From Herpetosiphon giganteus (GTDB lineage: Bacteria; Chloroflexota; Chloroflexia; Chloroflexales; Herpetosiphonaceae), in assembly GCF_016907925.1 (NCBI RefSeq), contig NZ_JAFBCZ010000005.1, forward strand, positions 62,001 through 126,000: 64,000 bases of DNA, read 5' to 3'. A program made the position numbers and the translations under genes. This document shows, piece by piece, positions 1 through 64,000 of this stretch. Positions within the stretch are counted from its first letter, which is position 1; each line of letters begins with the position of its first letter. A model generated the notes under the pieces. It was not told the DNA's origin, did no database searches, and worked only from the letters and a program-made list of their open reading frames with translations.

Positions 1-227
1 AAGGCCGAGGTAATGGCATTTTTGGTCAGTGGCGCTTGGAGCGAAGGGTCACGATGCAGATTATAATGTTGTTGCGCTTGGGTGGCTTCTTCGGGCAGAT
101 ATTGCAATAACTCCATTCCCGCAAGGTTGAGTAATTCGGCGCGCCCGCTGCGGTGATAAATCAGCGAGGCAATCGGAGCGTGAATCCAGCCATGGCTCAT
201 TTGTTGAATAAGTGTTTCTGGCAACAT
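1..227 (-). CDS. Partial CDS, N-terminus of an unrecognised protein (PAS-like)
   Basis: An open frame runs from an ATG at 227 off the left edge of the window, giving 75 residues. The start is preceded by GAGGG six bases upstream, a usable ribosome-binding site. The protein begins MLPETLIQQMSHGW and continues with a stretch (IASLIYHRSGRAELLN) that resembles the first strands of a PAS sensor domain; the family assignment is a guess. It is transcribed divergently from the methyltransferase at 278, with about 50 bases between the starts. Nothing more can be said because the catalytic or output part lies outside the window. Confidence 0.5.
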   Translation of the reverse strand, partial: MLPETLIQQMSHGWIHAPIASLIYHRSGRAELLNLAGMELLQYLPEEATQAQQHYNLHRDPSLQAPLTKNAITSA

Positions 228-277
228 ATGCGACCCTCAATCACTGGCATTGTTTGTAAATTATAAGCGAGGTGGCA

Positions 278-1036
278 ATGGATGAACAGCGGATGTGGTG
301 GGAAGAATTGTTTCAAATTCACGAGTTTGCAACTTATGCTGACGTTGCCGCCAGCTTGACCAATAATGAAGTTGATTTTTTGGAAACGGTGTTGAATTTA
401 ACTCCCGAGATGCGGATTTTGGATTTGGCCTGTGGCAATGGTCGGCATCTGTTGGGTTTGGCGCGGCGTGGCTATCACATTGATGGCGTTGAATTAGCTA
501 CGCCATTAGTTGATCAGCTTAGCGCCCAAATTACTGCTGAACAATTGCCCGCGCGGGTGATTGCTGGCGATATGCGTCAACTTGACGATTTGGGCATGTA
601 TGATGTGATCTTGATTATGAATAGCTCATTGGGCTTTTTCAGCGATTTTGAACATCAACAATTGCTCAATGATCTGGCTGATCATCTTGTGCCCCAAGGT
701 CGATTGGTGCTGCAATGCATCAATCCCTATCAAATTAGCAGCTATATGCAACACTATCGGCGCGGCTGGCATCAGGTGGGGCCAGGCTATGTGTTGCGCG
801 AATCGCACTTTAACCCTATTACTGGCACGATTGAAACCGCCTATCGTTATATTGAGCCAAACGGCGGCGAGGCTGTGCATCCAGGCGAACGGATTCGTTT
901 ATATACCTTTCCTGAGTGGCAGCACTATTTACAACGGGCTGGTTTGCGGGTGCAAGCAGTGTTTGGCGATGCGGTGCTGCCAATCGTCGCCTTCGATGAA
1001 GCGAGCCAGTGGCAAATTTTGATGGCGATGAAGTAG
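278..1036 (+). CDS. Class I SAM-dependent methyltransferase
   Basis: A 252-residue soluble protein with a Rossmann-type methyltransferase core. Motif I is visible as ILDLACGNGRHLLGL (around residue 50), followed by the acidic loop GVELA that would bind the SAM ribose and by GDMRQL for the adenine contact. The C-terminal half resembles the small ubiquinone/cypemycin-type methyltransferases, but nothing in it identifies a substrate. The ATG at 278 follows GAGGT closely; a GTG at 272 is an alternative start. It stands alone: the gene on the left is divergent and the downstream gap carries repeats. The fold is sure; the substrate is unknown. Confidence 0.85.
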   Translation: MDEQRMWWEELFQIHEFATYADVAASLTNNEVDFLETVLNLTPEMRILDLACGNGRHLLGLARRGYHIDGVELATPLVDQLSAQITAEQLPARVIAGDMRQLDDLGMYDVILIMNSSLGFFSDFEHQQLLNDLADHLVPQGRLVLQCINPYQISSYMQHYRRGWHQVGPGYVLRESHFNPITGTIETAYRYIEPNGGEAVHPGERIRLYTFPEWQHYLQRAGLRVQAVFGDAVLPIVAFDEASQWQILMAMK

Positions 1037-1265
1037 GGGCGAGGGATTAGGGGTCAGGGGTCAGATTATAAGGCCATATTTTTAACCACGAAGGGCACGA
1101 AGATGGAGTTTTGACCATAGTTGTTATGTTTAGCAATTCTGACCCCTAGCCCCTGAACTCTGACATCAACAACCCTATAGAACCATTAAATTTAAATTGA
1201 CCTTCGTGATCTTCGCGGTTAATTCTTCCTGACCCCTAGCCCCTGAATCCTGAACCCTGACCGCA
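1031..1265. repeat. Intergenic dispersed-repeat cluster (CACGAAG and GGGGTCAGG families)
   Basis: The gap between the methyltransferase and the isoaspartyl peptidase is built from two short repeat families. One is the CCACGAAGGGCACGAAG type, seen at 1084-1103 and inverted at 1201-1222 (CCTTCGTGATCTTCGCGG). The other is a GGGGTCAGGGGTCAG type at about 1045-1065, inverted at 1140-1158 and 1230-1262. The inverted arrangement lets much of the region fold back on itself. The same motifs recur at 9.4-9.9, 16.0-16.15 and 50.05-50.29 kb. No reading frame is convincing here. Confidence 0.75.
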
Positions 1266-1323
1266 AAAATTCGATTAAAATACCAACATTGAAGCATTCA
1301 TTCTTCGCAGCAAAGGAGCAGCG

Positions 1324-2238
1324 ATGATTGCCCTGATTGTCCATGGTGGGGCTTGGAACATGCCCGATGATCAAATTGATGCCCACAAACAGGGCTGTTT
1401 GGCGGCGCTTGATGCTGGTTGGGCTGTCTTGGCGCAAGGCGGCACTGCGCTTGATGCAGTTGAAGCTGCGATTCGGGTGCTCGAAGATGACCCAACATTT
1501 GATGCTGGGGTGGGTTCGTTTCTGAATGCGATTGGCGAAGTTGAATTGGATGCAGGGATTATGGATGGCGCGAGTATGCGGGCTGGCTCGGTTGCCGCAG
1601 TCCAACGCGTACGCCATCCGATTAGCGTTGCCCGCCAAGTGCTCGAAAGCGATTATGTGTTGATTGTTGGCAATGGTGCTGAGCAATTTGCGATTGAGCA
1701 TGGTGCTGAGTTGTGCGATCCTGCTGAGTTGGTGGTGGAGCGCGAACGCCAACGCTGGCAGGAACAACAATCAAACCCCAACTACAAAGGCCGCGATGCC
1801 TTTCATTCTGCGCACGATACGGTTGGCGCGGTGGCGCTTGATAGCTTTGGCACGATTGCGGCTGCAACGTCAACCGGCGGAATTCCCAACAAATTGCCCG
1901 GGCGGGTCGGCGATTCGCCGTTGGTTGGTAGTGGCTTGTATGCAGATAATGAAACTGGCGGTTGCTCGACCACAGGCTGGGGCGAATCGATTATGAAAGT
2001 TTGTTTGGCCAAAAGTGTCGCTGATCAATTGCGCACTGCTTCGCCCCACGAAGCGGCCAAAGCCAATATTGCTTTTTTGGAGCGGCGGGTGCAAGGCTTA
2101 GCAGGCTGTATTGTGTTGAATGCCCAAGGCGAATTTGGTTGGGCGCATAATACGCCACGCATGGCCTTTGCCTATCGGCGCGGCGACGAGCCAGCGGTTG
2201 CTGCGGTGCATGCTGACGAACCGTTTTTGCACGATTAA
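1324..2238 (+). CDS. Isoaspartyl peptidase / plant-type L-asparaginase (Ntn hydrolase)
   Basis: A 304-residue cytoplasmic N-terminal-nucleophile amidohydrolase of the EcAIII/IaaA family, which removes isoaspartyl residues from dipeptides and can hydrolyse asparagine. The N-terminus has the family's VHGGAW motif. The autocleavage site is HD-TVGAVALD, so Thr166 would become the nucleophile of the beta subunit. The later GGxSTTGWGE segment is the substrate-binding glycine-rich region. The precursor length fits the family. AAAGGAGC lies just upstream of the ATG. The gene is monocistronic and ends in a shared hairpin at 2245-2282. A glycosylasparaginase-like activity is less likely because there is no signal peptide. 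Confidence 0.93.
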   Translation: MIALIVHGGAWNMPDDQIDAHKQGCLAALDAGWAVLAQGGTALDAVEAAIRVLEDDPTFDAGVGSFLNAIGEVELDAGIMDGASMRAGSVAAVQRVRHPISVARQVLESDYVLIVGNGAEQFAIEHGAELCDPAELVVERERQRWQEQQSNPNYKGRDAFHSAHDTVGAVALDSFGTIAAATSTGGIPNKLPGRVGDSPLVGSGLYADNETGGCSTTGWGESIMKVCLAKSVADQLRTASPHEAAKANIAFLERRVQGLAGCIVLNAQGEFGWAHNTPRMAFAYRRGDEPAVAAVHADEPFLHD

Positions 2239-2244
2239 TGAGCA

Positions 2245-2282
2245 ATTGGCTGGTTGTTAATCGCAACAGACAACCAGCCAAT
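2245..2282. terminator. Bidirectional terminator between convergent genes
   Basis: A 13-bp perfect inverted repeat (ATTGGCTGGTTGT, with its complement at 2270-2282) lies between the stop of the isoaspartyl peptidase at 2238 and the convergent stop of the YciI gene at 2288. It lacks a long T-run on either side, so the terminator role is inferred from position and stem strength. Confidence 0.7.
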
Positions 2283-2287
2283 CAGCA

Positions 2288-2593
2288 TTATTCAACGCTG
2301 CCCGTCACCCATTCTTCGAGCCATGGCTGATATTTGACTGGATTGAACTCGACAAAACGATACTCAGCAAAGTTGGCAATCTGATAGGGATCGTTGGCGA
2401 AGAAAGCCTGAATTGCCTCAAGCGAGGACGCACGGGCGATGACAATGCCGCCGATGCGCGGATTTTGTGGGCCTGAGCTAAGCAACAAGCATTGGTCATA
2501 GCCTGCTTGCAAGAATGCTCGATGCTCAGCTAATTTGGTTTCGATTTGCGCTAGCGGCACGGTATAGGTAATCTCCAACATAAAATGGGCCAT
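2288..2593 (-). CDS. YciI family protein
   Basis: A 101-residue protein of the YciI family (ferredoxin-like dimeric alpha-beta fold, related to muconolactone isomerase and PhnB-like proteins). It shows the usual layout: a first strand (MLEITYTVPL), the conserved EHR at the first helix, LLLSSGPQNPRIGGIVI with the central glycines, and FFANDPY before the last strand. The biochemical role of most YciI proteins is not established. The ATG at 2593 follows GGAGCAAG; a longer frame reaching 2698 would run into the GNAT gene and is rejected. It is probably co-transcribed with that gene, whose stop is 73 bases upstream. Confidence 0.85.
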   Translation of the reverse strand: MAHFMLEITYTVPLAQIETKLAEHRAFLQAGYDQCLLLSSGPQNPRIGGIVIARASSLEAIQAFFANDPYQIANFAEYRFVEFNPVKYQPWLEEWVTGSVE

Positions 2594-2666
2594 GATCTTG
2601 CTCCTAAAAAGCCGACAACCACCACAGTATACTACTCTGGTGGTTGGCTTGGTTTTGGCTTGAAAA

Positions 2667-3671
2667 TTAGGCTTCGACGGTTTCGGTACCGAGTTCAACC
2701 CCTGGCCGCAATACTTTTTGGTAGCGGTCGAATTGGCGCACCGACTTCATGCCAACGTCGGAATATACCTTGGTTGCACCAGTCAGGCTTGAAGCATCGA
2801 CCCCTAAGCCAACCCGCTCTTGGCCACGCTTGGCAAATTCGTTGAAGGCATGGTAGAGCATTGCTTTGGCTAAGCCTTTGCGCCGCCATGGCCGACACAC
2901 GCCCAGCGTACCAACCCAGCCCATTGTTGGATCTTCGGTGATATGCTTCCAACACATAGCAACTGCGGCAATTTGGTCACCATCGCAGACGATGAAGAAC
3001 AGCGAAGGATCATAATTTGGCTCGCGGCTGATCATTTCTTCCCAATGTTTCAGCTCTTTTTCAAAGGGCGATTCGAGATAACCCCAATGATCGCGGAACG
3101 AATCGCGTACCGCCGTAATGACCGCTGGCAATTCAGTTGCTGGATCATAAGGCCGAATGATCAAACCTTCGGGCAATTGGACTGGTTGCGGCGTATAATC
3201 AGCCAATTCAATGACCATGCGCAAAAAGTGGCGCACAAGGCTATAGCCATGGGCTTGCAGACTGTTGGCCAATTCGTGATTGGTGCTGAGCACGCCATGA
3301 TAGACGCTGACCGCAGCATCGCTTGGGGCTTTGGCAATATCTTGGCTAGTGCGTTGCTCCAACCAATCCAAAAGTTGGCTTTGAACTCCACTTGCAGCAT
3401 AATCGCTATGTACGCGCGTCCAACCATAGCCATGAACAAATGGATCGTGATTGAAGACCCCTGCGACCCCAATCAGGTTGTCGCCATCCCACATGGTTAA
3501 GCTATCGGTTTCAATGTTAAATTCGGGATCTTCCCACTCGCTGGCTAACTCGGCTTCAGTAATTTCAATGACATTCGCTTCTTCCATCGAACAACGGTTG
3601 ATTAGCGCAACTGCTGCTGGAATATCAGCTAAACTTGCAGGGCGCAGGGTATATTGGGCTACTGCTTGCAT
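2667..3671 (-). CDS. Tandem GNAT-family N-acetyltransferase
   Basis: A 334-residue protein with two GNAT modules, the arrangement seen in MshD-like and other double acetyltransferases. The first module starts at about residue 7 (LRPASLADIPAAVALINRC); the second at about residue 168 (IIRPYDPATELPAVITAV). Only the second has a clear acetyl-CoA pyrophosphate loop, VCRPWRRKGLAKAML, at about residue 258. The first module is probably structural. The acceptor substrate is unknown; mycothiol synthesis is unlikely because this phylum is not known to use it. The start has no other good candidate nearby. Confidence 0.85.
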   Translation of the reverse strand: MQAVAQYTLRPASLADIPAAVALINRCSMEEANVIEITEAELASEWEDPEFNIETDSLTMWDGDNLIGVAGVFNHDPFVHGYGWTRVHSDYAASGVQSQLLDWLEQRTSQDIAKAPSDAAVSVYHGVLSTNHELANSLQAHGYSLVRHFLRMVIELADYTPQPVQLPEGLIIRPYDPATELPAVITAVRDSFRDHWGYLESPFEKELKHWEEMISREPNYDPSLFFIVCDGDQIAAVAMCWKHITEDPTMGWVGTLGVCRPWRRKGLAKAMLYHAFNEFAKRGQERVGLGVDASSLTGATKVYSDVGMKSVRQFDRYQKVLRPGVELGTETVEA

Positions 3672-3786
3672 ATGCTCCTCAAAAAATCGTGTAAATAAGT
3701 GCTGTGAGCAGTATCAGCGCATAGCCCAATCTGTTGTAGCGGCATGAGGCTGATTATTAAGTCATCCTTTGGCCTGATTACAAGCT

Positions 3787-5244
3787 TTAGCGTTGGGTAA
3801 TGGGTAAAAACGTTCCATAACTATTAAATGCAGTTGCTGGTACGTTGAGCGTTGGATCATTCTTGGCAACCGAGATCCAAACGCCCGCTGCCACGTCGTT
3901 GCCAACGCTCATTTGGAGTACGCTTGGGGTGCAGCCCAATGGGTTGAGAAACTGTTCGGCGATATGCAATTGATTGGCTAAATCACTGCGATAGCTAATA
4001 ATTTGAGTTGTACAGCCGCTGCTACTAAAGCTATCGGCCTGCCATGCAACCAAATCGACAAGCTGGAAGCGGCTACTTGCAAGATTGTTTTCATGCTGAT
4101 CAGGCGTATTGGTGAGATTAATCCCATCACTGGCTTGGACATCGTATTGCCAAACATCATAGACAAATGGATCGCTGAAGCTATTGTTGCTACCAGCAAA
4201 ATAGACAGTTGGCCGACCTGTGCCATCGCTGACGGTGCTAATTTCACTGATGCTCCATGGCTCGCGAATCGACGGCAAGACTAAATCGCTGGTCGTGTTA
4301 GCAGTTGCGTTGTGCATGCGCAGGCTATCGGTCGCAATTCCACGCGGTGGAGCGCCATTTGGATGCTTGATATAGGTTACATACACGTTATCGCTCAAAC
4401 TGAGATCGTAGACAAAAGGAATAATGTTTGATGCGCTGGTGTAACTATCAACGGTGCGCGCAGTCATGCCAATTAGCGTTCCATGGGCATAGCGAATTTC
4501 GTCGAGGGTTGGGTCGCCGCCAAAGTTGCGTTGATTGACGAGGAGCGAACGCTTGCCATAGACTACATGAATTTCATTGGCGCTATTGAGGATGATTCGT
4601 GGTTGAGTCAGAATAATATTGGTGGCGACGCTTTCGATCACAACTGGTTGGCTCAAACTGGGCACGATTTGGCGATAAACCAGCGCTTGCTTGGTTATTT
4701 GTTGTTCTTGAATGAGCATTGTGTAGAGCACGCCAACGCGTGAGCCATCGCTATTGCGCACGGCGATTGGGTTAATCAAGCTATTGTTGATGCTTTCGCC
4801 TTGCAAACTGACCGGTTGGCTGACGGTTGCGCCGTCGGGGCTAATGCTGACGACATAGGGGCGATAACTTGGCTCGCCTTGGGTCAAGCTCGTTTGGTTA
4901 CTGAGGTAGGCCAAGTGGATTGTGCCGCTAATATCGCCGGTTAAACTGGTGTAGCCAAGGGTTGCCGTCGAATTATCGGCGCTGATGGTGTGGCGTAACA
5001 GTTCATTGGGGCCGCGCATTCGGCTATAAATTAGGTCGCAGCCATTGCCTGCTTGGCATTCGGCCCAAGCGTAATGGCGCAGATCGTTGCTATCAACATA
5101 GATTGCTGGGTAGTAAGCACCTGAGTCGGCATTTGGATTAATCGCGAGTTTGGTGGCTGGGGCGATATACTGCCCACAACCCCACAGCGCTAGCAGCAAG
5201 CCAGCCAAGATTGCACTTCGGCGAGTCCAGGTTTGTCGAGCCAT
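3787..5244 (-). CDS. Putative lipoprotein, secreted, unknown function, C-terminal FLPITQR
   Basis: A 485-residue protein with a short basic N-terminus, a hydrophobic segment and a lipobox (LALWGC, Cys23), so it should be an exported lipoprotein. The rest is rich in beta-strand-like segments with repeated motifs of the kind AIYVDSNDLRHYAW and GTIHLAYL; these suggest a beta-propeller of the sialidase/BNR type, but no catalytic motif is evident. The protein ends in FLPITQR, like two other secreted proteins in this window. It lies downstream of the secretion ATPase gene but is separated from it by a hairpin, so co-transcription is doubtful. Confidence 0.65.
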   Translation of the reverse strand: MARQTWTRRSAILAGLLLALWGCGQYIAPATKLAINPNADSGAYYPAIYVDSNDLRHYAWAECQAGNGCDLIYSRMRGPNELLRHTISADNSTATLGYTSLTGDISGTIHLAYLSNQTSLTQGEPSYRPYVVSISPDGATVSQPVSLQGESINNSLINPIAVRNSDGSRVGVLYTMLIQEQQITKQALVYRQIVPSLSQPVVIESVATNIILTQPRIILNSANEIHVVYGKRSLLVNQRNFGGDPTLDEIRYAHGTLIGMTARTVDSYTSASNIIPFVYDLSLSDNVYVTYIKHPNGAPPRGIATDSLRMHNATANTTSDLVLPSIREPWSISEISTVSDGTGRPTVYFAGSNNSFSDPFVYDVWQYDVQASDGINLTNTPDQHENNLASSRFQLVDLVAWQADSFSSSGCTTQIISYRSDLANQLHIAEQFLNPLGCTPSVLQMSVGNDVAAGVWISVAKNDPTLNVPATAFNSYGTFLPITQR

Positions 5245-5305
5245 TACGCTCCCCTTTGCTATGAATGATTATTACTAGCGATCATAGCACAACCTGCCAA
5301 CGCCA

Positions 5306-5341
5306 AACAACCCGTAGGAATGATGAATCCTACGGGTTGTT
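5306..5341 (-). terminator. Hairpin downstream of the CpaF/TadA ATPase gene
   Basis: A 14-bp perfect stem (AACAACCCGTAGGA and its complement) with an 8-base loop follows the stop codon at 5363 and precedes the lipoprotein gene. The stem ends in TTGTTT on the minus strand, giving a weak terminator tail. Confidence 0.7.
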
Positions 5342-5362
5342 GCTTGATGAGAGACTAGAAGC

Positions 5363-6907
5363 TTAGCGCCGCATGCCTGGGAAGGTTGCGCCGAAGATTG
5401 ATGGAGGCAATTTGAAGCCTTTGGCTTCGAGGACTGGCGTAAAGCGGGGTCGTGTACCGGTTGGCCGCAAAACACCCAACACTTTGCCATCGGGGGCAGT
5501 GCCTTGATCTTCGAAGATGAAGATGTCTTGCAACACCACCTGACCGCTTTCCATGCCTTGGACTTCGGTGACCGCTACAACTTTCCGCGAGCCGTCGCGC
5601 AAACGCGCTTGCTGCACAATCACATGCACTGCCGAGGCAATTTGCTCGCGAATAACCGCGACTGGCAAATCCAAACCCGACATCAAGGCCAAGGTTTCCA
5701 AACGGCGAATTGCGTCGCGCGGCGTGTTGGCGTGGACAGTCGACATTGAGCCGTCGTGGCCGGTGTTCATTGCTTGGAGCAAGTCGAGCGCCGCGCCGTC
5801 GCGAATTTCCCCGACCACAATTCGGTCAGGGCGCATCCGCAGCGAGTTCTTCACAAGGTCGCGGATGGTGACCAAGCCAGAGCCATCAATATCGGCAGGC
5901 TTGGATTCAAGCCGGATAACGTGGTCTTTGCCAAGTTGAAGTTCTGCTGAGTCTTCAATCGTACAAATGCGGTAGTGATCGGGGATGAAGTTGGAAAGCA
6001 CGTTGAGCAAAGTGGTTTTACCCGAACCAGTACCGCCAGAGACGATCAGGTTCATGGCGCTGACCACACAGGCATTCAGGAAGTCGGCCATTTCCTTGGT
6101 CATTGAGCCATAGTTGATCAAGTCGCTGACTTGGAGCTTTTTCTTGGAGAATTTACGAATACTCAGCGATGAGCCATCAATTGCACATGGCGGAATGATT
6201 GCATTTACCCGCGAGCCATCGGGCAAACGGGCATCGACCATTGGCCACTTGCGGTCAACCCGTCGTCCAAGTGGCCGAATAATCCGGTCGATCACTTTGA
6301 GCACATGATCTTCTGAGGCGAAAATAACTGGTGAAAGGGTCAATTTACCACGTTGTTCAACATAGACCACGGTGGCGCTGTTGACCATAATTTCAGTAAT
6401 GCTATCATCGCGAATCAGTTGCTCAAGCGGGCCGAAGCCAAATAATTCATCAAGCACCATTTGATAGAGCAATTTCATGCCATCTTGATCGAGGTTTGTG
6501 CTCGATTGGCGGACAAAGGTGGTAAAGCGCTCTTGAATCAGCCGCTCGGAATCTTCGTTGCGTTGCAGCTGGGTTTGCGAGCCAGCCGAAGCCTGAATTT
6601 TATCGACAATCCAGAGTGAAAGCTCAAGTAATTTGCGATGAGCATCGCGATCGGCGAGCACCAAAAAGCCACTAGTATTGATCGTGCCAGCGCTGAGGCC
6701 AGAGCTTGAGCCGGCCAAGGCACTCAGATTGCCGCTTGGCATTGGAGCCGAGCTTGGGGCTGGTGGCGGTGGAGGGCTAAGCGGAGTCAACGACGATGAC
6801 CGATATTCAGGCATTGATTGCTCGCCAGCCATGGGTTGAACTGGCGCTGGTGGTGCTGCTGGCTCTGGGCTTGTTGGCGTGCTTCCAAGACGTTTGAGAA
6901 GTGACAT
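5363..6907 (-). CDS. CpaF/TadA-type secretion ATPase
   Basis: A 514-residue hexameric ATPase of the type II/IV secretion family, which powers Tad/Flp pilus assembly. Residues 1-85 are a Pro/Ala/Ser-rich tail unlike the core. The catalytic part has the N-terminal all-alpha/N2 domain, Walker A GGTGSGKTT at about 291-299, the Asp box around IEDSAELQL, the Walker B-like region VVGEIRDGAALDLL and the His box STVHANT. All are intact. The gene starts 12 bases after the end of the AAA ATPase gene, so the two form one transcription unit. No pilin, prepilin peptidase or TadB/C gene is in the window. Confidence 0.93.
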   Translation of the reverse strand: MSLLKRLGSTPTSPEPAAPPAPVQPMAGEQSMPEYRSSSLTPLSPPPPPAPSSAPMPSGNLSALAGSSSGLSAGTINTSGFLVLADRDAHRKLLELSLWIVDKIQASAGSQTQLQRNEDSERLIQERFTTFVRQSSTNLDQDGMKLLYQMVLDELFGFGPLEQLIRDDSITEIMVNSATVVYVEQRGKLTLSPVIFASEDHVLKVIDRIIRPLGRRVDRKWPMVDARLPDGSRVNAIIPPCAIDGSSLSIRKFSKKKLQVSDLINYGSMTKEMADFLNACVVSAMNLIVSGGTGSGKTTLLNVLSNFIPDHYRICTIEDSAELQLGKDHVIRLESKPADIDGSGLVTIRDLVKNSLRMRPDRIVVGEIRDGAALDLLQAMNTGHDGSMSTVHANTPRDAIRRLETLALMSGLDLPVAVIREQIASAVHVIVQQARLRDGSRKVVAVTEVQGMESGQVVLQDIFIFEDQGTAPDGKVLGVLRPTGTRPRFTPVLEAKGFKLPPSIFGATFPGMRR

Positions 6908-6919
6908 AGCTTGACCTCA

Positions 6920-8281
6920 CTACATTTTGACAAAATAGGCTTCACAAGCCCGATCCAAAAGGTCTTTGTTCATTTGGGGCGGTTGGCCACGATATTTGGC
7001 TTCATCAAGCACTTGATCAAGCAAATCGCGTGGGTGACAACAGCGCAATTCGCGGTTGACTTTGAAATAGTGTTCTTGAATCAAATAGCGCAAGCCATCG
7101 TCGCTATAGGGCACACCCTTGGATTTGCACACGATGCGGAAAATATCGCGATATTCGTTGGGCGTTGGGTTGGCAACCTCGATTTTATGCCGAATCCGCC
7201 GTAAGAAGGCATCATCAACCAAGCCCTTGGGGTCGAGGTTGGTCGAAAAGACGATCAACACATCGAAGGGAATTTCGATTTTTTTGCCAGTTTGCAAGGC
7301 CAAAAAGTCGATTTTCTTTTCGAGTGGCACAATCCAGCGGTTCAACAATTCTTCTGGCCGACAGCGTTGCCGCCCAAAGTCGTCGATCAGGAACAAGCCG
7401 CCATTCGCTTTCATTTGGTAGGGTGCTTCATAGACTTTGGAAATTGGGTCGAAGATCAGTTCCAGTTGTTCCAAAATCAGTTCACCACCGACCATCACTC
7501 GTGGGCGTTTGCAGTGCAACCAACGGCGATCGGGCGCTGGTGGCATGGTCGTCGCGACCGCCCCAAATGGTGCTGGCACATCATCGTGGCGCATTTCGGG
7601 CTTAGTCAAAATCGAGTGATTGAGCGGATCGTAGAGTTTGATCACTTGGCCATCAATTTCGACAGCATAGGGCAGCATCACCGAGCCACCCATAATCCGC
7701 GAAATCCCTTCGGCGATGGTGGTTTTGCCATTGCCTGGCGGGCCATAGAGGAATAGTGAACGCGCCGAGTTGGCAGCAGGGCCAATTTTATCGAGCATTT
7801 CGTCGTTGACGACTAGATCTTTGAAGGCTTCGCGGATGCGTTGCTGATTGATCGTCATGCCGCCAATTGACTGGCGATTGACCATCTCGATGTAGGCGGC
7901 AAGCGGAACTGGCGCTGCCCCAGCATATTGCGAGCGATCGAGCACTTCGTTAACTTTGCGCGAGCCTTGCAAGGTAATGACATATTGATAGGCGCGTTCG
8001 CCAAAGCCTTGCTCGGCCCCGACAATATCGACATACTCGCTCATTTTGAGAAATTGCAATACTTTGTCGATGACGTTGAGATAGGGCAAACAGGTTTGCT
8101 CTGAGATCCGCTGGGCAGTAATAGTGCCGTTGAAATAAATAACTTTTAGCACAAGATCGGCAATAAAACCCATCCCAAGACCGGTTTCTTCAATTGAAGT
8201 TGGTTCATTGGGAAATTGCGGCCCACTATCAACGGATGCCTGAGCAGTCGAAGCAAATTCACGTAAAGGAAACGCAGACAT
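6920..8281 (-). CDS. AAA ATPase with N-terminal winged-helix-like domain
   Basis: A 453-residue protein. Residues about 35-110 look like a winged helix (LVLKVIYFNGTITAQRISEQT, then YVITLQGSRKVNEVLDR). Residues about 165-400 form an AAA core with Walker A GPPGNGKTT (180-188), Walker B GLFLIDDFGR and a sensor-1 region FSTNLDP followed by the arginine-containing DDAFLRRIRHKIE. It resembles AAA proteins that accompany Tad ATPases in Chloroflexota. It is the first gene of the unit with the CpaF/TadA ATPase. A chaperone or remodelling role for the pilus machine is inferred, not shown. Confidence 0.8.
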   Translation of the reverse strand: MSAFPLREFASTAQASVDSGPQFPNEPTSIEETGLGMGFIADLVLKVIYFNGTITAQRISEQTCLPYLNVIDKVLQFLKMSEYVDIVGAEQGFGERAYQYVITLQGSRKVNEVLDRSQYAGAAPVPLAAYIEMVNRQSIGGMTINQQRIREAFKDLVVNDEMLDKIGPAANSARSLFLYGPPGNGKTTIAEGISRIMGGSVMLPYAVEIDGQVIKLYDPLNHSILTKPEMRHDDVPAPFGAVATTMPPAPDRRWLHCKRPRVMVGGELILEQLELIFDPISKVYEAPYQMKANGGLFLIDDFGRQRCRPEELLNRWIVPLEKKIDFLALQTGKKIEIPFDVLIVFSTNLDPKGLVDDAFLRRIRHKIEVANPTPNEYRDIFRIVCKSKGVPYSDDGLRYLIQEHYFKVNRELRCCHPRDLLDQVLDEAKYRGQPPQMNKDLLDRACEAYFVKM

Positions 8282-8436
8282 AATGTGATCTCCTGAGCTT
8301 CAACAAGTTAAGATCGGCGGGGATTGGCAGATCTCCCCTATCTGCGCACACCGAATGAACAATAATCAATATTATACTTGAGGCTGCAAGCACGGGCAAC
8401 CTAGAGTTGTGGTACAATGCACGACGAGGCGTAGCG

Positions 8437-8486
8437 CGGGCTTGAGGTTTTCGAGCCCGAGGGAAGCGGGGAGAAGTTTACCCGCT
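8437..8486. other. Two adjacent GC-rich hairpins between genes
   Basis: Two stem-loops lie just past the stop of the membrane protein gene (8490): CGGGCTTGA with its partner at 8451-8459 (one G-T pair), and AGCGGG/CCCGCT at 8465-8486. There is no T-run. A TACAAT box sits upstream on the plus strand at 8413-8418, so a small RNA is conceivable but unsupported beyond this. Confidence 0.35.
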
Positions 8487-8489
8487 GAT

Positions 8490-9302
8490 TTAGCTCTGCT
8501 GTTGCAATCCCCGCCCAATTAATAAGCCCCCAACCAAGGCAATTAGCCCAAAACTTGCGACCCAAATAATCGATCCAAGGCTTGCCCACGGCACGCTCAG
8601 GTTCGCTGCGCCAAAATCAACCAGTGCTAAACCTGCAATTACGCCCAACCCTAGTACGACTTGGCTGCCACCAAGGGTCAATAATTCATGGCGATTCCCA
8701 CCGCCAGCAACAATCCATGCACCAATTGCTCCCGTGATGAACAAGGCGCTATAAATTTGCGCATGAAAGGCATCGATTTTCCATGGCCAAAAAGCGGTTG
8801 CCCAGGCTGGCGCAACAATACAGGCCAGCCCATAGCCCGCTAAAACCACTGCTTCAATTAATAAGATGCTGCGCAACCAGCCAAGCGCTTGCGGATTGAC
8901 CGCTGGCCAAGCCCGATACTGCCACCAATACCAACCCAAAACCACAGTTGGAATAGTGTAGATGATGAACCAGAGCCAGACAATTGGCCGCGCAAAATCA
9001 AAATTATTGAGCCACGCCAATGATGCTCCGGTGACAACCGTTGTAAAGGTAACTGCTTGGGGAATGGTCAAGCGCGCCACCGACCAATCATTGATAACGA
9101 GCGTCCAGATCACTGCCACCATTTCGGCAGCATAAACCGCGCCTAAAAAGCGGGTCGCAAATGGGCGCAAGGCCCACGGCCAACGCGGCCCAACCAAACT
9201 CGGGGCCAGCAACAACGAAACGCCAGCGATCAACACCAGCGCAACAATCACAAACATAATTCGAACCCATGGCGATAATTGAGGTTTTACGCTAGCCATC
9301 AC
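8490..9302 (-). CDS. Polytopic membrane protein of unknown function
   Basis: A 270-residue very hydrophobic protein with about eight predicted transmembrane helices, for example VIVALVLIAGVSLLLAP near the N-terminus and LIALVGGLLIGRGL at the C-terminus. Tryptophans are frequent at the helix ends. There is no signal peptide cleavage site, no charged transport motif and no recognisable family signature. It is monocistronic: upstream is the repeat field at 9303-10017 and downstream a pair of hairpins before the next promoter region. The coding call rests on length, the hydrophobic pattern and codon use like its neighbours. Confidence 0.75.
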   Translation of the reverse strand: MMASVKPQLSPWVRIMFVIVALVLIAGVSLLLAPSLVGPRWPWALRPFATRFLGAVYAAEMVAVIWTLVINDWSVARLTIPQAVTFTTVVTGASLAWLNNFDFARPIVWLWFIIYTIPTVVLGWYWWQYRAWPAVNPQALGWLRSILLIEAVVLAGYGLACIVAPAWATAFWPWKIDAFHAQIYSALFITGAIGAWIVAGGGNRHELLTLGGSQVVLGLGVIAGLALVDFGAANLSVPWASLGSIIWVASFGLIALVGGLLIGRGLQQQS

Positions 9303-9579
9303 ACTGCTCCTGTTGGCAAAACTGCCGTCAGTCTAGCATGCTGCGCTTGGCTCTGACAATGATTGCTTGCTGATTTGATTTGGGGATCGGTTGTTGGGGG
9401 TCGGGGCCTTGGCTTTTGATCCACGAAGGACACGAAGAGCACGAAAGCGAGGTGGATATAGGCTCTCGGACAATCATTGGAGTTGGCGACATGCGGTTGG
9501 CACTGTACGGAATACCGATCCCCCATCCATGCTCCCTGACCCCTCGGGCGGAACCACGAAGGGGGAATAGAAAGATAGG

Positions 9580-9659
9580 AACAATCCAACACCTAAATAT
9601 TTGGGGGTGCAGGGGGCTGAAAACCCCCTGCGTCTCCCGCTGGCGGGACGGAAGGGTGG
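9580..9659. repeat. 80-bp double-hairpin repeat, copy 1
   Basis: This copy matches 9895-9974 at 78 of 80 positions. It contains two inverted repeats: GCAGGGGG/CCCCCTGC with a 7-base loop, and CCCGC/GCGGG inside GTCTCCCGCTGGCGGGAC. The layout resembles a REP/MITE-type mobile repeat, but no transposase is nearby. Confidence 0.85.
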
Positions 9660-9894
9660 TGAAACGAACGTGCATGAACCAGTGACGAAAACCACCAAGA
9701 ACGCAAAGGACACGAAGTTTTGATCCACGAAGAGCACGAATGCGAGGTGGCTATAGGCTCTGAGGGTAAGCCGAGCCACTGAACCCTAGCCCCTTCATCC
9801 CTCATAATTCATAATTCATTCTTCGGTCGCTCTGCGCCTCTGCGTTAAATTGATCCACGAAGTGTGCGAAGTTTGGGGGTTATAGAATCACAGT

Positions 9895-9974
9895 AACAAT
9901 CCAACACATAAACATTTGGGGGTGCAGGGGGCTGAAAACCCCCTGCGTCTCCCGCTGGCGGGACGGAAGGGTGG
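9895..9974. repeat. 80-bp double-hairpin repeat, copy 2
   Basis: This is the direct copy of 9580-9659, differing at two positions in the first 25 bases. The same two hairpins are intact. It ends 43 bases before the stop codon of the aldehyde dehydrogenase gene, so it may act as 3-prime-end structure of the hydroxyproline operon transcript. Confidence 0.85.
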
Positions 9975-10017
9975 AAAACCTAAATCAAACCACCCAGCCT
10001 AGTTTTTAATTCAAGCA

Positions 10018-11586
10018 TTAAGCATTGCTCCATTGCTCATCAACCAAGCGCCAAATAGCCTGCGGATTGGCATTTTGCAGAATGCTGGGCAAGCGTGATT
10101 CGCGCACATTATCGTAGCAGTGCAAGGCCGCAAAGCGCCGAATTGTCGCCGGAAAGCCAACTGCCGTCCAGCCTGCATGGCCAGTGGCCGGATATGGCCC
10201 ACCATGGTTCATGGCCGAACTGACCGCCACGCCGGTTGGCATTTTATCGTTGAGCAACCGCCCAACCTTGGCGCGTAAACGTTCAGCGACGGTTTGATAA
10301 AACGCTTCATCTGTGCCATCGCTGCTGCTGTAGATGCTGCCCGTCAAATTGCCTTCAAGACAATCAAGCACTTGCAAAACCTCGGCTTGGTCGGCACACT
10401 CTACAATCAGGCTGACTGGGCCAAATACTTCGTGGCTCAGCGCTTGAGGATTGGCGAGAAAGCTGTTGCCTGCGACATACAGCAAACTATTGGCATAGCG
10501 ATAGCCATCATCCAAGCCATGGCCGCCAACCAACACTTGTGCGCCAGCATCGTGCAACGCGCTAATGCCCTCTTCGATGCCTGCCAAAACGCCTTGATTA
10601 AGCAGCGTCAGACTGGGGTATTGGCTGAAGTGGGCTTTGGTAGCTTCAATAAATTCGTTGCTGGCGGCTGAATGTTCTAAAATCAACAAGCCTGGATTGG
10701 TGCAAAATTGGCCAGCACCCAACGTGCAAGAGCCAGCAAATTCGGCGGCAAGCGCTTCGGCACGCTCAGTCACAGCGCCTGCCAACATGACGACTGGGTT
10801 GATGCTCGACATTTCAAGGTAAATCGCTTTGCCCGCTTGATCGGCGGCAGCTTTGAGCGCCAAGCCTGCACGCCGCGAGCCAGTAAAGCCAATTGCGCCA
10901 ATTAATGGATGACTGACCAGCGCCAAGCCCAATTCGTCGGGCAAGCCGTAGAGCAGTTGCACACTCGCTGCTGGCAAACCAACCGCCAAAACCGCCTCAT
11001 GTGCCAATTGAGCCAAGCGTTCGGTGGTGGCCGGATGGCTTGGGTGACCCTTAGCAATCACGGCATTGCCTGCGGCGATGGCTGAGGCAAAATCGCTGCC
11101 AGCAATCGCATTGTAGGCAAATGGAAAATTATTCGGCCCAAAAATGGCAACTGGCGCTGCCAAACTGCCATACAACGAGCGAATATTGGCTTTTGTGTCG
11201 ATCGTTGCTAATTCCCAGGTGTGGTTGCGTATGGCATTAGCAGCTTGACGTAATTGATTGACCGTGCGCGGCAATTCAACGCTGTTCAAGCGCGGCTCGA
11301 TTGGCAAGCCTGTTTCGCTATGGGCTAGCTCAGTTAATTGTTGGCGATTGGCCTCAATCAAGTCGGCATAGCGTTCGAGAAATGTGGCGCGTTGCTCGGC
11401 ACTGCTTTGCGCCAGTTCGCGTGAGGCTGCAACCCCCGCATTCAAGGCGAGTTCTAAATCACCACGCCCAGAAATTGGGTACTCGGTGGCGATGGTTTGG
11501 GCAGTTGTCGGGTTGGTTGCCTGAAAGCTGCCAACATAATCGCCAAGCTGCCATTCGCCGTTGATCAAAATAGGTTTCATGGCCAT
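10018..11586 (-). CDS. Alpha-ketoglutaric semialdehyde dehydrogenase (NADP-type ALDH)
   Basis: A 522-residue aldehyde dehydrogenase, last step of hydroxyproline breakdown: 2,5-dioxopentanoate to 2-oxoglutarate. The catalytic cysteine is Cys295 in GAGQFCTNPG and the general base is the Glu in YLEMSSINPV; the EMSSINP form is typical of the semialdehyde dehydrogenase clade rather than ELGGK-type ALDHs. The cofactor loop reads FTGSRRAG. Its start overlaps the DapA-family gene by 10 bases, and it is the last gene of the operon. The same enzyme also serves arabinose and glucarate pathways, but the neighbours point to hydroxyproline. Confidence 0.92.
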   Translation of the reverse strand: MAMKPILINGEWQLGDYVGSFQATNPTTAQTIATEYPISGRGDLELALNAGVAASRELAQSSAEQRATFLERYADLIEANRQQLTELAHSETGLPIEPRLNSVELPRTVNQLRQAANAIRNHTWELATIDTKANIRSLYGSLAAPVAIFGPNNFPFAYNAIAGSDFASAIAAGNAVIAKGHPSHPATTERLAQLAHEAVLAVGLPAASVQLLYGLPDELGLALVSHPLIGAIGFTGSRRAGLALKAAADQAGKAIYLEMSSINPVVMLAGAVTERAEALAAEFAGSCTLGAGQFCTNPGLLILEHSAASNEFIEATKAHFSQYPSLTLLNQGVLAGIEEGISALHDAGAQVLVGGHGLDDGYRYANSLLYVAGNSFLANPQALSHEVFGPVSLIVECADQAEVLQVLDCLEGNLTGSIYSSSDGTDEAFYQTVAERLRAKVGRLLNDKMPTGVAVSSAMNHGGPYPATGHAGWTAVGFPATIRRFAALHCYDNVRESRLPSILQNANPQAIWRLVDEQWSNA

Positions 11587-12491
11587 AACTCCTGCCGCTG
11601 CGCAAGGGCTTGTTCAATCACTGCAACTGCTGCTTCGCGCTCGGCTCCAACTAATTCAAGCCGTGGTGCGCGCACGGTTTCGCTGCCCATGCCGACCATA
11701 GCCTGCGTTAGTTTAATCAATTGGACAAATTTTGGCACGGTATCGAGCCGCAACAATGGCAAAAACCAAGCATAAATCGCCGCTAAACGTTCGCGATCGC
11801 CATGGCCTGCGCTAACGGCCTGCGCCAAGTGAAATAATTCGACTGATTCATGGGGAAAGGCATTAACCAAGCCAGCAATCCAGCCCACCGCACCAGCTGC
11901 AATGCCCTCAACAATCGCATTGTCAACCCCAACCAGAATTTCGAGCCGTTGCCCAAGCTCAGCCCGAATTGCCGTAACCCGCCGCACATCGGTGCTCGAT
12001 TCTTTGACTGCTTGCACATTTGGGTGGCGCTCGGCTAATTCGCCAATTTGGCTGGGCACAAAATCGGTGCGATAGGCTACTGGATTATTGTAGATCATCA
12101 CTGGTAGCTCGGTGGCGCTGATGACGGCGCTCATATGAGCTTGCATTTCGCGCCAATCGGTTGAATACAGGTATGGCGGCAGCACCATCAAACCTGAGCA
12201 GCCTTCGGCAGCAGCTAGTTGGGCCAGCTGACATGCTTCAGCGGTCGAAAGCGCTGCAATCCCGGGAATAACCGGATTCTTGCCAGCAACCTTGACACAG
12301 GTTTGCAGAATTGCCTGTTTTTCAGCAGCGCTCAGGGTTGCGCCCTCGCCTAGTGAGCCAAGCGGCACGATCCCCACACAGCCAGCATCCAACATCCAAC
12401 GACAGTGCTCGGCCAAAAAACCATGATCAACGCTGCCATCGTGATTAAAACGGGTGGTAATTGCCGGAATAACTCCATGCCACATGCTCAT
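11577..12491 (-). CDS. DHDPS-family deaminase, probable 1-pyrroline-4-hydroxy-2-carboxylate deaminase
   Basis: A 304-residue TIM-barrel protein of the DapA/N-acetylneuraminate lyase family. The Schiff-base lysine is Lys163 (VKESSTD) and the conserved tyrosine is Tyr134 (MIYNNP). The GTTGE motif of true dihydrodipicolinate synthase is replaced by PLGSLGEG. In hydroxyproline pathways this family converts 1-pyrroline-4-hydroxy-2-carboxylate to 2-oxoglutarate semialdehyde with release of ammonia. Its place between the dehydrogenase subunits and the semialdehyde dehydrogenase supports that role. The start overlaps the upstream stop in an ATGA junction. A lysine-pathway role is less likely. Confidence 0.88.
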   Translation of the reverse strand: MSMWHGVIPAITTRFNHDGSVDHGFLAEHCRWMLDAGCVGIVPLGSLGEGATLSAAEKQAILQTCVKVAGKNPVIPGIAALSTAEACQLAQLAAAEGCSGLMVLPPYLYSTDWREMQAHMSAVISATELPVMIYNNPVAYRTDFVPSQIGELAERHPNVQAVKESSTDVRRVTAIRAELGQRLEILVGVDNAIVEGIAAGAVGWIAGLVNAFPHESVELFHLAQAVSAGHGDRERLAAIYAWFLPLLRLDTVPKFVQLIKLTQAMVGMGSETVRAPRLELVGAEREAAVAVIEQALAQRQELWP

Positions 12492-13714
12492 ACTGACTCC
12501 ATTACTAAATCGGCGACGCTGACCGGATGAATCGGAAAGCGCACGCTATCTTGACCCCAACCGAATAAATATTGCGTTGCGCTGCTGCAAACTCGGCCTT
12601 GGCACACGCCCATGCCACAGCGGGTTTGGAGTTTGGCGCTGCGCCACGATGGCTGATTTTGCAATTGTTCAAATGTCACATCTTCGCAACGGCAAACTAA
12701 TGTATTGGCCTGTGCAAGTTGACGTAATTCTGGTCGTAATGCAAAACTTGTTGCTAATTGTTGGCTAAATTGGCGGGCTTGAGCTTGCTTGTGGGCCAAT
12801 TGGCTGGCCGCCTGATAATTGCCAGTTGCCGCAAAGCCAGCAATTTGGCCTTCGACGATTGCTTTATCTTCGCCGCCGATGCCAGTTAATTCGCCAGCAG
12901 CATAGATATGATTGACACTGGTTTGTTGGCCGCGATCAACCAGCACAAAACTGTGCTCAAGTTTGCAACCAAGCTGTTGCGCTAGCTCGGTGTTGGCAAT
13001 TAAGCTCCAGCTACAGGCCAAATAATCGCATTCGATGCTGTGATGATTGCTTAACCGCACCTGTTGCACTGCGCCAGCGCCCTCAGCTGCCACGACCCAT
13101 GTATTTGGGTAAAACGGCGTATTGCGCAACATTGCTATGCTTTGGGCTGCTTGCCCAATTTTGCTTGGATAGCCAGCCAAACTCCGACCAAACCGCAGTA
13201 ATTGACCCAATGGCGCTTGCTCAACCACGGCTTTAACGATTGCGCCACGCTGTTTTAGCTGGCTAGCGACCGCAACCAGCAACGGGCCGCTGCCTGCAAC
13301 GACGACGTTTTTGCCTGCAATCGGCAAACCACCTTTGACCAAGGCCTGCAAGCCGCCAACTCCCAGCACTTTGGGCAGCGTCCAGCCAGGAAACGGCAAG
13401 AACAATTCTCGCGCACCGTTGGCCAAAATCACGCGATCAAACGCGAGTTGTTGCGGGCCGTTCGGCGTTGCCAAAAACAAGTGATCGGCGTTTGCACCAA
13501 TTACATGGGTTTTATTGAGATAACGCAGTTCTGTCTGCTGAGCAAACAAATGTTGATAACGCTTTGGCGCAGCGTGTGTTCCACCACGCCAAATCTGGCC
13601 ACCAGCCTGATCATATTGATCGATCAGAGTGACATTGGCCTTGCTTTGGCTTGCGCTCCACGCGGCGGCCAAGCCCGCTGGCCCAGCCCCAACAATCACC
13701 AGATTAAGGCTCAC
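12488..13714 (-). CDS. D-hydroxyproline dehydrogenase alpha-type subunit (FAD, BFD-like Fe-S)
   Basis: A 408-residue flavoprotein. The N-terminus has the dinucleotide-binding motif VIVGAGPAGLAAAW followed by an acidic strand end; a second GSGP motif lies near residue 145 (VVAGSGPLLVA). The C-terminal 90 residues carry a BFD-like [2Fe-2S] site: VCRCED, then TRCGMGVCQGRVC. This is the architecture of the alpha subunit of heteromeric D-hydroxyproline dehydrogenase (LhpE/HcnB-like), which passes electrons from the beta subunit. It overlaps the upstream 2Fe-2S gene by 11 bases and the downstream gene by 4. Octopine or nopaline oxidase subunits have the same layout, but the operon argues for hydroxyproline. 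Confidence 0.88.
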   Translation of the reverse strand: MSLNLVIVGAGPAGLAAAWSASQSKANVTLIDQYDQAGGQIWRGGTHAAPKRYQHLFAQQTELRYLNKTHVIGANADHLFLATPNGPQQLAFDRVILANGARELFLPFPGWTLPKVLGVGGLQALVKGGLPIAGKNVVVAGSGPLLVAVASQLKQRGAIVKAVVEQAPLGQLLRFGRSLAGYPSKIGQAAQSIAMLRNTPFYPNTWVVAAEGAGAVQQVRLSNHHSIECDYLACSWSLIANTELAQQLGCKLEHSFVLVDRGQQTSVNHIYAAGELTGIGGEDKAIVEGQIAGFAATGNYQAASQLAHKQAQARQFSQQLATSFALRPELRQLAQANTLVCRCEDVTFEQLQNQPSWRSAKLQTRCGMGVCQGRVCSSATQYLFGWGQDSVRFPIHPVSVADLVMESV

Positions 13715-13946
13715 ACTGCACCTCCATGCCCTCGGAGCATTGTTGCAAGCAGGCCAGTTGATGAGCTTGCTGGTTGATTGTTACGCGGCACTCGCCACAA
13801 CTGCCCATGCCACAGACGGCCATGCGCGGCTCGCCACTAACCGAGCGCCGATTGGCGATGGCGTTGGTCATCAGCACGGCGGCGAGATTGCTGTGCTCAG
13901 CAACCTGATAGCGTGTGCCATTGATTGAAATGTGAATTTGTTTCAT
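13704..13946 (-). CDS. Small [2Fe-2S] ferredoxin-like subunit of D-hydroxyproline dehydrogenase
   Basis: An 80-residue protein with a plant-type ferredoxin signature: VCGMGSCGECRV and a fourth cysteine in LACLQQC. It corresponds to the gamma subunit (LhpF/HcnA-like) that sits with the two FAD subunits in heteromeric D-hydroxyproline or sarcosine-type dehydrogenases. The ATG at 13946 forms an ATGA overlap with the stop of the beta-type gene and is preceded by GGAGCAAC; a longer frame to 14087 lies wholly inside that gene and is rejected. Confidence 0.88.
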   Translation of the reverse strand: MKQIHISINGTRYQVAEHSNLAAVLMTNAIANRRSVSGEPRMAVCGMGSCGECRVTINQQAHQLACLQQCSEGMEVQCEP

Positions 13947-15052
13947 CGTTGCTCCTGCTGCAAGCCGCGTGGCAGGTAGGGTTGAAGATCGAGCGCTGCT
14001 GGGCGGTGCAACATTTGGTCGGCCAACAGGCGGGCGCTGCTCAAGGCGGTCGTAATTCCCAAGCCTTCGTGGCCAACATTCAGCCATAATCCTGCCTGCT
14101 CAGGATGCTGGCCAATTAGCGGCAAGCCGTCGGGCGAAGCGGCGCGCACGCCAGTCCAAGTGCGCAGGCAACGCACATCGGCCAGCGCTGGCACATAGTC
14201 AATTGCTTTGCGCAACATTGTGCTTAATAACTGTTGATCGATTTGGCGATCGGTGCGATCAAACTGGCGCGAGGAGCCAATTAACAATTGGCCGTTGGGC
14301 CGTGGCTGAAGGTTGAATGCCACCGAATCGCCGCTACTGGCATGGGCGTTTTTGATGTAGCTTAATTCGACCAGCTGATGCTTGATCAAATTGGGATAGC
14401 GCTCGGTAATCACCAATTGGCCGCGTTTGGCGCGAATTGGCAACTCTGGCAATAGCTCAATGCAACGCTGGCCATTGGCAATCACAATCGCATCGGCATG
14501 CAGTTGGCGGCCATCGCTCAGCTGTACAGCATTGGCTTGAATGCTGCGAACTTCGCCGTACACCAGTTTGGCGGCGTGCTTCTCAGCTTGTTGCCACAGG
14601 TAAACGGCGCTTTTTGGTGGATAGACCACACTATCGTTTGGCACCAATAAGCCACCGACCAAGCCCGCTCGTAGCGCTGGTTCGTGGGCATAGAGTGCTG
14701 CTGCATCCAAGATTTCGCAGGGAATTAGATGCTGGCGATAGACCGCTGCTTTTTCAGCAACCAATTGCCATTCTTCAGCATCGGTGGCAACCCACAATGT
14801 GCCACATTCATGATATTCGTGGCGTTGTGGGTGCGCGGCGGTGAGCGTTTGCCACAATTGCTGGCCATACAAGGTGAGCTTTAATTGCGCTTCGCCCTCA
14901 TCCATCACCACAATATGGCCCATGCCTGCCGCCGTTGCCCCGCTGCCAAGGCAATCGCGCTCGATGAGGGTAACTTGTACGCCAGCTTGGGCCAATTCCA
15001 GCGCTACGGCACAGCCTACAATCCCGCCGCCAACGATGATTGCGCTGCTCAT
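13943..15052 (-). CDS. D-hydroxyproline dehydrogenase beta-type subunit (FAD oxidoreductase, DAO family)
   Basis: A 369-residue flavoprotein of the D-amino-acid oxidase/glycine oxidase family. It starts with [20 protein letters not shown] (Rossmann motif for FAD) and ends with the family's conserved [20 protein letters not shown] near residue 335. It is the predicted catalytic subunit that oxidises cis-4-hydroxy-D-proline to 1-pyrroline-4-hydroxy-2-carboxylate, matching LhpB. It overlaps the epimerase stop by four bases (ATGA). Sarcosine oxidase beta subunits are close relatives; the three-subunit set and the epimerase next door favour hydroxyproline. Confidence 0.88.
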
Positions 15053-15978
15053 TGAATCCCCCAGCGAAATGGATCGGCCTCGTGCAAAATGAGCTGGCCT
15101 TCGAGCGTAACATAGGCCGAGCCAGTAATTTTGGAGATAATTGCCTCGCCCTCGTGGCGATATTTGGCCTCAAAGCGGCTGCCGATGATGCTTTCTTGCA
15201 CCCAAGTTGTGTTTGGCGCAAGTTTGCCATCGGCGGCGAGGCAGGCCAATTTGGCGCTCGTGCCCGTGCCACAGGGCGAACGATCGTAGGCCTTGCCCGG
15301 GCAGAGCACAAAACTGCGGCTGTTGGCTCCTTCAGCGCCAGCCCCAAATAATTCGATATGATCGATTAGGCCGTTGTTTGCGCCCGTAATCTTGGCTGCT
15401 TCGAGGGCTTGGCGAATTTGCCAGCTAAAATTTGTCAGTTGCTCAACATTGGCCAAACTGAGATCTTGACCATGGTCGTTGACCAAGAAAAACCAATTGC
15501 CGCCCCAAGCAATATCGCCATGAATTCGGCCAGGATTCGGTAGATCGAGCGCTACATTGGCTTGATAGCGGTAACTTGGCACGTTTTCGATCGTGGCTTG
15601 GCCGTCGGGGTGCAAGGTTGCGCTGACAATCCCGACGGGTGTTTCAATCAGATGCTCGCCAACCCCGATTTTGCCGAGGTGGGCGAGGGTTGCAACCAAG
15701 CCAATTGTGCCATGGCCGCACATGCCCAAATAACCAACATTATTAAAGAAGATCACGCCTGTGCAACAGCGTTGGTCGCTTGGTGGACATAAAATTGCGC
15801 CCACCAACACATCGGAGCCGCGAGGCTCGTTGACAACCGCCGAGCGTAGCCAATCGTAATTTTGGGCTAGCACATCACGTTGTTGAGCAACGCTGCCGCC
15901 GCCAAGCTCAGGGCCGCCAGCAATCACGATGCGAGTTGGTTCGCCAGCGGTATGCGAATCGACAATGGCAATGCGCAT
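15049..15978 (-). CDS. 4-hydroxyproline 2-epimerase (proline racemase family)
   Basis: A 309-residue member of the proline racemase superfamily, first enzyme of the pathway: trans-4-hydroxy-L-proline to cis-4-hydroxy-D-proline. Both catalytic cysteines are present: Cys87 in MCGHGT and Cys236 in [10 protein letters not shown]. The two cysteines separate it from trans-3-hydroxyproline dehydratase, which has Thr or Ser at the second place. The start at 15978 ([16 protein letters not shown]) has AAGGAGG upstream; a longer frame to 16104 runs into intergenic repeats and is rejected. It is the first gene of the operon, divergent from the AraC-type regulator. Confidence 0.93.
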
Positions 15979-15989
15979 TATGCCTCCTT

Positions 15990-16155
15990 GTAGCGAGGGG
16001 TCGGGGGTCAGGGGCTGGGGATCAGGATCGCGTGCTGTGCCAACCGTCTGTTGCCAACCCTCAATGATTGTCCGAGAGCCAAAAGCCAATAGCCAATAGC
16101 CCATCCTCTTCGTGGATCAAAACTTCGCGTCCTTCGCGCTCTTCGCGGTTCCAAC
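15990..16155. repeat. Repeat cluster upstream of the hydroxyproline operon
   Basis: The divergent gap between the epimerase (15978) and the AraC-type gene (16216) is largely repeat: a GGGGTCAGGGGCTGGGGATCAGG stretch at about 15997-16027, an inverted copy at 16031-16080 of the 50-bp element found at 9461-9510, and CACGAAG-type motifs on the opposite strand at 16108-16153. Only about 60 bases before the regulator gene are free of repeat. Confidence 0.75.
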
Positions 16156-16215
16156 TCCCGATGCCCAACTCCTACAATAGCGGGTTTATGGCAATTTGTC
16201 TTGTACAATTAGGCT

Positions 16216-16953
16216 ATGCAGCATGCGGATTTTTGCACAATTGAGTATCCAGATGTGGCGCAACTTGTGCCCTTGTTTGATCTATTGCCCGATGTGGTGT
16301 TTTTCTGCAAGGATCGGGCGGGGCGTTATAGTGTGGTCAATGAAACCCTGCGTTTGCGCTGTGGTTGTCTCAGTAAGCAGGAATTAATTGGGCGATTGCC
16401 CGAAGATTTATTTCCGTTGGAGTTGGGGGCGAGTTATGCCAGCCAAGATCAGCAGGTTATTCGCTCTGGCTGCGCGCTGAATCATCGCTTAGAGGTGCAT
16501 ATTTACCCAAATTTGCAGATGGGTTGGTGTGTGACCCACAAACGCCCGTTGCGCGATCGCAATGGCAACATTATGGGCTTAATTGGGATTTCGCGCGATC
16601 TGCGTAGCCCAAATCGCAATGCCCCAACTTGGCGGCGGGTTGCTAGCTCAATTGATTATTTAAACGAATATTTTGCTGAAATAACATCAATTCAGCAATT
16701 AGCAACGCTTGCCCAACTATCATTGAGCCAATATGAACGAGCAATTCAACAGATTTTTGAATTAACCCCCAAGCAACTGCTGATTAAAACCCGCATTGAT
16801 GCCAGTATTAATCTGTTGGCTGGCGCTGATTCGATTGCAGCGATTGGCTTGGCCTGTGGCTATGCTGATCATAGCGCGTTTTCGCGTCAATTTCGCTTGA
16901 TTACGGGCCTCACGCCGCGCCAATATCGCCAACTGCTAGGCTGTAATGCTTGA
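16216..16953 (+). CDS. PAS-AraC family transcriptional regulator
   Basis: A 245-residue regulator. Residues about 14-120 form a PAS domain (LLPDVVFFCKDRAGRYSVVN at its start, then a PAC-like segment RDRNGNIMGLIGISRDL). The last 100 residues are an AraC/XylS double helix-turn-helix, with the typical IGLACGYADHSAFSRQF and TGLTPRQYR signature. It is divergent from the hydroxyproline operon and is the obvious candidate regulator, as AraC-type LhpR is in Pseudomonas; the PAS sensor in place of a cupin or amidase-like domain is a difference. The ribosome-binding site is weak (AGG two bases before ATG). Its 3-prime end overlaps the next gene by 18 bases. Confidence 0.9.
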   Translation: MQHADFCTIEYPDVAQLVPLFDLLPDVVFFCKDRAGRYSVVNETLRLRCGCLSKQELIGRLPEDLFPLELGASYASQDQQVIRSGCALNHRLEVHIYPNLQMGWCVTHKRPLRDRNGNIMGLIGISRDLRSPNRNAPTWRRVASSIDYLNEYFAEITSIQQLATLAQLSLSQYERAIQQIFELTPKQLLIKTRIDASINLLAGADSIAAIGLACGYADHSAFSRQFRLITGLTPRQYRQLLGCNA

Positions 16954-17394
16954 GTTGTAGTAATTCAACATTTTGACACAGGCTAAAAGTTCATTGATTG
17001 GCAATTGTTGCTCATCGTTTTGGGGCACAAAGCGAAAAACAGCGGTGATTGAGCGTGGTGGCAAGACCAAAATGCCACCTTGCAATTCGAGTTGTTCGCT
17101 GGCGAAGCTATAGCTGCGAAACACATCACCATTAGGATCGCTGAGCACAGGATAGATTGGCTGGAAATGCTGAATAAATGCGTTTAAATGAGCGGGATTC
17201 GTTTTGGTTAAAATGACTGGTTGGGCTTGTAACTGACGGAATTGCGTCTGTTGCGCTTCCATCGTGCGTAGCATCTGTTGCGAACTGGCATCGACCGAAT
17301 GACTAACGAAGATTGCCACAATCGGTTGCTGCTGATTTAATTTATGCCACATCGTTGACCGATAATCATGGGTAAACAACGTCAGATCACTCAT
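16936..17394 (-). CDS. Redoxin-like protein lacking the peroxidatic cysteine
   Basis: A 152-residue protein with a thioredoxin-like fold of the AhpC/TSA type, seen in PIVAIFVSHSVDASSQQMLRTME and in YPVLSDPNGDVFRSYSF, which matches the conserved LSDPDGxxxxxYG region. The place where the resolving or peroxidatic Cys should be reads SHSVDAS, with no cysteine; the only Cys is near the C-terminus (LLACVKM). It is therefore probably not a standard peroxidase. It is convergent with the AraC-type gene, and the two coding regions overlap by 18 bases at their stops. Confidence 0.65.
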   Translation of the reverse strand: MSDLTLFTHDYRSTMWHKLNQQQPIVAIFVSHSVDASSQQMLRTMEAQQTQFRQLQAQPVILTKTNPAHLNAFIQHFQPIYPVLSDPNGDVFRSYSFASEQLELQGGILVLPPRSITAVFRFVPQNDEQQLPINELLACVKMLNYYNSSITA

Positions 17395-17584
17395 TAGGAA
17401 CTATGACCTCAGTACTAATAAATCGCTTGATAACTGTACGTGCTCAACCTTACGAATAAACTTGCGGTACTGGTTTCATGCACATTTGAGCAATTTTGGA
17501 TAATTGCGATTCTGCCTGTCCATTTTTGGGCGAGCTGTTCGTCATTAATTGCAGACAGCATGCTACCGCCGGGGCAAGCAGCCT

Positions 17585-18118
17585 ATGATTATTCCTTATG
17601 TGCACACAACCGAACGAGAGACGGCAGTGACCCAAGTCATAAGCCAATGGTTTGATGACTATCACGATGCAACGTTTCGCTATCTGACGCGAATTGTGGG
17701 GCAACCTGAACAGGCAGCCGATTTGGTGCAAGAAACCTTCCTCCGCGCTATGAAGGTGCTTGATCCAGCGGTTTTGCCAGCGGTTCCCCAAGCATGGCTC
17801 TTTCGAATTGCCAGCAACCTCGCCTTGGATCACCTGCGACGGCAACGCCGTTGGAGTTGGTTTATGCGTAGCTGGCAACCAGAGGCCAATAATTTCGCCC
17901 AGAATGTTGAAATCACTCAAGCCATCCGTGGTTGCTTAGCCAAACTCAAACCCCAAGATGCAGAAGTGCTCTTGATGGTCCATTACGCTGGCTGTAGTCC
18001 AGCAGAAGTCGCCAAATTAAACGGTGAAGAATTAGGTGCAGTCCGCAAACGATTATCACGGGCCCGTGATCGTTTTCGGAGTTTATATGAGGAGGAACGT
18101 GGCCATGAAGTGTCATGA
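17585..18118 (+). CDS. ECF-type RNA polymerase sigma factor
   Basis: A 177-residue sigma70-family factor with region 2 (YHDATFRYLTRIVGQPEQAADLVQETFLRA, then AWLFRIASNLALDHLRRQRR) and region 4 (KPQDAEVLLMVHYAGCSPAEVA..., then VRKRLSRARDRFRSL). It is preceded by no other gene of its unit and overlaps the next gene, a zinc-type anti-sigma factor, by 14 bases; the pair is a standard sigma/anti-sigma module. The ATG at 17585 is chosen because the conserved part begins soon after it; 17549 is an alternative. The regulon cannot be read from here. Confidence 0.92.
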   Translation: MIIPYVHTTERETAVTQVISQWFDDYHDATFRYLTRIVGQPEQAADLVQETFLRAMKVLDPAVLPAVPQAWLFRIASNLALDHLRRQRRWSWFMRSWQPEANNFAQNVEITQAIRGCLAKLKPQDAEVLLMVHYAGCSPAEVAKLNGEELGAVRKRLSRARDRFRSLYEEERGHEVS

Positions 18119-19280
18119 TCTTCAGCCGCTCCTCAGCGATTGGCAACACCTGACTGAGGATGAGTGGCAAGTGGTGAATCAGCACGTTGCTGCATGTGCA
18201 GCTTGTCGCCAAGCACTTCGTCAGCAGCAAACAACCAGCCAGTTGTTAGAACAGTTGCCAACCAGCACGCTCCACCTTACGACCGAACAGGTGCGGACGA
18301 TCCGTGCCAAGCTTGGAGTAACAACAATGATCCGAACAAAAACGATAATGATGTGGTCTTTTGCAGTGGGCCTGATGTTTTTGATTGCTGGCGGAGTCTG
18401 GGCAGTCAAACCAGTTGAGACTGGCAAAAATGTTGAAGTAGCTTCAGTTGTGACGCGCACGGCGCGGCCAACCCAAGTTGCGACCGCTCGGCCAACCTGT
18501 GTGCCAAGCACAACCAAACCGTGTGAGCCGAGTGTTCCAACTAGCGTGCCAACCCAAGTTGCGACGGCGCTGCCAACCTGTGTGCCAAGCACGACTAATC
18601 CATGTGGGCCAAGCGTGCCAACTGCGTTGCCAACGCAATTACCACCAATCGGCACAACTTGGCCAACGCTTGTGCCAACCAGCACGTCAACGCCAGCTTG
18701 TGTGCCAAGTACGACCAATCCATGTAATCCAACCGTGCCAACAACTGTGCCAACCCAAGGCCCCCCAACGGCTACCCCAGCGGGCCAACAGCCAACGGCT
18801 GTGCCGCCAACGGCAACTCCAGTGGGCCAAGAGCCAACGGCTGTGCCGCCAGATCCAACTGCGGTTCCAACGAGCGAGCCACAGTATCCAACCAATACGC
18901 CATTGCCGTGTAATGGTGCTGTTTGCCCAACGATTGTTCCACCAGCAACCAGCACGCCATTGCCCTGTGGCGCTACGGTTTGTCCAACAGTGCCACCACC
19001 AGTAACCAGCACGCCAGCACCATGTGGCGCTACGGTGTGTCCAACCGAGGTACCAACGGAAGAACCAACGGCATTGCCGCCAGTAACCAGCACGCCAAAT
19101 ACCTGTACAACGTGCCCAACCGAGCTGCCAACGGCCTTACCTCCAGCTACGGCAACGGTGGTTCCAACCAGCCCGCCGCATAACCCAGCCGATCCAACGC
19201 CAACGCCAACCAGCACAGTGCGGCCAACGGCAGTGCCACCAACTGGCCCAACGCCACCACCAACCGCCCGTCCTAACTAA
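18105..19280 (+). CDS. Transmembrane anti-sigma factor with long Pro/Thr/Cys-rich ectodomain
   Basis: A 391-residue protein. Residues 1-45 form a zinc-binding anti-sigma domain: MKCHDLQPLLSDW, then HVAACAACRQ (the H-x3-C-x2-C of ZAS domains). A single transmembrane helix follows at about 83-103 (MMWSFAVGLMFLIAGGVWAV). The remaining 290 residues are an extracellular low-complexity region of Pro, Thr, Val and Ala in which cysteine pairs recur, such as CVPSTTNPC (about five copies) and CGATVCPT. The start at 18105 has GAGGAGG upstream and overlaps the sigma gene. The function of the ectodomain is unknown; it could be a wall-spanning stalk or sensor. A strong terminator follows. Confidence 0.88.
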   Translation: MKCHDLQPLLSDWQHLTEDEWQVVNQHVAACAACRQALRQQQTTSQLLEQLPTSTLHLTTEQVRTIRAKLGVTTMIRTKTIMMWSFAVGLMFLIAGGVWAVKPVETGKNVEVASVVTRTARPTQVATARPTCVPSTTKPCEPSVPTSVPTQVATALPTCVPSTTNPCGPSVPTALPTQLPPIGTTWPTLVPTSTSTPACVPSTTNPCNPTVPTTVPTQGPPTATPAGQQPTAVPPTATPVGQEPTAVPPDPTAVPTSEPQYPTNTPLPCNGAVCPTIVPPATSTPLPCGATVCPTVPPPVTSTPAPCGATVCPTEVPTEEPTALPPVTSTPNTCTTCPTELPTALPPATATVVPTSPPHNPADPTPTPTSTVRPTAVPPTGPTPPPTARPN

Positions 19281-19310
19281 ATCAAGCTTAGGTCCATGCT
19301 AGTTAAACAA

Positions 19311-19351
19311 AATCCACGCCTGCAAGCTAGCTTGCAGGCGTGGATTTTTTT
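19311..19351 (+). terminator. Intrinsic terminator of the sigma/anti-sigma unit
   Basis: An 18-bp perfect palindromic stem (left arm 19311-19328, right arm 19329-19346) is followed by seven T residues. It lies 30 bases after the anti-sigma stop codon on the plus strand. Confidence 0.93.
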
Positions 19352-19357
19352 AGGAGC

Positions 19358-19405
19358 TAAAAAACCGCAGCGCCATGCACTCTAGGCCAGTGCATGGCGC
19401 TGCGG
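19358..19405 (-). terminator. Intrinsic terminator of the chitinase gene
   Basis: A 17-bp perfect stem (19365-19381 with 19389-19405, loop CTAGGCC) lies 17 bases beyond the chitinase stop. On the minus strand it runs into TTTTTT (plus-strand A-run at 19359-19364). Together with the hairpin at 19311 it isolates the two convergent units. Confidence 0.92.
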
Positions 19406-19422
19406 CTTGAACAATGGCGAGC

Positions 19423-22140
19423 TTAGTTGGCGCGCCAGAGCGCTGGAACGTTGCTTGGCTCCCAGCCTGGCAACGAGGTGTGGGTTTGCAGACAGGTATA
19501 AATGATGCCGTTATAGCTTACTTTTGCCCCAGCTGCATAGCTCACATTAGCTGCCCATGGCTGCACGCCAGTGGTATTGGTTGGGGTAGCGCTTGGTTGC
19601 ACTGGGGTGTTGGTTGGCCGTGGTGTGCTGGTCGCTGGCACGGCTGGCGTATTGGTTGGCCGTGGTGTGCTGGTTGCTGGCACAACAGGCGTATTGGTTG
19701 GGTTGCCCCCACCACAAACACCTTGATCCTGCCAAACTTGAGCATTGCCCGGGGTTTCATTTTGCGTCCACCATTGGGCAAACCATTGACGATTGTTGTA
19801 CGAAACCAAATCGCCACGCAGATAGACTTTGCCGCTCTCCCATGCTGGCGCAGTACACGTGCCCGGTTGAGTTGGCGTTGCGCTTGGGGCAGGTGTGCGG
19901 GTCGCGGTCGCAATTGGCGTGCGGGTTGGCGTAGCGGTTGGGCCAACTGGCGTGCGCGTTGCCGTTGCAACTGGCGTATTGGTTGGGTTTCCAACCGTTG
20001 GCGTTGGGCCAACCACCGTGCCACGTGGATAATCGCTGACCAAGCCATAGGTCGTGTTGTTAAAGTTCACAGTCCAGTTCGATGGCGTGCTCATTGGCAG
20101 ATAGTAGACGAAATCAATCGTTACACTCTCGCCTGGAGCAAGGGTTTGCCAGCCCGGGAATTTGAATTGAATATGGTTGAAATCGCCGCGCAAGCCACCA
20201 GCATTGCTGCCAGTGTGGCCGCTGCTCGTCACGGTAAAGCCAAAGCCCGATTGATCCTTGGCATTGTTGGGAGCCGAGGTGCCATAATCAAATTCAAAGG
20301 TTGCGCCGCCTGGAATCGTCACATTTGAGTTGTTGGTTATCACCATTTTGGGGCTAATTGGATAGTTGTTATCGCCAATTGGCCAGTTGGTGAAATCGAC
20401 CTTGATGTTGAGCAAATTGCTGGGCAGCGTGCGATTGGCTTTGTTGGCTCCATAGGCTGGCGCGCTGCGGAACTTGTCATACAGCAGACTGGTCAAGGTA
20501 TCGCCCATGAAATATTCGCCTTGGCCGTTGTTGCGCTCGGCGTGCCAATCGTAGTCCCCTGAAAGCTCCCAGAACATGATCCCGCCTAAGCCTTTGTTGA
20601 CCACATAATCGGCTTTGGCTCCCAGCGATTGCTCATCTTCAGTTGAGATAAAGACGCGCTTTTGGCTATTCCAAAGCCATGGCGCAACCAATGAGCTGCT
20701 GTAGTTGCGGACATATGTGCCAGTCAAGCGATCTTCTGGGTCGGTGGCTGGGTTCAGGCCAAATTGGCTGATGTAGCTGCCTGCAAGGCCTTGTTCGAGG
20801 TTTTTGGCGTGCCACATTGGGTTTGCGCCAGCGCCAACTTCTTGGCCATTTTCGGTATCGTGCCAAATGTTGTCGATGCCGCGTGCGCCATCACCACACT
20901 TGGTCAAGCCAATCGGACAATTTGAGCCAACCGCTGTGCCCCACAAACCATTTGTGCCACCATTGACATTTTTGAAGCCACGGGTGTAATAAGGCACGCC
21001 GATGTTGATTCGGCCCGCTGGCATGCTGCCACGGAAGTAGTGGTACGACCAGTCGGTGTTGAGATAGCCGATGCCGCCATATTGGGCTGTGGTATAAACT
21101 CCAGCCGCAGCTAATTCTGCATCTTTGCCATCATCATACAGCGAAGCGTTTGGCCCAACATACTCGTTCCATGCACCGTGCAAGTCATATGACATAACAT
21201 TGACATAATCGAGATATTGGGTTACTTGGTAGGTTTCCATGCCGCGCAGCAAGTAGCCCGATGAGGGCGAGGCAATCGTCAGCATGTAATATTTGCCATC
21301 GGCAGCCCCCGCAGCGTCGAGCTTTTCGCGCAAGGTTTTCATCAAGGCCACATAGCCTTTCATCAGGCTAGCGCGGCGGGGGTTGGCATAGACCCAATCC
21401 AGCGGATGGCCAGCGTCTTTCATCGAGGTTGGATATTCGTAGTCAATATCGACCCCGTTGAAATTGTAGCCGCGCAAGAAGCCAACCACTGAATCGGCAA
21501 AGGTATTGATGCCTGCGGTATTGACGCTGTTGTCGGCGTTGACGGTTAGGCTGAAGAAACCACCATCGCTAATCCGATCACCATTATCGCCAAAATAACC
21601 GCCAGTTTCTGCCCAACCACCGACCGAAATCAGCGTTTTAACGTTGGGATTCTGGCGTTTGTATTGGGTCAGCAGGTTGAAGTGGCCTTTGTAGGGCAAG
21701 GCTGGGTCCATTTCAGCGCCAGCAACGCCGGGCCAAGTCATGCCAATCGAGGGGTTGGTGGCGGTGTTGCTACCAACCGAGATGCGGCTGTTTTGAATGT
21801 GAGCAAAGGCATAATTGATGTGGGTGATTTTATTCCAAGGAATATTGTTGACGAGGTATGCTGGCTGACCATTCGTGCCAGTGCGCCAACTTGGAAAATA
21901 GCCAATAATCCGGCGTGGGTGATCGCTACCCATTTTTTCGCGGCCAGCGGTATCGTAAATGGCACAATAGGGTGTGTCGACTCCAGCGGTTGGAACCATC
22001 CCATCAGGCCGACAGTCTGCATTGCCTGCCGCTTGCGTTGGCGTGCCACGCGTTAGCAACATTCCCGCCAGCAGAGCAAGAGTGATGGTGAGCGAAAATG
22101 CTCCGCGCAGCTTGGCCGTCCTTCGGTACGCAACATCCAT
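19423..22140 (-). CDS. Secreted multidomain chitinase (GH18 with chitin-binding modules)
   Basis: A 905-residue exported enzyme that cleaves chitin. A signal peptide covers residues 1-38 (SLTITLALLAGMLL, then TQAAG). The GH18 TIM barrel spans about 75-560, with the SVGGW motif near 172 and the catalytic DIDYEYP, Glu235 as acid; the usual first Asp of DGxDxDxE is Asn-Gly here. Residues about 575-700 form a beta-sandwich found in bacterial chitinases. Two CBM5/12-type modules follow, around PAWESGKVYLRGDLVSYNN and ANVSYAAGAKVSYNG, joined by PTNTP/ATRTP linkers. A predicted sigma70 promoter lies upstream. Its likely use is degradation of fungal or arthropod biomass or prey. Confidence 0.96.
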   Translation of the reverse strand: MDVAYRRTAKLRGAFSLTITLALLAGMLLTRGTPTQAAGNADCRPDGMVPTAGVDTPYCAIYDTAGREKMGSDHPRRIIGYFPSWRTGTNGQPAYLVNNIPWNKITHINYAFAHIQNSRISVGSNTATNPSIGMTWPGVAGAEMDPALPYKGHFNLLTQYKRQNPNVKTLISVGGWAETGGYFGDNGDRISDGGFFSLTVNADNSVNTAGINTFADSVVGFLRGYNFNGVDIDYEYPTSMKDAGHPLDWVYANPRRASLMKGYVALMKTLREKLDAAGAADGKYYMLTIASPSSGYLLRGMETYQVTQYLDYVNVMSYDLHGAWNEYVGPNASLYDDGKDAELAAAGVYTTAQYGGIGYLNTDWSYHYFRGSMPAGRINIGVPYYTRGFKNVNGGTNGLWGTAVGSNCPIGLTKCGDGARGIDNIWHDTENGQEVGAGANPMWHAKNLEQGLAGSYISQFGLNPATDPEDRLTGTYVRNYSSSLVAPWLWNSQKRVFISTEDEQSLGAKADYVVNKGLGGIMFWELSGDYDWHAERNNGQGEYFMGDTLTSLLYDKFRSAPAYGANKANRTLPSNLLNIKVDFTNWPIGDNNYPISPKMVITNNSNVTIPGGATFEFDYGTSAPNNAKDQSGFGFTVTSSGHTGSNAGGLRGDFNHIQFKFPGWQTLAPGESVTIDFVYYLPMSTPSNWTVNFNNTTYGLVSDYPRGTVVGPTPTVGNPTNTPVATATRTPVGPTATPTRTPIATATRTPAPSATPTQPGTCTAPAWESGKVYLRGDLVSYNNRQWFAQWWTQNETPGNAQVWQDQGVCGGGNPTNTPVVPATSTPRPTNTPAVPATSTPRPTNTPVQPSATPTNTTGVQPWAANVSYAAGAKVSYNGIIYTCLQTHTSLPGWEPSNVPALWRAN

Positions 22141-22210
22141 GACATTCCTCCATTGATTGTCATTTTGGCCTATGGACTAAAACCTTACTTATTTCATTGA
22201 AATTATAAAG

Positions 22211-22239
22211 ATTTTATAAAAAATTAATGAATTTGTCAA
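22211..22239 (-). promoter_or_regulatory. Predicted sigma70 promoter of the chitinase gene
   Basis: On the minus strand TTGACA (22239-22234) and TAAAAT (22216-22211) are separated by 17 bases in a strongly AT-rich stretch. The ATG of the chitinase gene lies about 70 bases downstream, leaving a 5-prime leader of roughly 60 bases. Confidence 0.75.
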
Positions 22240-22311
22240 GTGGAGGTTAAAAAGAGCATAGAGCAAAGAGCATAGAACATAGGGTTGATTGGATTGGTAA
22301 TCAAGAACATG

Positions 22312-22512
22312 CCCTCACCCCCAGCCCCCTCGCCCACGAAAACGCGGGCGAGGGGAGCCGACTATTTCACAAAGGAATTGGGAGAAAACCACGATGTTAA
22401 AGCCCCTCGCCCACTGCGTGGGAGCGGGTTGGGGCAAGATCGTTTTCTACTAACATTTTCGTAATCAGAAAGCCCCTCGCCCGCGCACGGGAGAGGGGTT
22501 GGGGCGAGGGGA
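22312..22512. repeat. GC-rich palindromic repeat element, composite copy
   Basis: This is a 200-bp copy of a family with outer ends CCCTCACCCC and GGGGCGAGGGG. Inside are repeated blocks of the type CCCCTCGCCC...GGGCGAGGGG at 22328-22355, 22402-22434 and 22472-22512, as if two elements were nested or one had gained an extra arm. Its right end lies 11 bases beyond the stop codon of the patatin gene. Confidence 0.8.
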
Positions 22513-22522
22513 TCAATCGCAA

Positions 22523-23779
22523 TTATTCCAAGTTGCCAAGCCGCGCATCGAGATCATCGAGGGTGTGGGCGAGGTTGGCCGTGCGCCAGCTTTTTTGGGG
22601 GTTGGTCAGGCGCTTGCCATTGGGATCGCGGGCAAGTAACGAGTGCACGGTTTCGGCATCGTCGCTGGCAAACAGATGATGCAGCTCTTTAGCAACCCGT
22701 TGGCGGCTGATTTGTACGCCATGCTTGGCCAAAATCGCCTTGTAATCTTGATATTGGTCGGCCATGCGAATCGTGGCCGATTCGTAGCCATGGCGAGCCA
22801 GCATCATTCGCTCGTCATAATGCAGCACATGTTCGCCAAACACCGTCGCATCATCAGCCCGTGGCTCAATCAAAATAATATCGACATCTGGGTGTTGCTG
22901 GCGCAGTTTTTTGATGTGATAGTGTAAACCAGCCTGAATAAAGGTGCGAAATACTTGGTTGCCAATCGCCTGAATTCCTGCATCGGCGATGCGGCTGCCA
23001 AGCTGTTGCTTGCGATTATCAAAGGCAACCAGTGGATTGACACAGACAATCAATTTGGCTCCACGATCAATCGCCACATCGAGACTGGCCGTGCCACGCA
23101 CGCCACCATCAATATAATCAACGCCATTGATCCGCACTGGCTCATAGACAATCGGCATCGCGCTTGATGCGGCGACTGCTGCCGAAATTGGCACATTGCG
23201 CAGATTGCCCTCGCCAAACACCGCCCGATCGCCGCTATCAAGCTCGGTTGCTACGATATACAGTTCGCGTTGCAGCTCGGCAAAGTGGTTGCTACCACGT
23301 TCGGCCAAGAAATTGCGCAGATAGCGCTCTAAACTATTGGTTGAATAAATGCCGTTGGGCAAGCCTTCGAGCATCTTCCAAGCCCAATCTAAGGGCGCAA
23401 AATCGCGTGGATGGCGCAAAGTTTCGATTGCGCGTTGGGCCAAAAGCCGTGGCAAGCGTCGTCCGCGTTTGACTAAGCCACGCAAATTGAGCGCCAAAAT
23501 TTGGTCGCGTTGCAGGCGTTTGGCATCGGGCAAGGCCCCTTCGAGAATGCGCAGCAACTCGCGGGTCGTAATGCCATTGGCCAGACACGAGCTAATTAAA
23601 CTGCCTGCGCTGGTGCCAACATACATATCAAAATCATTAATTGTGAGGGTTGTGAGGAGATCATCGATGGCGCGGAGTGCACCAATTTCGTAAACAGCTC
23701 CAGAGATGCCACCACCGGCAAGAACGAGCGCGCGTTTAGATGGGGTTGAATTCTTCATTGATCGTGGCCTCATTGCCAT
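22523..23779 (-). CDS. Patatin-like phospholipase
   Basis: A 418-residue serine hydrolase of the patatin family with a Ser-Asp dyad. The oxyanion loop is LVLAGGGISGAVYE (around 19-31), the nucleophile motif is VGTSAGS (Ser57) and the catalytic Asp lies in YIDGGVRG. No signal peptide or transmembrane segment is seen, so it should act in the cytoplasm or at the inner membrane face on acyl-lipids. The C-terminal 100 residues are outside the catalytic fold and unrecognised. The start may be at Met8 (MKNSTPS). It begins 41 bases after the stop of phaR and is likely co-transcribed; a granule-associated lipase is conceivable. Confidence 0.9.
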   Translation of the reverse strand: MAMRPRSMKNSTPSKRALVLAGGGISGAVYEIGALRAIDDLLTTLTINDFDMYVGTSAGSLISSCLANGITTRELLRILEGALPDAKRLQRDQILALNLRGLVKRGRRLPRLLAQRAIETLRHPRDFAPLDWAWKMLEGLPNGIYSTNSLERYLRNFLAERGSNHFAELQRELYIVATELDSGDRAVFGEGNLRNVPISAAVAASSAMPIVYEPVRINGVDYIDGGVRGTASLDVAIDRGAKLIVCVNPLVAFDNRKQQLGSRIADAGIQAIGNQVFRTFIQAGLHYHIKKLRQQHPDVDIILIEPRADDATVFGEHVLHYDERMMLARHGYESATIRMADQYQDYKAILAKHGVQISRQRVAKELHHLFASDDAETVHSLLARDPNGKRLTNPQKSWRTANLAHTLDDLDARLGNLE

Positions 23780-23820
23780 TGGCGATACGTCGGCAAACGA
23801 ATCGGAGAAACGGCGATTGC

Positions 23821-24327
23821 TTATTTATCCTGTAACAACTGTTCAACTAAATTGGCAAGTTGCTCAACTTGACCTTTCAAACGTTCAACATCAGAGCGAT
23901 CGGGCAGATTTTCGGCATGCGCATGGCCCGAATCATTGAGCAATAATTGGCCCATTCGTTGACATAATTCTTCGCTAATTTTGCCTTCATCAAGCAAATG
24001 TTCAAGCCGCAAGCGAATTTCGGCCTCAACAATTTGGCTGCCACCAAGCGATTGGAACAGGTTGCGCCGCATCTGTGAGAGCGTCTCACCGCTGGTTTGA
24101 ATCAGATCGGATAAGAGCGGAATTGGCAGCGGGCCTGAACGGCGGCCTTTGTTGTTGAGCAAAATTTGCGATAACGTTTGCACCGTCAAATCTTCGCCAG
24201 TAACATTATCGACCACCCGAACATCGCTGCCAGCGCGGATTAACTTGGCGATGCCATGCAAGGTAATATATTGTTTGGCATTGGTATGGTAAAGCTTACG
24301 ATTGCCATATTTCTTAATTAATTCCAC
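23821..24327 (-). CDS. phaR: PHA synthesis repressor PhaR-like regulator
   Basis: A 168-residue protein whose first 60 residues match the PHB/PHA accumulation regulator DNA-binding domain: IKKYGNRKLYHTNAKQYITL, then GSDVRVVDNVTGEDLTVQTLSQIL. In other bacteria PhaR binds DNA and polyhydroxyalkanoate and represses phasin genes. The C-terminal part is a helical region ending in a coiled-coil heptad pattern (VERLKGQVEQLANLVEQLL). An AGGAGGC ribosome-binding site precedes the start and a TATAAT box lies at 24371-24366 on the same strand. No PHA synthase gene is in the window. Confidence 0.85.
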   Translation of the reverse strand: MELIKKYGNRKLYHTNAKQYITLHGIAKLIRAGSDVRVVDNVTGEDLTVQTLSQILLNNKGRRSGPLPIPLLSDLIQTSGETLSQMRRNLFQSLGGSQIVEAEIRLRLEHLLDEGKISEELCQRMGQLLLNDSGHAHAENLPDRSDVERLKGQVEQLANLVEQLLQDK

Positions 24328-24431
24328 AACGCCTCCTGCGATCTGAATTGTGCTGCGGGAAACTCATTATAGCATGGTCGTTGCTTGCTGCTGTGCAGTG
24401 CGTCATAAATGATACGCTTGCTTTAAACTAC

Positions 24432-24460
24432 TTGGATCGTTGGGCTTCTCATACTACAAT
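24432..24460 (+). promoter_or_regulatory. Predicted sigma70 promoter of the PAS histidine kinase gene
   Basis: TTGGAT and TACAAT are spaced by 17 bases, 49 bases before the ATG at 24509. Both hexamers are one or two changes from consensus. Confidence 0.6.
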
Positions 24461-24508
24461 AGGGCTTAGACCGAAGGCTTGAAACTTGTGTTGTGAGGAC
24501 GAGACTCT

Positions 24509-26404
24509 ATGCCTCAGAAACTGAAATGGCCGCTAACCAGCGCCTGGCAACGCCGTTTGATCAAAGCGACCCGCCGTAAAGATGTGACGCTTGAGCAATT
24601 TCCGGTTGGTTTGGTCTGGTTTCAAGGTTCTCAGGTTTTTTTCAATCAAGTAGTTACGGCGATGATTGGCTATAGCAACGCCGAAATTACCACTGCCGAG
24701 CAATGGTTTGAGTTGTTGTATCCAACTGAAGCTGCCAGTATGCGCCAATTATATGCAACTGCCTCAGCCTCAAGCTTAGGCCAAACAATTCAAGGCTTTA
24801 TTGTTAATCGTCAACGTCAAAGTTGTCTTTTGGAATGCACCTTGGCGGCACATGGCCCGCGCCAAGTGTGGTTGGTGCGCGATATTACCGAGAGCAATCG
24901 GCTTGAACGCTTGATGCTGCAAACTGAGCAAACCGCTCATGTTGGGGGCTGGGAAATTGATCTGCGCACCAACCAAGTGTATTGGACGCGCGAAATGTAT
25001 CGTATTTTAGATACAACGCCGCTTGAATATACGCCGACAATTGAGAATCAGAATTTTTTTCATACCAATGCTACGCTTATTCAGCTAGAGTCAATTTTTC
25101 GTCAGATGATCGAGCAGCGTGGTTCGTTTGATCTGAGCCTCGAAATGCGCACCTTTCGTGGGCGCACGTTTTGGGGGCGTTTTACCGGGCGCGTTGAGCT
25201 AGAGTTTGGCCAGCCCATCAAAATCTATGGCTCGTTGCAGGATATAACTGAGCATCATCAATTAAATGATGCGCTGCGCATGGCTGAGCGCGATTATCGC
25301 ACAATCTTTGAAACAACCAAAATTGGGATTTTTCGCATAACCCTTGATGGTCGGGTGTTACGGGCCAATCCGGCTTTGGTGCGCTTAGCAGGCTTTGTTC
25401 ACGAACATGAATTGGTCGATTATGTGGCCGATCTCAACACGATGTATGTTGATCCTGAGCGCTTTGAATATTTGCGCGAGCTGCTGCAAACCAATGGCGG
25501 GTATGATGAAATTGAGTCGGAAGTTTATCGGCCTGCGAATGGCGAACGGATTTGGATTAGCGAAACCTCACGCTTGGTGTATGCAGATGATGGTTCGGTG
25601 CTCTATGCTGAGGGCACGATTCAAGAAATTACCGCTCGCAAACAAGCAGAAGAAGCCTTGCGCCATGCCCGCGATGCTGCTGAAGCGGCTAATCGCGCCA
25701 AAAGCACATTTTTGGCCAATATGAGCCACGAGCTGCGCACGCCGCTAAATGCAATTATTGGCTATAGCGAATTGCTGATGGACGACACCGATTTTAGCGA
25801 TCCCAGCATGCTTGACGATTTTCGTCATGATATTGGTCAGATTAACGATGCAGGCCACCAATTGCTCAACTTGGTCAATGATGTGCTTGATTTGGCCAAA
25901 GTTGAGGCTGGTAAATATCAAATTGCTGCCGAAACGTTTGATTTGAATGGATTAGGCCATGAATTAATTGCCACAATTAGCCCAATGGCCCATAAAAATG
26001 CCAATAGTCTTGCGTTTGAGCCAAACAAACAATTGCCATTAATTCACACTGATCGGGCCATGCTGCGCCAGATTTTGCTTAATCTTTTGAGCAACGCCGC
26101 AAAATTTACCAAACAAGGTAGCATCAATTTGAGTGTGAGTTTTGACCCAGCCAGCCAGCATGTGCAATGTCGGGTGAGCGATACTGGGATTGGCATGACC
26201 AACGAGCAAATATTGGGTTTGTTTGAGCCGTTTACCCAAGGCGATGCCTCGACGACGCGGCGTTATGGCGGCACGGGCTTGGGCTTGGCGTTATGTCGCC
26301 ATTTTATCGAGCTATTGAACGGCACGATTCAGGTTGAAAGCGTGTTTGGCCAAGGCTCGATTTTTACCATTATTTTTCCATGCTTGGTCGAGGTGGTTGA
26401 TTAG
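24509..26404 (+). CDS. PAS-domain hybrid-less sensor histidine kinase
   Basis: A 631-residue kinase without transmembrane helices, so probably cytoplasmic. It has about three PAS modules (roughly 20-130, 140-250 and 265-385, the last ending in a PAC motif EGTIQEITARKQAEEAL). The dimerisation domain has the H-box MSHELRTPLN with His407. The ATPase has the N-box LLSNAAKFT, a G1 box DTGIGM and the G2 box GGTGLGLALCRHF. There is no receiver domain and no response regulator gene next to it, so it is an orphan kinase. The signal is unknown. Confidence 0.93.
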   Translation: MPQKLKWPLTSAWQRRLIKATRRKDVTLEQFPVGLVWFQGSQVFFNQVVTAMIGYSNAEITTAEQWFELLYPTEAASMRQLYATASASSLGQTIQGFIVNRQRQSCLLECTLAAHGPRQVWLVRDITESNRLERLMLQTEQTAHVGGWEIDLRTNQVYWTREMYRILDTTPLEYTPTIENQNFFHTNATLIQLESIFRQMIEQRGSFDLSLEMRTFRGRTFWGRFTGRVELEFGQPIKIYGSLQDITEHHQLNDALRMAERDYRTIFETTKIGIFRITLDGRVLRANPALVRLAGFVHEHELVDYVADLNTMYVDPERFEYLRELLQTNGGYDEIESEVYRPANGERIWISETSRLVYADDGSVLYAEGTIQEITARKQAEEALRHARDAAEAANRAKSTFLANMSHELRTPLNAIIGYSELLMDDTDFSDPSMLDDFRHDIGQINDAGHQLLNLVNDVLDLAKVEAGKYQIAAETFDLNGLGHELIATISPMAHKNANSLAFEPNKQLPLIHTDRAMLRQILLNLLSNAAKFTKQGSINLSVSFDPASQHVQCRVSDTGIGMTNEQILGLFEPFTQGDASTTRRYGGTGLGLALCRHFIELLNGTIQVESVFGQGSIFTIIFPCLVEVVD

Positions 26405-26550
26405 GCAGATTGCTACAATCACTGTTTCGTATATAACCCGCCATGCGGCCTCTAGCGACAAGCAATTAGCAAAGCTTTTGTGCAACTTGTACAAATAGCG
26501 CAATTTAAACTTTGGGTAGATTACACAAGTTCTGGTGTGATGGGATTGCG

Positions 26551-26669
26551 TATAATGCGACCTAGTTGAATGGATCGCGCGTTCCTTGGCCATATCCCTG
26601 AATGTTCCAAACCCACTACGAAGCCTCCATGCTCGCGGGACACCGAGTATGGCTTTGTTAGTAACAAAG
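26551..26669 (+). promoter_or_regulatory. glnA upstream region: -10 box and perfect dyad over the RBS side
   Basis: A TATAAT box lies at 26551-26556, with no clear -35. A 17-base dyad CTTTGTTA-G-TAACAAAG occupies 26653-26669; its right arm overlaps AAAGG, the probable ribosome-binding site of the glutamine synthetase gene (ATG 26681). It may be an operator or a translational hairpin. It does not match the spacing of the TGTNA-N7-TNACA GlnR/TnrA site. Confidence 0.5.
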
Positions 26670-26680
26670 GATGACACACC

Positions 26681-28102
26681 ATGACACTTCGCGACTTTCT
26701 CGAAATTCCCTACGAAGAGTTGGAAGAACTGAACCTCGCTGCCAAAGCTCAACGGGTTGCCCGCACGTCACTGGACAAGTTGCAAGAAGAGCGCATGCGC
26801 TATTTGAACGACGAACGCCGCATCAAAGCGGTGACCGTTTGTTTCACCGACCTTGAAGGCCGCTTGCACATGCTCGATTACGACAAAAAATTCTTGTTGA
26901 AATCAGCTGATAACTTGACCTTTGATGGCTCTTCAATCCGTGGTTTCTCGCAACAATCAGAATCCGACTTGCGCTTGGGCATCGATTGGGGTGCATTCTA
27001 CTGGTTGCCAGCAGATATTTTTGGGCCTGGCAAAGTGTTGGTGTTTGGTCAAGTGCTCGAACGCGATGGCTCAGTCTATGCAGCCGATTTCCGCGCCCGC
27101 TTGCAAGCCTACACCGCTGAATTGTTGGCCAAAGAAGGCATCGTTTGTAACGTTGCTAACGAAATTGAAGGCTTCTTGTTCAAGGGCCGCAACGCCGAGC
27201 AACACTACCGCGATACCGGCCACTTCGATTTGGTCAGCACTGGTGGCTACTACAACTCATTGCCTGGCGATCCGCTGCGCTTGTTCATTGATGCTGCTGC
27301 TGAAGCTCAACGCGCAATGGGCTTTGAAAATGAAAAAGATCACCCAGAAGTTGCGCCTTCACAGTTCGAAATGAATTATTCCTACACCGAAGCCTCGGTC
27401 GCAGCCGACCAAGTGTTGCTGTATAAATTGATTTGTCGCCAATTGGCCTACAAACTCGATTTGACCGCCAGCTTCTTGCCCAAGCCCGTAACTGGGGTCA
27501 ACGGCAGCGGGATGCACACCAACATGTCATTGGCCAAGGGCGATACCAACTTGTTCTACGATGCCAATGGCGAAGAAGGCTTGTCGGAATACGGCTGGAA
27601 CTATGTCGACCGCATTTTGACCAGTGGCTTGGATCTGTGTTTGTTGTTGAACGCCAGCGTCAATTCCTATCGCCGTCTCGACCCACACTACGAAGCGCCA
27701 AACCAAATCAAGGCTTCGGCAATCGACCGTGGTTCGATGGTGCGGATTCCATTAGGCAACGCTCGTTCAGCGCGGATTGAAGTGCGCTCGATTGCTCCCG
27801 ATGCCAACCCATACATGGCAATTTACGCTCTCTTGAAGGTCGGCTTAGAAGGGCCAAAGGCCGATTTGTCAGTTCGCAAGGGCGCAAAAGTATTGCCCGA
27901 CAACATTTACGATGCAATCGAATCGTTCCAATCGAGCGAAATCATCGCTTCAGTCTTGGGCGAAGAAATTCAAGCTAAGTACGCTGAACTGAAGACGGCC
28001 TCAGCTGATCGCTGTCCACATCGCTTGGGCACGTTGATCAAGCGCTCGGAAGTTCAATTCCACCACGAAGTAACCAATCAATACCTCTGGAGCAAGTTCT
28101 AA
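26681..28102 (+). CDS. glnA: Glutamine synthetase (type I family)
   Basis: A 473-residue glutamine synthetase, which makes glutamine from glutamate, ammonia and ATP. The beta-grasp domain has FDGSSIRGF; metal ligands are seen in NEIEGFLF and SQFEMNYS; the ATP motif reads KPVTGVNGSGMHTNMSL; the glutamate-binding arginine segment is NSYRRLDPHYEAPN. The C-terminus has no NLYDLP-type adenylylation site, so control by GlnE is unlikely. Length fits GSI. It is monocistronic, followed by a hairpin at 28125. A gamma-glutamyl-polyamine-type role cannot be fully excluded by motifs alone, but the residues conserved in true GS are all present. Confidence 0.92.
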   Translation: MTLRDFLEIPYEELEELNLAAKAQRVARTSLDKLQEERMRYLNDERRIKAVTVCFTDLEGRLHMLDYDKKFLLKSADNLTFDGSSIRGFSQQSESDLRLGIDWGAFYWLPADIFGPGKVLVFGQVLERDGSVYAADFRARLQAYTAELLAKEGIVCNVANEIEGFLFKGRNAEQHYRDTGHFDLVSTGGYYNSLPGDPLRLFIDAAAEAQRAMGFENEKDHPEVAPSQFEMNYSYTEASVAADQVLLYKLICRQLAYKLDLTASFLPKPVTGVNGSGMHTNMSLAKGDTNLFYDANGEEGLSEYGWNYVDRILTSGLDLCLLLNASVNSYRRLDPHYEAPNQIKASAIDRGSMVRIPLGNARSARIEVRSIAPDANPYMAIYALLKVGLEGPKADLSVRKGAKVLPDNIYDAIESFQSSEIIASVLGEEIQAKYAELKTASADRCPHRLGTLIKRSEVQFHHEVTNQYLWSKF

Positions 28103-28124
28103 ATTTTTGGAGCGAGCTACGGTC

Positions 28125-28160
28125 AAGGCCCAGTGCAATTGCGCTGGGCCTTAGTGTTTT
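28125..28160 (+). terminator. Terminator of glnA
   Basis: A 14-bp stem (AAGGCCCAGTGCAA paired with 28139-28152, one G-T pair) is followed by AGTGTTTT. It starts 22 bases after the stop codon. Confidence 0.8.
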
Positions 28161-28164
28161 AAGG

Positions 28165-28300
28165 TTCCCTCACCCCAACCCCTCTCCCACGGTGCGGGCG
28201 AGGGGCTTTAATGCTCTGGTTCTCCCTCAATTCATTGGTAAAAAAGAGTCGGCTCCCCCTCGCCCGCGTTCAGTGGGAGAGGGGGCAAGGGGGTGAGGGG
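28165..28300. repeat. GC-rich palindromic repeat element, about 135 bp
   Basis: Outer ends are TTCCCTCACCCCAACCCC and GGGGGTGAGGGG, forming an imperfect terminal inverted repeat of about 25 bases; inside, each arm has its own GAGGGG-type stem. The right end lies 6 bases beyond the stop of the expansin-like gene and the left end follows the glnA terminator. Confidence 0.85.
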
Positions 28301-28305
28301 ATTAG

Positions 28306-29124
28306 CTATTTCCGCGTATATGGCAACCAAACGTGTTCGGTGAGGCTTTCGGGCGGCACAGTTGGGCGCGGCGTTGGGCTTGGGGTTGGGGTTGCTGAGC
28401 CTGGTGGCGCAACATAGGGGAATTGCTGCTGGCCTGGTCTCGTTACGTTATCGCCAAGTGCAATATTCTCATCAACAATCACATTGCCATAGACATCAGT
28501 GGTGCGAAAGCTATAGGGGCCAGCACCCATGCCAGTTTCGGCAATAAAATAATTAAAAATAAAGCGCGGAGCCACTTTATATGGCGCTTGGCCCATCCGA
28601 TACTCAAATTTGGCAATGGCATTGCGATGATTGCGCAGGTGCACCGCCGTCCACCATTGATTGCTACCATCTTTAAAATGATAGCCAACCTTGCCCGTGG
28701 TGGCTGGATTGCTGATTAGTTGCCATGTGATTGGCACAATTCCATCAACCCGCCGCGCAATCCGATCGAACGCTTGCGGGCTAAGGTCGATATGTCCAGT
28801 TTGGCATTCAGGGCAGCGGTCGGTAATTTGTACTGTGACCGATCCCAAGGGACCAGTGATTTTAACCATCGCGCCACAATAATCCGCCGTGGCATAATCG
28901 GGATTATTCATCGCGCCAAACAACAAATCGCTTGGCAATGGCAGACTGCAATTGCCCAAGCCCGTTGCAGTGTAATAGGTGGCCTTGCCTTGGCGCAGCG
29001 CCCATGGATTGGTGATGGTGGCTGGGCTTTGGGCAAAGCTTTGCTGCTGCCAAGCATAACTCCCAAACACAACGATTAACAAACTTGCGAACAATAGCCA
29101 ACGAATCATGGTTCGAGTGTGCAT
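28306..29124 (-). CDS. Secreted expansin-like protein (double-psi beta-barrel)
   Basis: A 272-residue exported protein. After a signal peptide (LLFASLLIVVFGSYAW) comes a double-psi beta-barrel with the expansin hallmarks TYYTATGLGNCSL, ADYCGAMVKI and the catalytic-like TDRCPECQTGHIDLSPQAF. A second beta domain (KDGSNQWWTAVHLRNHRNAI, with FEYR) matches the expansin carbohydrate-binding domain, including the paired tryptophans. This is the layout of bacterial EXLX1/YoaJ proteins, which loosen cellulose or peptidoglycan without hydrolysis. A PTPSPTPRP linker and a C-terminal VWLPYTRK follow. Distinguishing plant-wall from bacterial-wall targets is not possible from sequence alone. Confidence 0.88.
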   Translation of the reverse strand: MHTRTMIRWLLFASLLIVVFGSYAWQQQSFAQSPATITNPWALRQGKATYYTATGLGNCSLPLPSDLLFGAMNNPDYATADYCGAMVKITGPLGSVTVQITDRCPECQTGHIDLSPQAFDRIARRVDGIVPITWQLISNPATTGKVGYHFKDGSNQWWTAVHLRNHRNAIAKFEYRMGQAPYKVAPRFIFNYFIAETGMGAGPYSFRTTDVYGNVIVDENIALGDNVTRPGQQQFPYVAPPGSATPTPSPTPRPTVPPESLTEHVWLPYTRK

Positions 29125-29205
29125 ACGAATGACCTTTAACTAATAATTAATAGTTGCCACTCTACGCAATGCTGTCGTTGCTGTCAAGTCGGGCTAAAAT
29201 ACAAA

Positions 29206-29234
29206 ACAGCACCACTTTTGCAAAGTGATGCTGT
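29206..29234 (-). terminator. Terminator of the MFS transporter gene
   Basis: A 13-bp stem (ACAGCACCACTTT with 29222-29234, one mismatch) with a TGC loop lies 18 bases beyond the stop at 29252 and runs into TTTTG on the minus strand. Confidence 0.75.
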
Positions 29235-29251
29235 AACGCAGCAAACGCCAA

Positions 29252-30454
29252 TTAGGCGATTGTGGCGGCTGGCTTGAACCAATTCAATTTGAGGCCCAGC
29301 CCAACCACCAAGGTTGCCAAACCAATGCATGTGCCAGCCACAATAAAGACCAATTGTGGCCCTGAAACATCGAACATATAGCCGCCAGCTTGGGTTGCCA
29401 ACAACGGCGATAAGCCGCCGCCGATGGCGCTAATCAGGCCTTGGGCGGTTGCCAATAAGTTGGTTGGAATCCGCTCGGTAATCAGGCGAATAATTGCAAC
29501 TGAATACAAGCCAAAGCCACAAGCCCGAAACATGCCAATGGGAATTAACATCCAAGCTTCGCTGACCATACCGCTGCCAATAAAGCCCAGCCCAAGAATT
29601 AAGGTGGCAATGGCAAGGGTTTTGGCGGTGCCAAAGCGCGCAATCACCCGATCAGCCTTCAACATGACTGGCACTTCGGTGCTGGCAATTACACAGGGCA
29701 AAATGCCAAGCATCATCGTGCTGCCACCGCTGAGTTTTTGAATCAAATTGCCATCGAACATCGAAACCATGCTGAAGGCTGCGCCGACCAAGCCCGTGAT
29801 AATCACAATTGCGATAAAGGCTGCATCGCGCGGCGCTTTGGCTGGCTTGACGGTGGTTTTGCGCAATTCTGGGGTGTGATCAAGGCTATTGGCAACAATC
29901 GCAACCAAGCCTGTCATACACCCAGTCAAAATAAACATAGTTGGGTAGCCAGTTTTGGCCCACCAAATGCCGCCTAATAATGAAGTTACGGCGTAGCCAA
30001 CCGACCCCCAGAGCCGCAATTTGCCATACGCCAGCTGATGGCGCACCGCCATGCCCGCAATCATACTATCAGCCAAGGGCGCGATCGGCCCGCGAGCCAC
30101 CGCCAACAGAACCATCACTGGCAAGATGGTAAAGAAACTAGTTGGAAATGCCAGCGCAATTTGGCTCAAGGCGGTGAACGCCAACATACTCAGCAATAAT
30201 TGCACATGCCAGCCCCGCCGATCAGCCGTTGCTCCTACCAAGGGATTAAACAACAGCACCGCCAACGGGCTAATCGCCCCAAACATGGCAATTTGTTGGC
30301 CATTTAAGCCAAGGTTGGTAAAGTACACATTGATAAATGGCACGTACATGCCAACGCTTGACCAAAAACACAAATAATACAGACTACCCCGAACCCCGGG
30401 CCGTGCATTCGACCGCCAGAGCGCCAAACGGCTGCCCATACGCTGACTCCTCAT
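29252..30454 (-). CDS. MFS transporter
   Basis: A 400-residue major facilitator with about 12 helices. The first loop has GATADRRG, the remnant of the MFS motif GxLaDrxGrr between helices 2 and 3, and the helix pattern (YYLCFWSSVGMYVPFINVYFTNLG at the start) is that of the nucleoside/lactose-permease-like MFS_1_like group. The substrate is unknown. The ATG at 30454 is chosen because GGAATC precedes it and because a longer frame up to 30517 would enter a hairpin in the leader. No other gene shares the unit. Confidence 0.85.
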   Translation of the reverse strand: MRSQRMGSRLALWRSNARPGVRGSLYYLCFWSSVGMYVPFINVYFTNLGLNGQQIAMFGAISPLAVLLFNPLVGATADRRGWHVQLLLSMLAFTALSQIALAFPTSFFTILPVMVLLAVARGPIAPLADSMIAGMAVRHQLAYGKLRLWGSVGYAVTSLLGGIWWAKTGYPTMFILTGCMTGLVAIVANSLDHTPELRKTTVKPAKAPRDAAFIAIVIITGLVGAAFSMVSMFDGNLIQKLSGGSTMMLGILPCVIASTEVPVMLKADRVIARFGTAKTLAIATLILGLGFIGSGMVSEAWMLIPIGMFRACGFGLYSVAIIRLITERIPTNLLATAQGLISAIGGGLSPLLATQAGGYMFDVSGPQLVFIVAGTCIGLATLVVGLGLKLNWFKPAATIA

Positions 30455-30516
30455 AGATTCCAACAGGTTTTCGCCGTGATTTGTAAGGCCATGCTGAGAA
30501 TTTTGGGCATACAACA

Positions 30517-30620
30517 AAGCTGACGAGCGCTACGCCTGCCTCGCCAGCTTCATTGCCGCGTTGTTTGCATCTGTAGATTGCAAAAAAACGAGCGCTTTCT
30601 GGAGCAACTCGTTTTTGCAA
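30517..30620 (-). promoter_or_regulatory. Structured leader upstream of the MFS gene
   Basis: Two hairpins precede the gene on the minus strand. The distal one pairs 30609-30620 with 30579-30592 and ends CTCGTTTTTTT, like an intrinsic terminator. The proximal one is an 11-bp stem (30540-30550 with 30517-30527, one mismatch) about 60 bases before the start codon. This looks like an attenuator, but no known riboswitch core was recognised. Confidence 0.45.
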
Positions 30621-30839
30621 AGCATGTGTCTTACTTCACTTCTGTAACGATACAGCTAATTTCTAAAATTGCAAGTATGATCATATAACGGCTTTGTTGT
30701 AGGCCTATATCCCCCATACAGGTGAGGCCAGCGCTAGGCAGGATTTTGGTGGTTATGCGCTGCTGATTTATGCCTAGACAGCTATGGTACAGTATGCAAG
30801 CTATTCATCATACTTTCATTGCGAAAGGACATTGCTGTC

Positions 30840-31997
30840 ATGACTGGTCTGCGTCGGCTTTTTGGTCTGCTCATTTTAGGACTGTTGGCGCTGGGCCTGC
30901 GTCAACCAACCACCCAAGCGGCTCCCAACGATAGTTTACACCTCACGCTGGGCAATCCTAGCAATGCGGTCAGCGATCCCTTGGTGCCAGATAATTATTT
31001 AATCGAACGCACGCAATATGCTATGGCCTACCAACGCGATGCTGGCATTCCAGCTTGGGTTAGTTGGCACTTGGAAGTGCAAGATCTTGGTAGCACTTCG
31101 CGCGGCGATTTTGTGGCTGATTCAAGCCTGCCAAGTGGTTGGTATCGGGTGCAGCCAGGCGATTATAGCGGCAGCGGCTATGACCGTGGCCATATGATCC
31201 CCTCAGGCGACCGCACTGTCTCACGGGCTGCCAACGATCAAACCTTCATCATGTCGAATATGATTCCCCAAGCGCCTGATAATAACCAAGGCCCGTGGGC
31301 CAATTTGGAAAATATGTGTCGTACATGGGCGCGGGCTGGCAACGAACTCTACATTATGACTGGTGGCTATGGCACAAAAGGCACGATTGCCAGTGGTCGG
31401 GTGAACATTCCCGCCTTCACCTGGAAGGTGATTGTTATCCTGCCTGTGGGGAATGATGATGCTAATCGCGTTGCCACCAATACTCGGGTGATCGGCATTT
31501 GGATGCCCAATAATCAAGGAATTCGCAGCAATGCTTGGGAGCAATATCGGGTCAGCGTCGATTATATTGAAAGCATGACTGGCTTTGATTTTCTCTCGAA
31601 TGTGCCAACCGCAATTCAAAATTTTGTTGAGGCCCAAGTTGATGGCTCGCCAGCGGTAACGGTTACACCAGGCACGGGTAGCCCAACCGCGACCCGCACG
31701 GCCACGGCAACCCCAAGTGCGACCCGCACGGCCACGCCAAGCGTGACGGCAAGTGCAACCAGCGCGGTAACTCCTGCAACTGTTTCGGCCACCGCAACCC
31801 GCACGGCCACGCCAGCAGTGAGCGTCACCGCTAGCCCAACTGATAGCGGCCCGCCAAGCTTTACTTTTACCCCAACGCCTTCGATCACGCAAACAGCTTC
31901 GCAAACTCCAGTCGTAACTGCGAGTGCCACGCCCTCAGCGAGTGCAACTGTGGCAATTCCTCAAGTGCAGATCTTCTTGCCCTACGTTACCAAATAG
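30840..31997 (+). CDS. Secreted DNA/RNA non-specific endonuclease with PT-rich tail
   Basis: A 385-residue exported nuclease of the NUC1/Serratia type. A signal peptide covers about 1-27 (LFGLLILGLLALGL). The beta-beta-alpha metal motif is YDRGHMIPSGDRT, with the general-base His; the magnesium-binding Asn region follows (TFIMSNMIPQAPDNNQGPWANLE). After residue 270 the chain is a Thr/Ala/Pro/Val-rich repeat (TATRTATPS type) and ends FLPYVTK. The start at 30840 is preceded by AAAGGA; an upstream TTG at 30819 is unlikely. It is a close paralogue of the nuclease at 60408. Its probable role is nucleic acid degradation outside the cell. Confidence 0.93.
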   Translation: MTGLRRLFGLLILGLLALGLRQPTTQAAPNDSLHLTLGNPSNAVSDPLVPDNYLIERTQYAMAYQRDAGIPAWVSWHLEVQDLGSTSRGDFVADSSLPSGWYRVQPGDYSGSGYDRGHMIPSGDRTVSRAANDQTFIMSNMIPQAPDNNQGPWANLENMCRTWARAGNELYIMTGGYGTKGTIASGRVNIPAFTWKVIVILPVGNDDANRVATNTRVIGIWMPNNQGIRSNAWEQYRVSVDYIESMTGFDFLSNVPTAIQNFVEAQVDGSPAVTVTPGTGSPTATRTATATPSATRTATPSVTASATSAVTPATVSATATRTATPAVSVTASPTDSGPPSFTFTPTPSITQTASQTPVVTASATPSASATVAIPQVQIFLPYVTK

Positions 31998-32000
31998 CTA

Positions 32001-32036
32001 AAAAAAACGGCATCCCGCTACATGCTAGCGGGATGC
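32001..32036 (-). terminator. Terminator between nuclease and GTPase-Roadblock genes
   Basis: A 12-bp perfect stem (GGCATCCCGCTA with 32025-32036) runs into TTTTTTT on the minus strand (plus-strand A-run 32001-32007). It serves the minus-strand gene and probably also stops the convergent nuclease transcript. Confidence 0.9.
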
Positions 32037-32052
32037 CTCGATTGTGCATTCA

Positions 32053-32937
32053 TTAGGCTGCCAATAGCTCCGTCAATGGGCGCTCCATATCAGCAACATT
32101 GAGCCAAAAAAGCCCAAGATTGGCATGTGGCTGGAGCAAGGTAATCAAAATATGGCTATGAACTGGGCGAATAATGCACAATCCTTCAGCAGTGCGAATA
32201 ATGCTTTCTTCGGTTTGGCCTAAAGCGGCGCTGTGGGCTACTTTATCGGCGATGCGTAACCATGGCCCGCTAATCGCTGCCAATTGTTCAGGGCTAATCT
32301 TGGCTGGCAAGGTTGAAACCAGCAGTTCGCCGTTGGTGTCGATTAAGGCTGTGCCAATAATGTCGTGATTGGTATTCAGCGCAAGCTGCTCAAACAGGGC
32401 TTGCACTTTGCTCACTTGATCAAAGGTTGCGGTGATATATTCTTTTTGCACAGAGCTGTTGGTGGGCAATGTGCCACCCAAGGCGGTCATGATTCGGTGG
32501 ATTGATTCTGATTTATGCATGTTGTAACTGTCTACTATGTAATGGTTTGAACGATTTAAGGCAGTGCGAAGGTGGTCGGATACGGCTGCTTGCTGCGTTA
32601 CCAACAACATAATTGGCCCAGCAACCGATTGTTGAAGCTGATCGGCAAGCTCAAGCATCGCCTCATTATCAGCACTTGGATCGATTAATACAAGACAACC
32701 GTTGACGGTTTGGGCAAGCTCATGAATGATTGGGCTAGCACTCGCAGGAATTCCATACCATACCGAAGGTTGTTCGGCGTAGTCCAAATGGCCTATATCC
32801 ATGAGTACGCTGCTTTGGCTGCTCTGGATGTTTGCTCCATCAAGCTCGTGACTGCTCCACGTGTCACAAATCGACTGAATAAATCTGGTTTTCGGCTCTG
32901 CTTCAGCGCCAACGACCAAGATGCGCTGGGTTGTCAT
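32053..32937 (-). CDS. Degenerate Ras-like GTPase domain fused to Roadblock/LC7 domain
   Basis: A 294-residue soluble protein. The first 170 residues follow the layout of a small GTPase: ILVVGAEAEPKTRFIQSI occupies the P-loop position but lacks the GKS, LMDIGHLDY resembles switch II, and VNGCLVLIDPSADN matches the strand before the G4 loop, where VTQQA replaces NKxD. Nucleotide binding is therefore doubtful. Residues about 190-294 are a Roadblock/LC7 domain (IIGTALIDTNGELLVSTLP, then GLCIIRPVHSHILITLLQP), the class that acts on MglA-like GTPases. The start at 32937 has AAGGAG upstream. It is divergent from a GGDEF gene. Confidence 0.7.
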   Translation of the reverse strand: MTTQRILVVGAEAEPKTRFIQSICDTWSSHELDGANIQSSQSSVLMDIGHLDYAEQPSVWYGIPASASPIIHELAQTVNGCLVLIDPSADNEAMLELADQLQQSVAGPIMLLVTQQAAVSDHLRTALNRSNHYIVDSYNMHKSESIHRIMTALGGTLPTNSSVQKEYITATFDQVSKVQALFEQLALNTNHDIIGTALIDTNGELLVSTLPAKISPEQLAAISGPWLRIADKVAHSAALGQTEESIIRTAEGLCIIRPVHSHILITLLQPHANLGLFWLNVADMERPLTELLAA

Positions 32938-33113
32938 TGCTACGATGCTCCTTGATTGGCGTTGATGTTGGCAATTGAGCGTCAAGCCGTTTCAAAAATA
33001 GCGTTTGAATGCAGTCTAGATCAATTGCTTAACAAAATTGCTTACGCTCGCAAAACTACTCACTTACGTTGCAAAAAATCTCCCGAAAGCGGTAGATTTT
33101 ACCAAACATTGGT

Positions 33114-33208
33114 TGCACCATTGAGGGGATGGTGCAAAGATTATGCATATGTTAAAGTTTTTATATTGATCGCCGCATGTGCGATCATACTGGATTGGAT
33201 CAATCCAG
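33114..33208 (+). promoter_or_regulatory. Three hairpins in the divergent region before the GGDEF gene
   Basis: Three perfect stems follow one another: TGCACCAT/ATGGTGCA (33114-33136), GATCGC/GCGATC (33168-33186) and CTGGATTG/CAATCCAG (33190-33208, three-base loop). A TATATT box at 33162-33167 lies between the first two. They could be operators for a divergent promoter pair or a structured leader. No c-di-GMP riboswitch consensus was recognised. Confidence 0.4.
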
Positions 33209-33239
33209 AGAGCAAGAAGTTTGCCAACGAAAGCACACT

Positions 33240-34988
33240 ATGGTTGTCTCACAGCAAATTCAGCAAGAATTAAAGCAATCTACCAATCCTGCTCGTACTA
33301 TCGATTTGTTAAATGTATGGGCCGCAAATTTACGTCACATCGATTTAGCGCAAGCATGGAAAATAAATTATCAGGCAGAGTATCATGCTCGCAATGGTTT
33401 ATTTGCCTACACGCCCTATTATCAGGGCTTAGTTGAAGCATGGTATTGGCGCGGCAAATTTTATAGCGTGCATAAAAAATATGCTGAAGCATTAAATTGT
33501 TTTTATAAAGCACTCGAATATTGCGATTATGTGAATCCCAATATCTTTGAATTGAAAAATCCTGCTGCAAGCTATTACCAAGATGCTCCCGACCAATTTA
33601 TTGATAATTGGGTCGATACAATGGCATTGCATAACATTTTAGGCGTAACTTTGGCGTTGCAATCGCAGCTTGATGCTGCTTTAGAGCATTATCTGATTGC
33701 TGAAGAAATTGCGATCAATACTGATAATGAATGGATGCAAACCATTCTGAATAGCAATATTGGCTATTTATATCGCGTTTTAGAGCAGCCAATGGAGGCC
33801 GAAAGTTATTTGCAACGCGCATTTCAACGCCTGCCAGCCCAACTTGAAACCAAAGCTCAAAAACGCTTGTATGCCACGATGCTCGATAATACCTGCTGGG
33901 TTGCCTTGGAATATGGCCAATTGTACGATGCCTTGATTTATGCTAATGCCAGTTTGGAGCTGTACCAGGCGCTTAATTGGTCGCAGGGAATTGTTGAGGT
34001 CTTGAATATCTTGGGCGTAGTCTATCAGCGTTTTGGGCGCTCGGCCCAAGCTATGGCCGAATTCGAGGCCAGTTTTGGTTTGGCCCAACGGCTTGGCTTT
34101 CAAGAAGATATGATTTTTTCATTGATCCAACGTGGTATCCTAGTAGCAAGTCAGCACGATTATGCGCAAGCCTTGGCGTTTGGGCAGCGGGGTTTGGCGC
34201 TGGCGATCGATACCAACGATCTTAGCCAACAAGCAACGGCGCATAGCGCATTGGCCGCTATCTACGAGCAAATGGCCGACTATGCCAACGCTATCCAGCA
34301 CTTCAAAGCCTATCATCATTTGCGCGAAAGCTTGTTTAATGAACGCTCAGACCAACGCTTGCGCTTATTGCAAGTAAAGCATCAGGTGCAGCAAGCTCAA
34401 CAACAAGCCCGTTTGTATTATCAAAAAACTCAGGAATTGGTGGCAGAGATGCAAGAACGTGATCGGCAACGGATTGAACTGGAACGCTTGGCAACGATTG
34501 ACAGCTTGACTGGCCTGTATAATCGCCGCCATTTTTTGGTTTCGGCCCAAGTTTTGTTGGAACAAGCAGCGCTGGCTGGCAATTCAGTTGCAATTATGCT
34601 GTTTGACATTGATCATTTTAAGCAGATTAACGATCAGTATGGCCATCACGTTGGTGATCAGGTGCTGCAATCGATTGCTACAACTGCCCAAGCAGCCTTG
34701 CGCCAGTCCGATTTGATTGGCCGCTATGGTGGCGAGGAATTTATTGTGCTGTTGAGCCGCGTGAGCAAGGCCGAGGCGCTGTTGGTTGCTGAACGCTTGC
34801 GTAGCGCAATTGAACAACAACGCTTAACCTATGATCAACAGCCAATTAGCAGCTCGGTAAGCCTTGGTTTGGCGCTCTGCCACGAGCATGCCGAAATTCC
34901 CTTGGAGCAGTTGATTCAGCAAGCAGATCAAGCGCTGTATCAAGCCAAGGCTGCTGGGCGCAATAATGTTCAAACCTTTGGGGTCTAA
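33240..34988 (+). CDS. TPR-repeat diguanylate cyclase
   Basis: A 582-residue protein with no membrane segment. Residues about 20-385 are helical tetratricopeptide repeats (for example YAEALNCFYKALEYCDYVN and YANAIQHFKAYHHLRE). A coiled coil of about 50 residues (HQVQQAQQQARLYYQKTQELVAEM) leads to a GGDEF domain: LTGLYNRRHF, FDIDHFKQINDQYGHHVGD and the active-site loop RYGGEEF. It should make c-di-GMP. The RxxD inhibitory site five residues before GGEEF is absent (the sequence there is QSDLIG). The ATG at 33240 is chosen because the TPR region begins soon after; a GTG at 33177 is an alternative. The gene is divergent from the Roadblock gene. Confidence 0.9.
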   Translation: MVVSQQIQQELKQSTNPARTIDLLNVWAANLRHIDLAQAWKINYQAEYHARNGLFAYTPYYQGLVEAWYWRGKFYSVHKKYAEALNCFYKALEYCDYVNPNIFELKNPAASYYQDAPDQFIDNWVDTMALHNILGVTLALQSQLDAALEHYLIAEEIAINTDNEWMQTILNSNIGYLYRVLEQPMEAESYLQRAFQRLPAQLETKAQKRLYATMLDNTCWVALEYGQLYDALIYANASLELYQALNWSQGIVEVLNILGVVYQRFGRSAQAMAEFEASFGLAQRLGFQEDMIFSLIQRGILVASQHDYAQALAFGQRGLALAIDTNDLSQQATAHSALAAIYEQMADYANAIQHFKAYHHLRESLFNERSDQRLRLLQVKHQVQQAQQQARLYYQKTQELVAEMQERDRQRIELERLATIDSLTGLYNRRHFLVSAQVLLEQAALAGNSVAIMLFDIDHFKQINDQYGHHVGDQVLQSIATTAQAALRQSDLIGRYGGEEFIVLLSRVSKAEALLVAERLRSAIEQQRLTYDQQPISSSVSLGLALCHEHAEIPLEQLIQQADQALYQAKAAGRNNVQTFGV

Positions 34989-35042
34989 AATTGAAAAGCG
35001 CCCCTACAATGTACTGGTTCATTAGGTTAACCACGGCTTGAT

Positions 35043-35175
35043 CCCCTCACCCCAACCCCTCTCCCACGTGGCGGGCGAGGGGCTTTCACTTCATAGTTTT
35101 GCACCGATTCTTCGTCAAAACGACGGCTCCCCCTCGCCCGCGTTCAGTGGGAGAGGGGGTTGGGGGGTGAGGGAA
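35043..35175. repeat. GC-rich palindromic repeat element, about 133 bp
   Basis: The ends are CCCCTCACCCCAACCCCTCT and AGAGGGGGTTGGGGGGTGAGGGAA, which form a long terminal inverted repeat. The middle, about 45 bases, differs from other copies. It lies between convergent genes, 55 bases after the GGDEF stop and 47 bases beyond the lspA stop. Confidence 0.85.
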
Positions 35176-35221
35176 CATGATTGCCGATCCAATGTACCAG
35201 TACACCTAGGAGCGCTGTGGT

Positions 35222-35722
35222 TTAAGCAGTTTGTTGGCTCCGGCGTTTGGCTGCATCCTCGCGCCAAAGCGTGATAAACAGGCTAACCGCGCCAAACGAA
35301 ATCGCCATATCGGCAACGTTAAACACTTGAAAGATCGGTAGCGGAATAATGTGGAAGGTATCAACCACAAAGCCATAGGCAAAGCGATCGATAATATTGC
35401 CCAAACCGCCAGCAATAATTGCCACAACCGCCGTTTGCCCAAGCAGGCCTGCATCGCGAAACCATGTGCGCGAGCGAAACAGCACAAAGCCAATCACGCC
35501 GAGCGCCAGAATCCCCAGCAACAGCGAGTTGTTTTCCAAAAAGCCAAAGGCTACGCCGCGATTTTCAACATAGACGAAGCGCAAAATGCCAGGAATTGGC
35601 TCGGTGCCTGGATTGCCCAAGGGTGTGAGCGTATCGAGCGTCCACCATTTAACCCAGCGATCAAGCGCGAGAATCGCCACAAGCATGGCTGCGAAGCCAC
35701 TATAGCGTTTGGTTAATTTCAT
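35222..35722 (-). CDS. lspA: Lipoprotein signal peptidase
   Basis: A 166-residue inner-membrane aspartic protease that cleaves prolipoproteins before the lipidated Cys. It has four hydrophobic helices and the family boxes ENRGVAFGF, GGLGNIIDR, the first catalytic Asp in FVVDTFH (Asp121) and the second in FNVADMAI (Asp138). Its start overlaps the upstream methionine aminopeptidase gene by four bases. The window encodes at least one lipoprotein substrate candidate (3787-5244). Confidence 0.95.
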   Translation of the reverse strand: MKLTKRYSGFAAMLVAILALDRWVKWWTLDTLTPLGNPGTEPIPGILRFVYVENRGVAFGFLENNSLLLGILALGVIGFVLFRSRTWFRDAGLLGQTAVVAIIAGGLGNIIDRFAYGFVVDTFHIIPLPIFQVFNVADMAISFGAVSLFITLWREDAAKRRSQQTA

Positions 35723-36471
35723 AATTTGGTTAAAATTTCTGGATCACCAGTGGTAATCGCTAGTTGATGTTCAAATTGAGCCGAACGCGAGCCATCGACG
35801 GTTTTGGCCGTCCAGCCATCACGCAGCACGCGGGTTCGCGCCGAGCCAATATTCACAATCGGTTCAATCGTCAGGGTCATGCCAGCCCGCAATTTGAGGC
35901 CCTTGCCCCATTCGCCAAAATTAAAAACATCTGGTGGGGTTTCATGCATTTTGCGGCCAATCCCGTGGCCAGTATATTCGCGCACCACCGAGAAGCCTTG
36001 GCTTTCGGTATATTCTTGCATCGCTGCGCCAATATCGCCAATAGTTTTGCCAACCCGCGCTTGGGCAATCCCGCGCCACATCGCTTCTTCGGTCACTTTC
36101 AGCAGCTTGGCGCTTTGCGAATCGAGCTTGCCAACTGCATAACTCACACACGAATCGCCATGCCAGCCATTGAGACAAGCCCCAATATCAATTGAGACAA
36201 TATCGCCATTACTCAGCCGCGTGCTATCGGGAATGCCGTGGCAAACCACATCGTTGACTGAGATACAAGTTGAGGCAGGAAACCCACCGTGGCCTTTGAA
36301 TGATGGCGTTGCGCCGTGCTCACGAATAAACTGCTCAACCCGTTGATCAAGCTCAAGCAACACTGTGCCAGCAACAACATATTCGCGCAGCATGGCGTGG
36401 GCTTGGGCGACCAACATGCCAGCTTTGCGCATTTCAGCAATTTGTGATTGATTGTAGATCCTGATTGCCAT
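35719..36471 (-). CDS. map: Methionine aminopeptidase type I, copy A
   Basis: A 250-residue cytoplasmic metalloprotease that removes the initiator Met. All five metal ligands are in place: Asp95 (SIDIG), Asp106 (HGDSC), His169 (GHGIGRKMHE), Glu203 (TIEP) and Glu234 (QFEHQ). It follows a second map gene directly, 3 bases apart, and overlaps lspA by 4. The two map products differ at many positions but share every active-site residue, so both are probably functional. Confidence 0.94.
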   Translation of the reverse strand: MAIRIYNQSQIAEMRKAGMLVAQAHAMLREYVVAGTVLLELDQRVEQFIREHGATPSFKGHGGFPASTCISVNDVVCHGIPDSTRLSNGDIVSIDIGACLNGWHGDSCVSYAVGKLDSQSAKLLKVTEEAMWRGIAQARVGKTIGDIGAAMQEYTESQGFSVVREYTGHGIGRKMHETPPDVFNFGEWGKGLKLRAGMTLTIEPIVNIGSARTRVLRDGWTAKTVDGSRSAQFEHQLAITTGDPEILTKL

Positions 36472-36474
36472 TGT

Positions 36475-37224
36475 TTACAGCACCGTTAAAATATAGGGAT
36501 CGCCATCGGTAACAGCGATTTGATGTTCAAATTGGGCCGAACGCGAGCCATCGACGGTCTTAACCGTCCAACCATCTTTGAGCAAACGGGTGGCGTAGCT
36601 GCCAAGATTGACCATTGGCTCAATCGTGAAGGTCATACCTGCGCGCAAGCGTAAGCCCTTGCCCCACTCGCCATAATGTAAAACGGTTGGCGCTTCGTGC
36701 ATGTTGCGGCCAATGCCGTGGCCAGTATATTCGCGCACCACCGAGAGGCCTTGGCTTTCGGTATATTCTTGAATCGCCGCGCCAATATCGCCAAGCGTAT
36801 TGCCTGGTCGGGCTTGGGCAATCCCGCGCCACATCGCTTCTTCGGTCGCTTTCATCAGCTTTTCGCTTTGAGCATCGATGTTGCCAACCGCGTAGGTTAC
36901 GCATGAATCGCCATGCCAGCCATCGAGAAACGCCCCAATATCAATCGCCACCAAATCGCCATCTTTCAAGCGCGATTTATCGGGAATGCCGTGGCAAATC
37001 ACATCGTTAATTGAAATACAGGTTGAGGCTGGAAAGCCCTTGTAATTTTTAAACGATGGCGTTGCGCCATGCTCGCGCAGATAGTCCTCAACTAATTTAT
37101 CCAAATCAAGCAAGACTGCGCCTGGAACGACATATTCGCGCAGCATGGCATGGGTTTGGGCAACCAAACGGCCAGCGGTGCGCATTTTTTCGATTTGTGT
37201 GCTGTTACGTAATACGAGTGCCAT
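36475..37224 (-). CDS. map: Methionine aminopeptidase type I, copy B
   Basis: A 249-residue paralogue of the adjacent map gene; most of the chain aligns without gaps. The ligand motifs are AIDIGAFLDGWHGDSC, GHGIGRNMHE, TIEP and QFEHQ, so the site is intact. The start at 37224 (MALVLRNSTQIEKMR) has GGGGAATAAG upstream; a longer frame to 37260 overlaps the preceding gene and is rejected. The tandem arrangement suggests duplication in place, with possible division of substrate preference; this is inferred. Confidence 0.92.
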   Translation of the reverse strand: MALVLRNSTQIEKMRTAGRLVAQTHAMLREYVVPGAVLLDLDKLVEDYLREHGATPSFKNYKGFPASTCISINDVICHGIPDKSRLKDGDLVAIDIGAFLDGWHGDSCVTYAVGNIDAQSEKLMKATEEAMWRGIAQARPGNTLGDIGAAIQEYTESQGLSVVREYTGHGIGRNMHEAPTVLHYGEWGKGLRLRAGMTFTIEPMVNLGSYATRLLKDGWTVKTVDGSRSAQFEHQIAVTDGDPYILTVL

Positions 37225-37225
37225 C

Positions 37226-37888
37226 TTATTCCCCAATCCATGTTCGCCAATCGTCGCCAATCAGGCCTCGATCGCGCGCCGATTGCATGGTCTGGCGACA
37301 GTTGCAGCTTGCGCTTGAAGGCAAATGCTGGGCGACTGCCGCAATTAATGTATTGCCAAGGGTGCTGGCTGCCGTGCCAACAATGCCCACGACAGCGTAG
37401 CATAATTCTAATTCTTTGGCGAGATAAGCTGCTGGGGCAGCGCTTTGGCTTAGGCCATGGGCTTGCCAGCTTTGAGCGGCCTCAAGCGTGGTATCGACCT
37501 CGCCAACCGCCAGTGTACCACGACTAAACACCCGTTGGCTGACGCTTTGGGCAGCGCTTAATAAACTGGAACGCAAATCGGGACACCAAACTGGGTTTTG
37601 GCCAACAAAGCCATAGCCACGATTGCGAAAATAAGTCGATGCCCGTTGCTGCGTCAAATCGACCAGCTGATCGGGAATCAGAATATCGTCTGGCTGAAGC
37701 AGGCCATCACATGGCAGCATGCTCACGGCCTCGATAATCCAACTTACGCCTTGGGTTTTGGCTGCATACAGCGCCGCATGCGGGTTTGGTTCGTCGAGCA
37801 AAATTGCGACCGTCCCGCTGGGGCTGTTTTTCGTGGCAAACATCGCCAGCCCAAATGGCGTATTAAGTGAGGTTATGGTAAACGTCAT
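37226..37888 (-). CDS. Divergent phosphorylase-superfamily protein (MTAP-like, incomplete motifs)
   Basis: A 220-residue protein related to methylthioadenosine/purine nucleoside phosphorylases. The segment PDDILIPDQLVDLTQQRASTYF is the MTAP hallmark. However, the phosphate-binding RHG motif and the N-terminal GGTG are missing, and EGPRxET is degenerate (GEVDTTLEAAQSWQAH). It overlaps the canonical MTAP gene by four bases. It may be an inactive partner, a hetero-oligomer subunit or an enzyme with altered substrate. The C-terminus has two close cysteines (SCNC) not seen in the partner. Confidence 0.65.
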   Translation of the reverse strand: MTFTITSLNTPFGLAMFATKNSPSGTVAILLDEPNPHAALYAAKTQGVSWIIEAVSMLPCDGLLQPDDILIPDQLVDLTQQRASTYFRNRGYGFVGQNPVWCPDLRSSLLSAAQSVSQRVFSRGTLAVGEVDTTLEAAQSWQAHGLSQSAAPAAYLAKELELCYAVVGIVGTAASTLGNTLIAAVAQHLPSSASCNCRQTMQSARDRGLIGDDWRTWIGE

Positions 37889-38646
37889 TGGTTGCTCACA
37901 TCGCTAGTTGCCAGCAACTGTTCTGCGGTTGCTAGCACAATTTGGAGACATGTTTGGGCCACTTCAACCCCAAAGAAGCGTGGTGCACCTGCGCTTGGCT
38001 CAATCCCCGTCGCATAGTTGGTCACATAGGCCAACGAGGCGAATTTAATCCCCAACTCGTAGGCCAACAACACCTCTGGAACCAAGGTCATGCCAACCAC
38101 ATCGGCCCCAAAATTGGCCCAAGCCCGAATTTCGGCGGCAGTTTCCAAGCGTGGGCCTTCCGAACATGCGTAAGTGCCACAATCGAAGCTGCGGGCTTGC
38201 TGCTTGCGGGCTTGCTGATAGAGCGCTTGGGCACTCGCTACATCAAAAACAGCTTGCGGAATTTGCCAAGCGGTTGGGCTTGGGCGATCGCCAGCAAAAT
38301 TGATCGGGCGAGTTTTGGTGCCATTGAGCACGTAGTTGAGCACCAGCAAATCGTGGACTTGCAACAATTGATTGATTGCGCCGACCCCATTCCAGCTTAA
38401 AATCTGCTGATAGCCAAGCTCTTTGGCGGCCCAAATATTGGCGCGGCTATTGACGAATGGCGGCGAAACATCTAAACGACCCCAACCGTGGCGCGAGGCA
38501 AGGCCAATTTTGCCGCCAAACTGGGCTGACTGATAGATTGAGCCTGCTGTGCCATAGGGCGTTTCCAGCGTTTGGTAGCTGCCAGCGCCTAATGTGGCCT
38601 CAAGGTCGAGAAAATAAGTGCCAGTGCCACCGAGCAATAAAATCAT
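37885..38646 (-). CDS. S-methyl-5'-thioadenosine phosphorylase / purine nucleoside phosphorylase family
   Basis: A 253-residue enzyme that would release adenine from methylthioadenosine, a by-product of polyamine synthesis. It has LLGGTGTY at the N-terminus, ASRHGWGR for phosphate, SWNGVGAI, the EGPRLET substrate motif and GADVVGMTLVPE. The family is trimeric. It overlaps genes on both sides by four bases (38643-38646 and 37885-37888). Inosine phosphorylase specificity is a possible alternative. Confidence 0.88.
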   Translation of the reverse strand: MILLLGGTGTYFLDLEATLGAGSYQTLETPYGTAGSIYQSAQFGGKIGLASRHGWGRLDVSPPFVNSRANIWAAKELGYQQILSWNGVGAINQLLQVHDLLVLNYVLNGTKTRPINFAGDRPSPTAWQIPQAVFDVASAQALYQQARKQQARSFDCGTYACSEGPRLETAAEIRAWANFGADVVGMTLVPEVLLAYELGIKFASLAYVTNYATGIEPSAGAPRFFGVEVAQTCLQIVLATAEQLLATSDVSNQ

Positions 38647-39131
38647 GCTCCCCCCAAATACATCAAATCATCGTCATCGTCATGCTCATTGCTTGATGCT
38701 GGCTCAGCCAAAAATTCATCGTCGGCATATTCGATCAGGTGGCCAGTAAATTGACCATTGAGGCTGAAAATTAAGCCGATACAGCCAAAAATCAGCGCAT
38801 GCGGCAGAATCGTTAAGAAATCAATGCCACTGCTTTGGCCCGACCAGCGGGCATGCACCTGAATGACCACAAACAAAAATTGGGTTGCTAACAAGGCAGC
38901 AATCGCGCTTGGCGGCGCGCTGGGCAAGCCATCCCAAGCATCGCGGCCAGCCTCGATCGCGCGCCATGCGATAACGCCCGCCATAATCAGCAAAAACCAA
39001 CCAGTCCAGCCATCTTCGGTAAAAAGAAAGCGCAACAGGCCGCACCAAACCACAAAGAAAGCGCCGAAAATCAAGCCAAGAATGAGCATTAAGCCAGTAA
39101 CGATATAATGAGCGACCTTACGCTGTTGCAT
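38643..39131 (-). CDS. Small membrane protein with acidic C-terminal tail
   Basis: A 162-residue protein with four or five hydrophobic helices (for example YIVTGLMLILGLIFGAFFVV and FLTILPHALIFGCIGLIFSL). The last 30 residues are polar with a run of five Asp residues (HDDDDDLMYLGGA). No family was recognised. It overlaps the MTAP gene by four bases and sits 10 bases after the DinB-like gene, so it belongs to the same minus-strand cluster. Confidence 0.7.
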   Translation of the reverse strand: MQQRKVAHYIVTGLMLILGLIFGAFFVVWCGLLRFLFTEDGWTGWFLLIMAGVIAWRAIEAGRDAWDGLPSAPPSAIAALLATQFLFVVIQVHARWSGQSSGIDFLTILPHALIFGCIGLIFSLNGQFTGHLIEYADDEFLAEPASSNEHDDDDDLMYLGGA

Positions 39132-39141
39132 TGCTGCTCTC

Positions 39142-39819
39142 CTATAGCCCCATCGTTGTGTCGCGTAAGGCTTGAGCCAAGCGCTGATCGCCCTCGATCG
39201 TCACATTTGCGGCGCTTTTGCGGCCAAATAAATACAGCAAAATTTCGCCTGGCTCGCCGATGAGCTTCAGCGTAGCATCGGCTGGGTCTGCTTGACGCGG
39301 AAATGCACCGCCAACCTGAAATGCCAAGGCTCGGCCATCGGGGCGCACCAAGCTCAAAGTACCAGGCGTTTTGAATGAGCGCAGCATCATGCGAGCATTA
39401 ATATGCAGCATTTTCCAGATCAGGTTTTGGACTGCTGGCGATGAGATGCGTGGTTTGTTCAAGCCTGCGCGGCGCAAATCTTCGTTGTGCACCCATTGCT
39501 CAATAAAATTGGCCAGCGCAATGCCTGGCAAACGAAAGGCCAAGGGCGGGCCATTGCGAAATTCCTGCAATAATTTGAAGCGGCCTTGTTTGCGGGCTTT
39601 GTTCATCAACTCGTCGGGGTGCACGCCGAGTTTGCCTTTGGTTGATTCAGCCACAATAAAGCGGATTGGTTGCGATTCGCGGGCGACCATATGCGCCAGC
39701 AAATCGGTGACGTTCCAGCCTTCGCAGAGCGTACTCGCCTGCCACTGATCTTCAGTTAACGATTCAAGTAATGCCACGGCATCAGCGCGTTCTTGTTTAA
39801 GCAATTGCGAAGCATTCAT
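39142..39819 (-). CDS. DinB/MDMPI-like putative metal-dependent enzyme
   Basis: A 225-residue protein of the DinB-like superfamily with the TIGR03083/maleylpyruvate-isomerase layout: SLTEDQWQASTLCEGWNVTDLLAHMVARE at the N-terminus holds the first metal-binding His, and WVHNEDLRRA holds the second pair. In actinobacteria these enzymes use mycothiol; Chloroflexota are not known to make it, so the thiol or reaction is unknown. The start at 39819 has TTGGAG upstream. It heads the minus-strand cluster. Confidence 0.8.
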   Translation of the reverse strand: MNASQLLKQERADAVALLESLTEDQWQASTLCEGWNVTDLLAHMVARESQPIRFIVAESTKGKLGVHPDELMNKARKQGRFKLLQEFRNGPPLAFRLPGIALANFIEQWVHNEDLRRAGLNKPRISSPAVQNLIWKMLHINARMMLRSFKTPGTLSLVRPDGRALAFQVGGAFPRQADPADATLKLIGEPGEILLYLFGRKSAANVTIEGDQRLAQALRDTTMGL

Positions 39820-39931
39820 GGCAACTCCAAGCACTAAAATTCTCATGATATTGTATCATGCTTCACCTTTGGGCGATGGCTCGTAGCCGAAAAATCTAGC
39901 CTGTCTGATTAGCTCTAACATAACCTATGCT

Positions 39932-39959
39932 ATACTCCATTTGTGCTAAATCGGAGTAT
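39932..39959 (+). promoter_or_regulatory. Hairpin covering the RBS of the DNA methyltransferase gene
   Basis: An 11-bp stem with one bulged base pairs ATACTCCATTT (39932-39942) with AAATCGGAGTAT (39948-39959). The right arm contains GGAG, which is the ribosome-binding site for the ATG at 39963. The left arm overlaps a TATACT box (39931-39936). It could be an operator for autoregulation or an RNA hairpin that limits translation. Confidence 0.6.
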
Positions 39960-39962
39960 TCT

Positions 39963-41048
39963 ATGCCATCAAAACGCCAATCTTTATCATCATTGATCCA
40001 ATCTAAAACGCTACTATCGTATGCTGCCCCTAGTACGGTTGGGCGCAAAAAAGCAGTTGAGTTAACGATTTCGCCAACCCAAACGATTTGGCAAAACGAA
40101 GCTGTTATGTTGCATTATGGCGATAGCTTAGATCTTTATCATCAATGGGATGTCCCAACGGTGATTATTTCAGATGGCGCGTATGGGGTATTAGGATTTA
40201 ATGGCGATCCAGCGAACCATGGGGATTTACCTCAGTGGTACGAACCGCATATTAAAGCGTGGTCTGAGCGCGCCTTACCCCTAACAACTTTATGGTTTTG
40301 GAATAGTGAAATTGGTTGGGCTGCGGTACATCCAATTTTGGAGCGCTATGGCTGGCGGTATGTTGGCACAAATATTTGGGATAAAGGTAAATCGCATATT
40401 GCTGGTAATGTCAATACAAAGCAGTTACGCCAATTTCCGGTTGTTACTGAACTTTGTGTACAGTATGTTTTTGAGCCAAAAATTCGTGGTTTAAGCTTAA
40501 AACAATGGTTGCTCCATGAGTGGCAGCGAACAGGCTTACGGTTGCGTGAGGCAAATCAGGCATGTGGCGTAGCCGATGCTGCGACCCGAAAATATCTCAA
40601 TCAGGGACACTTATGGTATTTTCCACCGCCTGAACGATTTGAGTTATTGGTTGAATATGCTAATACCCATGGTGATGTTGGAGGCCGACCTTATTTTTCA
40701 GTTGATACTATTAATCCCTTGACCTCAGCCGAATGGGCTAAAATGCGGGCAAAATTTTATTGTCCTTATGGCTTTACCAATGTTTGGCAGCGTGATGGAT
40801 TACGGAATGCAGAACGGGTTAAGACACAGCAAGGCAAAGGCATCCATCTTAATCAGAAGCCATTAGATTTGATGGAAAGAATTATTTGTGCCAGTAGTGA
40901 TGTTAATGATGTTATTTGGGAGCCTTTTGGCGGGTTATTCAGTGGCGCTTTAGCCGCTAATCAACTAAAACGCCGTGCTTATGCTGCCGAAATTGATGCT
41001 ACCTACTATCTTTATGGTATCGAGCGCTTCATTCCAACACCGAAGTAG
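39963..41048 (+). CDS. DNA adenine/cytosine-N methyltransferase of a type II restriction-modification system
   Basis: A 361-residue DNA amino-methyltransferase of the beta-type order: the catalytic motif IV comes first (IISDGAYGVLGF, in place of DPPY or SPPY) and the SAM-binding FxGxG region last (IWEPFGGLFSGALAANQL, then AEID). Between them is a target-recognition region of about 200 residues with a helix-turn-helix-like stretch (LREANQACGVADAATRKYL). The start at 39963 has GGAG seven bases upstream. The gene is AT-richer than its neighbours. It is convergent with the endonuclease gene, and the coding regions overlap by 20 bases. The recognition sequence cannot be read from here. Confidence 0.88.
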   Translation: MPSKRQSLSSLIQSKTLLSYAAPSTVGRKKAVELTISPTQTIWQNEAVMLHYGDSLDLYHQWDVPTVIISDGAYGVLGFNGDPANHGDLPQWYEPHIKAWSERALPLTTLWFWNSEIGWAAVHPILERYGWRYVGTNIWDKGKSHIAGNVNTKQLRQFPVVTELCVQYVFEPKIRGLSLKQWLLHEWQRTGLRLREANQACGVADAATRKYLNQGHLWYFPPPERFELLVEYANTHGDVGGRPYFSVDTINPLTSAEWAKMRAKFYCPYGFTNVWQRDGLRNAERVKTQQGKGIHLNQKPLDLMERIICASSDVNDVIWEPFGGLFSGALAANQLKRRAYAAEIDATYYLYGIERFIPTPK

Positions 41049-41949
41049 CAGCATCTTCCTTGAGGTTAAGCTGTTGTTGGAAAACTGTCCGTATTTGGTC
41101 AGCCATATTGGTTGTAAATAAGCGTGACCATGCTTGAATTGTCAGTCCATGAAGCTGAGTTTGGTAAATTTGACGTTTAAATGTTTCAATTTCGGGATGT
41201 CTAATTCGATCTATCTTGGCAAAATTTGTATCAAGCCGATAGGGATAACGATTAATTAATTGTCTGTATTGTTGTTGGATGATTGGGCTTGAATTATATT
41301 CTAATCCTTCTTGCCCCCATGTTTCTACTATTTCCGCTGCTGCCTGAAATTCTTCCGATGTTCCTTGCCACTTGTAGCCATTGACGGTGGTTTGTTGTAA
41401 GTTACGGCTTCGATGAGTTGTGTCATTTGGTTCAAGTAGCAGGTAATCAGGTGGATTATGATAATGCAGATCTCTCGAACGGGCAATCGATCCACCTTCA
41501 ATAATGGCAATATCAAGGATTTTTGGTTTGCCATAAACCAGATATTCAGGAACCCAAGCAATCAGAATCATATAGATGTTTTGGGCTTGAAAATGGGTTG
41601 CGCTATCCTTAAATCGGGCTGTTATTTCGGTAGATAATGGGAACCACGCTTTGATTTCAAATCCTGGACTAGGTGTAATGCCACTTTGGAAAATTGCGTC
41701 AGGAAATCCAGGATCTTGGCGTATCCAAGAGCCAAGATTGCTAAATTGGTTATGTTTATTGAGCATTTCAACAATATTGAACTCAATTAAATTTCCAATT
41801 AATGGTGATAGTTTCGAAATAATTTTAAGTAAATTAAGCGCAGCAGCCGTCGAAATTGGCTTACTTATATCGAGTACATCAAATCGATGTCCAATCATTT
41901 GGTTGATTTGATTAGTTGCTTGCGTAAGAATTGTCGCTGTATCCATCAT
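41029..41949 (-). CDS. Type II restriction endonuclease, PD-(D/E)xK fold
   Basis: A 306-residue protein with the PD-(D/E)xK nuclease core: a helical Glu (NLIEFNIVEML, around 53-62), FPDA with Asp84, and FEIKAW with Glu98 and Lys100. It pairs with the convergent DNA methyltransferase, as expected of a type II system; the target is unknown. The start at 41949 is preceded by AAAGG six bases upstream; a longer frame to 41976 would overlap the stop of the TPR gene. Codon use and base composition are AT-rich relative to the surroundings, suggesting transfer. Confidence 0.85.
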   Translation of the reverse strand: MMDTATILTQATNQINQMIGHRFDVLDISKPISTAAALNLLKIISKLSPLIGNLIEFNIVEMLNKHNQFSNLGSWIRQDPGFPDAIFQSGITPSPGFEIKAWFPLSTEITARFKDSATHFQAQNIYMILIAWVPEYLVYGKPKILDIAIIEGGSIARSRDLHYHNPPDYLLLEPNDTTHRSRNLQQTTVNGYKWQGTSEEFQAAAEIVETWGQEGLEYNSSPIIQQQYRQLINRYPYRLDTNFAKIDRIRHPEIETFKRQIYQTQLHGLTIQAWSRLFTTNMADQIRTVFQQQLNLKEDAATSVLE

Positions 41950-41962
41950 TAATAACCTTTGA

Positions 41963-42451
41963 TTAAACCAATTCAATCAAAATAAACGATACGAGAAATC
42001 CCTGCAAACGTTGGCTCTGCTCGCTTGGGTTTTCAGGGATGCCGCGCAAGACAATCACGGCCACAATTAACAAAACGACCAAGGCGATTGCAATGGCGAT
42101 CATCGAGATTAAGCTGGTGTTGGCTGGAGGATTATTGCTTGGTGGGCGCACCGGTTGCGGTTGCTGGTTGAGTTTCTGCACTGTGCTTGGGGCAATTATG
42201 GGCTTGGCTGGGGCGATGACAGGCTGATCGATCGCGGCTAGGCGTTTTTGGGCGGTTTGGTTGTGTGGGTCGAGCGCTAGAACCCGTTGCAAACATTCAC
42301 GTTGGCGCTCCGGTTGATGTACAACTTCGCTGAGCATCAGCCAGGCCAAGACATTATCTGGCTCTTGTTGGATGACGAGCGCCAGATGACCACGCGCACG
42401 TGTCAAATCACCACTGAGTAAAGCTGCTTGGGCTTGATTCAATTCGTTCAT
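41963..42451 (-). CDS. Tetratricopeptide-repeat protein with C-terminal membrane anchor
   Basis: A 162-residue protein. Residues 1-75 contain two tetratricopeptide repeats (AQAALLSGDLTRARGHLALVIQ, then ECLQRVLALDPHNQTAQKRL). A proline-rich linker (QPQPVRPPSNNPPA) leads to one transmembrane helix (ISMIAIAIALVVLLIVAVIVLRG) near residue 125. The last 30 residues are outside or at the membrane. The stop is 14 bases before the endonuclease start. No specific function is recognised. Confidence 0.7.
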   Translation of the reverse strand: MNELNQAQAALLSGDLTRARGHLALVIQQEPDNVLAWLMLSEVVHQPERQRECLQRVLALDPHNQTAQKRLAAIDQPVIAPAKPIIAPSTVQKLNQQPQPVRPPSNNPPANTSLISMIAIAIALVVLLIVAVIVLRGIPENPSEQSQRLQGFLVSFILIELV

Positions 42452-42549
42452 ACAATTCCTAATTGGCTAAAAGAGCAGCAGTATTTTAACCAAAAATTGT
42501 GACTTTGTTATTAATCTTGGATTTGTTGCAAGATGGTAGGCTTTAAGAT

Positions 42550-42682
42550 CCCCCTCACCCCAACCCCTCTCCCATCCGATGGGAGAGGGGCTTTAATGGC
42601 GTGGTTTTGGCGCATTAGGTGGTGAAAACGGGTGCTCCCCCTCGCCCGCGTTGAGTGGGAGAGGGGTTGGGGGGTGAGGGAA
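42550..42682. repeat. GC-rich palindromic repeat element, about 133 bp
   Basis: The ends are CCCCTCACCCCAACCCCTCT and AGAGGGGTTGGGGGGTGAGGGAA. The left arm includes its own hairpin (CTCTCCCATCCGATGGGAGAG). The right end lies 7 bases beyond the stop codon of the zincin gene at 42689. Confidence 0.85.
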
Positions 42683-42688
42683 CGTCAA

Positions 42689-43888
42689 CTATACCCCGAC
42701 GCGGGCGATCCAGAGTTGTGGGTTGCGAATTTCTTCGAGGGTTGGCAACATTTCTGGGCCTTCCCAAACGCGAGCTGCCAAATCCTTGCCACCATGGTCG
42801 GCAATGGCATTCACAAAGCGCTCGCCTTGCTCGTATTGCTGCATTTTGAGGCTCATGCCCGTGATGCGGTTGAACAATTCATCGAAGATTGAGCGTTTTT
42901 CTTTGCGATCGCTCATTCGCGCTTCAATTTGGTCGAAGTTTGGCAGAATTTCGCGGCCAACTTCATTCATAATGTGGTTGCTATAGCCTTCAACCAACGA
43001 CATCAATGCTTGCAGCTCGCTAAATACTTGGCGCTGGGTTGGGGTCAGCAATTGCTCCATCCAATGGCCATCGGTTTGGTCTTTGCTGTTGCTGAAAATA
43101 CGGTTGATGAAGCTGCCAAAGCCATTGCGCAAGGCATCAAGCTGGCCGCCAAGCTCATTGAAATAGCGCTGAATCAAATTGCTGAAGTGATCGCGCACCC
43201 AGCCATAGGCTTCAAACTCATAGGCGTGAGTGGTTTCGTGCAGCGTAATCCACAAGCGGAAGTCATGGTCATCAACGCCTAGGCCTTCTTGTACGCGGGC
43301 GATGTTTGGCTCGACGAAATAGAGCATACCTGGCTCAGCTTGGGGCGAGAGCAAACTTAAATCATATTGACCAAGCACTTTGCGGGCTAAAACCCCAACC
43401 ATGGCCCCAACTTGTGCACCGACAAAAGCCCGATTAATCGCATTAACCGATGGATTACGGCCTGCATTTTGGGCCGCTTGACGATAGAGCTTTTCGATTG
43501 GCTCGAACAAGCGCTCAAACGAACGCAAATTAGCATCGATCCATTCTTTGCGATCAACCACTTTGACCCGTGAAAGGGTTTCGGGCAGCTTGACGTTCAG
43601 GTATTCATCGATTAAGGGCTGGCTGCGCTCGACCATCTGATCGTATTCAGCTTGGCGTTCAGCCCGATTGACGACCGGATGCTCCTGCCATTGCGAGACG
43701 CGCAAGGCGATGGTGCGCGCAACCGACCAATCGATCAGTTTCTGGGGGGTTGTATAATCGTAGATTTTTTGGCCTTGTTGGCGAGTTTTATTGGCGAGAT
43801 AGCGTGCGCCTGCGCCTGCGGCGGCACTAATCAAAAGCACACTACCAAGTTGTTTAATTGATAAACGTTTTGTACTCACGTTCGACAT
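42689..43888 (-). CDS. Zinc-dependent metalloprotease of the zincin_2 / DUF2342 type
   Basis: A 399-residue protein with one N-terminal hydrophobic segment (LGSVLLISAAAGAGARYLA) and the zinc motif HETTHAYEFE at about residue 208, a HExxH-like motif with Thr-Thr between the histidines. The surrounding DWSVARTIALRVSQ and EPNIARVQEGLGVDDHDFRLW are typical of the family once called coenzyme F420 biosynthesis associated; its actual substrate is not known. GGAAAGG lies directly against the ATG at 43888 and nine bases before a GTG at 43879, which may be the true start. It is monocistronic. Confidence 0.85.
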   Translation of the reverse strand: MSNVSTKRLSIKQLGSVLLISAAAGAGARYLANKTRQQGQKIYDYTTPQKLIDWSVARTIALRVSQWQEHPVVNRAERQAEYDQMVERSQPLIDEYLNVKLPETLSRVKVVDRKEWIDANLRSFERLFEPIEKLYRQAAQNAGRNPSVNAINRAFVGAQVGAMVGVLARKVLGQYDLSLLSPQAEPGMLYFVEPNIARVQEGLGVDDHDFRLWITLHETTHAYEFEAYGWVRDHFSNLIQRYFNELGGQLDALRNGFGSFINRIFSNSKDQTDGHWMEQLLTPTQRQVFSELQALMSLVEGYSNHIMNEVGREILPNFDQIEARMSDRKEKRSIFDELFNRITGMSLKMQQYEQGERFVNAIADHGGKDLAARVWEGPEMLPTLEEIRNPQLWIARVGV

Positions 43889-43980
43889 CCTTTCCGCTGG
43901 CACAAACACCATTGCTTCAGCATAACACGAGCATTTGGGCGGGGCTAGGGCTGCCAAGCTTTTCTAACACTTCGTTAAGC

Positions 43981-45861
43981 TCAATAGGCTACCCGCACAT
44001 CGCCAACTCGCCGCGTGATTCGCAGTTGATCACAGTGCTCAAGCATTGCTTGGGCGTATTTGCGGCTGGTTTGCCAGGCATCGCGCGCTTGGGCGAGGCT
44101 GATGCTTTGGCCATTGGCGAGTTGCGCCAGCACCCAGTTGTGCATGCGCTGATATTGGGTTGGCAAGAAATAGACCTCTGGCGCAATTTGAATCAGCTGC
44201 TCGGTTTGTAACAGATACCGCCAGAGTTCTTGATCGATGGTTGGCCAATGCTCACAGCTGGGTGGTAGGGCCGGATTGCTCTGCCATAATCCTAGCAAGG
44301 CTTGAATTTGGCCTTGTTGGCTGGGGCTAGGCTGAGCCTGATGGTCAGCGAGTTTAATCTGGTTGGCTTCGATTTGGAGCCATGGCTGCTCGGCTAAGGC
44401 TTGGATAATTTGGCTGAAACTGCTTGCTTCAAGGCCCATGCGTTTGCGCAATTCCTCGCGGGGCATCGCTTGGCGCAATGGCCATGTTTGATGATAGTCG
44501 GCGAGGATGTGGCGCAGTTTGGTTTGCACTTGCTGCCAATAGCCTGAACTGGTGATTAAACTGCTGGCCGTGAGCGTGGCCAGTGTTGCTGAGACGATGA
44601 CGATCATGCCGTTGTTGCAGCCTGTGGTTAGGCCTTCTAGGGCGGTTTGAGCATCCAATCCGCTGTGTTGTTGCAGTTGCTGCCAGGTTAAACATTGCTG
44701 CTCGATCGCTTGGAGCAGAATTTCATGGGGCAATCCATTCACCAGTTGTTGCAAATGCTCAATCACTGCTGGGCGCATGCGGCGATGGCGTTGTGGATGC
44801 GCATCAAGTACCTGAATGCCAGCAACGGTGGCTGCTGGCGAGGCTCGGCGCAAAATACCGCGATCGCCGCGTTGGGCGATGCTGGCTTGGTTTAAGCGCA
44901 ATTGGGCAAAGGCTTGGGCCTCGGCTGGCAACGTATCACGATCAAGCAAGGCCAAGCTACAGCTGATTTCGGCGCTGCCAAGGTAGAGCTGCAACGGCAT
45001 ATTGTGGCTTAGGGTTGGCGCATCGGCAGTTGTTGCAACAATCACATCAAGTAAATTGGTTGGGGCAAAGCTTTGGGGTATGGTCACCACATCGCCACGT
45101 TTGAGCTGTTGGCGCTCGATGCCGCTGAGATTGACTGCCACGCGCATGCCTGCTTGGACTGAATGCTGGCTGATTTGCTGCGATTGCAGGCCACGAATTC
45201 GGCCACGCAGCTGCTGGGGCTGAATTTCGATCTCCATGCCAACGCTCAAATTGCCATCGCGCAACGTGCCCGTGACGACTGTGCCAAAGCCATCGATGCT
45301 AAACACCCGATCGATTGGCAAGCGTGGGGTTTGTTGCTGGATTGGGCGGGCTGGTAATTGGCTAATCAAGCGATCGATTGCAGCGAGTAGTTGGGCCATG
45401 CCAGCGCCAGTGCGGGCCGAAACTGGCACAATTGGCGCATTCGCCAGGCTGGTATTGGCAACTTGGGCTTGAATCTCACTGGTCATAAATTCAAGCCACT
45501 CAGCATCGACCAGATCGCTTTTGCTCAGCACGATCAGCCCTTGGTCAATGCCGAGGTGGCTGAGAATTTGCAGATGTTCGTGGCTTTGCGGCTGCATGCC
45601 TTCTTCGGCGGCAATCACAAAGAGCACGCCATCGAAGCCAGTTGCTCCCGCCAACATCTGTTTGATCAAGCGTTCATGGCCTGGCACATCGACCAAATTG
45701 ACCGAATGGCCAGCAGGCGTGTTGAACCATGCAAAGCCCAGATCAAGCGTCATTTGGCGGCGTTGCTCTTCGGCCCAGCGATCGGGGTTGATGCCAGTTA
45801 GGGCTTGAACTAAGCTCGATTTGCCATGATCAACGTGGCCAGCAGTGCCAAGCGTAATCAT
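43981..45861 (-). CDS. selB: Selenocysteine-specific elongation factor
   Basis: A 626-residue translation GTPase. The G1 motif AGHVDHGKSS starts near residue 7, followed by DVPGHERLIKQMLAG (G3) and LSKSDLVD (G4). Domains 2 and 3 follow (DRVFSIDGFGTVVTGTLRDG). The C-terminal third is made of winged helices that in SelB bind the SECIS RNA. SelB delivers Sec-tRNA to UGA codons. No selA, selD or selC gene and no selenoprotein are seen in this window. Its start overlaps the upstream gene by one base (TGATG). Confidence 0.9.
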   Translation of the reverse strand: MITLGTAGHVDHGKSSLVQALTGINPDRWAEEQRRQMTLDLGFAWFNTPAGHSVNLVDVPGHERLIKQMLAGATGFDGVLFVIAAEEGMQPQSHEHLQILSHLGIDQGLIVLSKSDLVDAEWLEFMTSEIQAQVANTSLANAPIVPVSARTGAGMAQLLAAIDRLISQLPARPIQQQTPRLPIDRVFSIDGFGTVVTGTLRDGNLSVGMEIEIQPQQLRGRIRGLQSQQISQHSVQAGMRVAVNLSGIERQQLKRGDVVTIPQSFAPTNLLDVIVATTADAPTLSHNMPLQLYLGSAEISCSLALLDRDTLPAEAQAFAQLRLNQASIAQRGDRGILRRASPAATVAGIQVLDAHPQRHRRMRPAVIEHLQQLVNGLPHEILLQAIEQQCLTWQQLQQHSGLDAQTALEGLTTGCNNGMIVIVSATLATLTASSLITSSGYWQQVQTKLRHILADYHQTWPLRQAMPREELRKRMGLEASSFSQIIQALAEQPWLQIEANQIKLADHQAQPSPSQQGQIQALLGLWQSNPALPPSCEHWPTIDQELWRYLLQTEQLIQIAPEVYFLPTQYQRMHNWVLAQLANGQSISLAQARDAWQTSRKYAQAMLEHCDQLRITRRVGDVRVAY

Positions 45862-47903
45862 CAGCGCAGATGGAATACAAGAAAATCTTTGCCAACCGCG
45901 CTGCTGATGCGGCGCAACTCGCCCTCGGGGTGCTCGCGCTGCAATTGCTCAATATGCACTTGATCATCAGGATTGAGCACAATAATCACTGGGCGTTTTT
46001 CGGGCACAACTAACTCCATTTCGGGCTTAATTGTGTTGCTCGCATACCACTCCATATCGTTCAAATACACGCTAATGTTGCGCGATTCCTTCCAAAAATA
46101 GCTATTGAGCATGAGGTAGGCATTGGCGTAGGGCACGCCTTGGGCATCGCGATAGTAGCGAATCGCATCAGCAACTTCACGATTATTGGGAATAAAGCCC
46201 GTGTATTGGCGCGCCATATCGACAAAGTAACGCTGGAAATTCTCGCGCCCAGCCCATGCCAACAACCAAATACACATGCCAACGCTAAGCAAGCCTTGCA
46301 AGGCTCGCGAGCCACGCCACCATTGATCAAACGGCTTGGCTTTGGTAATCCACTCAATTGCTAGCGCCAAGGGCGCGGCGGCCATAGTGAAAATGACGGG
46401 CATCAGCACGCCAGTGCGGGCAGCGCTCGGGTTTTCAATCGGGTAGGCCAAACTGAGGGTTGTGGCCAAACCAAGCAACGGCAAACTCACCACCAGCATC
46501 CACCAACGCCACGAGCGCTCAATACATAAGCGCCAAACGATGATTGGCAAGCTAAGCAAGAGCAAAGCTGCGCTAACTTTATCCAGCAATGGGTCGAAGC
46601 GCACATTATTTACTTCGTTGCGATCGCCGCGCCAATTGAAGGCTACCGCTAAATTGACGTTGTTGGCAACGAATTTTTTAATATCGCAGGCTCGTTCGCT
46701 GCTGGTATCTTGGCAAAACTCGCGGCTAATTTCATCGAGATGGTTGCTGGTGCGAGTGCTGACGCGAAACCAGAAAACATCAGGATAATCGAGCATAAAA
46801 TGGCCCAGCGGCAGGAAAATCAGCGCTGTTGTGATCAGCGTTAGACTGCCATGGCCAAGCAATGTCAGCCAGCCCTTGCGATTGCGGCGGCGGCGATCAA
46901 AGGCCATCAAGCCAAAGACGGCAGCAATCACGAAGGGTACTGCCCGAACCCCGATATAGCCATACAAGCCCATGCCCATCCATACACCGACCAGCAGGGC
47001 ATCGCTGCGTTTGCCCAAGCGCACATAGCGCCAGAGCGACCACAGCACCAAGGCGGCGGGCAGGGTGGCATAGGGAAAGCGCAAGCCCATGCGGGTGGTT
47101 TCGAGCGGCCATTTGCCCAAGGCATACAGCATCGCGCTCAAAATGCCAAGTTTGCGCCCGCCAAGCTCGCGGGCAAATAAATAGATAAATGGAATCGTCA
47201 GCGTGCCGATAATTACATTGCCAAGTTTGAGTGCGATAAAGCCAAACGGCACGCCAAAAAAGCGAATTAACGTGGCAATGTAATAGAATTGGCCTGGCTC
47301 GCGGCCTGTGTTGTTGGGCAAAAATAAAGGCCGACCACCCTGCAAAATGGTGTAAACATCTTCCATCTTCCAGCCATGATCAACCGTCATGTCGTAGGGC
47401 ATTTGATCAAGCCGATACAGCCGAATCCACAAGCCAACGGCAGTCACAGCCAGCAAACAGCCGAAGGTTAGCCAGGCCCGTTTGGTTTCGGCGCGATCGG
47501 CCTTGGGCATGCGTGGGCGTTGCCATGGCAGCCATGCCAAGAGCCATAAGCCAATTGCAATCAGCCATGCCCACGTTGAAAGTGGATTAAATTCATTGCC
47601 AAAAAGATTATGCCATGCTACGAGGGCACTAAACATTGCCACAGCGCTGATGCCTAAGCGCAAAGTTAGATGCTTGATTGGGCGCTGATCGATGGTTGGC
47701 AACACATCGGGTTTTGGTGGTTGGCGTTTGATCAACCACCACCAGATGCCCAAACTGACAGCTGCACCCAACAAAACTGCGCCATCAAGCTCGCGAAACT
47801 GAAGCTTCGCTTGCACCTTGATCATCAGCGCTAGGGCAGTTCCAAGCAAGCCTAAGAGCCAGAGCCAGCCTAAGCGCTGGCTCGGTAAGACACCTCGTAG
47901 CAT
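45861..47903 (-). CDS. GT-C type membrane glycosyltransferase (GT39/ArnT-like)
   Basis: A 680-residue polytopic protein with 12 or more helices and a long luminal C-terminal part. The first extracytoplasmic loop has the acidic signature LDQMPYDMTVDHGWKMEDVY, the place where GT-C enzymes have their catalytic Asp or Glu residues. It would use a polyprenyl-phosphate sugar donor at the outer face of the membrane. It is immediately followed by selB, overlapping by one base, and preceded by a methyltransferase gene and glycosyltransferases. Acceptor (lipid, protein or glycan) is unknown. Confidence 0.8.
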   Translation of the reverse strand: MLRGVLPSQRLGWLWLLGLLGTALALMIKVQAKLQFRELDGAVLLGAAVSLGIWWWLIKRQPPKPDVLPTIDQRPIKHLTLRLGISAVAMFSALVAWHNLFGNEFNPLSTWAWLIAIGLWLLAWLPWQRPRMPKADRAETKRAWLTFGCLLAVTAVGLWIRLYRLDQMPYDMTVDHGWKMEDVYTILQGGRPLFLPNNTGREPGQFYYIATLIRFFGVPFGFIALKLGNVIIGTLTIPFIYLFARELGGRKLGILSAMLYALGKWPLETTRMGLRFPYATLPAALVLWSLWRYVRLGKRSDALLVGVWMGMGLYGYIGVRAVPFVIAAVFGLMAFDRRRRNRKGWLTLLGHGSLTLITTALIFLPLGHFMLDYPDVFWFRVSTRTSNHLDEISREFCQDTSSERACDIKKFVANNVNLAVAFNWRGDRNEVNNVRFDPLLDKVSAALLLLSLPIIVWRLCIERSWRWWMLVVSLPLLGLATTLSLAYPIENPSAARTGVLMPVIFTMAAAPLALAIEWITKAKPFDQWWRGSRALQGLLSVGMCIWLLAWAGRENFQRYFVDMARQYTGFIPNNREVADAIRYYRDAQGVPYANAYLMLNSYFWKESRNISVYLNDMEWYASNTIKPEMELVVPEKRPVIIVLNPDDQVHIEQLQREHPEGELRRISSAVGKDFLVFHLR

Positions 47904-47924
47904 GGAAACGATCTCCTGAAAGAC

Positions 47925-48800
47925 TTAACTCAAGGGCTTGCGCGCTTTGACAAATACATTGACAAAACTACGTTTTTGCAGGGTTTCTGGGCGTTCATTC
48001 AATTGATCGACATAATTGATGATGCCACGAGCCAGGTTGAGTGGGTTTAATTTGCTGCCTTGGTTTTGGTCGCCACGCATGCGGTCGGCGCTCTTCATCC
48101 AGCGTTCGGGCAAAATCCCCGATTCGATTAAGGGCTTGCCAATGCCATAGACCACATACGGAGTCATTGGAATGGCATAGTGGGTGGCTTCTTCGCAGCA
48201 ATCAACCTCGAAATCGGCCATGCGCACTTGGCGCACCAATTCGGCTGGCTCATACAAGCGCACGTGGTTTTCCCAAATGCTGCCAAATTTGGTGTGGGTA
48301 AAGGGCTTGCCGCCAAGCCGCGTCCAGATCCAGCTTGCTGGGTCCCACCACAATGGATAATTGGCGTGCGGCACGGAGATGGCCAAAATGCCGCCTGGCT
48401 TGAGGATGCGGCGCAATTCGTGCAAGGCTGCTTGTTGATCGGGAATGTGTTCGAGCACTTCCGAGAGCAGAATTTTATCGAAGCTATTATCGGCAAAGGG
48501 CATGCCTTGGCCATCGCCGCGCACAAACGTCGCTCGTTTGGCATGCTCTTGGCCGACCAACAAGCGATCAAACGCTTCGTCGAAGCCAACGACGTGCAAA
48601 TCGCGCAGCTTGTCGATCATCGCGGTATAAAAACCATAGCCACAACCGCAATCGAGCACCGTATCGCCATCGTGCAGATCAAGGTATTCCATCAAGCGGC
48701 GGGCGCGACGGCTATAGGCTGGGTCGGCCTCGTTGCGCAGCATCGTATCCATCAGCGCTGCATCGTGGGGCGCTAAAGGGGCGTAAGGTTGTTCAGTCAT
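47925..48800 (-). CDS. SAM-dependent methyltransferase (class I, Methyltransf_11 type)
   Basis: A 291-residue methyltransferase. Motif I reads VLDCGCGYGFYTAMI (near residue 50), the acidic loop VVGFDEA, and motif IV LLSEVLEHIPDQQAALHEL; post-motif LKPGGILAISVPH is intact. Its place between a GT4 glycosyltransferase and a GT39-like enzyme suggests a sugar or lipid-linked glycan as acceptor. It begins 15 bases after the end of the GT4 gene. Confidence 0.87.
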   Translation of the reverse strand: MTEQPYAPLAPHDAALMDTMLRNEADPAYSRRARRLMEYLDLHDGDTVLDCGCGYGFYTAMIDKLRDLHVVGFDEAFDRLLVGQEHAKRATFVRGDGQGMPFADNSFDKILLSEVLEHIPDQQAALHELRRILKPGGILAISVPHANYPLWWDPASWIWTRLGGKPFTHTKFGSIWENHVRLYEPAELVRQVRMADFEVDCCEEATHYAIPMTPYVVYGIGKPLIESGILPERWMKSADRMRGDQNQGSKLNPLNLARGIINYVDQLNERPETLQKRSFVNVFVKARKPLS

Positions 48801-48815
48801 AGTGATTGCTCTTTC

Positions 48816-49976
48816 TTATACAACCGATGCTGAAACGGGCTGGCCACACATCTCGGCCATCGTCCGTTCGTAGCTATCGAGGATGCCTTTGACGGAAAAA
48901 ACTTGCTCAACTTTGGCGGGCTGAACTTTATAAGTTTGGGGATTTTTCAGCACTTCAATAATGCCATCAGCCAAAGCGCGTGGATTTTGGGTTTCTACCA
49001 AGCGCCCAAACCCAGTTTCTTGAACCACAACCCGCGCTCCTGGAATATCGCTGGTCACCAGCGGCGTGCCCGCTAATAAGGCTTCGATCTGGACCATCGC
49101 CAAACAATCGGTGCGGCTTGGCAAGGTAAACAGATCGCACATTGCATAAAAATTAGCCAGTTTTTGGGGATCGCGCAACAAGCCAAGGAACACAATCCGC
49201 TCGCGGTTTTGCTCGATCATCGGCAAGCAGGTCGAATAGAAATCTTCATAGACCATTTTATGCTCGCCAGCAAACACAAAACGCACCTCGGGAAAGACCT
49301 CGGCGATCATCGGCATGGCTTTGAGTAAGAAATCAAAGCCTTTTTCTTCGACGAAGCGCCCAGCAAAGCCAACAATTGGCTTATCGCTAATCCCGAGTTC
49401 CGATTTCCAAGCCGCAACTTGGCTTGGAATCGGCGTTGGCAACTCGACTGGTGGGTAAATATAGGTCAATTTTTTGCTGAATTTTTGTAAAAAGCTGGAA
49501 TGTGCAGCGTAATCGCGGCTGTAGGCGCTGACTCGGCGGGCTAATTTGCCTGCCAGCACCATTTGGCCAATCATCACTTTTTCGATTGCGCGATTGACGA
49601 GGCCGGTTGGCATGACCAAATCGCCGTGGTGGCTCATCAGCAGTGGCTTATTCAGCATGCGGCATAAGCCCGAAAGCAACAAGGCCTCAAGCTGGGGCGT
49701 GTGCACGTGCACTACATCGTGGCTACGAATCAATTTGGCAGCCACAAAGGGAAAGTTGAGGGCGAGCATGCCTCGGCTAATTTGCGCTGCTGGCTTGAGC
49801 CGCAACACATGCACGCCATTCAAGATTTCTTCGGTTGGCAGCGTTGGCTCATGCTGGATTGTTAAGACAGTGACGTGATGTCCACGAGCTGCGAGTCCTT
49901 CAGCCACCCGTTGGGCATGCATGGTCAAGCCCGTCCAGTGCGGCGCGTAGTAGGTCAAGGCAGATAATATTTTCAT
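48816..49976 (-). CDS. GT4-family glycosyltransferase
   Basis: A 386-residue GT-B fold enzyme. The N-terminal half starts MKILSALTYYAPHWTGLTMHAQ with the sugar-acceptor domain; the C-terminal half has VGFAGRFVEEKGFDFLLKAM and the donor-binding signature SRTDCLAMVQIEALLAGTPLVTSDIPGA (E-x7-E-like). It transfers a sugar from a nucleotide donor, with retention. It is first in a unit with a methyltransferase, a GT-C enzyme and selB. Upstream is the repeat stretch 49977-50286. Confidence 0.9.
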   Translation of the reverse strand: MKILSALTYYAPHWTGLTMHAQRVAEGLAARGHHVTVLTIQHEPTLPTEEILNGVHVLRLKPAAQISRGMLALNFPFVAAKLIRSHDVVHVHTPQLEALLLSGLCRMLNKPLLMSHHGDLVMPTGLVNRAIEKVMIGQMVLAGKLARRVSAYSRDYAAHSSFLQKFSKKLTYIYPPVELPTPIPSQVAAWKSELGISDKPIVGFAGRFVEEKGFDFLLKAMPMIAEVFPEVRFVFAGEHKMVYEDFYSTCLPMIEQNRERIVFLGLLRDPQKLANFYAMCDLFTLPSRTDCLAMVQIEALLAGTPLVTSDIPGARVVVQETGFGRLVETQNPRALADGIIEVLKNPQTYKVQPAKVEQVFSVKGILDSYERTMAEMCGQPVSASVV

Positions 49977-50286
49977 GGGAAAATTCCAGCCATACTAGTT
50001 AAACGTGGTTATTATACCCTATCCATTTAGAACATAGAGCATACAATATAGAACATAGGGAGCAGGTCGGGGGCTGGGGATCGGGTTTGATTCACGAAGG
50101 GGTCAGGATTCAGGGATTAGGGGTCAGATTTGCATTATCGAACCCAAACAGCAATCCTGACTTCTGATCTCTGGCCCCTAAATCCTCCATATTCTCTGCG
50201 CCTCTGCGTTAAATATCTGATCCACGAAGAATCCGAAGCGCACAAAGTATTCCTGATCCCTCGTCCCTGAATCCTGACCCCTAACC
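49977..50286. repeat. Repeat-rich intergenic region
   Basis: No gene is seen in these 310 bases. They hold the AACATAGAGCATAC-type short repeat (50030-50061), the GGGGTCAGGATTCAGG family at 50100-50127 (inverted at 50156-50182 and 50247-50286), the CTCTGCGCCTCTGCGTTAAA motif near 50195 and CACGAAG-like pieces at 50088-50096 and 50220-50238. Confidence 0.7.
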
Positions 50287-52812
50287 CTAACCCTTACGCA
50301 AACGATTGATCCACCGTAATAGGCGCATCACTTTGCCATTTTCCATGCCTTTGATATGCTGTTCGAGGTGGGCGATGTGCTCGTTTTTCTCAGCCACAAC
50401 CCGATCAAGCTCATCCATGCGGTAGCGCATGCTGGTATGGCCTGCTTGTTTGCTTTGAGCCTTAACACTGCGCCGTTTGTCGGCGGCATACTGCGGTTGG
50501 CGACAAAACGCAACCAACGGCGCACAGGCTTGCTCCCAAGTATAGGCTTGTTGCACCTGGGCAAATTGCGCTTGGCGTTGCTCACGATTCGAACGGGTAT
50601 CCGCCGCGTGGGCCAAGGCCGCAACCCAGCCTTGCACATCCTCAATCGCCACTACTTGGCCAAGTTGCTCGTGCTGCACCACATCGGCCAAGCTATCGCC
50701 AGCAGAGACAATCATCGGCAAACTGGCCCAAAGATAATCGAGCAAGCGCGTGCGAAAGGCAAAGCGGGTTTCTGTATGGTTATGATGCGCGCTGACCCCC
50801 AGATCTGCTTCGAGCAAATAGTTGACCCGTTGCTCGTATTCAACCCATGTTTGGTTGAAAAAGACGGTTTTGGCATATAAACCAAGCGCTTTGGCGAGAT
50901 CAACGGCCTCGGTGTAGCGCTGCATCACGCCAACGTCTTGGCTATTTGGGTGCTGACCACCCATAAAGACCAATTTCAACTGCGGGTGGCTGTGCTGCAA
51001 TTCGGCCATGGCCCGAATAATTGTCAAGGGATCAAGCCATTCCCAGATGCCACCACCCCACAAGGCAATCACATCAGCGTGATTAATGCCCTCAATCACG
51101 CCGCGCATCACGGGCTGGGTGGCTTTCGGTGGCTCGCTTGGTAAGCCAAATGGCACAAGATCGATTAGTTTGCGCAAGGTTGGATCATTGCGATAGTGCT
51201 CAGGCGTTAAGCGCTTGCTCACGGTCAACGCGCCCAGCCACAAATCGCGCTGGCGCTCGCTGGCACAGATAAAGAAATCGCCCAATGCTAATTGCTCGCT
51301 GATGGCTTCAACGCTGGCATCGTTGACCGCGATTGCCCGTTCAAGGCTCATGCCGCGGCGTTCGGCCAATTCAAGCGCCTCGAAATGGAAGGGATCATAG
51401 AGATCGACCACCAAAATCCGTTCTGCATTCAGCAATTGGGGATATTTTTGCAAACTATAGCCTTGCACGATAATTACTTCTGCATTCAGCGCCAACTCGC
51501 CCAAACTTGCGCCATCGTTGCTGGGGAAGGCGATGGTTTGCACATTGGGAAGCGTCAAATCGGCCCGATCAGGCGCGGCAAGCACAACTTTGCAATGCTG
51601 GCTCAGCTGTTTGGCAATTTGCACGCTGCGAATTGCTGGCCCGGCCAAGGCTGCTTGCAACGGATCAATGCTGACGATCAGCACATTGGTGGTTGGGTGC
51701 GGCATAAGTTCTCGCAATTTAAAACTCTCGACCATGGTTTGTTGTTGCATATGCAATTGAATATCAATATCGATCAAGCCAAATGGTTGTTCAAATAATT
51801 TAAAAAGTTCAGCATCGCTGCGCTGCCGTAATTGCTGAATGCGTTGGCGTTCAGCCCACAGCATATCCCAGCCATCGAGCACATCGCCCAAAGCTGCGAT
51901 ATAACTCAACATAATCTTGGGGACGTGCATAGTGCTCGTTTGATCGCCTTGGTTGCGCAGGCGCAAATCAAATTCTTTGCGATCAAAGCTACCTGCGCCA
52001 TCGAGCAAGCTGCGTTGAATAATTAGCAACAAAGCTGCTGGCAAAATCCGCCACAATTGCTCATCGGCATAATGTTTGATGATTGTGCGCAGCGCATTGC
52101 GTTCAAGCAAGCTGCGAATTTGATGCCCGCCCATGGTGTTGGCGGTGGCATGTTGGCGATGATAGACCACCGCTGCTGGCGTAAAACGCACTTGATAGCC
52201 GAGCAACCAAGCCCGCCAGCCAAAATCGACATCTTCGAAGTAGGCAAAATAGCTTTCATCGAAGCCACCAATGGCCAAAAATGCCGCCCGATCAGCCAGC
52301 ATTGCCCCGCCACAGGCAAAGAGTTGCGGGCCAGTGTGGCCCAAAACGCTCGCGGCTGGCATGCGGGTAAAGGGTTGGTTGCCATGGCCAAAAATATTTA
52401 ATGCTGCTTGAATAAAATCAATCTGCTGGCCTTCCCAATCGAGCATTTTTGCGCCAACTGCAATCACCTTTTCAGCGCGATGGGCTTCGATTTCGGCCAC
52501 CAACTGCGCGATCCAATCGGGATCGGCTTTGGCATCGTTGTTGATCAAGGCCACATACTGGGCTTGGCTTAAACGCACCGCTTGATTAACTGCTGGCGCA
52601 AAGCCCAAATTCTCGCGATTTTCGATGAGCTGGACGCTGGGGAATTGTTGGCGAATTAAGTCGCAGGAGCCATCGTGCGAGGCATTATCGACCACAATAA
52701 TATCGAGTGCATTGCTTGGGTAGCGTTGGGCAATCAAGGAGTTTAAACAAGCAACAAGGTGTTTTTTACCATTAAAATTGATCACGATAATTGAAACGCT
52801 TGGCCGATCCAT
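50287..52812 (-). CDS. Bifunctional glycosyltransferase (GT2 domain fused to a GT-B domain)
   Basis: An 841-residue soluble protein. Residues about 1-250 are a GT2 inverting domain (SVSIIVINFNGKKHL, then NNDAKADPDWI with the DxD-type motif, and FFAYFEDVDFGWR). A helical linker leads to a GT-B-like domain at about 375-775 (TNVLIVSIDPLQAALAGPAIR and ALWGGGIWEWLDP). The C-terminus is a coiled coil (MDELDRVVAEKNEHIAHLEQHI) with a basic tail. Start 52812 has AAGGG upstream. Such fusions occur in rhamnan or surface-polysaccharide clusters. The order suggests one protein adds two sugars in sequence. Confidence 0.85.
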   Translation of the reverse strand: MDRPSVSIIVINFNGKKHLVACLNSLIAQRYPSNALDIIVVDNASHDGSCDLIRQQFPSVQLIENRENLGFAPAVNQAVRLSQAQYVALINNDAKADPDWIAQLVAEIEAHRAEKVIAVGAKMLDWEGQQIDFIQAALNIFGHGNQPFTRMPAASVLGHTGPQLFACGGAMLADRAAFLAIGGFDESYFAYFEDVDFGWRAWLLGYQVRFTPAAVVYHRQHATANTMGGHQIRSLLERNALRTIIKHYADEQLWRILPAALLLIIQRSLLDGAGSFDRKEFDLRLRNQGDQTSTMHVPKIMLSYIAALGDVLDGWDMLWAERQRIQQLRQRSDAELFKLFEQPFGLIDIDIQLHMQQQTMVESFKLRELMPHPTTNVLIVSIDPLQAALAGPAIRSVQIAKQLSQHCKVVLAAPDRADLTLPNVQTIAFPSNDGASLGELALNAEVIIVQGYSLQKYPQLLNAERILVVDLYDPFHFEALELAERRGMSLERAIAVNDASVEAISEQLALGDFFICASERQRDLWLGALTVSKRLTPEHYRNDPTLRKLIDLVPFGLPSEPPKATQPVMRGVIEGINHADVIALWGGGIWEWLDPLTIIRAMAELQHSHPQLKLVFMGGQHPNSQDVGVMQRYTEAVDLAKALGLYAKTVFFNQTWVEYEQRVNYLLEADLGVSAHHNHTETRFAFRTRLLDYLWASLPMIVSAGDSLADVVQHEQLGQVVAIEDVQGWVAALAHAADTRSNREQRQAQFAQVQQAYTWEQACAPLVAFCRQPQYAADKRRSVKAQSKQAGHTSMRYRMDELDRVVAEKNEHIAHLEQHIKGMENGKVMRLLRWINRLRKG

Positions 52813-52915
52813 GCACAACCCTTCGGAATTAAAGGCCACAATCAGCCAGCATCGTACCACAAAACGCCAATCTGCATACAATAGCTGCAAGATTATTTTA
52901 TGCAACGGAGCGTTT

Positions 52916-53584
52916 ATGCCACGACCTGTTTTTATCGACCTCTACTTTACTTTGATCGAGCCAGACCCTGCCTACAACTGGGCAACCTTGGCGGCTCCGC
53001 TCTTGGGCATCGACGATCATGCCTTTCATACTGCCGCTGGCCGCTCGTATCAAGCGCGCATGGTCGGTACCTATCGCCAAGCTGAGGAGATTGTTGACCA
53101 AACGTTGAGCTACTTGGGCATTACGGTTACGCCTGAGGTGCATGCGACCTTGACCAAACAGCGCTTGGAGTTTTTCAGCACGCTGCGAGTTTATCCCGAT
53201 ACCATCCCGACCCTGCAAGCCTTGCGCGATCGCGGCCACCAAATTGCCTTGGTCACCAATTGTTCAGCTGAAACGATTCCGATGATGGAGCCGATGGGCT
53301 TGCTCAATTTATTTGATGCAATTGCCTACTCGTGCGATGTGCGTTCGGCCAAGCCCGAGCCTGGCATTTACCAACATGCGATCGATGCGCTTGGAGTTGA
53401 CCCGCGCGAGGTGGTGTATGTTGGCGATGGCGATACCCAAGAACATGCTGGCGCAGCAAAATTTGGCATGACCACGGTGCTGTTGCAGCGGCCTGGAGCC
53501 AAAGTTCGGGCGGTGCAAACCGATTATGTGATTAGCTCGCTGACTGAATTATTGGATTTAGCGCCACTGAGCCAAGGAGCCTAA
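52916..53584 (+). CDS. HAD-superfamily hydrolase
   Basis: A 222-residue hydrolase. The nucleophile motif I is IDLYFTLIEPD (D-x-Y-x-T, the form seen in dehalogenase-like HADs rather than D-x-D-x-T), motif II is IALVTNCS, motif III Lys lies in SAKPEPGIYQHA and motif IV is YVGDGDTQEHAGA. The cap is helical and inserted after motif I. Substrate is unknown. The start at 52916 has GGAG; an upstream frame to 52778 overlaps the divergent glycosyltransferase and is rejected. It overlaps the next gene by one base (TAATG). Confidence 0.88.
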   Translation: MPRPVFIDLYFTLIEPDPAYNWATLAAPLLGIDDHAFHTAAGRSYQARMVGTYRQAEEIVDQTLSYLGITVTPEVHATLTKQRLEFFSTLRVYPDTIPTLQALRDRGHQIALVTNCSAETIPMMEPMGLLNLFDAIAYSCDVRSAKPEPGIYQHAIDALGVDPREVVYVGDGDTQEHAGAAKFGMTTVLLQRPGAKVRAVQTDYVISSLTELLDLAPLSQGA

Positions 53585-54237
53585 TGCTAGCAGTTATTTT
53601 GGCCGATGCGCCGCAAGCAGATATTCGCTCGGCATTGCCCTTGTTGAGCAGCACCGATTTGTTGATTGCTGCTGATGGCGGGGCACGTCATGCGCTTAAT
53701 CACGGCGTTACGCCGCATGTGATTATTGGCGATTTGGATTCGATTCAACCTGCCATGTTGGAGATTATGCAAGCCCGTAAGGTCGAAATTTTGCGCTTTC
53801 CCGCCGCCAAAAACGAGACCGATCTCGAATTGGCGTTGTTGTTGGCAGTTGAACGTGGCGCAGATCAAATTCGGATTTTGGCGGCGCTTGGTGGCCGCCC
53901 TGATATGCACATGGCCAACCAATTGTTGCTGACCCATCCATCCTTGATTGGGCGTGATGTGGCGCTGCTTGATGGCGCTTGGGAAGTACGTTTGATTCGC
54001 CAGCAATTAGAATTTCAAGGCAAAGCTGGCTTGCGGGTTTCGCTCCTGCCGTTGGGCGATGTTGGGGGCGTGCGCACTGAGGGCTTGCGCTATCCATTGC
54101 GCGATGAAGATCTACCGATTGGCCCGGCGCGAGGTGTGAGCAACGAATTTGCCGCGCCCAATGCTCAGGTGAGCATTCGCTCTGGGCTGTTGTTGGCGAT
54201 GATCGAGCGCGAATTGCAAGCGGGCTATGTGGCCTAA
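53584..54237 (+). CDS. thiN: Thiamine pyrophosphokinase
   Basis: A 217-residue enzyme that converts thiamine and ATP to thiamine diphosphate. Conserved segments are LLIAADGGARHALNHGVTPHVIIGDLDSI, FPAAKNETDLELAL and GGRPDMHMANQLLL, matching the nucleotide and metal-binding region of the family. It is the second gene of a two-gene unit with the HAD hydrolase, which might act on thiamine-pathway phosphates; that link is inferred. No TPP riboswitch was recognised upstream. Confidence 0.92.
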   Translation: MLAVILADAPQADIRSALPLLSSTDLLIAADGGARHALNHGVTPHVIIGDLDSIQPAMLEIMQARKVEILRFPAAKNETDLELALLLAVERGADQIRILAALGGRPDMHMANQLLLTHPSLIGRDVALLDGAWEVRLIRQQLEFQGKAGLRVSLLPLGDVGGVRTEGLRYPLRDEDLPIGPARGVSNEFAAPNAQVSIRSGLLLAMIERELQAGYVA

Positions 54238-54241
54238 CCAA

Positions 54242-54272
54242 AACAAGCGGAGCCATAACGGCTCCGCTTGTT
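54242..54272. terminator. Bidirectional terminator between thiN and the S9 peptidase
   Basis: A 13-bp perfect stem (AACAAGCGGAGCC with 54260-54272, loop ATAAC) lies between the convergent stops at 54237 and 54286. On the minus strand it ends TTGTTTTGG. Confidence 0.85.
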
Positions 54273-54285
54273 GCATTCAACCAAA

Positions 54286-56658
54286 TTACTGAGCAGCAAT
54301 CCAGTTTTTGCTGAGTTGGAAGCTTGGGGCAACCGTGGTGGTTTCTTCAAACACGATTACATTCGTGGTTTCAGGTACCGTCATGGTTGCTGCATCGGCA
54401 ACGACTGGCTCGCCGGCAACGCTTGGGTCGCCGCTCAAATATTGGCGGAACCACAAGATTTGCTCTTGGGCAGCGCGGAATTGGTTGGCTGGGTCGCTCA
54501 GGCCGTGGCCTTCGAGCTCATAGGTTACCAACTTGACGCGATGCTTTTGAATTTCGATTTGATCATGGAAATCGACTGCATACTTGACTGGCAAGAAGTC
54601 GAATTCACCATGGAATAACAGGGTTGGGGTGCGCACGCGGTCAGCCCGATTCAATGGCGAATCTTCGGCATATTCAGCTGGCTTATCCATTGGTGTGCCA
54701 CCTTCGAGGTAGGCAATTAATGGCCCCAAGCCAAAGTGGAATTCATTGGCATTGTTCAACAAGGTACATTGTGGGTTGGCAGCAGCGTAGCGAGTTGGGT
54801 GGCGGGTGATACTTTGGGCGCTGAAATAGCCGCCGTATGAACAACCGGTAACCCCAATTTTGCTTTGTGAAGTCCAACCGCGTGCGATTGCTTGGCCAAC
54901 AATTTCGGCACCTTCGTCGATGTCGATTTTGCCGAAGTTGTCGTTATCAGCCAAGGCGTTCAAGAATTCTGGCCCAAAGCCCAAGCGGCCTGGAAGTGGC
55001 ACATACAACACAGCGATGCCAAAGTTTGGCAACAAGTTGTAAGGGTTTTCCGTGTTGGCTGCAAAGAATTGGGTCATGGTGGAGCGTGGGCCACCTTCTT
55101 GCCAGAACACAATTGGCACATTTTTTGGCGGGAATTCAGCGCCACCTGGTTGGATCAAGAAGCCGTTGCGTTGTGCGCCACTGCTGACGGTAAACGAAAC
55201 GCTATCAACCCGCACATTGTTGAGTTTTTCAAGCTCGCCGTTACCCCAGGTCAAGCGGCTCAAGGCTTGGCCGTTCCAGTTCATACGATAAATATCGGCT
55301 GGCTGGCTGAACGACATATAGCTGAAGATCAATTGTTGGGTCAGGTTGGTACTGATCGCGCCGAAGTAGGTGCCATCCATGGTTGAAATCTTGCGGAACT
55401 CACCTGAACCTTGGTTGAAGTAGTACAAGGCTTGGTTGGTGTCAGTGACGGTGTTGAACAAGACTTCATCTGGCGACAGGAACTTGATTGCTGAAGCATC
55501 AGGCGTTTGCAACTCTGGCGTGTACAATTCACGCAGTAAACTGCCATCAATGCTGCGGAATTCATAGCTTGCCATATCTGGGAAGATATAGGTTGGGTTT
55601 GGTCGACCAGCGATTTGAGCTGGGCGTTCCAAGCGCACGATGTAGCGTTGGCCGTCGGTGCTCCATTCGATGTCGCGCACAACCCGACCATCGCCATTGA
55701 CTGCCCGCCAAGCTTCAGGCTTGAAGTTGCCAGTCGTCAAATCGAAGGTGTCGAGCACATTTTGGGTGAAGAGTGGGTTATCCTTGGGTGACAGACCGCC
55801 AAGTGCATCTTGGGTCATAATGTCAACCAAGCGTTTTTCGCCAAAGCCTTCGCCCAAAATCACGCTATCGCGAATCAAGGCCAGCTTGCTACCATCTTTT
55901 GCCCACGCATAATCGTAGAGCAAGGTGTGGTCGGGCACGCTGTACAATGGGGTCAATGCGCCAGTGTTCAGGTCGTAGATTGCCAAATCAAGGGTTTCTT
56001 CACTCATCCGGCCCCGTGAGTCGGTGTGGGCGTAGTAGGCAATCTTATCCTTTGGCTTGACCCGTTCCATGGTCGTTTTTGGCGCTTCGACGCTGAACGG
56101 CAATTTAACCGACTCAGGTGCTTGGCGCATAGCTTCGAGTTCACTTTGATCGAAGGTCACAACCAACAAGTTTGAGCCGTTTGGCGCAATCGACAATGGA
56201 ATGTAAGGCAAATTAACGGGATACAGGCTAATTGCACCAGTGTTGCGGTCGATTGACAGCATCATGCTGCCTGTGAATGGGTCAAACAAGACTTGACCAA
56301 TATGGTCGTTGTCGAGCCAAACCATTTCAGTTGCAGAAAATGGGAAAAAGTCGCTATCTTCTGGCAGTTGCAATGGTTGAACTGGCACGATTGAGCCATC
56401 AACAACATTCAACAACGCTGAGCCAGTATCGCTGTAGCGATAGTTGCCAATCAACACGGTGGTGTCATCGGGGCTGATTGTGCTGCTAACGCCGGGGTAG
56501 GTGTTGTCTTGCAGTTGAGCAACTTTCAACAACTCCTCGTCGTCGAGCAAAAATTCTGGTTCTTCGGCGTAGGGGACATTGACAATTTCTGCTGCTGCAG
56601 GCATTGTTGTGAACAAAACTGCCAGCAAAGCCAGTATTAAGCCGATGCGTTTTCGCAT
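54286..56658 (-). CDS. Secreted prolyl-oligopeptidase family (S9) peptidase
   Basis: A 790-residue exported peptidase. A signal peptide (GLILALLAVLFTTMPAAA) is followed by a beta-propeller of about 500 residues with DPP-like blades. The alpha/beta-hydrolase domain has the nucleophile motif VTGCSYGGYF, the Asp in HGEFDFLPVKY and the His in ELEGHGLSDP. The family prefers dipeptidyl or acylaminoacyl substrates. CTAGGAGGAACC precedes the start. The gene is monocistronic, sharing a terminator with thiN. A role in feeding on external protein is inferred. Confidence 0.92.
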   Translation of the reverse strand: MRKRIGLILALLAVLFTTMPAAAEIVNVPYAEEPEFLLDDEELLKVAQLQDNTYPGVSSTISPDDTTVLIGNYRYSDTGSALLNVVDGSIVPVQPLQLPEDSDFFPFSATEMVWLDNDHIGQVLFDPFTGSMMLSIDRNTGAISLYPVNLPYIPLSIAPNGSNLLVVTFDQSELEAMRQAPESVKLPFSVEAPKTTMERVKPKDKIAYYAHTDSRGRMSEETLDLAIYDLNTGALTPLYSVPDHTLLYDYAWAKDGSKLALIRDSVILGEGFGEKRLVDIMTQDALGGLSPKDNPLFTQNVLDTFDLTTGNFKPEAWRAVNGDGRVVRDIEWSTDGQRYIVRLERPAQIAGRPNPTYIFPDMASYEFRSIDGSLLRELYTPELQTPDASAIKFLSPDEVLFNTVTDTNQALYYFNQGSGEFRKISTMDGTYFGAISTNLTQQLIFSYMSFSQPADIYRMNWNGQALSRLTWGNGELEKLNNVRVDSVSFTVSSGAQRNGFLIQPGGAEFPPKNVPIVFWQEGGPRSTMTQFFAANTENPYNLLPNFGIAVLYVPLPGRLGFGPEFLNALADNDNFGKIDIDEGAEIVGQAIARGWTSQSKIGVTGCSYGGYFSAQSITRHPTRYAAANPQCTLLNNANEFHFGLGPLIAYLEGGTPMDKPAEYAEDSPLNRADRVRTPTLLFHGEFDFLPVKYAVDFHDQIEIQKHRVKLVTYELEGHGLSDPANQFRAAQEQILWFRQYLSGDPSVAGEPVVADAATMTVPETTNVIVFEETTTVAPSFQLSKNWIAAQ

Positions 56659-56775
56659 AACGCTAGGTTCCTCCTAGAGCAAAGCTCTTCCACACAAAAC
56701 CCAACAACCGAACAAGTTCCAACTCAGGAGTCTACTGTAGCAGATTTGCTGCTAAAAAACGAGAGCAATTTTGCC

Positions 56776-56812
56776 AAAATGCTGTCGGATTAATTAACGC
56801 CGACAGCATTTT
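56776..56812 (-). terminator. Terminator of the ABC transporter operon
   Basis: A 13-bp perfect stem (AAAATGCTGTCGG with 56800-56812) lies 13 bases past the stop at 56825 and ends with TTTT on the minus strand. Confidence 0.85.
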
Positions 56813-56824
56813 GATTGTTGCAGC

Positions 56825-58108
56825 CTATTCTGGTTGACGTAAGGCTTGCCACATTGCGCCAAATGAGGCTTTGCTGCCCCGCAACAAGGTGCTGGCGCGG
56901 AACATACGCGCTGTGACAAATTGCAAGCCAATCACGGTCACAATCATCAATCCAACCGACAGCCCAACTTGCCAGAGTGGCACGCTGGTCAACACGCTGC
57001 GAATCGTCAAGACGACTGGCGCAGTCAATGGGAACAGACTCAGACCTGTGGTCAAGCCGCCATTTGGTTGCTCGATAATCACGCTGATGAACATCAACGG
57101 GATAATAATTGGCAAGCCAACAATGACCGTCAGTTGCGAGCTTTCGCGCATCGTGTTGGCCACTGCCCCAATGCCCGCCATCAGCGACGCATACATGGCA
57201 TAGCCAAGCACAAAACTTATCAAAGCCAGCAACCATGCGCCAAGCGAAATTTCGACATTGGCCATCATACTGCCCAAGGCTGCACCTTGACCCGTAATCA
57301 ACGCGCCCATTGCAATCCAGATTGCAACTTGAACCAAACCCAAGAGACCGAGGCCAAGAATTTTGCCTTGCAACAAACTGCGGGGCCGCAACGACGAAAG
57401 CATAACTTCGATTACGCGATTTTCTTTTTCTTCAATCAGCGATTGCAACAGCAAGTTGGCCGATGAGAAGATCGAAATATAGAGCAATAAGGCCAGGCCC
57501 ATACCTAAGAGAAAGGCCGATTGCATGCGTTCGCCTTCGTTCGTGGCCTTGTTGATTGGCCCATCAGGCCCCTCAACTTTGAGCTGGGTGGTTGGCTGCT
57601 GGAGCAAAAAGGCATAACTACTACCGTTATCGGGATACAAACTAGTGCTTAGCAATAATTCGACCAACGATGATTGGAGCGAATCGCCAAAAGGATTAAC
57701 TTGGTTGCTATAGCGCTGCACCTTGCCAGTGGCCAAGTAATCGCTTGGAATCACATACAAGGCGGGAATATCGGTTTTTTCCATCGCTGCCAAGCCTTGC
57801 GCCACATCGGGGTATTGGATATACAGCGAAGCAGTTTGGGGATCGAAGCTGCTTGGAATGCCTTTAATCACGCCACTTTCGTCAACAAAGCCAATTTTCA
57901 GCTCGCCCGAAAGAATATCTTCGTTGATTTTGGCTGGGTCGCCCAAGCCGGGCACCGCAAAACCACTGCGGTTATTGTTGTTGGATTGGCTAAAAAAGCC
58001 AACCACCGCAATCAGCAGCGGCATGCCGAAAACGGCGAGCCAAAATGTTGGTTTGCGAATGTGTTTAATAAATTCATTTTGGGCGACACTGAGCATTTTA
58101 TTCGCCAT
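56825..58108 (-). CDS. ABC-2 type transporter permease (second of pair)
   Basis: A 427-residue membrane protein of the NatB/ABC-2 exporter type. A first helix near the N-terminus (FWLAVFGMPLLIAVVGFF) is followed by a large extracytoplasmic domain of about 170 residues and then five helices in the C-terminal half (GMGLALLLYISIFSSANLLLQSLIEEKENRVIEVML has the conserved EEKENR loop). The start at 58108 has GGAGGTC upstream. It overlaps the preceding permease by 11 bases. It resembles the first permease; together they probably form a heterodimer. Confidence 0.88.
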   Translation of the reverse strand: MANKMLSVAQNEFIKHIRKPTFWLAVFGMPLLIAVVGFFSQSNNNNRSGFAVPGLGDPAKINEDILSGELKIGFVDESGVIKGIPSSFDPQTASLYIQYPDVAQGLAAMEKTDIPALYVIPSDYLATGKVQRYSNQVNPFGDSLQSSLVELLLSTSLYPDNGSSYAFLLQQPTTQLKVEGPDGPINKATNEGERMQSAFLLGMGLALLLYISIFSSANLLLQSLIEEKENRVIEVMLSSLRPRSLLQGKILGLGLLGLVQVAIWIAMGALITGQGAALGSMMANVEISLGAWLLALISFVLGYAMYASLMAGIGAVANTMRESSQLTVIVGLPIIIPLMFISVIIEQPNGGLTTGLSLFPLTAPVVLTIRSVLTSVPLWQVGLSVGLMIVTVIGLQFVTARMFRASTLLRGSKASFGAMWQALRQPE

Positions 58109-59336
58109 GTTGACCTCCAAGGCTCAATGCGCGGCGAATTTCGGTCAATGTAAGCCGTTTGCCATAGCGCAACATCCCAACCCGCACAATTCGGGCTGCA
58201 AGCCAAATCATTAATAAAGCCATGCCAATCAATAACAGCACCGATAGCCCAATTTGCCATGCTGGCACGCTGACCAAGGCAACCCGCTGCATCATAACAA
58301 TTGGTGCTGTGAAGGGGAACAGGCTCAGGAACAGGGCTAATGGGCCATTCGGGTTTTCAATAATCATGTTGATAAACCAGACTGGCGAAATCATCAAGAT
58401 CGAGATAATGCCTGAGAATTGCTGGCCTTCTTGGACTGCCGAAACGCTTGCACCGATTGCGCCGAGTGCTCCCGCAACCATCAGATAGGCTGGCACAAAC
58501 ATCACTACGCCAATCAACAAGACGTTGGTTGGCAAGGTTAAATTGGCCATACCTTCGATGTTGGCGCGGGCAATTGTGAAGGCAAGCAGCGCTGTGCCCA
58601 CCCAGATGCTAATTTGGGTTAAGCCAACTAAGCCAAGGCCGACAATTTTGCCAACCATCAGCTCAAATGGCCGCAGCGAGGTCGCCAAAATTTCCATTAC
58701 CCGGGATTCTTTTTCTTCAACCAAGGCGGTCATCAAGTAGGCACTTGAGCTAAACACAGCGATAAAGAAGAAAATGCCAAACATATAGGGCGCGAAAAAG
58801 AGCAAAACCCCTTGGCCTTCGCTGGTTTCAACATCGCTATTTGGCTTGCGATTATAGACCTGATCAATTGGCTCAAGTGCTCGTTGATCATTCAACGATG
58901 GTTGATTGCTAATCAAGGCTTTTTGCATGTAATCGGTGAAGCGGCCACGGGCATCACTGCTCAAATTGCCTTCGTTGGCAACGCCACGCAAGGCTCCGCT
59001 TTGTAGATAATCGCTTGGAATGACCACATAGCCATCAATTTCTTGCTTGCTGAGCGCCGTTTTGGCTAAATCTTCGCTATCAAAGCGAATAACCGCCACA
59101 TCTTTGCGCAAGGTATCGGTGATCGTGACCGTGGCAGGCAGTTTTTGGGTGATGCCAGCTTGGTCAACCACCCCAAGGCTATTGCTCTGATCGCCAAAGG
59201 CAATAAAGGCAAAGATTGCCGCGAAGATTGCCACCAGCAAGAGCGGCGTGCCAAAGGTAGCAATCAAAAAACCTTTGCGTTTGGCATGGACTGCATATTC
59301 ATGAGCGGCGATGGTCCACCATTTTGCCTTGCTCAT
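58098..59336 (-). CDS. ABC-2 type transporter permease (first of pair)
   Basis: A 412-residue paralogue of the neighbouring permease with the same layout: N-terminal helix (GTPLLLVAIFAAIFAFIAF), an extracytoplasmic domain, and five helices with the VEEKESRVMEILATSLRP coupling loop. Its start overlaps the ATPase gene by four bases. Such exporters move sodium, drugs or lipids; nothing here sets the substrate. Confidence 0.88.
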   Translation of the reverse strand: MSKAKWWTIAAHEYAVHAKRKGFLIATFGTPLLLVAIFAAIFAFIAFGDQSNSLGVVDQAGITQKLPATVTITDTLRKDVAVIRFDSEDLAKTALSKQEIDGYVVIPSDYLQSGALRGVANEGNLSSDARGRFTDYMQKALISNQPSLNDQRALEPIDQVYNRKPNSDVETSEGQGVLLFFAPYMFGIFFFIAVFSSSAYLMTALVEEKESRVMEILATSLRPFELMVGKIVGLGLVGLTQISIWVGTALLAFTIARANIEGMANLTLPTNVLLIGVVMFVPAYLMVAGALGAIGASVSAVQEGQQFSGIISILMISPVWFINMIIENPNGPLALFLSLFPFTAPIVMMQRVALVSVPAWQIGLSVLLLIGMALLMIWLAARIVRVGMLRYGKRLTLTEIRRALSLGGQHGE

Positions 59337-60235
59337 TGGCCACGCTCCCCATTGACGACACGCACGAAAATATCGTCGAGCGACGGAATTGCCACTTCAA
59401 AACGATCGATCGTGGTGTCACCACGGCTTGCTAAGGCTTGGAAAACGCTTTGCGGGCTGGTGCCAGCTTGCAAGTTGAGCTGGACTTGGCCATTTTCGGT
59501 TTGGACGCTCTCGATGCCAGGCAAATTATCGAACGAGCCATTGCCTTCAACCCAAACTGCGTTGGGAGCAAAGCGGCGGCGTACATCGCGCAAAGTGCCA
59601 TTCAAGACAATTTCGCCGCGATTGAACATCACGATGCGGTCGCACATTTCTTCGATCAGGTGCATTTGGTGGGTGCACATCAGCACCGCGCGGCCTTCAC
59701 GCCGAATATCAAACAAGAGATCTTTGACCATGCGCGTGTTGACCGGATCGAGTGCTTCAAAGGGTTCGTCGATAATCACGATGTCTGGCTCGTGCAAAAT
59801 GGTGGTGCCAAATTGCACTTTTTGCTGCATCCCTTTGCTCAATTCGCTGACTTTTTTCTGGGCAACATGGCCAAGTTCAACCCGTTCGAGATAGGCGCTG
59901 GCCCGTTTGCGAGCCTCGTTGCGCTCGATGCCCTTGAGGGTTGCCAAATAGACCATACAATCGATAACTTTGAGGTTGCGATAGAGGCCGCGTTCCTCGG
60001 GCAGATAGCCAATGCGATTTTTCTTGGATTCATCCATTGGGCCGCCGAGGACTTCAATCGAGCCACTATCGGGGCGCAAAATATCGAGAATCATGCGGAT
60101 CGTGGTGGTTTTACCGGCCCCGTTGGGGCCAAGTACACCAAACAATTCGCCAGGTTCAACATTAAAGCTGACTCCGCGAACTGCCTGCGTTCCCGCAAAA
60201 GACTTTTTAACATCAACAACATTTAACATTGCCAT
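59333..60235 (-). CDS. ABC transporter ATP-binding protein (NatA-like, DUF4162 tail)
   Basis: A 300-residue ATPase subunit. Walker A is GPNGAGKTT (36-44), the signature is LSKGMQQKVQFG, Walker B IVIIDEPFEALDP and the switch His lies in LMCTHQMH. The C-terminal 80 residues are the DUF4162 domain common to ABC-2 exporters. It is the first gene of a three-gene operon with two permeases. GGAGG lies just upstream. Confidence 0.93.
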   Translation of the reverse strand: MAMLNVVDVKKSFAGTQAVRGVSFNVEPGELFGVLGPNGAGKTTTIRMILDILRPDSGSIEVLGGPMDESKKNRIGYLPEERGLYRNLKVIDCMVYLATLKGIERNEARKRASAYLERVELGHVAQKKVSELSKGMQQKVQFGTTILHEPDIVIIDEPFEALDPVNTRMVKDLLFDIRREGRAVLMCTHQMHLIEEMCDRIVMFNRGEIVLNGTLRDVRRRFAPNAVWVEGNGSFDNLPGIESVQTENGQVQLNLQAGTSPQSVFQALASRGDTTIDRFEVAIPSLDDIFVRVVNGERGQ

Positions 60236-60344
60236 TCAATCGTTTCCTCCTGTAGGCTAGGAGCCTACCCACCGCCTAAGCATACCATGGCTCATTAATT
60301 ATTAAACAGGTATTCGAGGGCGAATCGTTCTCGTCCTTAAGGAC

Positions 60345-60380
60345 GAACAGGCCACTGGATAGTACTCCAGTGGCCTGTTC
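60345..60380 (-). terminator. Terminator of the DRGH nuclease gene
   Basis: A 15-bp perfect stem (GAACAGGCCACTGGA with 60366-60380) lies 28 bases past the stop of the gene at 60408. On the minus strand it continues into a second, smaller palindrome (TCGTCCTTAAGGACGA). Confidence 0.8.
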
Positions 60381-60407
60381 TTGGTTTCAGGAAAATTGTC
60401 TAGGGCG

Positions 60408-61820
60408 TTATTGACAGCTCACGCTGTGGCTGCCCAATCCGCTGAAGGTATCGCTGCTGTAGGCATCCCATGCGCTGCTTGGGCTAAAGCTATCGCTGCG
60501 ATTGGTGTCGCCTGAGGCAATGTTGGCCTTGCGGCGCAACGTGCGGTCGCTGGTCAACCCACTCCAACCACTGCTGCCTGGATCGTTGCCAACTTGGCCG
60601 AAGCTATCAACAACTGTGCCGTTGTAGGTCAATACCAAGGCATCGTTACCATTGAAGTTGGCCACGCCATTGGTGATGTTGGCTAGATTCAAGAGGCTGC
60701 TTGAAGCAGAGGCATTGGCAATTACATAGGTTGCGCCATTGGCCAGCGAGCCACTTAAATTAACGCTGCTAGTGGCGTTGGTCGCGCCATTCGCATAGAG
60801 TTGGATGCTATAGCCGCTCAAGCTGACGCTGGATCCAGTATTGTTGTAAAGTTCCAAGGCTTTGTTGCTGCCGCTGCCTTCCACGTATTCCGAGAAGAAC
60901 AAGCGAGTTGAGCTACAGCCAGTGCTTGGTGGGGGCGTTGCGGTGCGCACTGGAGTCGCGGTTGGGTTGCTTACTGAGGTTGGCACGGCGGTTGGCACTG
61001 GCGTTGTCGAGCCATCGATCCGCGCTTCGATGACACTTTGGATGCTAGTTGAAACATTCGAGAGAAAGTTATAGCCAGTCAAGCTTTCGAGCGCATCGAC
61101 TGTGGTCAGATAATCGCGCCAATCGTTATCGCGAATGCCTTGCACATTTGGCATGTTGATTGCAATAACCCGCGTATTATTGCTGATGCGGCTCAGGTCG
61201 TTGCTGCCTTGGCTCAGCACCACAATGATTTTCCAGGTTGAGTTGGGGATGCGCACTTTGCCGTTGGCGATTGTGCCGCGTGAGCCAGCGCCGCCTGTGA
61301 TCATATACAACTCATTGCCTGCGCTGACCAACTCGCGGGCGTAGGTTTCGAGGTCGACCCATGGGCCTTGATTGTTATCGGGAGCTTGGGGAATGATGTT
61401 GGTCATGAAGAAGGTTGGTTGGTTGTCGCTGGAGCTTGAGGTGCGGTCGCCGGAGGGAGTCATGTGGCCGCGATCGTAGCCGCTGCCGCTGTAGTCGCCG
61501 GTTGCGACCCGATACCAACCACTGGGCAAACTACTGTCTGATTGGAAATCGCTGCGTGAGGCGCTGCCAATATCGCCACTATCAAGGTGCCAACTGACCC
61601 AATTGGCGATGCCATTATCACGATGATACGAAAGTGCGTATTGGTTGCGTTGAATCAAATAATTGGTAGGATAGCTGCTGCTGGTGACCGCCCCGCTAGG
61701 ATTGCCCAAAACCAAGTTATCGCTACTGACGGTTTTGGCTTCCAACGGGTGAACCATGCTGGCCCCAGCAAAAATAATGACGAACAACGCGAGCAGGGTA
61801 ATCAGCCGATGATCCTTCAT
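60408..61820 (-). CDS. Secreted DNA/RNA non-specific endonuclease with lamin-tail domain
   Basis: A 470-residue exported nuclease. A signal peptide (LITLLALFVIIFAGASM) precedes a NUC1-type domain at about 30-275 with YDRGHMTPSGDRT and TNIIPQAPDNNQGPW, nearly identical to the nuclease at 30840. A short PTAVPTS linker leads to a lamin-tail domain at about 315-430 (RLFFSEYVEGSGSNKALELYN), a beta-sandwich common in secreted bacterial nucleases. The C-terminus ends in a Cys pair with the domain start (CSSTRLF and SVSCQ). Two paralogues with different tails suggest different placement on the cell or substrate. Confidence 0.93.
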   Translation of the reverse strand: MKDHRLITLLALFVIIFAGASMVHPLEAKTVSSDNLVLGNPSGAVTSSSYPTNYLIQRNQYALSYHRDNGIANWVSWHLDSGDIGSASRSDFQSDSSLPSGWYRVATGDYSGSGYDRGHMTPSGDRTSSSSDNQPTFFMTNIIPQAPDNNQGPWVDLETYARELVSAGNELYMITGGAGSRGTIANGKVRIPNSTWKIIVVLSQGSNDLSRISNNTRVIAINMPNVQGIRDNDWRDYLTTVDALESLTGYNFLSNVSTSIQSVIEARIDGSTTPVPTAVPTSVSNPTATPVRTATPPPSTGCSSTRLFFSEYVEGSGSNKALELYNNTGSSVSLSGYSIQLYANGATNATSSVNLSGSLANGATYVIANASASSSLLNLANITNGVANFNGNDALVLTYNGTVVDSFGQVGNDPGSSGWSGLTSDRTLRRKANIASGDTNRSDSFSPSSAWDAYSSDTFSGLGSHSVSCQ

Positions 61821-62103
61821 TTAAGTTCCTTTCAGAATGGAATTGCTGATCTGGAGGGTTGTTATGCTTTGCTCTGAGCGTAGGTACTATAGAATACCAT
61901 ACTTAATAATTTATTAAAGCATAGTCAAAAAATAGTTATATTTGGCAACGTCAACAATGACTATCGGGTTAGCTCGCAGAGGTGAATAGGTGTGCAGCCC
62001 ATCGCCCGCGTTTTCGTGGGAGAGGGGGTTTGGGGGTGAGGGAATGCTCAAATCGAGCGTGATTTGCGCTAGCCAAGCGGCCTAAAAATTCAAATCGCTG
62101 TGG
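61821..62103. other. Divergent intergenic region with a half palindromic repeat
   Basis: Between the nuclease start and the rplU promoter. The first 110 bases are AT-rich. At 61997-62044 there is one arm of the GC-rich repeat family (CGCCCGCGTTTTCGTGGGAGAGGG type, ending GGGTGAGGGA) without its mate. No gene is seen. Confidence 0.6.
61997..62044. repeat. Solo arm of the GC-rich palindromic repeat family
   Basis: The sequence matches the right-hand arm of copies at 28165, 35043 and 42550 (GCCCGCGTT...GTGGGAGAGGGGG...GGGGGTGAGGGA). The left arm is missing. It is the only copy not next to a stop codon; it lies between divergent genes. Confidence 0.75.
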
Positions 62104-62132
62104 TTGACAGCATCAAAGCTGTCTGTTATAAT
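62104..62132 (+). promoter_or_regulatory. Consensus sigma70 promoter of the rplU-rpmA-rpmE cluster
   Basis: TTGACA at 62104-62109 and TATAAT at 62127-62132 are both perfect and 17 bases apart. A dyad GACAGC-N6-GCTGTC (62106-62123) overlaps the -35 and spacer and could be an operator. Transcription would start near 62139, giving a leader of about 95 bases before the rplU start. Confidence 0.88.
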
Positions 62133-62164
62133 TCGTCGCCGTATTGTAAAGAAAAAATATCATT

Positions 62165-62219
62165 AAAAGAGGGCGGGCAGATGCCCCTCTCTTTTTTATC
62201 GGCGGCGGACCAAACCGCC
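62165..62219 (+). promoter_or_regulatory. Attenuator-like leader of rplU (L21-leader type)
   Basis: A GC-rich hairpin (GAGGG-C-GGGC pairing with GCCC-CTCTC, loop AGAT) at 62169-62191 is followed by six T residues, which reads as an intrinsic terminator inside the leader. A second hairpin GGCGG/CCGCC follows at 62201-62219, just before the ribosome-binding site AAGGAG. The layout suits feedback by a ribosomal protein, as in other L21 leaders. Confidence 0.6.
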
Positions 62220-62234
62220 AGAAGGAGCGGCATC

Positions 62235-62552
62235 GTGTACGCCATTATTCGAGACCGTGGCCAACAGTATCGCGTTGAGCCAGGCCAAACATTACAAATT
62301 GCCTTGACCGACGCTGAAGATGGAAGCACTATCGAATTTAATGAAGTCTTGATGGTTGGTGGAGCCGACACCTTTGTTGGCGCACCCTTGATCAGTGGCG
62401 CAGTTGTGAAAGCAACCGTTGGCGAAGTTGTGAAGGGCGAAAAGATCGTCGTGTTCCGCTACAAAGCAAAAGCACGCTATCGCCGCCGCACCGGCCATCG
62501 CCAAAAATACACTGAAATCACCATCAACGATATTGTAGTTCCCAACAAGTAA
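62235..62552 (+). CDS. rplU: 50S ribosomal protein L21
   Basis: A 105-residue ribosomal protein. It begins [17 protein letters not shown], the family's AIIxxGGxQYxVxxG start, and ends with the conserved [16 protein letters not shown]. The GTG at 62235 is preceded by AAGGAG with good spacing and matches the usual N-terminus; the longer frame from 62100 includes promoter and leader. It is first in the rplU-rpmA order common to most bacteria. Confidence 0.96.
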
Positions 62553-62593
62553 TCTGACCGCGCGGTTGGCCCGCGTCTGAAAGGAGCCTGCAA

Positions 62594-62860
62594 ATGGCAC
62601 ATAAAAAAGGTGTAGGTAGCTCGCGAAACGGGCGCGACAGCAAGCCGCAAATGCGTGGTATCAAGCGCTTCGGTGGTGAGTTGGTTCAGCCTGGTTCAAT
62701 CATCGTTCGCCAATGTGGCACCAAAGTACGCCCTGGCGCAAATGTTGGCCTTGGCCGCGATTACACCATCTACTCGATGATTGATGGTCATGTCAAATTC
62801 GAAGATTACAGCCGCACCCAAAAAATGGTGAGCGTTGTACCTGCTGAAGCTGAAGCCTAA
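62594..62860 (+). CDS. rpmA: 50S ribosomal protein L27
   Basis: An 88-residue ribosomal protein starting [20 protein letters not shown], with the N-terminal tail that reaches the peptidyl-transferase centre and no cleavable extension. It follows rplU by 41 bases with AAAGGAG before the ATG. Confidence 0.97.
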
Positions 62861-62883
62861 AGCATCACCATCGAGGAGTTATC

Positions 62884-63201
62884 ATGAAGAAGAACATTCA
62901 CCCAAAATATTATCCCAATGCCAAAATTGTGGTGAACGGCGAAGAAGTCTTGATCACTGGCTCAACCAAGCCTGAATTGCGCTTGGACGTTTGGTCAGGC
63001 AACCACCCGTTCTACACCGGCGAACAACGCATCTTGGATACCGCTGGTCAAGTTGATCGCTTTATGAAGCGCTTGCAATCAAGCCAAGAAAAGCAATCAG
63101 ATGCCCAACGCCGCCGCGAAGCTCGCGCTCAACAAGCCCCCAAGAAGCGCAGCCTCTACGATGAAGTCTACGGCGAAGAACCAACTTCAACCGAAGAATA
63201 A
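62884..63201 (+). CDS. rpmE: 50S ribosomal protein L31
   Basis: A 105-residue L31 protein. MKKNIHPKYYPNAKIVVNGE and LRLDVWSGNHPFYTGEQ are the family signatures. The zinc-binding CxxC pair of L31 type A is absent (VLITGSTKPE stands in its place), so this is a cysteine-free version. The C-terminal 35 residues are a charged, extended tail longer than usual. It is followed by a terminator. Confidence 0.94.
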   Translation: MKKNIHPKYYPNAKIVVNGEEVLITGSTKPELRLDVWSGNHPFYTGEQRILDTAGQVDRFMKRLQSSQEKQSDAQRRREARAQQAPKKRSLYDEVYGEEPTSTEE

Positions 63202-63225
63202 GGTTTCATCGTTGTTCTGAACTGG

Positions 63226-63266
63226 AAAGAGCCACGCGATACCACCAGGCTTCGCGTGGCTCTTTT
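63226..63266 (+). terminator. Terminator of the ribosomal protein cluster
   Basis: A 13-bp stem (AAAGAGCCACGCG with 63253-63265) is followed by TTTT at 63263-63266. It lies 25 bases after the rpmE stop codon and precedes the tdk ribosome-binding site. Confidence 0.88.
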
Positions 63267-63312
63267 GTTGCCTTGCGGCCTGCACTTCCTCTTGATGCGA
63301 TAAGGAGTTCTC

Positions 63313-63921
63313 ATGCAACGTGGTGGGATTGAAGTTGTCTGCGGCAGTATGTTTAGCGGCAAAACCGAGGAACTGATTCGGCGTGTCAAGCGCGCGCAAA
63401 TCGCCCGGCAAAAAATCCAAGTGTTTAAGCCAGCCATCGATACTCGCTATTCCGATGAAGAAGTTGCTTCACATAATGGCGTGCGCGTGCTGGCAACCCC
63501 CGTGCAAACTGCTGCCGATATTGCGGCGGCGATTGTGCTTGAAACAACTGTCGTGGCGATCGATGAGGTTCAGTTTTTTGATCCTGCGGTGATCGATTTA
63601 TGCGATATTTTAGCCCAACGCGGCATTCGGGTCATTGTCGCTGGCTTAGATCAAGATTTTCGCGGTGAGCCATTTGGCCCATTGCCAACCTTGCTCGCCA
63701 AAGCCGAAGAAGTGACCAAGCTGCAAGCAATTTGTGTGATTTGTGGTCAAGCTGCTTCGCGCACGCAACGCTTGATCAACGGCATGCCTGCCTCGTATGA
63801 TGACCCAATTATTTTGGTTGGGGCGCAAGAAGCCTATGAAGCACGCTGTCGCCGTTGCCATGAAGTGCCACGCACCATCCGCAACGGCAATCACTATAGC
63901 GAATCGGCTGTGAATAGCTAA
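63313..63921 (+). CDS. tdk: Thymidine kinase (type II)
   Basis: A 202-residue kinase that phosphorylates thymidine. The P-loop is [11 protein letters not shown], the catalytic base Glu lies in AIDEVQFFD, and the zinc lobe has VICGQAA with the C-terminal RCRRCHEV. The lasso region is intact. AAGGAG lies ahead of the ATG. It is separated from rpmE by a terminator. Confidence 0.96.
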
Positions 63922-63923
63922 AT

Positions 63924-64000
63924 ATGCCAGGCTTGCAGCAACAATCGCCGCTGGCCTCGCCAAGCCCCGATCTGGCGCTTGCCTTGATCTCGTTTGGCGG
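63924..64000 (+). CDS. Partial CDS at the right edge
   Basis: An ATG at 63924, three bases after the tdk stop, opens a frame (MPGLQQQSPLASPSPDLALAL) that runs off the window after 25 residues. No ribosome-binding site is strong. In many genomes tdk is followed by prmC or prfA, but the residues visible do not confirm either. Confidence 0.35.
   Translation, partial: MPGLQQQSPLASPSPDLALALISFG

Follow-up and report, generated by a model that had tools for sequence, protein, structure and literature searches.

A YLP-box at the C-terminus of exported Chloroflexota proteins: a probable ultrashort sorting or retention tag

The PEP-CTERM/exosortase system and related -CTERM systems rely on bioinformatically recognized, lineage-restricted C-terminal sorting signals carried by diverse exported proteins. 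The Chloroflexota are regarded as monoderm. In the type IX secretion system (T9SS) of Bacteroidota, the terminal residues of the C-terminal domain (CTD) matter, and a conserved Lys lies within its last strand (PMC11285876). PorU, the T9SS sortase, itself carries a C-terminal signal domain, the terminal strand of which matters for function (PMC11285876). A class of much shorter tails is already curated in NCBIfam: when proteins from relatives of the host were searched with hmmscan, two NCBIfam 20.0 models matched, NF050076 (sort_motif_YLP) and NF053834 (ultrashort_CTERM), each of them titled "YLP-box putative sorting motif-containing protein". The YLP-box entry, as displayed, names no partner gene, and an incomplete literature search returned no publication on this tag.

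The window analyzed here, a stretch of 64,000 nucleotides, is part of one of the 85 contigs of the 6.16-Mb genome of Herpetosiphon giganteus. As NCBIfam already curates NF050076 and NF053834, the motif found in the window is not of a new kind; rather, the window appears from its sequence to contribute divergent YLP-box members (FLPY, WLPY and FLPIT variants). Two features of that class are seen here: the consensus and the window tails are short, of YLP type and placed at the very end of the protein, and their carriers are exported. The tail of a protein from a relative (locus L094) exceeded the curated cut-offs, with 19.6 and 15.5 bits vs 15 (NF050076) and 10 (NF053834). The window tails gave no match to either model even as 24-residue queries; because, with models this short, the HMMER speed filters discard most weak matches, the missing match is not to be read as a score. 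We propose that the YLP-box is probably an ultrashort (~8-residue) C-terminal sorting or retention tag on a subset (~5%) of the Sec-exported proteins of Chloroflexota.

Tagged and untagged exported proteins of the window

The first-pass annotation drew attention to three exported proteins with the ends FLPYVTK, VWLPYTRK and FLPITQR, all of which are present in the sequence at the positions claimed. The first is an exported DNA/RNA non-specific endonuclease (30840..31997, + strand; PF01223, E=4.4e-57), whose open reading frame encodes a signal peptide, the PF01223 domain, a Pro/Thr/Ser linker of ~100 residues and then the tag (31974..31994), so that the protein ends ...QIFLPYVTK before the stop at 31995-31997. 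Its predicted structure was uninformative (pLDDT 36, from 10 sequences). FLPYVT[KQ] terminates all six nuclease orthologues of the genus (the host and five other members), and the tag is unchanged while the Pro/Thr linker varies in length and sequence. In the sister genus, the homologue ends AYLPILRR, and its linker differs.

The second protein, an exported expansin-like protein of the EXLX1 family (28306..29124, - strand; NF041144, E=8.2e-73), likewise carries a Pro/Thr linker before its tag (28309..28329, - strand). It ends ...HVWLPYTRK, with the stop at 28306-28308, and HVWLPYTRK is identical in the expansins of four further members of the genus. The linker noted earlier for two of the three proteins is seen in the nuclease and the expansin. 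The third, a lipoprotein (3787..5244, - strand) with the lipobox LWGC, aligns over its full length to the PDIAV family model NF053835, yet scores under the curated cut-off (E=1.7e-21). Its tag (3790..3810, - strand) closes the sequence ...GTFLPITQR before the stop at 3787-3789, in agreement with the tag consensus, and five further members of the genus end FLPI[TSA][QR]R. However, the residues preceding the tag are equally conserved and the family model spans the whole protein; the lipoprotein is therefore the weakest of the three cases, as its entire C-terminal region is conserved and not the tag alone. Its homologues were confined to the genus in a search of 60 relatives.

The tag is absent from the remaining large exported proteins of the window and from a second exported nuclease (60408..61820, - strand). 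As the first-pass annotation had stated, this nuclease lacks the motif; it ends SVSCQ, and its family was never tagged among the orthologues compared. The two nucleases of the window thus form a ready-made pair with and without the tag.

Terminal enrichment, consensus and phylum restriction

The first-pass annotation proposed testing such tails for enrichment at the ends of proteins with signal peptides, and they were enriched there in open reading frames from ~0.85 Mb of the host genome outside the window. Among proteins classed as signal-peptide-like by a simple hydrophobicity rule rather than SignalP, [YFW]LP[LIVMFYA] started within the last 10 residues in 8/149 (~5%), which is ~39-fold above the internal density of the motif in the same proteins (p=6e-11). 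In non-exported proteins, the terminal motif occurred in 1/525, i.e., at background (1.1-fold, p=0.6). An earlier enrichment run agreed with this final one. Examples of host tails from outside the window include TIYLPLARKPN, QVYLPVAVH, LVYLPYVVK, QVFLPIALNNY and RIYLPFVGH.

The tag was also sought in 301 genomes of the phylum with a DNA pattern for Y-L-P-hydrophobic-hydrophobic-x-polar-stop and a reversed pattern as control. Matches far exceeded the control in the host's own order (up to 34 vs 3) and in some families elsewhere (e.g., f29 and f45), with background levels in most others. Reading 40 loci yielded 44 distinct proteins with VYLPLVxR-like tails, 39 of which have a signal-peptide-like start, vs ~21% expected from all open reading frames. 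These proteins share little else; they include trypsin, M14 carboxypeptidase, LRR, beta-helix, propeller and BACON types. Dozens of unrelated exported Chloroflexota proteins end [VI]-[YF]-L-P-[LIV]-[VI]-x-[RK]-stop. Residue counts over 65 tails gave, in order, V/I/L, Y/F, L, P, L/I/V, V/I, any residue, R/K and stop, a consensus set in part by the DNA patterns with which the tails were collected. Y/F stands at -2, and V/I/L stands at -3 in 50/65 tails, a position that the collecting pattern left free; the last residue is exactly the fourth past the Pro in 58/65. The preferred consensus is [VIL]-[YFW]-L-P-[LIVY]-[VIT]-x-[RKHNQ]-stop, with 0-3 additional residues tolerated.

G281, tag-rich by pattern, was counted as noise: of its fetched matches, one ends a protein without a signal peptide, and the others end no open reading frame of at least 25 residues (for one stretch, only 500 bases were fetched). 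The readable matches in G064, G297, G124, G150 and G246 were mostly short spurious open reading frames. Two arrangements were observed among the collected loci. One protein (L094:9768-10331) has a tandem tag at its C-terminus, AYLPIVVKPAMVYLPIIQR, and L099:8700-16447 encodes three tandem RCC1-type paralogues, each ending VYLPMI[VI]R.

A highly specific DNA pattern for the tag was scanned over 84,980 prokaryote species. It matched 15 contigs, and 15/15 belong to Chloroflexota (Chloroflexaceae, Anaerolineales, Caldilineaceae, Ardenticatenaceae, Thermoflexales and Candidatus Aquidulcis, the last of which we take to be a member of the phylum), in keeping with the earlier suggestion that the signal is peculiar to this phylum. 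These results also bear on whether chance, or the common ancestry of a few protein families, explains the tags. Inheritance within some paralogue groups is evident, e.g., in the RCC1 proteins of G230; however, the terminal enrichment, the unrelated folds and the background level in non-exported proteins oppose this explanation, and the enrichment together with the Chloroflexota-only matches refutes it, leaving it a negligible probability.

Candidate readers of the tag

That the tag is recognized and serves in sorting is likely. Sec export would expose the extended tail at the cell surface, where a receptor or processing enzyme could recognize it; upon recognition, the protein would be retained, cleaved or coupled. 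The Pro/Thr linkers may bring the tail within reach of this reader. Against the sorting or retention tag, a mere anchor would be redundant on the lipoprotein, because its N-terminus is already membrane-anchored, and no partner gene proved universal. The neighbors of tagged genes revealed no shared machinery, only common families such as GGDEF and ABC.

The best candidate for a testable reader is a PorU-like C25 (gingipain-family) peptidase, which could read the tail at the surface and cleave or transpeptidate, as PorU does with the T9SS CTD. We advance tentatively, and consider unlikely, the proposal that in most tagged Chloroflexota such a transpeptidase reads the YLP-box and cleaves or couples the protein. 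With presence defined as a PF01364 match with E below 1e-20, C25 occurred in 33/38 genomes with at least 4 pattern matches vs 8/263 others (p=4e-31, a value overstated, as are the others of this comparison, by the kinship of the genomes), the 38 having been read by hand from a table and including the noisy G281 and G124 as well as the truly tagged but C25-free G216. A cargo-like control, RCC1, was more weakly associated (17/38 vs 43/263, p=3e-4). At the family level, for which the lists were entered by hand, C25 was found in 9/10 pattern-rich families vs 3/71 others, and within family f3, G158 has both tags and C25, whereas G134 lacks both.

The C25 proteins themselves point in the same direction. 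A tag or tag-like tail ends 18/18 aligned C25 proteins, in which the catalytic His and Cys hardly vary, and the best match by fold and by profile was Porphyromonas gingivalis PorU (6za2; Foldseek E=9e-25, profile E=2e-56), spanning both the N-terminal and the catalytic parts. The predicted C25 model has a pLDDT of 87; its tail, however, is a low-confidence coil. The PorU equivalog model was the best match, yet it gave 205 bits vs a cut-off of 420, and the tail of the C25 protein scored 13.7 bits vs the YLP-box cut-off of 15. The host genome has 3 C25 genes; the one adjoining a sortase gene encodes a gingipain-family protein with its own end LYLPLTIAAP. Against a reading role, a tag on C25 would be equally expected of mere cargo. 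Not all C25 proteins are tagged: that of G200 ends VIYDLP, and a tag-like tail, VFIPLFFK, is encoded by the third gene downstream of it. C25 cannot be the sole reader, because neither the Pfam model nor our own 18-sequence profile finds it in six truly tagged genomes (G216, G037, G262, G142, G276 and G208); as a strictly required reader it was thus rejected. C25 may be one reader among others, or a favored cargo.

Several further features of the C25 loci were observed. One C25 protein (L185:6072-9077) has a tag-like segment, HRTYLPLVLRN, in mid-protein and another at its end. The gene order PqqD-like, radical SAM/SPASM, HprK-related kinase and PorU-like C25 is conserved in the distant families f1 and f45 (L168:7940-13873, L171:3258-9280, L177:3400-9721 and L178:3736-11479), and it resembles a cassette for peptide modification to which C25 has been joined. 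The immediate neighbor of C25 in families f1 and f29 is a sortase gene (L168:6918-7826, L171:9437-10348, L181:5915-6679 and L183:6693-7223). In members of the host's order, the gene just upstream of C25 encodes a protein that ends in an LPXTG-like motif (LPETG, LPNTS, LPRTG or LPLTA), a membrane helix and a basic tail (L174:9964-11286, L175:10030-11271, L176:5293-6744, L187:9101-9952 and L173:5181-5963); one such protein, when scanned, was a DUF11 repeat protein.

A sortase might instead be the reader, with the YLP-box as a reduced signal of the LPXTG kind, given that Leu-Pro is common to both, that sortases occur widely in the phylum and that they adjoin C25 in the two families just named. 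This is very improbable. YLP-box tails lack both T/G and a transmembrane segment, and genuine LPXTG-like proteins, which have both a membrane segment and an Arg-rich tail, occur beside C25. Moreover, because PF04203 matched nothing in the tag-rich genomes G168 and G200, the sortase is rejected as a universal reader. A dedicated enzyme may not be needed at all: the tail could be a passive, non-covalent retention patch, or dock as an end strand on an envelope component. The alternating hydrophobic residues and basic end accord with such a patch, as does the persistence of the tag in C25-free genomes and in sortase-free genomes; nevertheless, a non-specific patch would not keep the Leu-Pro and its exact spacing from the stop so constant, and we regard this alternative as possible but doubtful. 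Our results therefore exclude sortases as the universal reader and offer the PorU-like C25, its failures included, as a testable candidate. Identifying the reader would define how surface and secreted enzymes are placed in a large phylum that is poorly tractable.

Comparison with known sorting systems

The first-pass annotation suggested a sorting or anchoring signal. Its sorting half is supported by the terminal enrichment, the Chloroflexota-only matches of the specific DNA pattern, the conservation despite linker drift and the independent NCBIfam entry; an anchoring role like that of LPXTG or PEP-CTERM signals does not fit, because the tail has no transmembrane segment. Like PEP-CTERM, the YLP-box is C-terminal, carried by diverse exported proteins and lineage-restricted. 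Unlike the tripartite PEP-CTERM signal with its transmembrane helix, it comprises ~8 residues without a helix, and the combination of a C-terminal transmembrane helix and basic cluster was not found in YLP-box tails. With LPXTG it shares a Leu-Pro core close to the C-terminus and a basic end; it differs in lacking Thr-Gly and a transmembrane helix, no YLP-box tail having LPxTG followed by such a helix, and in occurring in some tag-rich genomes that are sortase-free.

With T9SS, a C-terminal signal on exported proteins is common to both, and a C25 relative of PorU co-occurs with the tag and is itself tagged, as PorU bears a CTD. A search for SprA_N (PF14349), which lacked a positive control, gave no match in 18 tagged genomes. 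The T9SS CTD is a folded beta-sandwich of ~70-80 residues, whereas the YLP-box has 8; no such C-terminal beta-sandwich of T9SS cargo was found, and what precedes the tail in the nuclease and the expansin is a low-complexity linker. If the C25 proposal holds, the YLP-box would represent sorting of the T9SS kind pared down to a signal of 8 residues, in bacteria that are regarded as having no outer membrane.
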